Origin: Sipunculus nudus
Taxonomy: Eukaryota; Annelida; Sipuncula; Golfingiida; Sipunculidae
Assembly (NCBI GenBank): GCA_026874595.1
Contig: CM049311.1
Location: 66,011,953 to 66,075,952, forward strand
Reading direction: 5' to 3'
Length of the DNA stretch: 64,000 bases
The translations under genes and the position numbers were made by a program. Below are positions 1 through 64,000 of the stretch, one piece after another. The notes below the pieces were generated by a model. That model made no database searches. It saw only the letters and a list, made by a program, of their open reading frames with translations, and was not told the origin of the DNA. The first letter of the stretch is position 1; each line of letters opens with the position of its first letter.

Positions 1-1295
1 CTTTAACTCACCGTAGTATCAATGCTTGGTTCGCCCGGGTTTGCAATATTCACCGTTCAGGATTCCAGAAAGACCCAGTATAACCTAGCGGTTACTTAAA
101 GAGCGATTACCTTCCGCCAATGCCGGATTTCTACCCAGATACCCGCAATCACACAAAATGACGTTTTCATTTCCTCACTCTGACAAATATGGTTCATAAT
201 TATTATTTTGAAACAGACTAGGGTCTAGTCCACCATTAAGCCGTCAATATTATGACTCCACCCCCCCCCTCCCCGACACACACACATCCGAGACCATGAA
301 ACACGACTTTTTTGTTCCCCATAATTCCCCTGCATAAATAAACGCTGACATCTATTCAACCATTTTTTTTTCTTGTTGTCTGTCATGACGTCTCTTTGTT
401 TCTGTTTGTGCTTTCTACTATCAATAAAAAAAACCACTTTCAATAGAGATTTCAATTAAACTAGCTCTCCGGAAAGACACCTCATGTCGGACAAGATGAG
501 GACCCTCCGCCGAGGAGATGATGTTTTCAATTTTACCTTTTGTTTGTTTGTCATGCTAGCAAAATTACACAAAACTACAGTCCGCGAAACTTTATTTAGG
601 GATCGGCCATGGAAATTCATATATAAGCGTTACCCTACATTGGGCTGATGTCATGAGGTATTTTTCGATATCAATATTGAGTCACAGTATTTTTTGTGGG
701 TTGACTTTCTTACGTCTCCCAGTGTGCAAGACGATTACATATTGTACTTTATTCTGCATGTGTTTGTGCTAGATTTCAAAGATGGGTGGCTTTCAAAAAC
801 TGACCTTTAGGCACAATATTAGAGAAAGGTGACAGAGTTTTACCTGAATTTTGTTTTTGACCTTGATTTTATTTCAAGGGTCGTACACTCCGTAAATGTT
901 TCTCTATTATCGCCCAGTTACGGAGGAGGCTTTTATTGATCGCTCGGTGATTGCAAACAACTTGTCTATTTGATGAGGAGCTGGATAGGTGGGCGGATTG
1001 TTATACCTTGGTGAAAGTGTGCACTCTACCAGGTATCTTCTTGCCAGTTTACTTCTAAGACACGCGACAGGTGCATATATGCAATAAGATCGACGCCCCG
1101 TGTCATTTGGTAATAGTATATCGGCTTGGCTTTCCCACGCGGTCACGCAATATGTCAAGCATTATCTATCCTTGAAACAACATCGTAATTATTTTGCCAC
1201 GAGCACGGCCTGGTGTTGTAAACTAAATGAACAGAAATTTTCAAACAATGCCCAAACTGGCCAGGTAACCATACTGACGGATGTGGATATAACTT
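1..1295. other. Unique intergenic DNA
   Basis: I see no gene here. The open frames are short, overlap on both strands and lack splice or family signals. The only simple sequence is a C-rich run near 260-274 followed by a short CA repeat. Confidence 0.6.
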
Positions 1296-1299
1296 TGAC

Positions 1300-1392
1300 A
1301 GAAATGTCTCAACTTACGCGCTCACGATTGTTACCTAATGCGAACCTGACAGGAGTCCGGAAGGTCCCCGGTTCGAATCCCTCCTGACCTTC
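1300..1392 (+). repeat. tRNA-like remnant (decayed SINE head)
   Basis: A B-box-like core (GGTTCGAATCC) lies near 1370-1380 inside a T-arm-like context, followed by a short acceptor-like tract CTCCTGACCT. No convincing A box or full cloverleaf can be folded upstream, so this is not a functional tRNA gene. It most resembles the 3' half of a tRNA-derived SINE head. No second copy of the flanks is seen in the window. Confidence 0.45.
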
Positions 1393-4020
1393 ATAGGAAC
1401 GCTCGGGTAAACTTGATACAACCTGTGAGGTTTGCTCTGACGTCATAACAATAAAATAAGACTTCCTTGTCATTCCTCCCCCCTTCATGTAAATCTTGAA
1501 ATCCGGAAGGATAAATAATTAAACATGTCATTCTGATCGTATCATTTCCATATTCAAATATAAATAAACTACAGATAGTTCCATGGCGTAAAAACCTTAA
1601 TAACACACGCGCGCATGGGATACCCAAATTGAGCTAATATACAAATCCATGAAAGGAAAGATAACCCATTTAAAAATCTTTTTATCAAAACCTTGTCCCG
1701 AAAGCATTTCAGCCCTCCAGATCCCTAACCCACCGTCACATACATTGGTTATAGTGTAAAGAACCATCCCTTGGTGTATATATGAACTGTAGACATGACG
1801 TCACATCCGTTTTGTATATCGGCGCTCTAGTCTAGAGCGTTGTAATAGAAAATCCAATCTTCTGATTCTTAATGTAGACAGATACATATTTTTGCGCTGA
1901 ATTGCCATTTACGATTACATTCACCAGTACTTTGTAGTGCTTCGTCTTGGATGCCGCATTTTGATAAACAAAAGGGCAGTTCACCTTTGCTGAAACCTCT
2001 TAGTAAATCGATGACGTTGCATTTGCCGATTTTACCGGGAAATGATAACCCTGTAATAACCTCAGAGAACAATAGGTATATATCTTACGATATACTGGCG
2101 GCCATATGTTGAAATAATAATCAGCCACAAACATGATACATTTAGAAAGGACAGCGAAGGAAGTTTATAGTCAAATACATCAGTCAAGTCTATGTAATTT
2201 TAAGTCCATGTTAGGATCTGTTACTATAAATGACGAGGTCACTGAGCCTTACCCGGGTCAATGAATAAGATACAATTCCTCGGTGATATGCTTTGACGAA
2301 CGCCCCACAGAATTGCCGGCTTGAATATACCAGACATTTGTAGAAAATGAACACGTTGAAGATTCACGTTATTTCTATCATAGAGCGTAATCATAAAGGA
2401 GCATTTTGTTATGAAATAAAACTAATGGGCCTTGGCTAGGCCCAAATAAGAAATATCCTAAATCTAACTTTAGCTTTGAGGGGGTTTAGGGCATTGAATG
2501 TACCGCCTTTTGAAGTATAGACATAGACAGGCATTGTAAGGCTCAAACGTTGCCCGTAGTGGCTTATAAAAGTTGAAAACATCTAATATATTTCAGGATC
2601 CCTAATTTCATCAATACCGTTAGTTAAAAAGCCTCTTAATGAAGTTGAACAGAAAGCGGCTGTGATTGATGGAAACTGTCGTAAAACGTCATTTAATAAA
2701 GCTGAAGATGAAACATCGTACATTTACAGGTGCCACCAGTGCCCTCCCTACGCCCAAGCCAAATATATTTCAAGAAATAAAGATTCAAATTTCTTCATCG
2801 TCAGTCGTCTGTCTTTAGAGCTGCGCTTTTAAACCAATGAGAGAAAGAGGTAGAAAATCAATATTCAGTGTTTTCTCAGCTATACTCATATCGTCCTACG
2901 GGAATTAGTTAGCCGGACACGAACACGAATGCCTGCTCGCCGTTCGTCAAATCATCGGCGGATATCGTAAAATAAATTCCGGAAATACTGATCTGTCTTA
3001 TAAAGGTTTACAAAACTGAAAATAAAGTTGTCAAATAGCGCTTGTTATAGTTTGTCGCTCTCATCATATTACCAGACAAGAAAAGGGGAAACAAGAAATA
3101 ACGAAGTATACTTCTAATAAAAACATTAAAGGAATTTAAACAAACACGATATTATCAGACTTATAAGCCTTTGTTTAGTTGATTTGATTCTCAGCAGCTG
3201 TTTTCAGCCGCTGAATGGCCTGATACATGACATATTGGTGTTGTATGATTGAAAGAATATAAAAAGTAATATCACAATTTCAGGAATATAGATAGATCAT
3301 GAACGTTTTATGTTAGAATAGAATTATAATTCTTTAGAAGTTTGAGGATAACACCAGTTTATGTTGATTAACTCTATATGAGCTCGAATTCATCATAATA
3401 GCTCATTCAACAAAACGACCAACAAAACCATGTTTTAATACTGCATATCAAGCTGCTAGGCTCATGGTAGATGGTAGTTTTTAAATCCCCTTCTGTATCC
3501 AATAAATGACTAAAACGCATCGGGCCATATGACCATTTGAAATTTGTTTAAAGAGCAGGTCTAGTTTTTTGTATTCCATCTTCTTTTCCCATGCTTTAGC
3601 ACTGGGAATTGCTAGAGTTTATGCTATATTACAGCGGATCAAATGGATAAAGAATTTGCCATCCTATCCTTAAAGATGAATTTGTTTATATCTGGTTGTA
3701 GGATTTAAATCTGATATAAATTATAATTCCCAAAATTGAAAAAAACTTTCTTTTAGCGTGATAAAGATCCCAGTTCTTATTACCCCCCCCCCCCCCCGGC
3801 GTAGAAGTGCTTATTATTTCAAAAGGGGTAATGAGAACACCTCATTTGTTACCATTAAAACTATAATCATTTACAATCGGGTACGTTGAAACAATGGGGT
3901 CGTTGCCCCTGAGATATTTCTTTTGTTCAAGCCCGCTCGGATATTTTACAACCATTTTAGTTTTCGTTAGAAATGTTCTCATGGAACTAACAATAGCAGA
4001 GATATGGAAGATTTTTAAAT
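1393..4020. other. Unique intergenic DNA with CRE-like sites
   Basis: No gene is supported. Perfect TGACGTCA octamers occur at 1438-1445 and 1796-1803. A short hairpin (CGCTCTAG / CTAGAGCG, one-base loop) lies at 1823-1839. A run of 15 C is at 3783-3797. The rest is AT-rich sequence without visible repeats. Confidence 0.5.
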
Positions 4021-4026
4021 GGATTT

Positions 4027-5400
4027 GTAATTGTATCCGCCAAAACAGAGTTTTGCGGATACTATGTTTTCAGCTGCACGCCGCCGCCGCCGCCGCGTAG
4101 GTTTCCGGAGAACTCCTCCGTAACCGCTGGGCGGAATTTTACGAAACCCGGGATTATGTTCGGGTCACATGTGAACTGCTGCGCCCCGATCTTGTTTTGA
4201 CCTCTGACCTTTCCTCTGCGCTCTGCGTCCGTTTGTGCGTCTGTTTCCACACATAAACCCACATATCTCGGGAACCGTTTGACGGATCAGGAAAATTTTT
4301 TTTGCAAAAATGTAGCCCTTGGAGAGCTTTATAACATACACAAAAAATGGTGGCGCCACCTGCAACCATGTTTGCACAGTGTCCATCTGTTCGTCTGCCT
4401 TGGGTTAAAATCACTCATATCTCTGCAGTGACTTGACTAATTCACCTGAAATTTGGCATGCGTATACATCCTGGATAGCTTTTCTGATTTTGTGACAGGT
4501 GGCGCCACCTACATTCACGTTTACGCTGCAGACATCCAAGCTCATATCTCGGGAACCGTTTGACCGATCAGGAAAAATTTTTTTGCACAAATGTAGCCCT
4601 TGGAGAGCTTTATAACATACCCAAAAAATTGTGGCGCCACCTGCAACCATGTTTGCACAGTGTCCATCTGTTCGTCTGCCTTGGGTTAAAATCACTCATA
4701 TCTCTGCAGTGACTTGACTAATTCACCTGAAATTTGGCATGCGTATACAACCTGGATAGCTTTTCTGATTTTGTGACAGGTAGCGCCACCTACATTCACG
4801 TTTACGCTGCAGACATCCAAGCTCATATCTCGGAAACCGTTTGACCGATCAGGAAATTTTTTTTGCACAAATGTAGCCCTTGGATAGCTTTATAACATAC
4901 ACAAAAAATGGTGGCGCCACCTGCAACCATGTTTGCACAGTGTCCATCTGTTCGTCTGCCTTGGGTTAAAATCACTCATATCTCTGCAGTGACTTGACTA
5001 ATTCACCTGAAATTCGGCATGCGTATACATCCTGGATAGCTTTTCTGATTTTATGACAGGTGGCGCCACCTACATTCACGTGTACGCTGCAGACATCCAA
5101 GCTCATATCTCGGGAACCGTTTGACCGATCAGGAAAATTTTTTTGCACAAATGTAGCCCTTGGAGAGCTTTATAACATACACAAAACTGGTGCCATCACC
5201 TGCAGCCATTTTTGCACAGCGTCCATCTGATTGTCTGCCACGGGCTAAAATCACTCATATACATGTAGTGGTTTGACTTATCTGCCTTAAATTTTGCATA
5301 TGTATACAACTGGGACGGCTTTCTGGATTTTGTGGTAGGGGGGGCAACCTTCATACACAATTTGGCTGCAGACATCCATGCTAATATGCAACACTTCACT
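4027..5400 (+). mobile_element. Composite repeat, GGTGGCGCCACC family, copy 1
   Basis: The left part (4027-4262) has a near-perfect hairpin (arms 4033-4046 and 4050-4062), a (GCC)n tract near 4079-4097 and a GC-rich stretch. It is followed by about four tandem units of ~280 bp starting at 4263, 4544, 4825 and 5105, the last one decayed. Each unit is a dimer of two diverged monomers, each starting ATATCTC and each carrying the palindrome GGTGGCGCCACC or a close variant (for example 4349-4360, 4498-4509, 4910-4921, 5059-5070). The same left part plus array recurs at 26.8 kb, so this is a dispersed element rather than a local satellite. No coding sequence is present. The family name is unknown to me; a non-autonomous DNA or Helitron-like element is possible. 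Confidence 0.75.
4033..4062. repeat. Subterminal hairpin of the GGTGGCGCCACC element
   Basis: Arm 4033-4046 pairs with 4050-4062 with one bulged base and a 3-base loop; the outer stem is GTATCCGC / GCGGATAC. The same hairpin with a diverged loop is at 26828-26856 in the other plus-strand copy, at the same distance from the GCC tract. That marks it as a structural part of the element. Confidence 0.7.
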
Positions 5401-7438
5401 CTATTTCCCCTTGCCACTTAATCCATGCCTCACTTCACCCGTTCCACTCTGATTTAGGCGGATACACTGATTTTGTCGACTACCCGTATTCTAGTTTCAA
5501 TTTACATCCTGAAAGGAGGATATGTTTTCACCTATGTTTATACGAATAAATTGTTCCAGTGGATTTGTTTACCTCGGCGGAAGTATGAACTTTATTGAAA
5601 TTTGTATTGATTTGTAATCGTTTTACCCTTCGATTCAAAAAGACAATAATCAGAATCCTTTCTGTGTGTATTTTTGTTACGAGTCCAGGATAACTATTGG
5701 GCAACTTGTGATTTGACTGCTGAAAACAAGGCATTCAAATCATCATGGACGCGGCGACGACATTTACATGGTCATTGGTTTAGAGGGTAACTGGAATTAA
5801 TTGGTGAGAACAAATCAGCATAACCTATCCCTGTTTTATAAGCAATGTCATTTCGATAAGTATTTAAAAACAAAATCATTCTTCCTTTATTTCAATTAAT
5901 CTTTATCACTAATGTCTTGGACTATTAAAACATTATCCGACAATTATTGTTTGAACTATCCTATAAATTAACCAAGCCAATACACTACGGTTTCTAAGCT
6001 TGCTGTCAAAAATATAACTTTAGTTAAATTCAGTAAATATATTTGTAACTATTCCGTTTTATGTTTTGTTAAGTTGTTGATTTAATTTTAGAATTACCGG
6101 TATGTCCTTTAATCAGCTGAGTTCTTTAGTTTCTTTCTGCATAAAGACCTAGCTAACTAGCTAAATATTGAATACCAAGCTTATTCAGATAATATAAAAG
6201 ATACCTTGTGGTTCAAACACATGATGTGTTTTTTTTAAAACAAGTTCCGAATGGATTAATGCTGAAATGGACCGGGCTCTTAAACGTAAATTACGCTCAC
6301 ATTTTACAAAGATAGTGTGTCAGGCTTTATAATTTTTAGAAACAGGCGCTGCAAGCAAAACACTGATTATTGACGACGTGAACGTTTTCTTTTAAAATTA
6401 TGAGATGTTCGTTTTAAGTGCCCCTCAAATATGGACATGCTGCGGTTATCTCCGATAACATATGAGCGATAATTGGTGAATTGTTCACGGCTAATCTACA
6501 AGAGTCTGACGACAACAAACTCTGCAAAAAATCGTCCCACAATAAATCTCCAATCTGTCTGATGGTACCTAGCCGTCCAGACTGGAGAAACCGTGCAGTG
6601 TGAGACGGTGAATATGCAATGTATTTCTAAGAGATAGTCGATCTTTTATCAGGAGGACCACAAAAACGCCAAGATCTCCTTAAGAAATAATGGACAGAAC
6701 CTGGCTGATATACATTTGAAAAGCTTGCGTGGTTTCTAATATTTCAACGATCATAAATAAAACGTGCATTGCTTTATGCTGTTTCATTAAAATCGTTGAT
6801 TTTTTAGTTATTTGATCCCACCTGTCTCACGATTATTATGGGAGCAGGTGCTCCTTCGTTTCTTGAATTGCTCTGTGTAAGATTCATTCAATAATGGAGC
6901 TAGAGCTACCACGCCCATCCCGCCCATAAGGTTCATTTGGTATGCGTGGAATTCAAAAGTCTTCCTTTCTCACGATGTCAGATTTTAAGCCAGACGCTTT
7001 GTTACCTGATAAAGAGACTAATTACACCTACGATGCGAATTATCTTGCTTATTTCTCGGTACGGTATTGAATATCATTCAGTATTTTCCTCAAATGCATT
7101 TATATTCCTTAAAGAATAACAAGAGCCAAAGTATTCAAGAAATCGGGGATTGGAATGACGATTCTCAGGCGATTCTTCTGCAATGTTTTATGACCGACCT
7201 TTACTAGGTTTTGGTAGGAGGGAACGTAATCCGCCCTCATCGAAGCGCTTAATTTATCGCCTTCTGCTGCATAGAACCAGCGTTATGCCTACCTTTTATC
7301 TGCCATTTGTTATTTCTGACTTACACTGAGCCTGATTTTCTACAACATGTTAATGAACATAGTAATGTTGACAACCATACAAATATGTAGCTTAAGGTGT
7401 TTGGTTGCATCTTTGCGGACGATGAAAGTTCACCATTT
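5401..7438. other. Unique intergenic DNA
   Basis: No gene, RNA or repeat shared with the rest of the window was recognised. Composition is ordinary AT-rich non-coding sequence. Confidence 0.45.
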
Positions 7439-7439
7439 T

Positions 7440-7672
7440 CAAAATTCCCTTTGCAAAATTCTGATTCGTCTGACATGTCTTCAGGTGTCCTTTTTGCATT
7501 TGCCTGGAAAATCTTGGCGTGCCCTAAGATGTTATAAACACGTGGATATAAACAAAAGGAATAGCCCATGGACAGTAGGATCAGCGTTTTCTTGTCTTTT
7601 ATAAAGCGTTTTTTAAAAAAGGTTCAAGAGATAATCTTTAGTTAACAGGCGGCAGATATCGAAATAGGCCCC
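7440..7672 (-). repeat. Dispersed repeat D, copy 1
   Basis: Read on the minus strand, this begins AGGGGCCTATT and contains a TTTGTTTATATCCACGT motif. It aligns by eye with the plus-strand stretch at 61570-61830, in the same order and at similar spacing. A short shared reading frame results (residues SFCLYPR in both), but both copies are diverged and carry no recognised domain. It is probably a fragment of a transposable element. Confidence 0.55.
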
Positions 7673-8509
7673 TATAAGGTCTTACTATTGTCTGAATTCA
7701 TAACCTGTTCATTTGGCAGAAAACTGGTTGATTCTGTTACATTAATGAATCAATAATAAATCCACATTTATTGTTATTTTAAATATGATTACTATTAAAA
7801 ATCATTAAGGCTCTCTATGTTACACAGTTCCAACTCATTTCGAGTTAACGCGCGTCTCCTTAAAAAACCTTTAACCAATATTTTTATAACCTGAGAAAAA
7901 GATGTCTTTGACAAGCAGAAATGTTGTGCGTGGCTTGGTTGGTAATTTTTTTCAGAGTATTTTAATAATTTTCAAATAACGAAAATGTGACATCATAATT
8001 TTCCCTCATGGAGTAATCAAACTCTAACTCTATTCAGTAGAATTATACTCAGATTCTACTCAGTACATAATTTGAGTGTGGGTTCAAATACCAAAATCAC
8101 AGTAGATGGTAAAAAGGGTAAAAAATAGAAAAAAAAGATTCTTATATAGTACTTATGATGTATAATTTTTATTTTCAGTGTATAAACAATGATACCCAGT
8201 AGGCCTTTTGGTTGCGAGGGGCCTTAGAATTGAATTGTTATTGATTTGTTTTACCCATGATCAATTCTCTATTCAAATACTACTTGAGCAGTAGATTTCA
8301 GACATCCTCTTGAAGAAAAACAACATTTTACCACAATGGATGTTAGTCAATTTTACAAGTAAAAAAACAATGCAACTCTTCCTCTATTTTTTATGTTTTC
8401 TGCGCGAGTTGAGCTGTCCACCAACGAACGATCGATTAATATTAATCTTGGGCACATACATGGTAAATCACATTGGTATGCTCCGTCTAATTTTAAGACT
8501 CCCAGAAAA
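7673..8509. other. Unique AT-rich DNA
   Basis: No gene is supported. An 111-codon minus-strand frame at 8353-8688 runs into the repeat at 8510 and is not considered coding. Confidence 0.45.
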
Positions 8510-8695
8510 AAATCAGATTCTGTAACACTATCATTTATTCCTAAAACAACCCTAACATTACAATTCACTAAATTAATACAATTAAACAGTATATCAGCGG
8601 TATAACAACAAATCAATACAATCACACAGTAAAATAAACAATGTGCACAGTACCTGGACACCACCACCGTCACAACGATATATAACAATATACAT
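8510..8695 (+). repeat. Solo arm of the 36.6 kb inverted-arm element
   Basis: The block reading AAAACAACCCTAACATTACA, then CAGTATA.CAGC.GTATAACA and ACCTGGACACCACCACCGTC, matches the left arm of the element at 36597-38667. It also matches the reverse complement of that element's right arm near 38400-38610, including CAGATTCTGTAACACTA, which the left arm at 36.6 kb has lost. No matching opposite arm is seen nearby, so this looks like a truncated or solo copy. Confidence 0.65.
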
Positions 8696-8711
8696 TATAA
8701 ATTTATATGAT

Positions 8712-8910
8712 AAATTTCAATATGCAAATAAGGGCCACCATTGATGAAAAGTCTACTTTTCTCAACATCTGCAAAACTCATCTTGAAAATTGGTCGAACA
8801 TTGTGCCTTTACCTAAATTTTAATGGTAAAAAATTCAAATGAAACTGAAATTCAATATTGAAAAAATTGTGATGCCATAACATGCAGTCACGACATAAGT
8901 TTTCATGGTC
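8712..8910 (-). repeat. Dispersed repeat E (~165 bp unit), minus copy
   Basis: On the minus strand this reads CAATGGTGGCCCTTATTTGC followed by ATATTGAAA. It aligns with the tandem units at 10690-11045 over most of their length, including the preceding CACAATGTTCGACCA and TTTGAATTTTTTACCAT segments. It is non-coding. Confidence 0.6.
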
Positions 8911-9817
8911 ATAGATTGTTAATGCAATCAGAACGAATGCCTGATGTCCTTTTTTATATATTTTGAAAATGCAAATTACGGTTGTCTTTGCGTTAAAACC
9001 TAGTTTCTTCAGTTTATATTTAAAATATTGATAAATAGTTAAATTTATTTGCTAAACCTTCGGCTTATTTGTCAGAGATCAGTTTGAGAAGCTAGCATTA
9101 ATCTATAGGAGTAAGACGGGTTGTATTTTCTATGCTTAATATTATGACGTAGGTTAAAAATAGTATAGTGCAACAAATATGTGTATCTATATTTCATGAA
9201 TGGTAATGAATACTTCCTGTAGTGGTTCTATTTAGGGTTCTGCTCCATATAAAATTTATACCTTTTTAAAGATTATCTACTTAAGTTTCTTATTATATAT
9301 ATTATATGGGGAATATGTCAAAATATATAGGTGAATATATACGACAAAAATTATAAGAATGAAAGTATATTTTAGCCATTTGTTTACTATTTCCAGGTGA
9401 CATTTGGTTTTTGATAAAACAGTCCTACAGGGACCAGTTAGGACCCACTAGAATGAATATGACTAGGCTTTCATCTTAATACACAATATCATCTCTTTCG
9501 ATGTACATGCGAATTTGATGCATGGACAATGATATATATTGACACCAAATGTCATAAATCACGGAATATGGAGATGTAATGTAGTTTTATTTAAAAGTCC
9601 TATTATCCTCGCTGTTTTTGCCTGGCATAATACCGATCGTGTAAAACTGCTTGTCTGATCGTAATATGAGCTATCATATTTGCAGTTCAAGTAGCAAACA
9701 TTAATCGAGTCCTATATAGTGGTAGAAAATGAGTATTTGTATTAACACTGTCTATTTTGATATGCCTTTAGCTTTTGTCCGGCGGTTCGGTCTATGACCA
9801 ACATGTTCGTGTCTAAC
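8911..9817. other. AT-rich unique DNA
   Basis: Nothing is recognised beyond low-complexity A/T runs, for example around 9290-9345. Confidence 0.45.
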
Positions 9818-10100
9818 CGTCTTCTGCGGCTCAGGGGTAGTGCACGGGGCTCAAAGCAGGGATATCATGAGTTGGAATCTCAGCCGAGGCTAGGCGCTGT
9901 GCAAGCTTATAGGGGAGACTGTGCCCAACAGTCGTGATTCACAAACGAATGCGCCCTCCGGGGGTTACTTGATGTGATGAACGAGCAAATGGGGATGACA
10001 CACACCCAGAACCCACAGGAGTGATACACCCAGCCTGGTTGACGCCCGAATTATCGCGTGTAAGCCCCTGTCACGTAGTCCGAAACCGGAATAGAATTCT
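9818..10100 (+). mobile_element. tRNA-derived SINE, family A, near full length
   Basis: The head (about 9818-9895) has tRNA-like spacing, with an A-box-like GCTCAGGGGTAGTGCACGG and a decayed B box (AGTTGGAATCTCA). A body follows that includes ATTCACAAACGAATGCGCCC, CAGCCTGGTTGACGCCC and GTCCGAAACCGGAATAG. Head and body both recur on the minus strand at 18625-18902. The head alone recurs at 11940-12069 and the body alone at 57690-57905. No A-tail is visible on this copy and target duplications were not found. SINEs are transcribed by RNA polymerase III from such internal promoters and depend on LINE enzymes to move. Confidence 0.75.
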
Positions 10101-10689
10101 GCAGCTGTACATACCTAATTAAACAAGCATTAAAATTGAGGCGGTTACCTCCAAACACAAAACTAAATCTAAAAAAAAACATATTCGTGTCTATAACATT
10201 CTACATTATATACACTTCAGTATATGATTAAACTTCTAGGACACTGAGGAATTTTCAAAACAGAGCATTGATCCTAGCCTGCCTGGTCAGATATGACTTG
10301 AATTGGTGAAACACTCTAAATCCACAAAAAAAATTAGCTCCATTGATAGGAATAAAATCGACAGTCTCCTCGACTTGAGATGCGCTACAAATTCTATCCA
10401 GGGTCTATATGTCCAATGCATTCAACATCTGATGCTATTATATGCACACAAGCTGATTAAATACAGAAATGTACATAAATATCCGAGTCACCAAAATATT
10501 TTTTAATACTACGTTGTCCTAATTTTCCTAATTTACATATGAAGGAAATATTTTTGTTTTTGATCTTGTGAAATCCGTGACCAGGAGGGCGTACTGGTAA
10601 AAAAAATCATTTGTTTCAGCATTAAAGGTTATTTGCAGGGGCTGTGAAATAACACGGTTATAACTTGACATGAAAACATCAGAGCGGAG
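10101..10689. other. Unique intergenic DNA
   Basis: No supported feature. Confidence 0.4.
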
Positions 10690-11045
10690 CTTTGGAGGCA
10701 GTTTTCGGGATTGAACCTTGCCCTTGGGGCTTTTGTTTGAATAAATAACCGTGGAACCAAATTCTTGATATAATGTGTGCCTAAATAATCATTAAAGTTA
10801 GTTATTTTGATAATGCCAAAGATATCGGGGAAAGTATGACTTTTCATCAATGGCGGCCCGTATTTGCATATTAAACTTTAAAAATGAACTAAACAGTTGC
10901 CATTATGATTTTATTTGAATTTTTAACCATGAAAACCTAGGTCTAGACACAATATTCGACCAGTTATTATGGTTATTTCATGAGATATCGAAGAAAATAG
11001 AAAATTTTCGTCACTGATGGCCCTAATTTGCATATTACAAAAGTT
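10690..11045 (+). repeat. Tandem repeat E (~165 bp units)
   Basis: Two tandem units plus a partial one. The key blocks are CACAATATTCGACCAGTTAT, then ATATCG, then ATCAATGGCGGCCCGTATTT with GCATATTA at about 10848. The last block is repeated at about 11012 as CTGATGGCCCTAATTTGCAT. Each junction holds an ATTTGCAT octamer. A minus-strand relative is at 8712-8910. Confidence 0.6.
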
Positions 11046-11939
11046 GCCCAAGGTCGTCTTGAGAACAACCCAACTTAAAAGTATTAGTGAACCCCAACGA
11101 TCACAAATATATCAAAAACCTTGTACTATAGACAATTCATTGGTTCGCTATGGAATATATATAGATGGAAACTTCACTTTCAATGCAGTCATGGCCATCA
11201 GGGGCGTTTCAGCTCGAAACGTATGCCATTTCATTTTTGTACGATACCTTCATTACTATAAACAACATCATAACTAATATGGCTTCTTCTGGTACAAGGA
11301 TCAATGAGTTTTCTTCACTGGGACAAGCGGTCTGATTCTGTTGTAACCATGGTTACGTATTTCGGGGGAAAATTACTGGTTTCGTTTCTTGCTTCGAGCA
11401 AAATTTGACACGCTTTCTTATAGAGACATTTGTAAGTCTCGTAACATAAAATTTTACAGTTAAAATGCTTCTAACTCTGTCACTCTTCAGACTAGAACGT
11501 CTAGTATTCTACGTTGCACAGCTGTAAGTCTCGTCATATATTGCATTTACTAAGCCTTCAGGCACGGATCCAAAATGTCGTAGAATATGAATAAAAGGGC
11601 GCCAAACAAGAATAATTGATAATTCGCAAATACTTATATTAAAGGCGTTCTCTGTAAAAATGAAAATATTGCTTTGAATTTCAAAATCCTAATACAAACA
11701 ACAATAAAACGTTATTTTAATACAGATATTTTAATATATAATATGCTGAGTATTTCAAATATATACATATCATTTCGGTGTTTTCGATAAAGATTGAAAA
11801 GATAAACTGAAACATGGTATTTTGGTGATCATGACCTTAACAGGAAAATCAGAACTCTCACCCGAAATGGCAGAAAGAAATTTTACTGTGTGGTTATTGT
11901 TTGAAGGAAACAGAATTTAGACTTTGCACGTTTTATATA
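11046..11939. other. Unique intergenic DNA
   Basis: No supported feature; AT-rich. Confidence 0.4.
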
Positions 11940-12069
11940 ATTTTTTTTTCAGAGCGCTCACCCTGCGTGGGGGTCGACCGTGAAAAATCTCACCGCCTCG
12001 GCTGAGATTCGAACTCACGATCTCTTGGCTTTGAGTCCTGTGCTTTACCCCTGGACAACAGAAGCCGGT
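11940..12069 (-). mobile_element. SINE family A, head-only copy with A-tail
   Basis: On the minus strand this starts CCGGCTTCTGTTGTCCAGGG. It holds an intact B-box-like GAGTTCGAATCTCAGCC and ends GAGCGCTCTGAAAAAAAAA, that is, a terminal A-run (11941-11949 on the plus strand is T9). It lacks the body present at 9818 and 18625. A short head followed directly by an A-tail is what a short retrotransposed transcript would give. Confidence 0.7.
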
Positions 12070-13978
12070 AGGATATAAACTTGTTAGGCACCAGATCCGA
12101 TCTCAAAAATAAACGTCGTTTTTACCCTGTGTGCACAAACACGAAAGCTACTCCATCATAATTTATTACATGTACATGGCACAGCTATATGTGAAGTTTA
12201 TCTCACTAACCTGTTACACTATCGGTGTTTTTATACTCTAAAAGTGACTTCCTGAGGATGTTCTTAGGTATGTATAATAGGTATGAACAATTTTTTTTTA
12301 AATAGCCTATTTGTAAGACCTGTAACAGTAGGGACACGTCAAATATATTTATTCTATGGAATGCAAGCCTCAGCCATATGGTAGTCACTATTGTGGGATG
12401 CTCCCCAAACCGTTTTTACCAAAAAACTATTTCGGCCCATATTCATGCTTGGGTGACTGTACATTTGTTAATATTTTTAATCACTTTCCTGAATCCAGAT
12501 CATGCGCCGCATCCATACCAATCCAATCGATTCCTCATTGTTCCATTCCCGAAATGCCATGAAATTCTCATGAGAACCCGTCCATGATCGCGTGAGTTAG
12601 ATTGTAAACAAACACGCCACACGAACGGCCAAGAACGTACGACCTCCCGACGGAGGCAAATACAATCGTTAACACATGAAATGTATAACTGCTCTATGAT
12701 TGTGGTGGACCACGATTCGTGATGCAGGTATAAGGCAAAGGCCCATGTTGCGACTCCAATGCCTAGCATCCTGATTAAAATTGTATATACTGGAGTTTTT
12801 ACATCTGTAAGGGCAACATTATTCTATCCGATTCGCCCCCTAGCCAGATCCGCAACATGGTTAATGACCTTAACCCATGTCCCATCCCTCCACAGTCGGT
12901 TATGTAGTTTTTGCTAAATTTCGCCAACAGACAAACAATCCAACAAAAATAAACAAACAAAAAAATACGAGTTTTGCAGAGGTAAAGAGGCTACGGACAT
13001 TGATATTTGTACGGTTAAGCTGGCGCTGGAACAAAGATTTATAAGGTGCTGTTACCTGGGCTGTGCTGACCCCGATCAATCCTTTTCTCTTCTTTCATTG
13101 TTGTGGCTGTCTAATTTGTGCACGGGCGGACGCACCTTGATTGCGTGTAGCGGATCAGCCCGCCCTTCTCATGTCACTGAGCTGTCATAGCTTTTTTGTT
13201 CAGTTCTATTGACAGAACCTTCAGGGCCATTCCGGATGGGCTTTGTGTAAAAATTAAGCAGCACCTTCCCTGGAGAAAAGAACACCCACTCACATGATTC
13301 CTATATATCAGTCACTTCTCCACCTTGCAATGCTTTAGATGACAGGCGAAATGAAAAAAAAAAATCACAGAAACCTACCAACTTATTGCTTTGACAATAA
13401 CATTGGGTTTTTTCCATAAGACTGCTGGGATTTGTCTTTGCCTGGTTGACACATCTCCTACCATACGTGACTTCAGCAGGTCTCGTAATTTAAAGGGGTT
13501 ACACCCAAATACTGATAACAATACCACACTAGGGATTGTAATCAAGTAACAAAATGTGCATCCACCAGGAAATATCTCGAAACTATACCGTTACTGTAAA
13601 GAAAGATTTATGGTGATGATCCGATAAAATAACATGGAGGATCATGTGTTTATGACGCACGTTTGCTGGAAATAAAATCGCATTGTATATTTGGCAGATT
13701 TTTGCTGCCAGTATGGCGCTGAATTGCGTTTTTATTGTTATTGTAAATAAGATTTTGAATTGGTGGTCATTATTGAAAGTACATCCCGCTGTTTATAATC
13801 GAAGCAACAGATTTCTTTTTCAAATATTATGCCTTTTCTGCATAATCATACTTAATTTCCTTAAAACTTCAGTCAGCTTATAAACACTGTTGACAGTGGA
13901 GGACTCTATCCGCTATTTTAGGTTTTACACTTTCTTGAAAAGGAGATTGATGACACTGTCACATTGCAGACATTTTTA
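12070..13978. other. Unique intergenic DNA
   Basis: No gene is supported. A minus-strand frame of 89 codons at 12500-12769 has a normal base mix but overlaps two plus-strand frames and shows no family motif or splice context. Confidence 0.4.
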
Positions 13979-14045
13979 TTAAATAATAAAAAATAATAAT
14001 AATAATAATGATAGTAACAATTATAATAATAATAGTAAATGATAA
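13979..14045. repeat. (AAT)n microsatellite
   Basis: Imperfect AAT repeat interrupted by GAT and AGT triplets. Unlike the (ATT)n tract at 33.7 kb, no retrotransposon coding remnant was recognised beside it. Confidence 0.8.
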
Positions 14046-15156
14046 AAAATGATAATTCTTTTTGATACTTCAAAAATATTGAATGTCCTTGTCAGCTGCA
14101 TATATATTTTACATATAAATATACTTCTTATTTTCGTAGGTGAATGCCAACAAAGCCAATAAGCCAAAGAAAAGAGAATAATGATAAGGATTTCGAGAGG
14201 CAGTCTTGTAGAAAGGAAGGTCATCTACTCAAGAAACCTTTCTTTAAATTTAATAGGGTTTTATGCATACGTTTTCGTGAACAAATATGAATGATAACCT
14301 ATAGGATTCATACGTTTCGACTTATTGTTGTCTTTCAAGCTATGTACTGTGGGATTGCTTCCTTTGGATACGCCTGCAATACAGGTGCACAAATCAGCGG
14401 ACAGATCGTAAAGAAATTGTAAATACATCTTCGCAAGCTTGTCAAGTTGTATTACTTGCTTAGTTTGGCAGATAGCATCTTAACTCATAATTTATTAAAG
14501 AAATCGGTTGAAACTTAAAGGGAAAGTAAAAGGAGTGATATATTAAAATTCTTGAGGTGATAATCATAATATGGCTTTTATTTTTGCCATTATGATAATG
14601 CTCACTTGTACTTCGGCCGAGTCGATGAAACGTGACACACTTTCCTCCTGGCTTCAGGAGCGGATCGCCTAATTTTCTGCGTCCATATCGATTTTAAATA
14701 TTTTGCCAATATTACGTGTTAACATTTCAACTGGTTGATTGACACTTTGGCATTGGTGCGGGGATCATTAATGTTTAATATTTAAAACAAACCTCTCGGG
14801 GACCTCTCCTGTTCTTCGCTCCACTATCATTTGTATGAGAGGCAAGAATACCAAGAATATGATATTTTCTCCAGAAAAAAATGTAAAATTACATAAATTT
14901 ATCAGTCCCATCTTTATTGAAACTACATAAATTCCTTTTCACATGAATTTGTCAAAACAATTTTTATTTAGGGTCTTTTTGGGTGGGAGGGGCTGGTCAG
15001 GTAACTGCGAAATGTTTTGCACTGTAGAAATACACACAACAACCATGAGAGACAGAAGATGGGAAATGCAGTTACTTGTTTGAACCAATGTAACCGGTCT
15101 TTTTCCATTAATGTGTAGAAACGTTTCTGGTCTCACTGAATGTTAAATCAGTATTG

Positions 15157-15157
<1 letters not shown>
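14046..15157. other. Unique intergenic DNA
   Basis: No supported feature. Confidence 0.4.

Positions 15158-15213
<56 letters not shown>
15158..15213. repeat. (TA)n microsatellite
   Basis: Uninterrupted TA dinucleotides, about 28 repeats. An open frame through it (Ile-Tyr repeats) is an artefact. Confidence 0.95.
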
Positions 15214-15218
<5 letters not shown>

Positions 15219-15485
15219 GGAATCATCAATAATTATAAAACCAGTAAATCTAAGAATACAGAGTAACTGACATTGGTTCATCTCCAAGTGCAAACTTTTT
15301 TCACCGAGAAAACGTTATTTTCAATAGGAACTCTGCTTGCCAGATGGCATTTTCGGCTTTCAAAGATGCATCTTAGAAATTATCCATGTACATATTCCAT
15401 GGTTCGGCCATTGAATGTATATGTTCTACGGTTCTCACCATCTATAGTATGAACACATCCCATAGTTATCTTAATTTTATAGTAT

Positions 15486-15487
<2 letters not shown>

Positions 15488-15526
<39 letters not shown>

Positions 15527-15532
15527 TATATT
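15488..15532. repeat. (TA)n microsatellite, one interruption
   Basis: TA repeat broken by a single C near 15521. Confidence 0.9.
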
Positions 15533-16230
15533 TATTCAAAAGATACCTATTAAACAAATAAATCTTTGAGACGTATATATCTGAAACAGCATTTTTTTTA
15601 TGTTCCCCTTTACCAACCTATTGTTGGGTTGACTTATAGATAAAATTCGCTGCCATTTTGTATCGACCACATACGGTTTGATAAAGTAACATCTGCCACG
15701 ACACAATAACTTCAAAGAAACCACGAACGGAAGACCGAATCGTACTTATTTAGAATGACGGCGCCCATAAAACCGGCTTCACTTTTCAGAAATGAAAAAG
15801 TGTACAGAAGATAATACACACAAAGATACAAGCCTGTGAACTCGACCTGATGGGGATTCAGCACTGACTGGCCGGGATTTTAAGAGAACCAGAAAGCATA
15901 AGTAATCCCCCAGGTTTCCGTGGCAATTAAGTCTAACACGTCCCTCAGGTGGCGACCTAGCACGTTTACGGCTTGAAAACTTGGAGGTGACGCCCCGTTA
16001 TTTCATATAACCATGTCCTGCTGTAGAAATACCACACTCATTTCTTCCCAGGGATTGATTTTATAACTTTTCTCTCCGATCTTTAGCTTATCTGACCGTC
16101 TTTCTGCGTTTATTTGCCTCTCTATTGATTTTACTGCATGATGGAAATAGTTTGAGAATAAAAATTAGCATTTACCTTGAAAGTTGTTGCTTGGGAAGGA
16201 ACGAAAGGCTGAACATATATGGTTTGTCAG
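15533..16230. other. Unique DNA with a small hairpin
   Basis: An inverted repeat CACTTTTCA / TGAAAAAGTG with a 4-base loop lies at 15780-15802. Nothing else is recognised. Confidence 0.4.
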
Positions 16231-16244
16231 TAGAGAGAGAGAGG

Positions 16245-16276
<32 letters not shown>

Positions 16277-16423
16277 AGAAAGGGAACATGTCCTTGGACA
16301 TAATGCCAAGATATTTTCCTATTTTAAGTTGACAATGAACGGGGAAAGATACAAATGGACGGACCAAGTGTGTGATCGTGGATTTCCAGCTTCATGTTTA
16401 AACGATTGGAAGATCATGAGATC

Positions 16424-16460
<37 letters not shown>
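16231..16460. repeat. Two (GA)n tracts
   Basis: GA repeats at about 16231-16276 (impure) and 16425-16460 (pure), 150 bp apart. A frame through them encodes Arg-Glu repeats and is not a gene. Confidence 0.9.
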
Positions 16461-16464
<4 letters not shown>

Positions 16465-18624
16465 CATGTGAAAAGACGATAGGTCGGTATTACTGACTTT
16501 TGCCGAGCGTATTATTATTCCCTGTTACATGGTACGTCGGAGGAAACCCTGCGTTAATTATTTAGAAAGGCAAACTTTCAGATTTTCCCATTATATTGTG
16601 AGAACAACAATATAAAAATCACCCGCTCCGAAACCGAGGGATACTTTTAGAGACACAAGAATTTTAAAGAAGTGACAAGAATTTTCCGGTTCCCTTTGTC
16701 GAAACCTACATATATAGATGTTTGTCTTGACTTCATATGGAAGCATTTCTTCTGGGTCTGCTCTGGGTGTACTAGAAGATTACTAAATCAAATGCACGAC
16801 CTTTGGGAGCCGTTAGGGGAAGTAAGCACAGAGTGACTACAAACAATAAAGTCCATCAGCGGTATGGGATGACTTCTTTTGCACACTGGAATCCTGAAGC
16901 ATGTGAGAGGTGGAGACTATAGTAAATATTCTCCAGCAATTCCCGAAGATCACTCAGCCCCGGAACACCTTAAAAAGTTATCCTTATCTGGGAATGCTTT
17001 CCCACTGCTATTATGTGGTCGCTTGTCGTCCATAGACTTTCTGCATATAAAAGTGGTTCATTCATATGATGGTGTATCAGGCGTGAGTGTTTATCAGGCA
17101 TAAAGCGCGGGACACGTAGTGCGTCAAATGTGTTCATGGTCTTTATGTAGTTGTCTGTATTCGCCTTTAGAAGGACATGAGAACCTCCATGAGAAAAAAA
17201 GTTCTAATCTTTTGACAAGTATTCTGAGAAGTGCTTATAATCAAACTTTATTGTTTGTTTAATCAACATTTCAGTACGTAAAATGTCATTTTTCGACAAT
17301 GCTTACCTGTGCGACATTGGCTATGATTATTACAAAATATAACCTTGTAGTAGTACATGCCATTTTTTGCGCTTTTGTTACATGGTTATTCGATCCCTAT
17401 ATATTTTCAAATGCATTTTCTCCATCCGAACCCTATGACAGTTAACCAATTAGCTTCTTGTAAGAGTAAATGAAACAACTCCACCGTTTCCCCCAAGAAC
17501 AACAAATCTAATATCACCGAGGTTCCCGTTTGTAACGGCAGAAAAAAAACCGGTTAATAACACGTGGCCAGTGAGACAATATTATACAATTATGAATATC
17601 GACTGGAAAAAGAATAGAGGCCATATACTGGTCATTATTACTGCAGTTTTCATCAGTTTAAGCTTGTAATAAAAAATCTCATCATCCCAGTATACCTGAC
17701 TTTTATGACTTGAAATACCCATACATTTGGTATTTTATTTGAAGATTTTTTTTGTCAGCTAGGTAAGTTTAAAATAATTCAATTTGATAACACGTGGTTA
17801 GAAAGGTTATACTGTTATCCTGTTTTATTTTATAAAACATTCCTGTACACTTAGTTTTTAACGACTGGTAACGTGCATGTACGATGTATAAAAAAGAAAA
17901 AAATTCCTGCCTGGTGATACAGGTAATTCTGTCATTTAAACCTTTATTGTCTTTTTTTACTATATAACAGTATTAAGTATCCTATTCATGAGCGCAATAG
18001 ACTTGACTTGCCAGTCAAGTTTAGATGAACTTTATCCCAAAAGATTGGTACTTGAGATCTTGAGCACTAGATCTGACAAACGACAAGTGCATTCAGTGGA
18101 TGATATTTTGGTTATTAAGTACGCCATGTTACTTTTAGACCAGGTCAGGTCAGGCCAAATTCAAGTTGGCGTGTCCTGGCTAACCTTTATTGACTGGACC
18201 CGTGATAAGTGTTTACTTAAGTAACCTCTAAGAAAATAAACTACATGTTGTTGGTATCGTTTCTGGGTGTTCCGTACGTACCTTGAGTTTTGACCGATTA
18301 TGATGACCTACAGTAAACTTCTAAGGCTGATTCATCTATTATACACTATACATCTATAATAACATTTTTGTCTTTCTTGTTTTCATGACATTATTACCGA
18401 TTGACACAAAATGGTGACCTGTAGACATAAACAGACACACACATCGCATTCATTAATATACTTAACAAATCTTCCGTTTCTGCCAGCAGCAAATATAGAC
18501 ATTTGCGATAACATTACTTCCATCTAAATATTTGTGAGTATGTGTTCAGACCGGTTCTTGAGAAATGATTCAAGTATCTTTTATTAGACCTGCCAGTGTT
18601 CGATGATTACAAAGTGAGATGTTT
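16461..18624. other. Unique intergenic DNA
   Basis: No gene is accepted. The plus-strand frames at 16879-17103 (74 codons) and 17988-18224 (78 codons) have a fairly balanced base mix. Neither has a recognisable motif, a good start context or splice sites that tie them to other exons. Confidence 0.4.
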
Positions 18625-18902
18625 GTAGGGTTAACCGCCTCCATTTTCCCTAATGCTGCGAGTACTGGGTGAGAAATCACCACCACCATTGCCAGGTCGT
18701 AGCAGCCAGACGCCCCCAAAAGGCGCACTCGCTTGTGCGTGAAACACGAAAGTGGAATACAGACTTCCTATTGAGCCTTTAGAGCGCTCTGCACCCTCTG
18801 TGGGGGTCGACCGTGAAAAGTCTCACTGTTACTCGGCTGATATTGGAACTCTTGATCTGGCGGTATTATGCCATGTGCTCTTCCTCTACCACAAAGGCCG
18901 GT
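18625..18902 (-). mobile_element. SINE family A, minus strand, near full length
   Basis: The head (about 18781-18902 reversed) contains the family signature GAGCGCTCT and a mutated B box. The body reads, on the minus strand, TTTCACGCACAAGCGAGTGC then GCCTTTTGGGGGCGTC and CTCACCCAGTACTCGCAGCA, in the same order as the copies at 9818 and 57690. No A-tail is visible. Confidence 0.65.
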
Positions 18903-19216
18903 GAAACAACATACCATGGAACTCTCACTTCATCTAGCCCGACATAGTGACACGAGATTAGAATGTTCAATTATGCCTTGATACCGCTAGCATTAACTCT
19001 TTTTTTATATATAGTAAGAAGTATTGATATTATGTGATTCAGCCAAAACTATATACAGGTAAACTTTTATCTTTCATAATAAAAAAATATACTGATATCC
19101 TCCATAGTAACGATATCATAAAAAAAAACTAATTATGTGTTTAATAATATGTTTTGAATAATATGTTTGCAGTGTTTTGTCCCCGAAATCTTAAGAATAT
19201 CCTTTCCAGATATTTC
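18903..19216. other. AT-rich DNA
   Basis: No supported feature. Confidence 0.4.
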
Positions 19217-19382
19217 AAGACCTCTGCTGTGAGAAATTATGTTTTCCCTTAAAATTCTAGAGTAAATTTGCTAATTGACCAAACAACCGCCCTAGAACCA
19301 TCTAAGACCTCTGCTGTGAGAAATTATGTTTTCCCTTAGATGGTTCTAGGGCGGTTGTTTGGTCAATTAGAAAATTTACTCT
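19217..19382. repeat. Fold-back: 48 bp arms with an embedded direct repeat
   Basis: Arm 19259-19306 is the reverse complement of 19335-19382 with one mismatch (at the G in AATTTGCTAATT) and a 28-base spacer. A 35 bp sequence starting AAGACCTCTGCTGTGAGAAA occurs identically at 19217-19251 and 19304-19338, so the second direct copy supplies the loop and the edges of both arms. This arrangement is expected from replication template switching (copy back, then copy forward) rather than from a transposon. No matching sequence elsewhere in the window was noticed. Confidence 0.9.
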
Positions 19383-19956
19383 ATTGATTATGACGAACTT
19401 GATGAAATTTTGTAAAGGTAGGAGTAACGACCAAGAACCATGGAACAACCCCTTTTAAGTTTTGAGGTAATTTACAACATCTTAATGTGTTTTTGTTTAA
19501 AGGGTGCTTTATCACTGTGAGCTTGGGCCATCACGTCTCTAGGTTCAGTGTTAAGCGTAACTGCCCGTGCGCTTACACAACTGTATTCGAAAATCTTTAG
19601 CTCTAACGAACAGAGAGGATGTTGCAGAGCTGGTGAACCGTAACCCGCTTATCTTCCCAAAAGGAGATTGGGGGGGGGGGGGGGTCTTTCCAGACCTGGG
19701 GACCTTTTTAGGTTTAGTCATTAGTCCTCTTGTGTTGGACCCCTCTTTTTCTTAAATTCTGTATCCGCCCCTGCTTCCACATGGTAATCTGTTATTCTTG
19801 AATCCCTACGGGGGTATTTAGTACTGTGTATGCAGTTCTGATTTAGGTATAATTCCCTCGGTTCAAATGGTAAACACCTCCCTTCCCCCTTTCTGGATCA
19901 AGTTTTTTTCTTTTACCGCTATTAAACCCCTAAATCCGCCACATATAATAATGTGT

Positions 19957-19959
<3 letters not shown>
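19383..19959. other. Unique DNA with a G15 run
   Basis: G run at 19670-19684. The flank ending CTGTATCCGCCCCTG near 19758-19772 resembles the GC-rich termini of hAT-like MITEs (compare the terminus at 35673), but the other end was not identified. Confidence 0.4.

Positions 19960-20011
<52 letters not shown>
19960..20011. repeat. (TA)n microsatellite
   Basis: About 26 TA repeats. Confidence 0.95.
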
Positions 20012-20015
<4 letters not shown>

Positions 20016-22924
20016 TACACATACAGCCCTGACCAATTGGAAGTTCATTTATAAGTACTCGGGAATATATAAATTACTAGAAAGCCACGTAGCTTTTTTT
20101 AAACAAATGTAACTACTCAGGCGGATAGGAAACTTTACTACCTTTCATGCACGTAAACCATGCAACATTACCAGGTGCGATTATAAAATCAATATTTTAC
20201 TTGTTCTTAAATATCTTTAACGTCACCTGATATGTTGTGTGAAAGAAAGAAATAAACTTATTTTTAATTATATTAGAAATAATGATATTTTCAAAATGAA
20301 CTGGCAGAACTATATAAATTTATAGGTAGGGAACATATTATATCGCTAATACAGAGTCCTCTTTATACAATCATTCATAAAAACTATAAGGAAACCCTGT
20401 CAATCCCTGCGAATAAAGTCCTTGTGTATTTACATGAAATTTATGGAGAATAAGGCTTTGAGCGGAGGAGGAGTTAATATGGATCAAGAAGAGTTTGCAT
20501 CAGTGATTAACTTTTAAGTCCCAGTATATATGTCTTCCGTTTGTAGGACCTATCAATAAAAGGCATTGATAGGTAGGTGTTGCTGGGTCGGATTTATGTG
20601 GGCGGGCGCAAGAAAATAAACACTTAATACTGAAAAACAAAGCCGGCTCTACCTTCATGATGTATTTCAAACTATATCCCGGGTTTGCGACACTGCAGCC
20701 TAAAGTTCAAAAGTGTTTCACGTTAATTGAAGAGAAACCCTTTATCAGCCCCCCCCCCCCCCCCGTGTCCCCCATATTTTCAAAACCTTTGTCCGCCCTT
20801 GTCTTTGCTCAAGAAGGCGTTGGTGAAAGTCTGCACTCATCACGTGACTTATAGAGGGTTTACTTAAACTTGATTTATTAAAACATTTTTGGTATCACTT
20901 GCGTTGCTTAGAATTGTAGTTCGTTCACTTGTTAGATTCGTGAAAAAATGTGACTAACGGGGATTAAATCATGACAGATGCTCCGATATGCATCTGGAGA
21001 ACCCAGTGATATTTATAGTATTTAGTGCTTGAAGAAGCTCCCAGATCCACCTGTATAGTCTACATTTGACCTGAGCATTTTGTTTGACATGAAGTCCCTA
21101 AAAATATGTTATTAGATGAAATTTGCAGAAATTGGTAAGCCCCGTTTTTAATGTAGTTAAATCTGGTATAGTAATAATAAAATGTCTGCAATGGATAGTT
21201 TTGAAGTAATTACACTTCTATCAGTTCCTGCACTGCAAAAATGTTATTGACATAGCACTGGCAATTTCTTTGCCACTTAATTAAGTTTACATTTCATCAA
21301 ATTCATAAGAAAATGATTGTATTATTTGAATACTGCTGATTCCGAGTAAACACAGGCCAGATGACCTGATCTGTCAGAAGAATCGATAAATGGGCTACTG
21401 TAATAACAGATCAGATCAGCGGAAATAAGGTCCGGGAACCAGCTGGTTTGTGCGTGATCGCTCCAGCCCTTCATCATTAGTTATCATTACCGTGTACCAA
21501 CCTATTATTGATGTCTACACATAGACGGTTAAACCGTGTTCGGATCCAGCACCTTACTCACATCAAGGAACCTACAAAACATCTTGCGGCTGCCCTGAAA
21601 ATCATGTCACTGATCATATCTTACGTGAAATTATCCCGATCTAGCATTCCATCATTCACCAGGATTCTGTGTATCTGTTTAGCGTAAATGTGACAGTTAG
21701 ATAGGTAGTCAAAGACTGAATCCTACGCCGGTTATCAACGTCATCATAGATCATCCCAAGAGCAAAAGTGATGACTATAACCAATGAATGGCCCGGCCCT
21801 CGGCCTTGATAAAGAAAAACGCCTCATCTATAGCATATGTTTAGATTTCCTTTAATTAAAACATAACACGGTGATCAAAATTAACGAGATATAACCAATA
21901 GTTCCTACAATGTTACCCTGACCCTCCACAAAATACGTTCATAACTTTCTGCGTGAAGTTGGCAACGGACAAAGCAATGAACATAGGAAAAATGGTAATA
22001 TTTCTCAACCTGACTCAGGTGTTAGGATATAACTATTTCTACTATTGTCCCCAACCAATACCGCTAATGCCTCCTAATTAAACTGAAATTTGTTTCACAA
22101 TTATTATTGACGGTGGCACGAAATCGTTTTCATACAGCTATGTAGCCAAGCCAAGTATATGTTCTTTTCTGCTCATGAACTGTGATAAACGATGTTTAGT
22201 TATTCCTAAGGGAATATATCGTTCCATAAACCCTGAGACAGTTGACATTATTTGGGAGTTTTTACCAAGAGTCTATCGCAGCGTGATTAGTGATAAAATA
22301 TACAAGTGTACCAGCGGCAGAACTCGGCCAATAAAAAACCCGTTTCGCACGAACCTGGTTACGGGCGCCCAAGAATGGGTTGTGACAATAATCATTATTG
22401 CAATAATAGTTATGACCATATGATTACATAAAATGCAATTACATCAATTCCTCTTTATGCCGGGGGTGAATTGAATTACTTTGGGGTAACTTGAAATCGA
22501 TATAAGATTGTAATCGTGTCAATTTATTTTTATTTATATAATTATTGTATTTCCTTCTTAAATATTTCTGATCTTGGGTCGAGCAGTTCGAGCATGTCTT
22601 ATGCGCGTTTTGTGACATGCGGTTTGGTGACAGTTATAAATCTTTATCAATATAATTAACAATATAATTAAAATTTCGAATTGAAAGAATTAAACATAAC
22701 GTTTTAGCTTTAAATATTGTATCCGTCATGTGCATTCAATAATACATAAGAATTTGTTAATTTACTACACCAGCGTATGATCTGAATAGGGCTAAAAATT
22801 ACGCCAAATAAAGTTATGGTTAAACCCGGGGGTCACCTGAGATAGAGGTAAGCTTAATTATTGACCCTTGTGGATTACCTAGTTCTTGGTTGAGACGAAA
22901 GTCTAGAGCTTCCGATATATGTAG
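20012..22924. other. Unique intergenic DNA
   Basis: A perfect 9 bp hairpin (CCTATCAAT / ATTGATAGG) lies at 20549-20573 and a C run at 20749-20764. About 21330-21700 is less AT-biased and rich in TGATC/ATCA-type motifs. No coding sequence is supported; the frame at 22175-22423 has no recognisable motif. Confidence 0.4.
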
Positions 22925-23015
22925 TTGCCACCGAGTTCACGGAAAGTACTTAATTTTCCTGCCCGCAGAGCAGGTGTCCTGGGGTCACTGGTTCGAATCT
23001 TGATCATGACCTTGT
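22925..23015 (+). repeat. tRNA-like SINE head remnant
   Basis: A B box (GGTTCGAATC) at 22990-22999 follows CCTGCCCGCAGAGCAGGTGT, an anticodon-arm-like inverted repeat (CCTGC...GCAGG). This is the usual order in tRNA-derived SINE heads. No A box is convincing and no other copy in the window was found. Confidence 0.45.
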
Positions 23016-23570
23016 GTCTCATCAAATCCTTTAAGTTAACTGGAAGGTCATCCATAGGCCTTTTCAATATAGGGCAACCCAAGCATTCATTCGGCGCCTG
23101 GATGGCGGCATCTGTTGTTGGCTTCAGACCGCAGTCTATGCATTTAGCACGTTCGCTTGTTCAAGCCGGCGTGAAGGGTGTGCTCGCAAACAGGTTTTTT
23201 TATAGTCTGTTTTACACTTGACTAGGCGGAGGTTTTTTTTTGTTAGGTGACGCCTATATTGAATGAGCCTTGGCCTGTATTACAGTACCAGCACACCAGC
23301 GAAGATTTTTTAATGCGAATTCGGCTAACGCAATATTGTCTCAAATCTTTCTGAAAATAAATATCATATGACACAGACCCCCTAAGTAGGCTCCTAATAA
23401 ATTTACCTGGTGCACTTCATTTTTTTAAATATTTTATACAAAGTGTACAAATATTCAACGAAACGTACAATGTTAATCATAATAGCAGATTTGTAATTAA
23501 ATATATATATAGCAGCTCTACTTTATGTATCGAGCACTTTGATCCTGGAATGGCAATCAAACCCTTTCTG

Positions 23571-23572
<2 letters not shown>
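23016..23572. other. Unique intergenic DNA
   Basis: Nothing recognised; possibly the body of the SINE whose head precedes it. Confidence 0.35.

Positions 23573-23603
<31 letters not shown>
23573..23603. repeat. (TA)n microsatellite
   Basis: About 15 TA repeats, followed by a TATA-rich imperfect stretch. Confidence 0.9.
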
Positions 23604-23606
<3 letters not shown>

Positions 23607-25546
23607 TATATATAAAGTATATTTAACTTAAATTCATTTTACATAGATATTCAAAGTGTAAACATAAAAAAATTAAAATAGACGAAAATCTGTTGCATTT
23701 TGTAACTTCATTACACAGTTAATCAGCAAATACCAAAATATGGAGAGGTAGATCAATGATGAAATCCAATTTGGTATACTTAGTTGTTGGTAGGTAGAAT
23801 TGAGCCAGTTCGGTCAATACTTTTCTTTAAGAAGACACACACCTTGCCCACACTAGGACCATCGTAGGCGTTGATGTGCATACTGCGGCATGTTGGACAC
23901 GCCATCGAATAAGATGAGCTCGTACAAGCTACTGCATCAAATTGACGAATTTATTTCCCTACACACACGTGGATGCGGATATGTGGTTAAAACTAATTGT
24001 GTTTACTTTTTCTTGTTTGTTTTTCACCAAACAGGTTGAAGAAAAGAGGACTCAAGTAAACTATGGAAATACGGACACTAGTTTAATTTGCGTTTTGTTT
24101 TGACGCCTCGATTATCTCATTTACAAAACATAAAATATTTGTAGAGGTTGGCATTGGACAAGGATCTGCCGATTAACTTTGATACATATTCTATATGAAA
24201 TATACCATGAACAGGTATGAAATTTGTTTCTTATTTTAATTATCAATGGTAAAGGGGTAAGCCCTGCAATTAAGATCCACATCTTAAACATATCTTCAAT
24301 ACGGAGAACCCGTTGCCATGAAAAATGTATCTATAGGTATAGTAAATTAAGAGCAATTGACCAAACTGACAGACATAAATATAACAATGAGATTTGTAAA
24401 ATACAGAGGTTATGATTTGTTTTATAATATGTAAGAACTTTATTTTCACCATGTTTTCTGAAATAATGGGACTAAAAGGTTAGTGTTCACAAACGGTCCC
24501 GTTTGACAGGCGGCGTTCTAGTAAATTTTTATACTGTTAGGATGTACCCGGAATAAGTAATCAGTTAACTTAAAGGTCTTAAATTTTAGATTGTTTTCAT
24601 AACTGTTTACCTTATGTAATTCCTTTTTCCCTCATGCTGATTGTTTTGCCTTATAGTTAGAAATTATTAAGAGAATCATTATTTAACTATAAGGGAATAA
24701 TCGTCAAAACGCCCTGTTCACCCATTGCTGTAATAATTGTAACATAAATGTAACACGTCCCTTTATTACAAATTAATCTTTTGTATCTTCTATATATGAA
24801 GTCTTTAGGGTAATTGCTGTCTGAGGCCAAACAAACAGTTGCAACTGACATGAACAGGGAACAAGTTTTATACACAGAATGGCCAGTGGTTTGATACTTT
24901 ATTCATTATTAAAGCAAAATGATATCATCCACAAACACGGAGTCTGCTTAATTTAGATAATACTACAGAAAAGGGAGAGAAAATTAGGCGAATCATGATG
25001 ACAATTCATACCATGCAGCGAATCTACTTTTTCCAATGTATCAAAAATGCACTTTGTAATGATATACCAAACTACAAACTCTTTCCATATTTTTTTGATG
25101 ATATTTAAAGAAACATAATAAAAGAAACTGCACTAAAATTTGATAACCGGAAATATAATATAAGATATAATTAGGAGCGGCATGTGTCCGATACACAAAT
25201 TATGCCCACGGAACCAGACAGTCTCAACAAATACCATACTGCGGCTCATCGGGTAGTATTAATTGCCCAGGTGAACAAAGTGAAACTGAGTACATTCTTT
25301 TGCAGCATCATACCCACCACACTACTAAGCCTGTTCTAATGTGATTTTTAATGGTTTGAAATCATAACTACCGACTATAAATATGTATTCTAGGGAATAA
25401 AAGGCTCCGCCATGTGTGTACTTGCTGTCGTCCCTGAATTCGGATCATGTGCTTGATCCATGCCAAAACCTTATAGATTCCTTAGTGGGCCATTGCCGGA
25501 GTTCATGATATTCCGTTCAAGATTGCGTATATTATGTTGTGAACAT
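23604..25546. other. Unique intergenic DNA
   Basis: No supported feature. Confidence 0.4.
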
Positions 25547-25790
25547 AAGGGGCCTGGACAGCTGAGTGGTAAAACGCTCGGCTTTCTCCGCTGGCGACCC
25601 GGGTTCGATTCCCAGCATGGCCATGAAAGTGGGTAGTAGTTGCCCGTCCATGGCCGGTGGTTTTCTCCGGGTCCTCAGGTTTCCTCCACCCATGCAGACT
25701 ACCGAACGCCTACATCCGAGCCATGGAGAGTGCCCCTTATTAGTTATTATAACTAGTTGTACAGTCCATGTAAAATAAATAAAATTTATA
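25547..25790 (+). mobile_element. tRNA-derived SINE, family B, near complete
   Basis: The head at 25550-25622 has an A-box-like CAGCTGAGTGGTAAAACG and a perfect B box (GGGTTCGATTCCC at about 25600-25612) within a tRNA-like arrangement. The body contains GGTGGTTTTCTCCGGGTCCT and CAGGTTTCCTCCACC, a motif common in invertebrate SINE bodies. The element ends in an A/T-rich tail (AAAATAAATAAAATTTATA). It is the best preserved SINE in the window. The short frames across it on both strands are by-products. Confidence 0.8.
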
Positions 25791-25984
25791 ACAAGGACAC
25801 CAACATGTATACACACCGGCGGGGATTAACGTATTCCCTCTTGGCGGAGGCAATTAAATCCAACACAACAACAAGTTGCGGACCTGTGCAATGGGATATA
25901 CATCAAGTATGATGCTCCAATGATAACATGCTTGACCAATATTGGAAAAGTACTTGATTACTTTACAAATAAATGTGTGACAGG

Positions 25985-26450
25985 TACATGTACAAAGCAA
26001 GACCTTAACATTTTGCAACTAGCGCCAATTACACAAATGTCACTTCAGAAATACCGGCATGGATGTACACAACAAAAAATGTAGGTGGCACCACTAGTTT
26101 TGTATTTGAGAGAGCCAACGAAGATGTATAGACATGCTTAATTTAGGCACATACTTAAAATTACTTTTGAGCTATGTGCAGAGATGAATGAAACCTAAAA
26201 ATTCTTGTAGATGGCATCAAAAGTCTTGTATAGCACAATGCTACCCAGATGTACAGATATGCACAATTTCAGACTGATATATCAAATCCCTCCTGAGAAA
26301 TAAGCAGGGACATACACTTGGCAAAAATGATTGTAGGTAGCGACACCTGTCTAGTGTACGGAAAGCCATCACAGAAGCATGTACATGCTAAAATTTTCAT
26401 AAACCTCTTTTTAATTGGGTTCACCCAGCTGAGCTTGGAAGGCAGTTCCC
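25985..26450 (-). repeat. GGTGGCGCCACC family, diverged minus-strand copy
   Basis: Read on the minus strand, the order of blocks follows the 280 bp units at 4.3 kb: GGTGTCGCTACCTACAATCA, TTTTTGCCAAGTGTATGTCC, a TGCATATCTGTACATC stretch, then GTGGTGCCACCTACAT. The palindromes have lost their CpG, as expected of an old methylated copy. It lies 0.4 kb from the plus-strand copy at 26.8 kb in opposite orientation. Confidence 0.55.
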
Positions 26451-26586
26451 CCTAAGCCAATGGTGAAGAGATAAAGATAAAGACAGTTAAGACAAAAACT
26501 TGGCCTGCTGCCAAATCTGAAATAGTTGGCAGTCTGCCAAGCTATTTATAAGGGCTAGGTATCTCGTGCAAATTTCGTATTGCGAT

Positions 26587-26612
26587 TTGCAATATGTGGT
26601 CGCATATTGCAA
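26587..26612. repeat. Perfect 10 bp hairpin
   Basis: TTGCAATATG at 26587-26596 and CATATTGCAA at 26603-26612, with a 6-base loop. It lies between the two oppositely oriented repeat copies. Confidence 0.85.
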
Positions 26613-26821
26613 TATTTCCATTGTTTTAAATTTATGGTGTTTTTATTATATTATATGGTAAATATGTATATATATAATATATAATGTAATATCTAAATAT
26701 TAAAAGTGTAAGGCGATTTTTGTGATTTTCCGTATCTCCTCTGATACCAGCAAACGGATTGCCGTGATTTTCGTCATGTTTCGACATATGCTACGGGTTT
26801 GTCTTAAGAGATTCCACCCAC

Positions 26822-27455
26822 TTAATTGTATCCGCCAAAAGAAATTTTGCGGATACTATGTTTTTGGCCGCCGCCCCGCCACTGCCGCCGCCGCGTTCGT
26901 TCCGGAGAACTCCTCTGAGACTACTATTTTTTTCCGAAACTTACACTAATTATTGGGTCACATGTGAACTAGTGCCTAACCAATTCGCTTTCACCTCTGA
27001 CCTTTCCTTCCTTGCCCGGCGTCTAATTGTGCGTCTAATTCCACACATGAATCTACATATCTCGGGAACCGTTTGACCGATCAGGAAAAAAAATGTTCAA
27101 ATGTAGCCCTTGGATAGCTTTATAACATACACAAAAATGGTGGCGCCACCTGCAAACATGTTTGCAAAGGATCCATCTGTTCGTCTGCCTTGGGTTAAAA
27201 TCACTCATATCTCTGCAGTGGTTTGACTAATTCACCTGAACTTCGGCATGCGTATACATCCTGGATAGCTTTTTTGATTTCGTGACGGATGGCGCCACCT
27301 TCTTTCACGTTCACGCTGCAGACATTCATGCTTATATCTCCGGACTGGTTTGACTTATATTCCTAAAAATTTGCAAGTGTATAGACCTCCTTTAGCTCTT
27401 TATAATATGCAAAACTGGTGGCGCCACCTACAACCATTTTTGCACAGCGTCCGTC
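26822..27455 (+). mobile_element. Composite repeat, GGTGGCGCCACC family, copy 2
   Basis: It starts with the hairpin GTATCCGC...GCGGATAC (26828-26856) and a GCC-rich tract. Then come TTCCGGAGAACTCCTC and GGGTCACATGTGAACT, as in copy 1, followed by four monomers with GGTGGCGCCACC-type palindromes (for example near 27141 and 27418). Copy 1 has about twice as many monomers, so copies differ in array length while the left end is shared. Confidence 0.75.
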
Positions 27456-28879
27456 TTTTTATCTGATATGCTTGAGTGCACATCAACCGGGTCGCAGGAA
27501 TCCGTGATGGTAAAACAGTCGCACACGGTCGCACAAAGTCCAGGGCCTTGTATGCGATTTAGGGCCTTGCCAAATATGCACCAACACATGTAGGCCCACG
27601 ATGTAACAGATGTGAAGATAATATTAAACAAATTTATGTCGTGGTTGGTGAAGTGTGATGTGTACACGTGTGTGAAGTGGAACCACCGAAATTGTAAACA
27701 CATGATATTGACTTGAAATGATTGAAAATTGAGATTTTTTTCTCATTACTGCAGTAACAAATGTAAAATTCCTTGAAAAATATAAATCTAATACTTTTGT
27801 ACTGGCATATGTTTCTTTAACATACTTGTGCCATTTAATTTTCAATCATGTTCATGTTATACTCTTTGTTTTTTTTTTTAAATTTTCTTTCATTCAGTAT
27901 GAATGCTTATTGCGTATAAGTCATGGCCATCATTGTTACTATTTTTACAAATAAAACTGGAATTTTTGCATTTTCTTCTAAGGTCTATTCCATGGACGGT
28001 TTCTTTTGTATGTATATGTGATATTGCTGATCAGTTTCTCATGTCACATGGTACATGTGTTGGTGTCTATTTGAGAAAGACCCCCACCATATGTTAGGCA
28101 CTGGCTTGGGGCGCCCGAGTGTGACTGTACGCTCTTCCGAAATATGTTTCGAAGGATTTGTATCCACAACACCATACATATAATTGTCGTGTTCGCCCCA
28201 AACCGTGCGCACCGGTTAATTTTATTATAAATCATTCTTTATCATGTTAAAATGTAAGACAATAAATGTTTACGCAGATTAGTTTTATTTTCCCACAAAA
28301 TGCCAATGTAACTTGTATTTAATACATTTGTATGTAATACATAGTATTTAATACTTTGTTGACAGTACTCAAAGATCGCCTCATATGTGCAATTAACTCG
28401 GCAAATAGATATTCTGGACTATGGGGTAGCACAGTGAGGTATATGTAGTGTATAATCACAGCCTTGTACCACATCGCAAGTTCTTAAACAAGAACTTTAC
28501 TTGACGTGTTAAGCAACAGTACTATTGACCTGTCATTCGCAGTTAAATAAGATGTGAGTACAGAATATTAATGAAAGATTAACTATTATGACCGTGTTCA
28601 GCACTTCTTCCTTTTTGTTGTGTATAGAAATATTTCTTGTATACCAATAAGTCATCAAGCAGTCATACAAATTTGTAGTATATCAGGCCTACTTGAACAT
28701 TTCCTACCAAATGTCTGTAGAAGCGGACGCGACTTTGACTTTAAGCCTGTCATTAAACCAATCTCATTCAGACGTCTTCAGACGTCTAAATATTTAACAG
28801 AAATAATATTTTTACGTCAAAATCAATTTTAGACCTGTTTAGCTAAATATTGATATTATTTAGGAAACATGTTTGTACA
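27456..28879. other. Unique intergenic DNA
   Basis: No supported gene. The small palindromic motif AGACGTCTTCAGACGTCT lies near 28770-28788. Confidence 0.4.
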
Positions 28880-29990
28880 ATATACCGGAATCTGAAACAA
28901 CACTTTTGCAGAAGCCCCCATTTTGATATAGGCTTATTTGGGCCCAAGACCAACTTCAGCTTTCTATGCCTTTATAAAAAATTACTGAACTCGATCTGTT
29001 TTTATACAATTGAGAGAACCCTACAGTTGGATAATTCTTGTGAAAAATTAAACCATTCGGCTCGACAGTTTAATTCATCGTAAAACCTTTTCATGTAATA
29101 GCTGAAAGAGGCTTAAATTATCAAAAAAATCAATGTAGGTGGCGCTATAAAATCTCAATTTCAAATGCCAGTCATGTGACCAACATTTGTACAAAACTTG
29201 GTGGTGCTAGCTCCTGTCGTTTCATAGATTTTCATGTTGATAGACTTATTTTGCCAAATAACTTATATTAAATTAATTTAAATTCAAAACTCGGTCAAAA
29301 TATATCAAACCCAAACCATTTGAACAAACTTGAGAGAGCTTATCTCTGGGATCATTTCTGTGAAATATTGAACAATTTGGCTGGATGATTTTAGGGAAGA
29401 ATATTTCTAAAGTTTTTTTCCAGCTTCTTCTCCGTAAAATATAAGTTGATGCATGTGCCGCCACAGAAACGCATTCGAAAAAAAATTTGACTGATTTTTT
29501 TTTTTATATAAAATTTGGGGATGCTATCTCTTGCTTTTCCTGAAAAGTTATGGGTTAATGTACTGAGTACCAATGACCCCCTTACAAATAAGGTCGATGC
29601 AGGTGGCGCCACCAATCCCTCAGTTTTAAATATGACTCATGTAACCAACATATGCATGAAAATCTCCAGCCGTTTTTGAGACTGAAATGTTAGTATGCTT
29701 TTTGGTTCAATGACTAAGTTCAGCTTCCTATAACTCGAGCAAACGTGAGAGAGATTGTTAATGGGATTATTCCTGTGAAATATTGAACAATTAGGTTGGA
29801 CATATTCTTAGAAGAAAATGTTTTAAAGTTATTTTATCTTTTCCCCTATAAAAGTAAATGCAGACAACAAAAAAATATGTTCAATCTGACAGAGTGTTTT
29901 AGATGACTGATTTCATGCATAAAATTTGGTGATGCAAGCTCCTGACGTTTTTGAGATAGTCTGGGTTATCGTATGGGCGACGGATGACGC
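28880..29990 (+). repeat. Diverged tandem array, about 320-420 bp spacing
   Basis: Three anchors repeat in order: GTGAAAAATTAAACCATTCG near 29039, GTGAAATATTGAACAATTTG near 29357, GTGAAATATTGAACAATTAG near 29775. Between them lie related blocks with GGTGGCGCTA, TGTGCCGCCAC and GGTGGCGCCACC, each followed by a CATGTGACCAACAT-like segment and AGCTCCTG.CGTTT. It appears to be an older, distantly related member of the GGTGGCGCCACC families. Similar anchors are frequent in bivalve repeats (from memory, not checked). Confidence 0.6.
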
Positions 29991-30716
29991 CACACCATTG
30001 CATAAGCTAACAAGTAACAGTACGCAAAAATGAAAACCGTCCATTCGATGTATCAAACGCCTTTATCTGATTGGCTAGATCTTGTATAACGTCTCCCACT
30101 GCAAGAGCCTTGATCTAAAAATAGAAATGTTCGCTGGGTTCAGAGTTGGGTGCGTACAAGTATGCCAATTACTTATAATTGGGTTAATAGCTTTGTGAAT
30201 GATTTATGAGAAAGCAGGCCCTGGGAGTACGGGGGGGGGGGGGGGGGCAAAGTCTCATCGCGACTAAGCGAGAGGTCTGTATATATGAACATATACCTTG
30301 GAATTGTGGTACCTGCCTATTAAGATTATGAGCTGATCATTTTGGTTTCGGTTCCAAACCTTAGTACTCTCGTTAACCAGTGTACAGCTGAAAGGACAGG
30401 ATAGATATAGCATCAGTGTCTTAAAAATTAAAGAAAAAGAACTGCATTACAATGTTTTTATTGCATGTTAGCTGGTTACACTGTACGTTAACTCCATGGT
30501 TGCTGCTCTGGGATTTACATAACACCTGCTATTACTGAGAATAGACTGAAAAGGACAATCCATGGACGTACCATCTGGTTCTTTAGTTAAATGACGGTGG
30601 TTGCACTCGAACTTTGTCACGGAACTCCAGTAAGGCAACTCCTAGTAAATAAAGATTTTTGGTCTTGAACTATTGGGAAAGATGACAAATGTGTATAATC
30701 AGAAGCGGATCAAGGA
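29991..30716. other. Unique DNA with a G17 run
   Basis: G run at 30231-30247; no gene seen. Confidence 0.4.
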
Positions 30717-30746
30717 GTGTGTGTGTGTGTGTGGGGGGGGGGGGGG
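30717..30746. repeat. (GT)n followed by poly-G
   Basis: About eight GT repeats to 30732, then G14. The frames crossing it encode Cys-Val / Gly runs and are artefacts. Confidence 0.9.
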
Positions 30747-33699
30747 TTCCAGGGGGTCCGGACCGGGTCTATGAGAAACTACACGCAAATTGTATCAATC
30801 AGAAAAACTCGCTTAAGGAAACCCTATATGTCGCAAGTCGGATGCCGGAAGGGTATACCGCTAATAAAGTTTGAGATCTCTGTGGCTGGTGAAATGATAG
30901 ATCCGTTTATGAGCTTTCGCGACGACAGATGTGGAATTCGAATGTATACACATGCGTTGTTAATGTATTAAGAAAATAACATATATTTTACAAAAAAAAC
31001 CTTGCTTGGCGACATTTAGATGTAAGCCAGATGTTATTACCGGTTATTTCCTTAAAATATCCTGCATGCAACTAAGCCGACTGCAGTCACAGATTAATCA
31101 GACGACTTTACACGCGGAAATGGTTTCTGACTTTCTGAGTCCGAAATCAGGATGAAATACAAAGTGGAAAACAAGTCTGTTGTTTGAAATAATTAAGGGT
31201 GCAGGTTGTGAAATGAAACTTTTTAAAATACTGACGCTTCTGTTGAGTGCAGCTTAATACATGAAGGGGTAGCATTTGTTTATAGGTAACCGCGGGGCAT
31301 ATCAACGCTCTAAGTGCTGTATTCACGTTACAGGTGGGAAAAATGGTAAACTGAATACTCACGGAACTTATTTTTCAGAGAAAATCTGAGTGTGGAGTAT
31401 AATATAAATGTATAATACATTTTTTTCGTAGTGTAATTTTTTATTTCTAATCACCTTAAATAATAAAAAAGAATCTACAATAGAGTATAATGTATTTAGT
31501 AATTACATAATGTCATAAATTACAAAAATGTACTATAAAATGGCTAATTTTCCTCAACGGAAAACTCAGAGAGTAAACCAATCCATATACATGGTGCCAT
31601 AAATTAAGATTCAATAAGTTCCTCATATACAGAGCTACAAAGTCGTTTCCAACTGTAAGATCACTAAACTGACAGCCATTTTGCCTCTTGCCCGCGTGCT
31701 ATCAACACACCATGAGCTAAACGGTTTACAAATATACTGAATTTATGATCAGACACAGTGGATAGACGGTACAGTTGTGTGGGAATACGGAAAACATCAT
31801 ACCTGCCGGATGGGGCATCATGGAAAGTAAATATATGAAACATCAGTTAAAGTTAAGTTGTAACCAATCTGAGGAAAATATGTGTTGTTCAAGATCAGAT
31901 ATCGACAGAGCATCTATAACCTCTCCAACACACAGATGTATTATCAGTTGATGGTTTGAGTGAAAACTGTCACTGTGAGCATTATCGACCGCTACCAAGA
32001 TAAAGGACGTGAAAAGACACCGGATTTTGCACCATCGAACAACGGAAACCCGGATTCGATAGACAAGTATTCTTCCACATAGGCTGGGAAAGATACAATG
32101 GTACAATTCAGATTCACCTATGCTGAACATGCAAAGGGGCAAAGAATCACTCTGCATGGTGGTATCAGTGGGGCAATATCAGAGTGTACTGTGGTTACGG
32201 TCAGAAAATACACTGCTGCATACATCAGCCCATTTGCTGAAAGATCAATAAGACAGAAGGAAAGAAAAAGACTTGGAAGGAAGTTGCCACCAAAGACGTC
32301 CGTGTGGTTGAAGCCCTTGTCCTTGAGGAGACTCGCAGGGGCGTCAGTACAGAGGGAGAGGTGTGATGGGGGCGGGGTGTAGGTCGTAGTTGGGTCGGAG
32401 GTGGTGGGGGTGCGTATATATCCCCCAACTTTTTAGCAAGGGGGATAGTCTATGTAATCCCCCCTGAGAGAACAATATTTATACATTGGAAATGAAATAT
32501 ATTTATAATTAGAATTCTAGACTTTGGTTCCATTCCTGAGTTTATAAAAAAAAGTATATATCAAAACCTGGTTTAGTATTAGCTTATACACGAAACATAA
32601 CACCTTATTTTTTTAAATCTTCCACTAAATTGGAGTATATTTGAAATGTGTCACACAGACATAAATGTACGTATATTTATATAGGCTTTGTTGGGAGCTG
32701 TTTCAGTTGTTCGAGACAAAGGTGCGAACTTTTTTTTCCGCTTTTCCCTCACCATTCACTAGTTCTGCTACATTTCAGCTATTGCCCGCGGCATCGCATG
32801 ATTGTAAGTCGTATGTCCTGCCGTTTCCCCATGGTGTACCTAAATATGTTCAGTTATTTAGAAACGTTTAAGTAGTGCGACAAAAAGATCAAATACCATA
32901 ATGGCATATAATGTAAACTGAAACGCTTGTGCAAAAGCATGCCGTCTTTTAAAGCAAAAGAACGTGAAGCGCATTTAGATAATGTTTTTGAAAAATGATA
33001 ATTTAATGCCACCTTTGGACGTTCATGTAACAATAACATTCCAGAAAATATCCATATTTGTATTATTGGCATCTTCTACAAAACAACAAAAGAGAAATAC
33101 ATTTCATGGAACAAACTCTAAAATTTAATTAATTTAATTGTCTCAAGACAAACAGATATGTAAAACCTTGGAAAAATTATATACCTCCGTTCAATTTCTT
33201 TGGAGAAGGTTTGTCTGCACCGTTCGAGTCGAATGATCCAGTATTGTAGTTTGTAGATAAAGTGAAATAAAATACAAACCAGAAATTCCTGTAACAACCT
33301 CTGTTTTTAAGTATTAATTATAAGCCAGGTTTGTTAAGGTTAATCATCGGCGATATAAAGCAATATGAACAGGAACGGACCCGACCACTTAGTTTCAGTC
33401 ATTGTCGACAGGTGTCGGTGGTGAGACGGAAAACGTCTATCAACGCAAGAGATGATATTTTCGCATCAGGGGAATCTCCGCTCAGTGTAAAATCGGCATA
33501 TAGTTACTGTAATGGTTTAACGATGTGATTCAGAATTAAATCGTACTTTTTTGTTTAATATAGACAGATCCTCCTTACAAATATAATTTTCTGTCACTAT
33601 GCTTCTGACCTCACACTTATATTTCCAATCATAACGTTATTGTCCACTGTATTAAACATACCCTTCCTGATATGTCAGTCTAATACATTATCCAAAAAT
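30747..33699. other. Unique intergenic DNA
   Basis: A hairpin TATCCCCC / GGGGGATA with a 13-base loop at 32419-32447 resembles a MITE terminus, but no partner end was found. The overlapping frames at 31843-32382 on both strands show no motif. No gene is supported. Confidence 0.4.
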
Positions 33700-33704
33700 T
33701 ATTG

Positions 33705-33785
33705 TTAAAAAATGTTATTGATAGTATAATAACTATTATTTTTATCATTATTGTTATTATTATTTTTATTATCATTATTATTCAT
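33705..33785 (-). repeat. (ATT)n tract, probable 3' tail of the non-LTR element
   Basis: Imperfect ATT repeats immediately downstream, on the minus strand, of the retrotransposon coding remnant. Several non-LTR clades end in short tandem repeats rather than poly-A, which is why I link the two. Confidence 0.6.
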
Positions 33786-34146
33786 ATTTGCATATATAAT
33801 TTGGACAGGTTTACAGCCATTTCAACAGATGTGGTTCTGTCTGAAGGACTATCATATCGGCGACGACCCACATTCCTAGTTCTTCTCTTTGATGATTATG
33901 TCTGGTATGTGGGCTCTAAACTCTTTATTAGTTTGGATTGACATGTTCCGCAGTATTGTCACTTCTTTCCGTGTCATTTACAGTGTTTTGTTGACCTTCA
34001 TTCCACTTTCCTGCGGTCCTAAACCACTAAGCAGTCTGATCTCCTAGGCATGTGGCCAGATCCCTAATTGTGTCTTTGTGTTAACGGCTTCTGTGCAAGT
34101 TCTTGGCAGTCCGATACAATGTGGTCAGTGGTCTCCTGCAGAACCT

Positions 34147-34151
34147 GCATT
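34147..34151. repeat. Target-site duplication, left copy (GCATT)
   Basis: GCATT here is repeated at 35674-35678 on the other side of the hAT-like element. Removing the element and one copy restores the retrotransposon frame across the junction (two Gln codons, then the first zinc-knuckle Cys). This supports the exact boundaries. Confidence 0.75.
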
Positions 34152-35537
34152 CAGGGGCGTATTCATAGGGGGGCGCAAAGGGGCGCCCCCCCCCTAAAAT
34201 TCTGCTAACACTTATACCAGTCAACTACTGGCAAGTGTTATGTTTGTTAACTCAAATTTATTTTATATTCGATTATTTGAGTATACACACACAGATAAAA
34301 TATGGCGTTTTCAGTAAATAATTATATTTTCATGTTTCTCTGTGCACGGTTATGGTAATGTTATTCCCATATGGAAAGGAAAGAAGAAAAACAAGAAAGA
34401 TCTTGTCTGTAATGTAAATATAGATATTTTTATCTGATATAATTATGTATATTTATTATCAGTTCCCAAGGTTCCTATTGACCTAAAGAGAAACTAGTTT
34501 TGTTGTATTTGTTGAAATTTTGTGAAGAAAGAACAAAAGCTTAGCAAGATAATGTCTGTAATGTAAATGTAAATAGTGTCAGACTTTGAAAATTTCTAAA
34601 ATAAATCTAAACAGTAAAGGGATTGTATGCTTACACATTTCTCTCATGTTTTTACTATCTCTCTTTTTGTTTTTGTGCAGAAGTGAAGTCTCCAAACCTT
34701 ATGATTGTTCTGTAACATGATGGTGGATGGCCAAAAACTGTTAAACAATCTATGCAAGATATTTGTACTTCCATGCACTGGACGCTTGCTATGCCTCATT
34801 TTTAAAATTTACCCTGGAATACACCGAGAGACTTCCGGTTTATTGATCTATGGGTAATTAAAATAACCTCTAAATACCCACTGGAGCTAGATGGCCAGGC
34901 TTTATGTCTGAAAGATGCATTTTTAATAATGATATAAATCTGAAAATGGTATGCAAATAACAGTCAATGAGTATTTTTCACTTCTAATATTTCTTGTGTT
35001 TATTTACTTTAATTACCTCAGGTCAGACTATCTTTAATTCTTTTTAACTCCAACTGGCTATACTTCGAACTTAATTGCTGCAAAAATAATTTATCTACGA
35101 AAACCTATATTATCGAATTCATTATCAGAAGCTCTACATGAAAAAAAGATGTAGTAACCTTTGACAGATTCAGTGACATATAATAGTTAATCCGTTTCAG
35201 TTCTTTTAAATGTGTGCTGACCATCTTCTACTTAAAAATTACAATTAATTTACAACACTACACTTATTGATGCATGTATTTTTGTGTTGTTCAAATAATG
35301 CATTATATATATAGCTGAGGGTCCCACGGTTAACATAATAAACAATTTGAACTGGATACCTTACAAAATTACATATAATAATCATAATAATTATGCACGA
35401 ACTAACAATATTTGTTATGTTAAGTAGGAGACAATTAAACAGCCACGCAGTGTATTCAAACAAGTTTAAATATGCTAGCTTCCTACTGTTAGGGCTTTGT
35501 GGAATATCTATATAATTTGAAAAAAAAAACTGATTTA

Positions 35538-35590
<53 letters not shown>

Positions 35591-35673
35591 CATGTCTTAA
35601 AGACGCAGAACAGCCCCCTTTCCCGACTTTAGGGCTGCGCCCCCTCTATTTTCAAATCCTGGATACGCCACTG
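34152..35673. mobile_element. hAT-like non-autonomous DNA transposon
   Basis: The left end starts CAGGGGCGTATTCATAGGGG. The right end, reverse complemented, starts CAGTGGCGTATCCAGG; both lead into GGGGGCGC-rich subterminal DNA. The CAG(G/T)GGCGTA terminus is typical of hAT-type MITEs. The flanking duplication is 5 bp (GCATT), shorter than the usual 8 bp for hAT, so the superfamily is tentative. The 1.52 kb interior is AT-rich, without a transposase frame. It holds a hairpin at 34207-34239 (AACACTT..ACCAGT / ACTGG..AAGTGTT) and a (TA)n tract close to the right end. Confidence 0.7.
35539..35588. repeat. (TA)n microsatellite inside the hAT-like element
   Basis: About 25 TA repeats ending 85 bp from the element's right terminus. 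Confidence 0.95.
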
Positions 35674-35930
35674 GCATTGTTGATATTTTTCATCTTTGAT
35701 GCTGCGGTGGCGGTCGGATATAGTTTTGAGGTTCTTGTCTGTTCCTGCGACGACCAAATTGTTTCTATCTCAGTCCGGGAAACCGTCTGCAAGTGTCAGG
35801 AACTTCCATGTATTACATTTTCCTTCTAGTTCTTCTGCCATATTTCGTAGTACAATATGCAAAAATCAGGTTTAACTGCCATCCTGATTCCGGGCCACAC
35901 TTTGCTATCATAGGCCCTGGAACGTGGATG
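35674..35930 (-). pseudogene. Non-LTR retrotransposon remnant, proximal half
   Basis: Minus strand, upstream half of the split element. A frame from about 35841 down to 35674 reads MAEELEGKCNTWKFL, one stop, then DRNNLVVAGTDK and finally RSIKDEKYQQ, which leads straight into the zinc knuckle on the far side of the insertion. Further upstream, to about 35930, a related frame (residues MAVKPDF) continues after a shift. The reverse transcriptase core itself is not recognised in the window, so the element is 5'-truncated, as is usual for non-LTR copies. Confidence 0.7.
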
Positions 35931-36596
35931 AGAGAGTATATGCGGAGGACAATGTGATCTTGACACTTGCCTAAAGATTTTTTTTAATCTCTTATTGGAT
36001 GTCTAGAAACGAGATGTACTCAGGCCTGTAATGTAGGCATCGTTAATACAAAAGGTGAATATAAAGAAACCAATATATGAAAGTATTTATAATCAGAGTG
36101 AATCGGACATTGATGGTAAAAAGGGAGTATATTGTCTAAATTAGGAAACAGATTTGCTTTAATAAATAAATATTGGTCTTGAAGACAAAAGAATTCTGAT
36201 AAACAACAGGAAAATAGAGGGGAATCTGTTTTATTATGAGTGCATCTTATTAAAAAGTGCCATGCACAAATGGTTTTGGCTTCCTCGAAAAGGTCAGGAC
36301 TGCCAGAGAAGAAATTGCGAACGCCAATATTGTAATAGAAGGATATAGACATTACAGTCACACAGAATCTTTGGCTTTCATAATCGTTTGAAAATATTTA
36401 AAAATATATTAGATATACACATATATAAAGAATGGGAAAAAGGGTTAACCAGATTGTAAACTTTATCCCTAAGACTTCGACACTAGCGGACTATTCGAAT
36501 AATGCGACAGAATGATGTTTTCATGTAAATGCTTATATGTAAAGTGAAAACAATACATATAAATATATGTTTATATAAATATATATATATACATAT
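35931..36596. other. AT-rich DNA
   Basis: A minus-strand open frame of 113 codons (36020-36361) is present but has no recognised domain or splice signal, and is rich in AT-derived residues. It may be chance or an old transposon piece. Confidence 0.35.
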
Positions 36597-39262
<2,666 letters not shown>

Positions 39263-39329
39263 CAAAAACTAGATGTGTCGGAACGACACGAATGCCCCCG
39301 CCTTGGGCAAATTAGAAACATTTGTAAAA

Positions 39330-39957
39330 TTTGGAAAATTTTTTAAGTTCAGGAGGTGTCGTATGGTCAGAAGTAGGTCAACAAGGGCAAAATGCAAACT
39401 CGATCTGTAACGGGTCATTATCAAGCAACACAGCAAAAATCATGCCAGTATATGCAGGCATTGTGAAAAAAAGTCCACACATGTGCATTTTCCATAAAAA
39501 TTTCTGTCTTTCATGAAATTTTCTATGTTTAGGAGCCGTAAAACAATCAAAAGTAGGTCAACTGTGATGAAACGCAAACTCGATCTGTAACTGTCATTAT
39601 CTGCCCACACAAAAAAAATCAGGGTGGTATCTGCAGGCATTGAGGAAAAAAAGTCAGTACATATGCATTTGTTATGAAAATTTTTATTTTTCATGAAACT
39701 TTCTATGTTCAGGAGCATTCAAATGGTCAAAAGTAGGTCAACTGAGACAAAACAAGAACTCGATCTGTAACTGGTCATTATCTGCCTACACACCAAAAAT
39801 CAGGCCCGTATCTGAAGGCACTGCGAAAAAAAGTCCATACATGTGCACCTTTTTATGAAATTTTCATGTTAGAGCACCGTCAAACGGTCAAAAATAGGTC
39901 AACTGGGACAAAACGTGAACTTGATCTGTAACTGGTCATTATCTGCCAACACACCAA
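39330..39957 (+). repeat. 180 bp core repeats, first block
   Basis: Anchors CGATCTGTAA at 39401, 39581 and 39761 (TGATCTGTAA at about 39921) give a period of 180 bp. Each unit also carries AAGTAGGTCAAC, ATCTGCAGGCATTG and TCATGAAATTTTC. The block stops in the middle of the CACACCAAAAATCAGG motif, where the nested element starts. Confidence 0.85.
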
Positions 39958-42900
39958 CAAGGGACCTATGGGTCACGACGCTCAGCTGTTATATATGATA
40001 AAAAAATATTATTTAGAAATGAGGTACATGCTGGTTTTGTATGGTAATAAATATAAGCTGTATTATGAGTTGTTGTTGTTTAGCTTATGTATGATTTTGA
40101 TAGTTCCTTTGGAGACAGGGAAGAGCATTGATTTCATTTATTTTATTAACAAATGGAGTACTATTGTCACACAGATTTTGACTTGGCCAAATAACTTATA
40201 AGCAGAACATATAATATGAGTTTAACTATTTATTAAAAAAAATTACAAATATTGTCCCAAATATAATTTTTATTAAAAATAATAAGAGAATCATATGATT
40301 TTTTAAAATGAAATATAACTGAAATGATTATTAAAATAATATTAAAGAATATATTCATGAATGCATTCATGAATACATTTTGAAAGTATTTGCACGAGTA
40401 TTCATATACTTTCATTTTTACCTGAATTCCCATTCTTTATGCAAGAAATTTTATAATGGATTACATAATCATATTCGTATTTAAATACAATTACAAAGTA
40501 TTCGCACCATGTCTGGTATTTATTCAGTTTTCACCAAACAATGATGTTGAGAATCCAGAATATACAAAATTCACACATTTAAATAATGATCATAAGTACC
40601 TGGTTTTATGGCTTTTATTTTTATTAAAAATAACTGTAAAAAATTCATTTTGGACTAATTTCACATCAATGTACACACTAGACACAGTAGGAATCTAGAT
40701 TAATATTATCAACTGCATCTTTGTCTATCTTTAATTTCCTTCATATGATCCCTAATGATTAGTAATGAATAATATGATTTACTTCTTTATCATTAAAATT
40801 GAACTGAAAAATGCCATAGGTGACTGCATGGTGATATTTGGAATACGTGACATTCTACCCATCCATACAAGATTCTTATATCATCAGTAACTGCAAGTTA
40901 ATTTCCTGTTATTATAAACTAACAAATTCCTTTTCTATTTTTCTTTAATTTGTTATTAAAAACCAATAAAAATTTATTAATTTATTGTTTATTGTTATGT
41001 TGTTTGTTAAAACTACTATATGAGTTGGGTTGGACACCTGGATCAACTGTGGCTGGCCATAAGCTGCCTGGATTCCATGTATGCCTCGCCTCAAGCATGC
41101 ATAATACAGGTGATTCAAGAGGGGCTGGAGAGAGCCAAAGTCTGACAGGGTCTCATAAAAAACATTAATAAAAGCTACAATTTTTGGCCAATTTCTTTTA
41201 GCTTTCTAAGCTGAAATCCTTATTTGTGCATGATATGAAAATTATATCAACAGTGCTCACGGGAAACAAACGTGCCATGGTCACAGTTGGGCAAAATTTA
41301 AGGTACTAATTTTATATTTATACTAACAACTTATAAAATTTGAAAAATTAAGAACTAATTTTGGGTATTCAATTGAATCTTGATAAAATAATGTTACATC
41401 CCTGACAAAAAAATCTCTAGCTTCAGCAATGCCCTTGTTAAGGGAGTAAATATATTTCTTGATTTTTTACAAAGTGCATTATGTTTGGGCCCATAACTTA
41501 AAACAATTACGCAATACTGACATCATTCTGGCATGTGCATAGAGATTGAAAAATATGTATATTATTTATGATTAAAGTCAGATCAGTGGTTTTGATATTT
41601 GGCAGTCTTGAAGTGTAACAATGGAAAAATGAAGTTTTTCATTAATATCTCGAAGGTATTAAGTCCTAGTGACCAAATTCTTGGCATGGTAGGGGATTTT
41701 GGAGACATCTAACTGTATGCCGAATTTAAGGAACTTAGAGCTGAAGCTGGGGAGCTGAGCTCTTGCAAACTGCATAACACTAGCTTGATGTAAACAATAT
41801 GTTACATGGTGCTTGAGTCACTGTGCTCAGCTGACGTTAACCTTGAAGGTAAAAATCTAAAATAATATCAAATGGAGATAAAGTGTAAGAGAAAGAGGTA
41901 ATAAAGGCCATGGTTGGTTTATATGATTGGTTTGTATTGATGAGCAAGAAATTGTTGCAAATAATATTTTGTGACCTGACCATGTGTTTCCTAATGTTGA
42001 AACTGAAGCATGTGAGCATTTTGTGAACAAATGATCTGTACAATTACCATGATCATTAGTTGGCTTTTCGATTAACTGTTGACTTTTCAGTAGTTTACAC
42101 ATTTGTTCAATCGAATCTTTTTTTTTGGTATAATATATATTATTAAATATATGTTTTTTTTTTATGAAATGTATACAGTTGAAATATAACTAATTAACAA
42201 CATAAAACATGGCAAACAAAGCCTATCTCAAATTCTGCTGATGCAGGAAAATAATGAACAAATGTTTGTAATAAATCCTCATTTTTTTATCACATTAATT
42301 TTTTTTTAAATTTAAGTTTATATTTCTATACATTTTCAATATAACATATATATCTGAATATAAAAGTTGATTCACAATTCTCAATTGCATCATCATAAAT
42401 CCAATCTTGTCAGATAACACCATACCATGCATACAAATGTTTATTTTTTTTTTACCACAAAAATATATCTTTCAAATCTGCAAAACAATAAATATCTAAA
42501 AAAATACTAGATTTAGAATTCTCAATTTTTAATTGTGTCTTTATTTATCCATAATGTGCTTCATATTTTATCATAATTTAAGCACACTGATGGGTTCCAT
42601 TATGATTGGTAAAATCACTTAAAAGAAGAATGATTCTTTTAAAATGCTACATTACACAACATTGCATCTTCTGGATTACACCTTGAATTACTTTTTCAAG
42701 GAAAGTTTTTGCATATCAGAGTGGAAACAGCATTACAATTAAGGAGATACAGTGAACACTTGGTGGGTTGGGTTTGGGGGGGGGGGGGTGGGGGGTGGGG
42801 TTGGGTTGATTGGGGTGGTGATATGAGAATAACTGTACACCTGTCACAGCAGGGGATCTCCCCCAGTGACTGTAACAAATCAGAAACCCTGGCATTGCTG

Positions 42901-43266
42901 ACTTCCAGTGACCCGGAGTGGGACCCTGCATCTATTATCTGTAATCAAAGCAAATGACTACAATAGAGCCTCAAGAAAAAAATCAATAACTAGCTTATTT
43001 TCAAGCTTTTACTTCCAAATTTCAGATTTAAACAAAATAAATATTTATGCTCTTAATTTCTCAAAGGAACGAAGTCGCAAAGACCCAGTTTTCGGCTTGG
43101 TAGGAGATCTTGGGGACATCTAACATTATGCTGAATTTTGGATTCCTAGGTCTTACGGTTTCAAAACGTGCCACATCTACGGACGGACGGACGGACGGAC
43201 AGACGGACGGACGACGGACAATGGACCACGACTATAGCTCAGATGACTTATAGTCAGCTGAGCTAA
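39958..43266 (+). mobile_element. Nested pearl-like element inserted in the core array
   Basis: The host motif CACACCAAAAATCAGG is split: the left part ends at 39957 and the rest resumes at 43267. The insert starts CAAGGGACCTATGGGTCACG. It ends with an ACGG microsatellite (43179-43219), a hairpin at 43236-43264 (AGCTCAG / CTGAGCT outside, TGAC / GTCA inside) and CTAA at 43263-43266. CTAA fits the CTRR end of Helitron-type elements, and no target duplication is evident, also as expected for Helitrons. An internal diverged repeat pairs about 41645-41745 with 43067-43165 (shared GACATCTAAC). The AT-rich interior has no recognised protein. Confidence 0.65.
43179..43219 (+). repeat. (ACGG)n microsatellite of the nested element
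   Basis: Seven or so ACGG-type repeats with small interruptions just before the 3' hairpin. This is the diagnostic position in pearl-like elements. Confidence 0.9.
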
Positions 43267-43860
43267 AAATCAGGCCAATATCTGCAGGTATTGTGAAGAA
43301 AAGTCTGTACAAGTGTATTTGTCATGAAAATATATATTTTACATGAAATTTTCAATGTTCAGGTGCCGTAAAACAGTCAAAAGTAGGTCAACCGGGACGA
43401 AATGCGAACTCGATCTGTAACTGGTCTATATCTACCCACACACCAAAAATCAGGCCAATATCTGCAGGCATTGCGAAAAAAAGTCCGTACATGTGTATCT
43501 GTCATGAATATTTCTATTTTTCATGAAAATTTCTAAGTTTAGGAGCCGTAAAACGGTCAAAAGTAAGTCAACCGGGACGAAACGCGAACTCCATCTGTAA
43601 CTGGTCTATATCTGTCCACACACCAAATATCAGGCCAATATCTGCAGGCACTGCGAAAAAAAGTCCGTACATGTGTATCTGTCATGAATATTTCTATTTT
43701 TCATGAAATTTTCTAAGTTTAGGAGCCGTAAAACGGTCAAAAGTAGGTCAACCGGGACGAAACGCAAACTCGATCTGTATCTGGTCTATATCTGCCCACA
43801 CACCAAAAATCAGGCCAATATCTGCAGGCATTGCGAAAAAAAGTCCGTACAATTGTTTGA
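43267..43860 (+). repeat. 180 bp core repeats, second block
   Basis: Continuation of the array after the nested insertion. AAATCAGGCCAATATCTGCA recurs at about 43269, 43449, 43629 and 43809. These units are more alike than those left of the insertion. Confidence 0.85.
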
Positions 43861-43930
43861 TTTCGGAATGACGGAAGGACGGAAGGATGGAAGGACGGAA
43901 GGACGGAATGACGGACATGGGTAAAACTAT

Positions 43931-43959
43931 ATGCCCCGGCCACTTTGTGGCGGGGGCAT
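43931..43959. repeat. Terminal hairpin of the outer pearl-like element
   Basis: Arms 43931-43943 and 43947-43959 pair with one mismatch around a TTT loop, giving a GC-rich 13 bp stem that ends GGGGGCAT. It could act as an end-recognition or stop signal for rolling-circle transposition. Confidence 0.75.
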
Positions 43960-43963
43960 AAAA

Positions 43964-45963
43964 ATGATGAACAAATGGTGAACAAAATTACATCCAAATT
44001 TGAATGGAAAATTCCTTAATGGGGTGCTACCCTAACCCTTCACAAAAAATCATTTAAGTTCAGTTCATAACTAAAGTTAGTAATAAACTAACCAAAAAAA
44101 CAGCCAAACAACCAAGAAAAGAAATACTTTCCTGGCAGAGTTAAAATAATTACCTTATAAAAGCCCAAGGTATGAAAATGGGAAGCCATAAGATATAAAG
44201 ATATAAACCATATTGAATTTATAATTTCAATGAATTTTATAAACAGGTTAAGTCGCAACATGGGAACTGCCTTCATTCACTGATATATGAATACAATATT
44301 CTAGTTATTTCTAGACATTTTTTTCGAGACTACGCAGGCTTGATAAAGGTGACAATACACTTCCGGGAGCTCATTTAATACGACATAAAAACCTGTTTAT
44401 CGAGTCCCATTAAACCCTCCGGCAGCACACCGGGCACTGTTTTCTAAACTATACTTTAAATGGAAGCTTTCCGTGCTAAAAGATTTTCAGAATAACTCGC
44501 CTCCTGCTTTGTCCGGCCTTTTTATTTTATGATGGCTTTTGAGATCTGCTTCGGGAAACTGTTTTTTTGTGAAACATCTCGGTTTTACCTAATGTTGTGA
44601 ATTACATATATCATTACATCATCGACCATCTTGGCCTAACGTTACACATGCAATTGTCGAAATGTATTTATGTGTTTATTTATATATTATTTTTAGTCTG
44701 TCATAATTAGGCAAATCTATTTACCTTCCGTGTTTGTATGTGTGTGTGTGTGTGTGTGTGTGGGTGAGAGAGAGCGAATGTGTGTGTCACGGGGATATGG
44801 ATTTTGACCAAGGCCTATCCAGATAGGTATATCCAGATATCCAGAGGATACGAGTCGTGGTAATTTTATATGACCCTAAAGGATATACAATTAAGGATAG
44901 TTAAAAATCATTACCATGCTAAATCTAGTGCTGCTTTATTGTATTTTTCTATTTCTCAGATTTTACCTTGTCAAAAATGGGCACTTCATCTCTCTTCCCC
45001 CTAAATCCGCCTCTGACCTCTCTGTGGTCTCGATGATCAATTACCTTCTGATACCACTCCTGAGGGTTTCATATTGTTTAAACATTGGAGGCGCGAAAAG
45101 ATGTATGTATCTGAACCTTTGCCTTTAATAAATACGAGCGCTATCGACAAAAAGAAGAAGAATGAAAAGGCAATCATTGACCATGCCCCTTCGGTCAGAT
45201 AGTTAACATATACAATAAGATATTGGACTGACACAGGAATTGCATGCGACATACCGTATATTGTCTACATGCTCGGGTAAACACGATTCACGTGCATCAC
45301 GGATTCGTGTTACTATGCTAAAATCTCTGGTTATATGTAAACTGTATAACCATACTTTCGACTTGCGACCTGTGACATCCGGATTTTAGTGTATACTTAA
45401 AATGTCAGCCCAAATTAGCGGTTTCAGGGGACATCGAGAATTTACCCTGTACTTGTTCGTTAACGGCGCAAGGATGCGACACCAAAATACTCCGAGGACT
45501 GTGTCCCTGAGATAATTTGTTTGCGGTGTTTGATTGAAAACGTTGCTTATCAGCAAAGAAGGAAGTGGAATAACGCTGTTTGACTAAGCCCAAATCCTAA
45601 AAATAGAATAGGATTCCCGAAAAATACTATTTGAACAGGCGTTCAAGTATATATGTTTCTAGATAAGTTGGCCCCTAAAAACAGAAAAAAAGGACAAGTA
45701 TTTCTTTCTTTCAGCATGACACACTTTCTTACTGAAATGGAAATGCAAAATTCTGATATCGAATACAGATAAACTGAACTACTTTATCACGAACACATTA
45801 ATTACTTGAAGACAAAATATCTCCATTCCTTTACTTATGACCTGAGTTACTTTCTTGCACAGGGAAGCAAAGATTTAGTCTCCCCTGAGTGCGGCATAAT
45901 TATGACCTTTGCGGATGATAAAGTAATAATGCAAATGAATATATTTGATTTTTATAATTAAAA
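43964..45963. other. Unique DNA with a (TG)n tract
   Basis: A (TG)n tract of about 12 repeats lies at 44738-44762. About 44300-44560 is less AT-biased and lacks repeats. No gene is supported. Confidence 0.4.
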
Positions 45964-45965
45964 CT

Positions 45966-46017
<52 letters not shown>

Positions 46018-46018
46018 C
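45964..46018. repeat. (TA)n microsatellite, interrupted
   Basis: TA repeats broken by AAT and CAT near the ends. Confidence 0.9.
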
Positions 46019-46999
46019 AACTGGCAAAATATGTTGATATGGACAACTCTTTCTTGATTAACTAGTTATTAATATATTAGAAAATAAAGTACCGTTACTA
46101 TTTAAATAAAAAATAATTACTTTTAATATTTAATAAAATTATTTTTAATATGATAACAATATATTTTCTTTCTTTATTATTATACACACCATATAAGGTG
46201 ACGTTATTGCTATTTTTATGAACAAGTAGAAATACTGATTTTAAATCGCACCTGATATGTTGCCTGGTTTATGTGCTGGGTTATATTTCCTATCCGCTAG
46301 TGCAGCTAAAATTTTACGTGACTTTCACTCATGTTATATTCTTCAATACTCGTAAATAAACTTTCAATTGTCAGAGCTTCCTGAAATGCTATGACATTTT
46401 TGTATTTCTTTCCCTGTATATTTATTTATACAGTTTTATATATTGTTCAGAGTATAATTCGATTAATACCTGAAACATAATCAGAAATATTAAAAGTTTA
46501 CTTCCGGTGTATCAATAAAATATATCAATCAATCTTAATCTTTATCAATGATCTTAATGTTAATAATCTTTCAAATTAGATCAGATAAAATACTCGGATA
46601 TAATACTCTATGTAATCAATGTCATTAAGTTTCAATTGATGTGGTAATCGAAAAGTAGTCCAGTATAGTCAGTGAGCTCTTGCCAGTAAGTTGGTGAATC
46701 TTTCATCCAAAGTTGGCTTGCAAACTCGCTCAACTTAAAGATAGCAAAGAAGAAAAAATAGCGCACCAAGCAATTGAGACCAGACCCTGGTGTCCAAGCA
46801 GCCGCTTAAAATTCTTCACCACACTGCTAATGATTTCACAACTAGACAATGGGCATCGTCAACGCCCTATCTGGCCAACCTATACGCCCCCTGACGTGGC
46901 AAAGACTGTTTAGGAGCTGAGAAATAATTATCTAAGTGCGAGAGACCGGGCGAAACACGGGGGTGTATGGTTTAAATGTCATCCACGGCTGCATGTGAA
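46019..46999. other. Upstream region of the 47 kb gene
   Basis: AT-rich to about 46680, then clearly less AT-biased. ATCAAT/ATTGAT-type motifs cluster at 46510-46560. No exon is recognised; the frame at 46713-46913 lacks a convincing start. Confidence 0.35.
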
Positions 47000-47115
47000 T
47001 GCGTGCCAGCCAATAAGCGAACGACGTAAAGTGCCGTTCGCTTGAGTTATCGGAGAATGCGCAGTGGACTCCCCGGCTACTTAAATGGTGGCAAGGCCCA
47101 GCAGGCATCGACCAT
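47000..47115 (+). promoter_or_regulatory. Candidate promoter of the secreted-protein gene
   Basis: This is a rare GC- and CpG-richer block in the window. It contains a CCAAT box (47010-47014), an NRF1-like half site (ATGCGCAG near 47057-47064) and a TATA-like ACTTAAAT (47079-47086). A plausible initiator lies ~25 bp further, around CAGGCATCGACC. It is 340 bp upstream of the preferred start codon, which would leave a leader of that length. Prediction by eye only. Confidence 0.4.
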
Positions 47116-47451
47116 ACCTCGCAGCGGCTCGGAAGGGGGAATGAATGAAACTCTAGCAACTGTCTGAAAAGCATTAGGCGAAGCTTGCAGCCGTAGCGCA
47201 TTAAATTTTCCAAGAGGTAAAAGAAGCGAAACACAAGAAATTGACACATTGTGCTGACGGGTCCATTATTAAAAGCATATACATTGACTTAAGCGAGAGT
47301 TGGAAGTGCTAATATTTTGTACGTAACCCAACTGGCCAAGAGGCGAAGTGGTATTGCCCGTTTTATGTTAGCTGCAAGCAGCCGTACAACCACAAGCGCG
47401 CGTGCTCAAACCAATAGGCTGGTACAAATATTAAGGTCGTTGCCTTTTATC

Positions 47452-47668
47452 ATGGATATCCTGCCAAGGTTTTCAGTGGTGTTCACGAAGAAATTCCCAC
47501 ATGGTGTCAAACTTTCATTTGCCATCTGTTTCATCGTCTTAATATCGTCTGCGGCTGCTTTGCCGCCAATGGAGAGAGGCCCGGATGGTCCAGCCAAGAG
47601 GACGTCACCAGGTGACAACTGGGCAGGCAGTCAAGGACTCAAACTTCTCTGGCAGACAGCAGTTTACG
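47452..47668 (+). CDS. First coding exon of an unidentified secreted protein
   Basis: I do not recognise the family. From the ATG at 47452 (A at -3, G at +4, a good context) the exon encodes 72 residues plus one base. There is a short basic N-terminus, a hydrophobic core LSFAICFIVLISSAAA (about residues 21-36) ending in Ala-Ala-Ala-Leu-Pro-Pro (a credible signal peptidase site), then a polar stretch with a Lys-Arg pair (PAKR) and the sequence TSPGDNWAGSQGLKLLWQTA. An in-frame ATG at 47365 would add 29 residues but sits in a poor context. The exon ends at a strong donor (ACG|GTAAGA), giving a phase 1 intron. If translated through, the same bases read Gly-Lys-Lys, an amidation-type cleavage signal, so a neuropeptide precursor is also possible. 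A signal-anchor membrane protein is a third reading. The base mix is much less AT-rich than the flanks. Confidence 0.6.
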
Positions 47669-47886
47669 GTAAGAAAATAAACCATTATTACTTCAAACGA
47701 CACTATTATTGCAAACATATTTTAATGGGCCATTTCGCAAAATGTATTATTGGTCTTGTTTTAGGATTAGTTAAATTTGAAAATACTTGGAAATCCATTT
47801 TTCTAGGAGATTCCTGTTTGAAGCCTACACACACAATAGTTTCTCTATGATGCGCGTTTGTTTTTTCGCGATGTAGTCTTTTTCAG

Positions 47887-47933
47887 CGGAGTGCATGGTG
47901 TTTGTATATTTCCATATTGGGGAAGATTCATTG
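47887..47933 (+). CDS. Tentative 47 bp second exon
   Basis: A pyrimidine-rich acceptor (GTAGTCTTTTTCAG) ends at 47886 and a textbook donor (TTG|GTAAGTT) starts at 47934. The exon continues the phase 1 frame of the first exon without a stop (residues AECMVFVYFHIGEDSL) and ends in phase 0. The intron before it would be 218 bp. Two strong sites and an open frame agree, but 47 bp is too short for codon statistics. No family match is recognised. Confidence 0.35.
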
Positions 47934-48486
47934 GTAAGTTTCTTTTTATTGCATATATTGTATGCAAAGTATAATGTGCCTCAATTTATACTAAACTTAT
48001 AACTTTCTTGATTAATGAGAGAGAAGACACTCTCAGCAATGGATCATATAAGAGTTCGATTGATTAATCAACAGTTCTTAAATGCAAGCCTAAGGACTGC
48101 GATCTATATCAAAGCTTAACAATTTCCAGATACCTTTGTTGTTATTTCATAAGAATCACGGAATTTTATTTGTAGACGGTCAACTGTTTGGAAAATAGTC
48201 CGTGACAAGAAAAACGTCAATAACACTGTTTTCATAGAGTAACTTATGTTCAGCACACGTGCCTAGGTCTCGTTATTATGGAAGACATTTCACAAGCGAG
48301 TGCTATCAGAACAGACGCTTTCACACCATCCCCGACCCATCGATATCGGCATGACAATACTATACCCATCTGTTCAATATTTATTGTAACACCCGGCTCT
48401 AAAGCATGGCTTCCATGCGTGTGGGAACAGAAGTTCAGCCATGACAATACTTAATTGTGACTTTGGTTCGGTCTGCCTTCTTGCAG

Positions 48487-48570
48487 AAATTCCTTCCTAT
48501 ACATAAGACACGCCGCTTCATCAATATCCAGTCGGTCGATATCAGTTCAGAGCACTGGTATTCTGTATAG
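48487..48570 (+). CDS. Tentative terminal exon
   Basis: A good acceptor (TCTGCCTTCTTGCAG) ends at 48486. In phase 0, as required by the preceding donor, the frame encodes 27 residues (including HKTRRFINIQSVDI and HWYSV) and stops at TAG 48568-48570. With the two preceding exons it would give a 115-residue protein. The stretch R-F-I-x-I-Q-S-V ... W-Y-S-V loosely recalls the end of TGF-beta-type prodomains, but the likeness is short and could be chance. The gene could instead continue to other exons beyond this point. Confidence 0.25.
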   Translation, partial: KFLPIHKTRRFINIQSVDISSEHWYSV

Positions 48571-51418
48571 ACGTCTGCTTGGAGGGAGGGTGTTATTGAC
48601 AGTCCGACTAAATCTTCCCAACTTCACACAATTTTGAGTACCTACGAAAGAATACCTTATGTCAATCACCCAGGCGGAGCTGATGAATGGCACTGGCTTA
48701 AAAGTTCATCAATTGTACCTACTGTAGAAACTTTCAAGTAGCATTAACAAATGAGAGGCGCATCCTGGAACGGGTTTTCCTAGGTTGCCCTTGGGGCATA
48801 TGGCAAGTTTTGTATATTAATAGGTCTTTATTAAAAAAAACATATTTGATTAAGTGTTATCAAAGAACTAGTCGACTGACTGGTCAAATGACGAAAAAGA
48901 GAGATTAATGACGTAAAAACGTTAATGTGACTACCTGTTTTATTTTATTTACCTCTGATACATTGAAATAAAAAATATTTTCTGAGCTTTATTCTAGCCG
49001 CCTCTTTGTAAAAAGGAAACTCTAAATGCCGTAGACTGAAAATTTGCAAAACACTTTTAAATAAACAACTGTTGGGAATATTTTTGGTGTATTATCTGCC
49101 GGCACCCGCCTCTTTCAGCTGTTCCTTACGTAAACATACAGCTGAACTTTGTAGTTATCTGAATGTTTTGTCAATTTTACTGTCTGGTTTGTGATTAGAA
49201 TTATAAGTAGTTATTTTTATTTAGGCTTTCTAAAACAAATCTTTCTTCACTAAACAGGAATATCCAATTTTTTTTCATGTTCAATCTTACATTTAAATTT
49301 CACTTGCAACACTTAATAATATATTCTTTCATAACCGGAAATTAGCCATTCTTTTCATCTGATTATCTCAAACATGCAAATAATGGGCTACTTCTAATCA
49401 TACCTTTCTATGTTTAAAATTCAGAGGGAAATGTAAAGAAAATGCTATTAATCTCGGTTTTTTCATTAGTTTGGGATATTAAAATGTAATCAGGCATCGG
49501 TTATTCATATTGGAAATTTATCTTTACAAAGGATTGAACGTGTGTGAGAAGCGGCCAAGTGAATAAATCAGGTTGTCTATTAGAAAAGTGTTAGACAGAT
49601 GGTTCAAACAGCGACAGGACTAACGAAGACCTTCGAAGCTGCTTTGTCTTGTCCTAAGATAGTTGCTTATAGGCTTAGAATGGAGTTCCAAGACACGCGT
49701 GTTCAGAGGAGTCCCTGACTTATAGTGACATGAACCGCTGTTAAACATAAAACACCTGTCTTCACAACTGAATTGTATCTAGCACGTTTTGAATGAATTT
49801 TCCGAATTCGCCTGACGACTGTAGATCACATGAATCCAGTATTTACGGAAGACATATGTGTTGTTGGTTTTCTGAGAACTTCTAAAAATGTGCCCATCAT
49901 GTACAAAAAATTATCATTTTTTATCTTCGCCATAAAACCTATATGATACTATTTTGTTTTGTAACTGTTTTTGTTAGCATAAAGTATTCGAGTTCTGGCG
50001 TCTTGATCTTCAATTGTGTTCTGCACGACAAGTCGTTTCTCTCTGATGATACCAGATATTAATTATTCCCTCTGTAATTACGTGAACCAGAATCTCTTCA
50101 GAAGGAATATTGTTGTCTCGCTAACATTCTGGTTGGTTTATAACCTTAACAGCTCTGTGATTCCTTCCCTCTAGAGAATATCAATTATAATATCCCCTTT
50201 TAAATGTGGCCTTTTACACGGAGGGTGCCCCTTTAAAAAATGTTTATGTTGGGCATCTGATACGAAGAATATTGTACGATCTACAGTTTATGTTATCTGT
50301 TGTCGGCTGCGGATAACGCAAGCCAGGCTTTATCTTCTCTATATTTTTACACTGAATATTCCTGCAATAAACATTTTAAGAATTCTTTGGGACTAATTGA
50401 CACAGCCAATATTGTTAATTACTCACAGGGCCAAACTACACATAAGATATAAATGTAAGTATATTTCAAACCGAAAGTAAAATTACCTAAATGAGGCTTA
50501 TTATATAATTTTATCAGGTTTGATTATTAGACCTAACGGCGTGGGTTACCGTCTAGAACTCTGGTCTCTGTGACAGAACGTTATATATATATTCATATAA
50601 ATGTGACTTGGCTTGAAAAATGTTGCTCAGCTATCAAGCTGATAAAGTTGGTTTACATACATAGTTAAAGTCCACCTTAATCTATCATGGGAATTCAACT
50701 AAACCTTTACATCCCAGAAGAAATAATGCTTTCTTGAGGTAAACGAAAGCTTTTAGTGAATTTTAGCGGCGACCCATTTTAATTCGTGATGGGCCGTTTT
50801 AGTTTAGCTGGCAGATGCTTACTTCGCTCGTTCGGACCAACTGGTCAGTGATTCCATATAACTCAAAGATAAATGTTTGTCTTATTGGTTCACACTTAGT
50901 AGGAAATATAAAGAGCATTTACCCGCTTTCTATTTAATCATAGAGTTTAAAATGAGAAATTGAACCCGAATGTTTTGAACATAAAAGATCAAACCCGAAA
51001 TGAAAATCTATGCCTAACATAGATAAAAAGCATTCCTTATTAAGATAAATATATTGTTTGGTCCCTCAAATGAAGGTAATATTAACTCTGATTTCCGAGA
51101 CCGGATACGATAAAATAGGAAGAGTTACGATTTCTGGTTTTACGATTGCCAGGAGACGTGAGATACTTTTGTCGTTTAAACACCAGTATGTAAGGGGATA
51201 TATATATATAGAAAGGCCTGATCATGAGTAAGTAATTGGCCAAATAGGTACACAATTGACCAGTGTGTAAACCATCGCGCAGGATGAGTAAGATCCTTGC
51301 CAGTATTAATTATTGAACTGGTCAACAAGGCCGTGGTTATGATTAATGGAGCGTGCCTAATTGTTATCCAAACATTCAAGCGACATGGCCACGAGTTAAG
51401 CGATAGAAATACTAACTA
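48571..51418. other. AT-rich intergenic or 3' flanking DNA
   Basis: AATAAA motifs occur, for example near 48965 and 49060, but are expected by chance at this composition. No other exon or repeat was recognised. Confidence 0.4.
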
Positions 51419-51419
51419 G

Positions 51420-51583
51420 GGACCAACAAAACACTTCGACACATCAGGTTTTTCGACACATCCGAGTTCGACAGAAAAAGGAGTTAAGTTTGTAAGGTTT
51501 CAGCTGTTTTTTTGCAGGGACTCTACATTCGACTTCGTCACATACGGTAATTCGACTTAATCGAGTTCGACACAACGAGGTTT

Positions 51584-51590
<7 letters not shown>
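51420..51590 (-). mobile_element. Truncated pogo/Tigger-like MITE
   Basis: On the minus strand it starts TAGTAAAACCTCGTTGTGTC and continues with several TGTCGAA / GTCGAACTCG motifs, ending near TTTTGTTGGTCCCT. The same order is seen in the intact MITE at 60421-60589, whose terminal CACTGTA side is missing here. Its outer end runs directly into a (TA)n tract. Confidence 0.6.
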
Positions 51591-51642
<52 letters not shown>

Positions 51643-51663
51643 TATATATGTGTGTGTGTGTGT
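51587..51663. repeat. (TA)n followed by (TG)n
   Basis: About 26 TA repeats, a short spacer (CACTATATA), then eight TG repeats. It abuts the MITE end. Confidence 0.9.
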
Positions 51664-53487
51664 ACACTGAAATATGTATGAAGTGTCTTGCATAAGAAGA
51701 GCGCTCAATGGTAGTGAATGATTACATTTTAAATGCAGGGCTTTAAAGGAGTCAGTGATTTATAAATTACATGACTTCCAGCAAATACCGAATCATAATA
51801 AATAATAACAGGTCATTATACAGAATGAGTAGCATCTGTTGCGATGATGACGACCAGAAGGGGATGGGGTATTTGTGGTTTGTTTCTTTCTTTTTGAATG
51901 CATTTTAATGTACATCTTTCAAGTATCAATTAACCTATTGCCATTAGACAATTCAGTAAACATTATCTATTTTCTTTTTCGTTCTCTTTCGTAATATCAT
52001 CGGCCATATCATACATGACTTGGATCATTAAACGTTCATGAAAGCCCGAGAAAGTGACCAACGTCCTCGGTAAGACTCATAAGGTCTCCTTATTGGTCTT
52101 TAACATTGGGCATTAAACCATGTAGTTTGGATTAGCAACAAGACGAAAGCAAATGATTAACCAGGGACCGGGAATGGCCGGTCTCAGTAGCGAGCTTCTT
52201 TAACGGTTGAATTAGAGCGACAGTGGCAGCAATCACCTATTTCCATCTATAAGGTGATTAAACTAGATTCATGGCTAGCGGCGTGATGAGTGGAAAATAG
52301 ATTAGGGACTTCTCCCCCTGTGTGTATGGGATCATCTCCATTTACGATAACAGATTCAGTCCTTAGGGGCCGAGGACTGAAAGAGGAGGCGTCTATATGA
52401 ACGGCCGATATTTTCAGGGGTGCCCTTACGGTTTCCACTGGAGCTCAATTATTTCCTAGTGTCTTCAGTTTACTTGGCATGATGTTAATGCCAGAAAACC
52501 TCTACGATTTAACAGGAGATCCAAACATCGTACAGATACAGCTGGTGTGGCGGGAGTCCGAGTTGCATCCGGTTTTAATTACTAGGGTCAAACAGTAATC
52601 GTTGACACATTGTTTACCAGAATGCCTTGTAAATGTATTTTATAAATGATCTATGATGAGTTAGGAAAACTGCGTCTGAGAGTCGGCGATTAATTACAGT
52701 GAGCGCCTCAGCTGGACTTAATCAGTAATATCTCCCCGTGACGTCACTTGTGGCCTTTTCTATGTGTGCCCATTGTTCATCGTATGTTGCGATAGGCAAA
52801 AGTGATAGTCTGTCATCTTTTTCAGTGATGAACTTTTGTACAAACAAAGACGTTCAATATTTTCTTCAGTCAGACGGTCCATTAATCTTGTTTGCCTTTT
52901 ATTTCACAGATTTAATTTGAATTATAACCAGACGAAATAATTCCATGAAATGTATTATTAAACGTGAAAATTCTTTGCAAAACATTGAATTATCACAATA
53001 TTAATTGATAAAATAGGACTTAACCTTCTAATATTCATAGGAGAATGTAATTATGAAATACGTTTATTAACAAACCCATTTTATTTCGTCACTACAAATT
53101 GCTGATAGAACAATTTGACCTTTTCTGTACGGGATATGTGTGGCTTTTTTAGTGAAATCTCTGACTTCTTTGCGACGTCTATCAGTATGTTTCGGTCATG
53201 CCCCAAGAACACATCAAATATACCTAAGATTTTTATTCAATGACGCCCTTACAAGGTATCTTTCTATGGTTTACTAACATACTATTATATATATCTATTG
53301 AAACGGTCTTCTACACACACACACACTGTTTGTCCGGTCATGTTTTAAATGAAAGAGGATGTCATGTATGTGCGTGGCAGGTTGGTGGTGTGTCTACAGA
53401 GCAGGTGAATCATCGTGATAATGCAGCGCGAAGATCTCATACTATGACAGATTTAGTTTAATGATGTGTTGGATCTTGCTCACTCAG
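51664..53487. other. Non-repetitive DNA, possible regulatory region
   Basis: About 52030-52760 is less AT-biased and free of simple repeats. It contains a perfect palindromic CRE (GTGACGTCAC, 52738-52747) and TTAATTA/ATTAATTAC-type homeodomain motifs. No exon is recognised. Its role is a guess. Confidence 0.35.
52738..52747. promoter_or_regulatory. CRE-like palindrome
   Basis: GTGACGTCAC, a full 10 bp palindrome containing the TGACGTCA octamer bound by CREB/ATF-type factors. The site is exact; its function is unknown. Confidence 0.3.
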
Positions 53488-53676
53488 AATCAAACCGTCA
53501 TGTCCTGGGGACATCCGTCGTTACAACACCAGACGACTTCCGGTCCAGCTGCAGGGAACACCAGGGACTTTCTTCTCAAACACGTCCTTGAACCAGAATC
53601 TATTTTAAAGACATCGGGGGATCCTGGGGAAACTATTTCAATCACTGAGCAAATACCAGTCCTCACACGTTCGTAA
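53488..53676 (+). CDS. Candidate 3'-terminal coding exon
   Basis: An acceptor-like CTTGCTCACTCAG ends at 53487. In phase 0 the frame gives 62 residues (starting NQTVMSWGHPSLQ, ending TEQIPVLTRS) and a TAA at 53674-53676. The residue mix is balanced, unlike the AT-driven frames around it, and the base composition is locally higher in GC. The opposite strand is also open here, so an old transposon fragment is an alternative. No domain is recognised. It could be a distant exon of the 47 kb gene (phases are compatible), but nothing ties them together. Confidence 0.25.
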   Translation, partial: NQTVMSWGHPSLQHQTTSGPAAGNTRDFLLKHVLEPESILKTSGDPGETISITEQIPVLTRS

Positions 53677-56594
53677 TTATTTTCCAACTGTTTACCCTTG
53701 ACGATCATATTTTTTGTTAAATAAGTAATTGCTATGTATTTAGTTACGAATGCCCGTAAATGCATACAGTGCACATTTCATTGCATAAATGTGTTGTGCA
53801 CATTTTTTTGGGTATAAATAACCCATGTTTTGTGTTATTTCTACATTTATCTAAATCAAATTCAACATACACTTTACATATACTACAAATTAATACTTTT
53901 CAGATTTTTCTTGTTAGTGGTGATATTATTTTAATCTATATACCTTTTACAACCTTTTACAATGTTGAAACAAACGACACTTCTCTTTCGGGTCCCTTAT
54001 ATATCGACAAAAAGAAGTTATTTGATTTCTTCAAAAATAGCAGAGCAAGATTTAGCTTGAATAATAGTTTTTAGTCTTATCTTTCAATGTAACGCAACTG
54101 TCGGTGTCTTGTGTCCCTAGCTAACACCAGAAATAATGAATCCTAAGACCAGAGTACTTCTCGTTGAAAATGCCAACTGCTGAAGGCTGTACTTGTATTT
54201 TAACTAAACGAGGACTTAAACGTGACTTTGCATGAATTCTTCAACAAATAATTATAAAAAATATAAAAAATAAAAATAAAGATATTGAAGCGTGGTCGAT
54301 AAGAACAATTTTCTAAATAGAAATTGTGTGATCCTGTTTGAAACTTTTTTTTCTTTTTTTTCTACATACTGTGTATGTATATGAGAGACGTATTCTCTGT
54401 CCCTACCTGAGAATTAGCTATAGATAGTTTATTAATTAAGAAATTCCTATTTTACCTTTCTTGTTGTCCTTGTATTAACCGTTTATTGAACTTATGTGAA
54501 AATTAAAGGAACACTAATAAAATGAATTCGAAGTGTTCATAAGATGTGACTGGGCGCTAGGAAATTTATTTAAAAATAACCAGGTCGACAGTTTCATTTC
54601 AGATCAAAACATTCCGGTGCAGATAAACACAACATCACGTTAAAAACCACAAAAAAATCATCAACCATATTGCTTTGCAGAATGTTTACATATATGTGAA
54701 CATATCTCAAACTAATTATATCTAGTATTAATGTTCATGTTCAAGAACCAAATGTACGGTTATAAAAATGATTTAACTTTCTAAGCGAAGGTCGTTCGCG
54801 GAACACAATGCATGGTATAAAAGATGTTCCTGATTTATTTATACTTAGAATAAGGACTGCGGTAATGATAAGTATTAATATTCCTTAATAATATTCATAT
54901 AAAGAACAAACATTGATCAAATTATAGAGGACAGCATGCAAGCAATCATCACGGTGAGCGTTAAGTATTGTATTAATAATTTAAAGCCTTTGACACCTTC
55001 GAGGACATTATGCCTTGGAACAGGAATTACTCCATTGAACAATCATACTTGATCTAATATTGGCAAACCTTGCGACCAGCCTTGCTCCCATGAGTAATAC
55101 AGTGTCATTTACATGAATATCATATGAGAGATATGATTCAAAGCATATAACAGCTGGCAATATACCGAAGAATTGTGGAGTATGGTGTCACTTTCGAGGT
55201 GGCTCATTCGAAAATTGCCGACATAAATAATCGAGCATAGGGCCGGTTTTCGACGGCTCGCAATTTTTTATTCAAACTAAATCGCCTTTAATCGTCAGCT
55301 CCTGTGCCTGGGCCTATACTGATATAAAATAAGTGATAAATATGAAACAAAAAAAGAAAACAGAATGATCACCCCTTGATGTAATATCCACCTTGTAATA
55401 TCCACTGAAAAAGAGATATGAGCTCATAAGACAGGCCACATGTCACCGCCATCCAGTTCAGCGCATATTGAATAGTTTAACAAGCATTTAGATAAATGTG
55501 TCGGACACGAGTTTATAATTATACATCATTTGGTAGTTTACAGTGGTTACAATACAGAAGGGTCAAATGCATCTGTTTGTTTGGCTAAATTGCCCGGTAG
55601 CTGGCCTTGAAGGTCCAGCAAAGGGGCGCGATTCCCCTTCGCAATGTCCGGGAATGAGAACTGCTTTTAATGGTTATAAAAATTTGTAACTTGCAGTTAT
55701 TTACAGCTCACATGATTGACGATTATTTAAGAAATCACGCGACTGGGATATTATACGCAAGTGTAATAGACGATTGTCCGTTACACGTTGTGCAACCTAA
55801 CACTTTAGATGGCCAATTAATGAAGCCTGTATATTAAATGGGAGGATTTTTAAGTCATTAAGTATGACAGACAAGTATGTGATCTCCAAATACTATACTA
55901 TCACCAAATGTATGATATTTCCGTAATGCGCAGAATCGAATTCACAAGAGTAAAACTTTGCCGACAAGGGTTTGTGGGCGTCAAAATCTTCAAACAACAA
56001 TGTACCGGGGGTGTTAGGTATATTGAAGAGATTAATGTAGTCCGTTCGAATATGTTGAACAAAAGTTTTTTCAAGGGAAATGGTATAAACATGGATGGTA
56101 AAAACTTCACGGAATAAGTACTGTTTTGTAAGCATGTGAAGTGCAAAGGGAAGGTGTTTTTTGACAGATTTTGTTTTGAAACATGTAGTTCCCGCCCAAA
56201 CAGAAAAGATTCGTTTTGAGTATAAATGATCTCTGAGGAAGTGATGTGATCATACGTTTTGATAACTTTCCACAAGGGTTAGGGTTAGGACAAAAACAAG
56301 CCATACATTTATAGAGCGGCGGATATAGGAATCATAAAATGGGGCCCAGCACCTTTTTCATGTGTACAAGGGTGCAGATTATGCTATTACAGACTCTGTA
56401 CTTAAAGGAAACACAACGGGAAGAAACGAAAATGCCAGTTTTGCATTTTTTTTTTACCATGTGTGGGTCGTTTTGTTTAAAAAAAATTATAACCATTTGT
56501 AATAATTTTAAACTTTATTTATTTACGCGGATGATACAAATAATTAAACTTACTAGTGCGAGCCAATCTCCATAGCTCAGATATATGCTTTTTC
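53677..56594. other. Intergenic DNA, possible conserved non-coding stretches
   Basis: Frames of 104 codons (53760-54074, plus) and 124 codons (55901-56275, minus) are AT-driven and lack motifs. About 54880-55760 has homeodomain-like ATTAAT/TAATTA words and few simple repeats. Confidence 0.35.
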
Positions 56595-56740
56595 AGGGAT
56601 ATAGGAAACCGGAGGACCCAGAGAAAACAGTGATACTTGGATTAGAATGTGGGCGATCGAATTTAAAATGTATATCCAGCGATGGGGGTCCCGCTTATAT
56701 CCGGCTCCGTAGCAGAGCATTTAATTCAATTAAGTCTATC
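56595..56740 (-). repeat. SINE family B-like fragment
   Basis: GGAAACCGGAGGACCCAGAG followed by AAAAC is the reverse complement of the GTTTTCTCCGGGTCCTCAGG / TTTCC core in the family B SINE at 25547. The remaining part is too diverged to align. The 104-codon frame running through this stretch is therefore not treated as a gene. Confidence 0.4.
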
Positions 56741-57689
56741 AATCGGAAACCAGTATATATAAATTCAATGAACACACTTCATAATATGACTGACAGATTT
56801 GCATATTCATGTCTAAGTTTATTTTCGGGTTTGGTGGGAACAGTTGGTGCAGTGAGAATTGGGCACAAAACGAAAGGAAAAGTTACGGGAAAATTTTAAT
56901 GTTGTGTGTTTGTATGTTTGAATATTAATAAATTACAATGTCTCTTTTATAATACTAATGATGGACAGAAGAGAGCTTTAAGAAATTATTTGATGTTTTA
57001 ATTTAGAATCCGCATGATTAATATTTTTTTTACGTTTGTGCATATATATAAGAGCAGATCAACTCAGCTGCAACAAAATCCGTTTTACATGAAGTGTGTA
57101 AATATTCATAAAATATTCCATAGGGTCACAATGATTATTGTAATCGAAACAAGTCAGTAAATTATAACATGCGTACTTTGTAACGCAGATAATGCTGATA
57201 TCTATGACTTTTTTTATCTTAATTTGGCCATGATCCTATTTCCAGGTTGCTGTATCATTTCTTCCAATTTCACTGATATCAGAAATCATGGCTTGATTAA
57301 ACTTTTGGGTATATGTGGTATAAGTATGAACAGTATTAAGTTTTCTTTAATCTTAGTTTACAACATGTTTTTGTAATCGAACATAACACAGAGAATGAAT
57401 AAACAATATCGATAAAAGAGGTTGAGTAAATCAAATAGTGAGGAATTGTGACAGACACTGAATATCACAAGAAACAAGGTATCAAGAACCGGTGCGGGAT
57501 GAAAGCGGATATGTGCTAATACGAGCACCAAGGCAAATCTACAAAGTCTGTGTTGAAGAAAGTAAATCAGATGCATCTGAAAGGATTTACACTTCTGTCG
57601 TTGTCGCTTCCGACGTGAAAATCTCTCATCAGTCAATTGACTAAGATATGCAAAAATTTCATTTGCGTTTAAGTCGAAATGAGAGTTGA
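56741..57689. other. Unique intergenic DNA
   Basis: No supported feature. Confidence 0.4.
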
Positions 57690-57905
57690 GAGATAAAAAG
57701 GAAACACGGCCGTGTTTCGTTCACAGACGAGTGAGCCTTTCGGGGGATCCTCAGTGGTATTTCCAAGCGTAGGGGGCGACAACTCACCCAGGACTTGCAG
57801 CAGCGGAAATCGCCAGGCCTGGTTAACACCATGATATAAAAGACGGGTAGCGTGTGCCACCTGCTTTTTTCCTTGTCCGAGACCGGAATGGAATTCCTCA
57901 TATGA
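57690..57905 (+). mobile_element. SINE family A, 5'-truncated body
   Basis: It shares, in order with the copy at 9818, the blocks GTTCACAGACGAGTGAGCCT, TTCGGGGGATCC, CTCACCCAGGACTTGCAGCA, GGCCTGGTTAACACC and GTCCGAGACCGGAATGGAAT. The tRNA-like head is absent. It ends in a tandem duplication of GGAATTCCTCATAT just before the TRIM element. Confidence 0.6.
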
Positions 57906-57924
57906 TGGAATTCCTCATATGTAC

Positions 57925-58080
57925 TGTTACGTGGTGACATAAAAGCGGAAAGAACTGTCTCGCTAATGAAGCTTGCTTTTCTAGATAAGCGGTTAGCACG
58001 CCGGACATGTGCGCCACCGAAATAGGTTCGAATCCCGAATCGGCCCAGAATTTTCCCCTTAACAATTTGTCTTCATAACA
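57925..58080 (+). repeat. LTR1 of the TRIM
   Basis: 156 bp, TG...CA ended, with the imperfect terminal inverted repeat TGTTAC / ATAACA. It contains AGATAAGCGGTTAGCACGCC (A-box-like) and AGGTTCGAATCCC (B box) about 40 bp apart. It aligns with LTR2 along its whole length, by eye at roughly four-fifths identity. Confidence 0.75.
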
Positions 58081-58082
58081 AA

Positions 58083-58095
58083 TGGGGGCTCGTCC
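58083..58095 (+). other. Primer-binding site for tRNA-Pro
   Basis: TGGGGGCTCGTCC is the complement of the conserved 3' end of tRNA-Pro including CCA. This is the primer used by several retroelement groups. It sits 2 bp after the LTR, the normal position. Thirteen bases match before the similarity ends. Confidence 0.75.
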
Positions 58096-58185
58096 AACGT
58101 GACAGTAAAATTTGTGGCCCATAGAATAAGCTCACCAAAGTGTGACTCCTGGGGTAATTAGTCTTGTTCTGACAGCAGAATGCTG

Positions 58186-58197
58186 TTAAGAGGGGTG
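58186..58197 (+). other. Polypurine tract of the TRIM
   Basis: GTTAAGAGGGGTG: a short, slightly impure purine run abutting the first base of LTR2. This is where plus-strand priming occurs in LTR elements. Confidence 0.6.
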
Positions 58198-58353
58198 TGT
58201 TACGGGGTGATACTAAAGCGGACCAAACTGTCCCACTAGTGAATCTTGCTTTTCTACCGAAGTTGTTGGAACGCCGGACATGTGCGCCACTGACATGGGT
58301 TCGAATCTGGGATCGGCCCAGTATTTTCCCCTGAACAATTTGTCTTCAGTAAT
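58198..58353 (+). repeat. LTR2 of the TRIM
   Basis: It starts TGTTACGGGGTGATA. It shares TTGCTTTTCTA, ACGCCGGACATGTGCGCCAC, GGTTCGAATC, ATCGGCCCAG and CAATTTGTCTTCA with LTR1 in order. The A-box-like part is mutated, while the B box is intact. The 3' end (CAGTAAT) has lost the terminal CA. Confidence 0.7.
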
Positions 58354-60149
58354 ATTACATAATAAATTCATCTAACTATAAAAAATGAGTTGGTCACCTC
58401 CCCAAAGACGTATCATAATTATCATATATCCAAGTGAGATTTTAGAGTAACCTTTATTTTTAAAATATTTGTTCTGATACCAGTAACAACCCACCCTTCA
58501 AGCGTCATTGAAAATGTTTGTTTAGTTAATCCGACTCAGGGGACTAACAGAAAATACTTAAGGCAGACTGGGCCTACTTGACAGAGAGCATGAAATAAAT
58601 GGCTGACGATTAACTCTATGTCAGCAAATGTCGAGGTTTACATATTTCAAATTACATGTCCACTACTTCATGACATAAGAGGCTTGCGTTTTCGGAGTTG
58701 ATACATTATTAACGAAATTCCTTGTAGTTCCATAGAATTTGACCTGCATTTGCCATAAATCTTTGATTTATAAGCCCAAACGAAGAACTGCATGGCCTGC
58801 GTCCCGCCCCCGCTGGCCCAGGGTAAGGCAGAGATGGCTATACTTTGTGGCATATACATTCAAGGACGGGAAGTAGGTGGCCGTTTTCCAAGCAATCAAT
58901 TTCAAGTCTTCCTAAATGGCCTGGATCAATGCCGTTAATGCAGGCGTAATATAACATCCCCAGAAAATACTCAAGTAACTTCTCGTTAATGTTTGTAATA
59001 TAAATAATATGGCAGTGCATGACATGTTGAAATCAAACACGGACAAGGTATGTACCGTAAGGACTTTTCCACACTAGCTCTGGTCTTTCTGGCGGAGCAG
59101 CAATTCATAAACGATTTTCCTGGGAATTAATCCTTATCCCCTCAGCAGGAACATCCAAATAAAAAGTACTTCCGAGAAATTTGTCCCTTATAACAGTAAA
59201 AAAAACCAACTTATTATTTCTTCTCTGTTTCATAAGACTGTTTAAGCTCAAATACCTTCTGTTGAGCTGCTTTGAATACAAAATACAAAGGTAACAAAAA
59301 TATTAATTTTAAGTCTTCTTTTTTGTCATTTTTTTCGCAAGCCGTTAAGTTTTTCATGACGCTCTTAAATTATAAAATAGAACAAAAGAACACCAAGACA
59401 TTTTACATTTTTAGAATTAAAAAAGGAGGTGTTAGTAGTCAACTTTGTGTACATTCTTGACACCATATAGTCAAAACCCACATTTCGGTTTATAAGACCT
59501 CTCATACTAAGACTCTGTTGTGTAAAAATAAAAATTTATTTCAAGACTTTGTTCCACCATTTCTCGATTTGAGAGGGATGTAGACTTATTCACTCCCAAA
59601 AGAAAAAGTTTTACATAATAGCTCCTCCTTTGTTCATCGGTCATTTTTGCCTCTGCCAGGAGGTCATGCATTCATTCTCGTTCTTGAGCGTGTTTGTGTG
59701 TGTGCATGTCTGTTCAGAATGTGTCTATGAAGAATCAATCCCAGCAGATGATCCGGATTCAGTAACGTCATGAAGGAATATTCCCAAATACACCGTCATA
59801 TGCACAAATGAACCTTGGAATATTGGCCGAATAGGTGAAAACACGGTATTAGTTGTAACCAAAAAAAGGGACCCCACAAATGGCTGTTGCTTGCATTCCT
59901 TAGAATGCAGAGTTCTGGTTCTAATTTATCACTAAGTCATCGCTATTGATGTTGCTAATTGCTGCCTTTTCCCAATCACATCAAAGAAACAATTATGTGT
60001 TTGCTTGATGCCAAATTCGATTCATTCCTACAGATATAATTGAAAATTACTATTTCCTAACTGAAATGCCATATTTATACATATTTTAATGTTTAATTCA
60101 TTTTTATGTCCTTTCGTCAAGTTGGCAAAATAGGTATTCTATATATCAT
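58354..60149. other. Unique intergenic DNA
   Basis: No supported feature. Confidence 0.4.
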
Positions 60150-60305
60150 ACCAAGTGGAGTCAACCTGAAAAACCCCTTGTCTAATAAAACCACCTGTCT
60201 CTTACCACCATCCTTGAGTGAACCAAAAACATTCTCACTGGTTATAACAGACCCGTCTAATAAGACCACCTGTGAATAAAGGACACTTTCGGCCAGTACA
60301 ACGAA
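60150..60305 (+). mobile_element. Pogo/Tigger-like MITE remnant
   Basis: It contains twice the motif TCTAATAA(A/G)ACCACCTGT, which is typical of short pogo-type MITEs that mimic phrases such as 'accacctg...aaggacac'. Ends are decayed, and no inverted repeat can be set precisely. Confidence 0.4.
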
Positions 60306-60420
60306 TGTGCCTTATCACACGGGTTACATTGTATATAAAACATGTTACATAAATTACAAAACCAAAGTAAAAAATCACATGCTTCATATTTTTTGGTCCC
60401 ACAGTCCAGAGAACAATATA

Positions 60421-60589
60421 CAGTGAAACCTTGTTGTGTCGAATACCCCGCTTATGTCGAAGTTACAGACTCGATATTCCGGATAACTCTAGTTAAATTA
60501 TTACCAAATAAAACCCGCTTGTGTGGAACCTTGGATGTGACGAAGTTTTCTGAGGGTCCCTTCGACTTCGCCACAACGAGTTTTCACTG
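60421..60589 (+). mobile_element. Intact pogo/Tigger-like MITE, 169 bp
   Basis: The left end CAGTGAAACCTTGTTGTGTC matches the reverse complement of the right end, CAGTGAAAACTCGTTGTGGC. TA flanks both sides (60419-60420 and 60590-60591), the standard target duplication of Tc1/mariner/pogo elements. It has no coding capacity; a 101-codon frame at 60342-60647 runs straight through it and is not a gene. Confidence 0.8.
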
Positions 60590-60986
60590 TATTTATGTTT
60601 TGTGTCTCCGAACAATGTCATGCAGTTCTGCCAAACAACATTGTTAAATTTTGATACAACTTCCTATAAGTACCTTTTAATCTTTATCATAATTGTCGGT
60701 AGTAACACTTGACTTTTGTCACGAAACTCCTCGGACGTGCACGATTTTGGTCTTTAAATGATGATGAAACGTGTGTCCTTAGGGAAATAAAGTTTCTTAT
60801 TTGTCCATTAATCCAGAGATATTTAAATTAACTTTTCGAAGGGGCTATAGGAGCGGCATCTACGATTGTGTATCAAAACAGAAAAAAAGTTTGTAACTGT
60901 GAATCAAGGAAATTGATTATAAGCATCGAAGTCATGTTAAACAATTATACTGTAATTTTTTAAAGTCATAATAACATATTTATATC

Positions 60987-61075
60987 CAGTGGAACCCCGC
61001 CTCGCGACCGCCTCACAATTACGACCAGTTTTCTTGGTCCCTTGAATATTTAATGCTATTTCCATAATAAATTAC
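60987..61075 (+). mobile_element. Pogo/Tigger-like MITE fragment
   Basis: It starts CAGTGGAACCCCGCCTCGCG, a one-sided terminus of the same superfamily. The opposite end is missing, so the right limit is approximate. Confidence 0.45.
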
Positions 61076-61569
61076 TAAGAATCGCGACTTATCCTGAATT
61101 CTAAATTACATGCACTCTTTCTTGTTCAGGTAAAGACCCAGTGATAGGCTTAACGCTTCGATAAACTTGTATAGCTTGTTAACTAGAAATCCTTTAGGTT
61201 TAATAAAGAAAACGAGCCATTTTATCGTATATGTACCTTCATCTACATTCACCAACAGGTTACTGGTCTCTAATTAAAGTAAAATTTCTTTACACACTTT
61301 CATTTATTTTCATTCTCGTTGTTAATGAATACTCATTTCTTTCAGGCTGTAAGCGGTTTTCACTTGTTTTCACCTGTAACTGTTTCAGATATCTGGCGAA
61401 AAACTCAGACAAACGCATGTCAAGATTATTCTCATAACCCCGGAAAACTAATCTGTGAAATTGGAAAGTGAAGCGTCCATCTACACAGTGCTGATGATAT
61501 ATTACTGCTTTACTCAGCTAACCGTCCGATGAAAACCAATCAAAGACAGGGTTTTAAGAAATTTTTAAA

Positions 61570-61830
61570 GGGGCCTATTCTAAAATCTGACGTCTGTTAC
61601 TTTCAGATATTCCCTTGAGCCTCACCTAAAAGATAGAACAGAAAACATTGATCCCGCGGTACACAGGCTGTTCGTTTTGTTTATATCCACGTATATATAA
61701 CATGTTGGGGGCACGCAAGATTAAACCAAACATATTCAAAAGGGACATCTTGTTGAAAGTCAGACCAAATTGTGTTTTGCAAATGTTATTTTGCAATAAG
61801 CAATCAGTGATCATTCTGCACATATACGCA
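61570..61830 (+). repeat. Dispersed repeat D, copy 2
   Basis: It starts AGGGGCCTATTCTAAAATCT, continues with AAAAGATAGAACAGAAAACA and TTTGTTTATATCCACGTATA, and aligns in order with the minus strand of 7440-7672. No protein domain is recognised in the shared frame. Confidence 0.55.
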
Positions 61831-64000
61831 TCCAACCACCTTCAGATACATGATTTTTCTGTTTGTGTATATGAAAGCATGTTACGGCCGTGTTTATACT
61901 CACAGCTACATCCATCAGAAGGGCATTATATGAATCCATCAAAGCAAGAAAATACCTAAAGTGCCTTTATATGTATGCAGAGTAAGTCAGATATCCCATA
62001 ATCCTGCTGATAGTGCTGGTGAATAGCCGGCTTTAAAATATAAAACAGGTGTACCAGTGTTACATCTGAGAAAAAATACACGTTTTCGTCCGAGATGGAA
62101 AGTCTGTTCGTCGTAGTACCACCTGGCTTAAAATCCTAGAACTTACACAACAATATAATCTCCATGAGATTTGTAAGGCAGTTGAAAATCATAAAGAAGA
62201 GATGGCAATCATATTTCATTGTCATGCCATCTGGGTTTAATCTTCGTTTTCATCTTCGTACTTTATTTTATCATGCAGACTCATATTTCGCCAATCGTTT
62301 CTCACACAGACCCAGGCGAAGGTACTTCAGTCCTCTGCAAATTACTTCCGTTAAAGGTAAGAAACAGGATCAAATCTCATGGCTATAAAACTTTACTCTT
62401 ACAAAACATACACTAGTCTAGAAACATTTCCTCCAATTTAGGACATAAAATGATAACTGTTAGGCTGTTGGTAATTTATTGTAGCCCTCTTTAACCATTT
62501 AGGAAAAAATAAACATATTAAAGAACGCACGTTACCGGTTTACCTTACACGTGGTAGTGTAATTTGAGTTTTGACCAAGTTTGGCAGAGCATGTCAGAAA
62601 TAGAATTTTTCCGGCACAAAACATTTCACAAGTGCCTCTCTCAGTAAAACTGTATGAAGGTCGTTTCCTATTAATGAGGATTAATCTTTCTTTCAAGTTG
62701 TATATGCAATTCAACCTTGTGCTCTGTCAAAAAGCTAAACTTTTGTCTTAGCATTATGTTTAGAGTACAGAGTGGATTGTACTTTATTCTGCTATGTATC
62801 AATTTTTAAAACTCGAAATGTGTTTAATATTTATTTCTTTACCACAAAGTTGCTTAATAAGCGAAACCAAATTCCAAAACATGCCATTCCGATATTTTTT
62901 TGCCTTCCTAAAAGGCGGTACACAACCATCATGTAATCATATGAAAATGTGGAAAAGACATTGGTAAAAATAAAATATATAACACTGGAAGCTGGACCAC
63001 TTACAACATGAATTTTAAGAGAAAAGCGACAACAGAGGTCTGGATGCCTCAGGGGGTCGCAGCCCCCCCCCCAAATGCCTTTTCCCCCACCTCCATAACT
63101 TTTCCTCCAAGACCTGTTTTTGTATTTGTTTTCTGGGATTGGACACCTCCTTTTCCAGGAACTTTAATCCGTCCTTGAAAGACACAGTTTTCATATAATT
63201 GTTGTTTAGGCTAGCTACATGTCACTTATTAACGTATTCCGTAACCGTGTAACATTTTAAATAAAAAAAATGAGAAAAATGTAATCCAAATGCAACATGC
63301 ATTCCTGGTTAGAACGGTCTTGTGAAAGACGACAAGGGGATTCATTTATATTTAAAACGATGCTCTTTTTCAAAAGAATTCTCGGCTTGTACGTAACTCC
63401 ACTGATCATCGGTTAATTAACTGACTTCCCTTACTATTGTCGCTTTCCTACCAAGCACTGTCTTAAAAGGGCCTACAATTGTTCTAACAACAGCTATGAC
63501 ATGTCGTCATACTTGATTTGTCATACCTTATGACATAGACAATAACCATGACCTAATACATGACCAGCCTCCGGGAAAGGGACCACGTTTACGTTTCAAA
63601 GTGGTCTGAGAAGATATCTTTAGAGAGGGCCAGTCTGACACTCTGGCGACAGGTTTGTCAGTGTATATGGACTGTCCTGAACAAGTTCCTCTTCATCCAA
63701 ATACTTGTTACGTGTTCAGAATGCGTTTGATCGTATCATGATACTTGCATACAAGGTGTGGCTCTAGTTGACGAGGATATAGTAACAGTCGCGGATGAAG
63801 TTAACACGAGGAGTTTTCAGGGATGAATGTTTTTGAATGTGGTTGCTTTGCGTATCGAACTGTTATCCTATACAAAAATTTCTTAAAATTGTGTCTCGCA
63901 AGGCAACCGGGCGTGCCTTGGTAGTCCTGACCGTGAATCTCTTGAAATAATCTAATGAAATGATATAAGAAAACCTTATTCTATAAACTTGTATAAAGTT
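61831..64000. other. Unique intergenic DNA
   Basis: A C-run with GC-rich flanks near 63050-63090 (CAGGGGGTCGCAGCCCCCCC) resembles an hAT-type MITE terminus without its partner. No gene is supported up to the window end. Confidence 0.4.

Follow-up and report, generated by a model that had tools for sequence, protein, structure and literature searches.

The element considered here lies on the + strand at positions 57925-58354 of a 64-kb window (the window being the whole stretch of DNA that was analyzed), where a pair of LTRs and the interior between them make up 430 bp. The direct repeat was first detected as 151 nt at 83% identity, with an E value of about 1e-40 in a blastn comparison against the 64-kb window, and global alignment lengthens it to 156 bp in LTR1 and 157 bp in LTR2. 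An earlier note on this DNA had claimed two LTRs of about 156 bp within an extent of 57925 to 58353; the repeats and the start are as claimed, but the true end is 58354, 1 base further on. The repeat unit is bounded by TG and CA in LTR1 and by TG and TA in LTR2; the inverted ends of LTR1 read TGTTA...TAACA, and LTR2 reads TGTTA...TAATA. The parts of the element and its immediate flanks are these:

57921-57924, no strand assigned: candidate 5′ target site duplication GTAC, sharing 3 of 4 bases with TTAC
57925-58080, + strand: LTR1, 156 bp, TGTTA...TAACA, from alignment with LTR2
58081-58197, + strand: non-coding interior, 117 bp, from the LTR alignment, the overlapping frames being without a Pfam match
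58083-58095, + strand: primer binding site (PBS) TGGGGGCTCGTCC for tRNA-Pro, 13/13 to the start of the published PBS (PMC1769482)
58188-58195, + strand: polypurine tract (PPT) AAGAGGGG, the sole interior purine run of at least 7
58198-58354, + strand: LTR2, 157 bp, TGTTA...TAATA, from alignment with LTR1
58355-58358, no strand assigned: candidate 3′ target site duplication TTAC, sharing 3 of 4 bases with GTAC

In the global alignment, LTR1 and LTR2 differ at 27 of 156 columns, with 1 gap in addition, and the differences are made up of 13 transitions and 14 transversions. This corresponds to about 17% divergence and a K2P distance of 0.198; the copy is old and decayed, and very probably inactive. 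It should be kept in mind throughout that this single copy is the material behind the whole argument.

The primer site of the interior had been assigned to tRNA-Pro in the earlier note. In the part of PMC1769482 that bears on it, an 18-nt PBS complementary to the 3′ end of tRNA-Pro is given, and TGGGGGCTCGTCC, placed 2 bases internal to LTR1, reproduces its first 13 nt exactly; the runner-up in the window, on either strand, reaches 10/13. Over the full 18 nt the contrast shrinks, to 14/18 at the element and 13/18 at 30497. At the other end of the interior, AAGAGGGG is followed by TG and then by LTR2, just as the earlier note had placed its purine tract. Since the window has a purine run of at least 8 in roughly every 330 bases, the tract is telling for its place only. 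The description of the interior as some 100 bp of non-coding sequence is right as to coding capacity and wrong as to length, which is 117 bp: the only two stop-to-stop frames of at least 90 aa that overlap the element (137 and 90 aa, both on the minus strand) have no Pfam match, and none of the 10 frames scanned, out of 46 such frames of at least 90 aa in the window, reached a curated Pfam cut-off.

Each repeat of the pair holds a tRNA-like block, with segments resembling box A and box B:

57982-57992, + strand: degraded box A in LTR1, TAGATAAGCGG, 8/9 informative letters
58025-58035, + strand: box B in LTR1, GGTTCGAATCC, 10/10 informative letters, 32 nt after box A
58255-58265, + strand: degraded box A in LTR2, TACCGAAGTTG, 7/9 informative letters
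58298-58308, + strand: box B in LTR2, GGTTCGAATCT, 9/10 informative letters

Scores were taken against the generally known consensus forms, TRGCNNAGYGG and two spacing variants for box A (9 informative letters) and GGTTCRANYCC for box B (10), for a maximum of 19. LTR1 scores 18/19, a value equaled in 0 of 2000 dinucleotide shuffles, and LTR2 scores 16/19, equaled in 6 of 2000. Among 812 non-overlapping 156-bp tiles drawn from both strands of the window, after dropping those that touch the element, none reaches 18 and 2 reach 16. When all positions of both strands are scored, which is stricter, one other place comes out at 18 (25559, + strand, divided by a tile boundary), along with four further places at 16 (6150-6210 on the + strand; 185, 10759, and 51025 on the - strand). 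Hence, a score as high as that of LTR1 is rare, and that of LTR2 would not be convincing by itself.

The boxes sit at the same place in both LTRs, with 32 nt between A and B, which is a pol III spacing and bears out the SINE-like arrangement that had been proposed. Box B, claimed for each LTR, follows the consensus throughout in LTR1 and with a single mismatch in LTR2, and its GGTTC is present in both. For box A, the earlier note had seen a similar segment in LTR1 and there alone; the segment is there, but the restriction does not hold, given the 7 of 9 letters in LTR2. In the form TRGCY...YGG used for Helenus elements, box A reads TAGAT...CGG in LTR1 and TACCG...TTG in LTR2 and is thus intact in neither. 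Different letters have been lost in each, however, and at every informative position the consensus letter is kept by at least one LTR. These complementary losses fit a box A that was intact at insertion, by what is a lenient test with two sequences to choose from. The altered anticodon-arm region said to be common to both repeats is a stretch of 20 nt at LTR positions 74-93, identical in the two.

The other place that scores 18/19 belongs to a tRNA-like block at 25549-25720 on the + strand (boxes at 25559 and 25602), which is followed by non-tRNA sequence. It is probably a separate tRNA-derived SINE, whose likeness to the LTR block is confined to box B.

A functional tRNA gene or a fresh tRNA pseudogene is out, in view of the lack of Rfam and default ARAGORN hits, the poor stems, and the lack of a fold. 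There is no Rfam match at the gathering score anywhere in the window, nor a tRNA match at E values up to 10 in 57800-58500, and ARAGORN found none at its default threshold and 0 again with three further option sets on 57801-58500. In the tRNA register, each LTR block forms 3 of 7 acceptor pairs and 3 of 5 T-stem pairs, with G-T counted as paired, and the folds of both blocks are no better than those of shuffled sequences (z of 0.15 and 0.29). When the ARAGORN threshold is lowered to 50%, two tRNA-Val(gac) entries that fall on the LTR blocks (57971-58046 and 58259-58331) are among those listed; at that setting, however, the output runs to 488 entries for the window and to 9 for the 700-bp stretch, numbers that show the setting to be unspecific, and the entries were given no weight.

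A repeated unit with A- and B-box-like segments is also what two nearby copies of a tRNA-derived SINE would present, in which case the primer site and the purine tract would be there by chance; 8-nt purine runs are indeed common in the window. The unit, however, spans TGTTA to TAACA, which is to say LTR ends; the tRNA-Pro site is an exact 13 nt lying 2 nt inside, against a best of 10/13 elsewhere in the window; and the purine run stops 2 nt before LTR2. Moreover, within the window, neither unit by itself is framed by matching 4-bp flanks (GTAC versus AATG for LTR1; GGTG versus TTAC for LTR2). With LTR ends, a well-placed PBS and PPT, and no single-unit flanks that match, chance-adjacent SINEs are very improbable. 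The flanks of the whole element do better, GTAC and TTAC agreeing at 3 of 4 bases, but equal agreement is found at 6.1% of window positions at the same spacing, so that the target duplication is no more than suggestive. The 5′ flank also carries two identical 17-bp units in tandem (ATGGAATTCCTCATATG, 57888-57921), the second of which ends 3 bases before LTR1.

From its structure, we assign the element with high confidence to the Helenus type of TRIM (TRIMp3), as a single old, non-coding copy with a tRNA-derived, pol III-type promoter in its LTRs. Helenus elements are TRIMs with tRNA-derived sequence in the LTRs, reported from fungi, animals, and a plant (Kojima 2024, PMC10886601), with 51 families across five orders of pteriomorph bivalves alone; the same paper proposed the name TRIMp3 and an origin by insertion of a SINE into an LTR. 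The families there are 311-1263 bp long, with a PBS that in animals is complementary to the 3′ end of a tRNA, tRNA-Pro being among the bivalve primers; target duplications in animals are 4 bp; and the LTRs have a box B GGTTC and, in most families, TRGCY and YGG of box A (PMC10886601). The element described here likewise has short LTRs with a box B GGTTC, the PBS inside LTR1, the PPT before LTR2, and an interior without coding sequence, and its 430 bp fall within the range of PMC10886601. It shares with bivalve Helenus the tRNA-Pro primer. Its candidate target duplication, with 3 of 4 bases agreeing, would be of the 4-bp animal size, and box A, of which every informative letter survives in one LTR or the other, is degraded in each of them.

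The Helenus-type reading thus draws on the LTR pair and its ends, the 13-nt PBS, the placed purine tract, the box scores, the length, and the primer. Against it we have counted the degraded box A, the absence of a tRNA match or fold, the TTTT runs and TATA-like sequences considered below, the flanks that agree at 3 of 4 bases, the margin of 14 to 13 for the 18-nt PBS, the absence of a second copy in the window, and the high box scores elsewhere.

The suggestion in the earlier note that a TRIM carrying a tRNA or SINE module in its LTRs lies here is supported by this structure of LTRs, PBS, PPT, and box segments; its further suggestion that the family might be undescribed fails at the level of the kind, since such elements are already published as Helenus, bivalves included (PMC10886601). 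The Helenus kind has thus been found again, independently and without tools, on the basis of a single decayed copy, which adds little beyond Kojima 2024. If the host turned out not to be among Kojima's listed taxa, the copy would widen the range reported for Helenus.

Two further kinds of TRIM offer a useful comparison. The parallel with plant Cassandra that the earlier note had drawn is apt, a pol III-type module lying inside the LTRs in both cases; as far as the relevant part of PMC7215508 goes, Cassandra is likewise a TRIM whose LTR contains a pol III promoter, but it is 5S rRNA-derived and from plants, in contrast to the tRNA-like element here. An animal TRIM derived from 5S (421 or 434 bp; PMC10886601) also has a pol III-type promoter in its LTR and differs in having 5-bp target duplications and a tRNA-Leu primer.

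A copy of biv-TRIM, a second TRIM known from bivalves (PMC6934838), would be of the same general build, PPT included. We compared it by its published description, and in the portion of that source drawn on here, biv-TRIM has repeats of 202-218 bp, an interior of 77-80 bp, no clear PBS, and in most copies the PPT GGGGAGA. The LTRs of 156 and 157 bp and the 117-bp interior of our element do not fit these dimensions, the conserved 14-nt interior segment of biv-TRIM, TGATCCCAAAGGAC, is matched here at no more than 9 of 14 positions, and that portion of PMC6934838 makes no mention of a tRNA-like LTR block. It is hardly conceivable, then, that the element is a biv-TRIM copy.

If the Helenus-type assignment is accepted, the question becomes which polymerase the LTRs served, and three short features bear on it:

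57938-57945, + strand: TATA-like CATAAAAG in LTR1, by pattern match, a putative and possible pol II promoter
58051-58054, + strand: TTTT directly 3′ of the LTR1 block, from the listing of T runs, a possible pol III terminator
58324-58327, + strand: TTTT directly 3′ of the LTR2 block, from the listing of T runs

Judged from sequence, the LTRs appear to hold a tRNA-derived, pol III-type promoter, as the earlier note had proposed, and the box A- and box B-like segments in both LTRs argue for it. Promoters of the tRNA type direct pol III to begin transcription roughly 10-20 nt ahead of box A. Boxes A and B of LTR1 would accordingly recruit TFIIIC and pol III to such a start site, and an RNA running from LTR1 through the interior into LTR2 would carry a repeated stretch at both ends. 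tRNA-Pro would then prime minus-strand DNA and the purine tract the plus strand, while reverse transcriptase and integrase might be provided in trans by an autonomous element of the Gypsy type. Gypsy elements have been proposed as the helpers of animal Helenus, with Gypsy-13_CGi listed with tRNA-Pro, and the pol III function of Helenus still awaits experimental validation (PMC10886601). We infer the steps of this cycle from the anatomy, which is what is observed.

The same TRIM build could instead have been transcribed by pol II from the TATA-like box, leaving the tRNA-like block as the relic of a captured SINE with no role in transcription. CATAAAAG at 57938 has a counterpart, TACTAAAG at 58211, at the same LTR position in LTR2, and the block, as noted, has neither a tRNA fold nor an Rfam match. 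Moreover, the TTTT behind the LTR1 block might often stop a pol III transcript within LTR1, before the interior, and so hamper the production of full-length RNA. However, a box B with at most one mismatch in either LTR, and a box A whose place and spacing are kept, are not what a relic would lead one to expect, and neither AATAAA nor ATTAAA is present in the element. We regard transcription by pol II as unlikely, if far from negligible. A still more tentative idea, and one we consider distinctly doubtful, retains the pol III promoter and takes the TTTT, found at the same place behind the block in both LTRs, as a two-product switch: pol III transcription would mostly terminate in LTR1, yielding a short tRNA-like RNA, and reverse transcription would have the read-through RNA alone as its template.

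As for further copies, blastn showed no second copy of the element in the 64-kb window. A 20-mer identical in both LTRs has 1 exact match in the genome_contigs collection, in an actinobacterial MAG, and 0 in viral_contigs; these collections are prokaryotic or viral and thus silent on copy number in animals. The MAG match is best taken as chance, because only those 20 bases match, the context is GC-rich, and about half a match is expected by our own arithmetic from the collection size and equal base frequencies. Isolated box B matches occur on the + strand at 1370 (GGTTCGAATCC) and 22990 (GGTTCGAATC), and at neither does the combined box A/B score come to 16. Both were considered as possible solo LTRs or second copies, but no direct repeats of at least 16 bp surround them, and their match to the LTR block is limited to 10-12 bases at box B.

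The window holds repeats of other kinds. A 280-bp tandem unit is present in four copies at 4262-5387, and a related stretch, about 78-83% identical, lies some 21 kb away at 26823-27465. A 180-bp tandem unit forms two arrays, 39363-39864 and 43265-43851, which are about 3.4 kb apart and about 80% alike in their longest matches. Lastly, an interspersed repeat of about 110 bp occurs three times, at 8527-8637, 36657-36776, and, inverted, 38397-38519, with the copies 81-92% alike.
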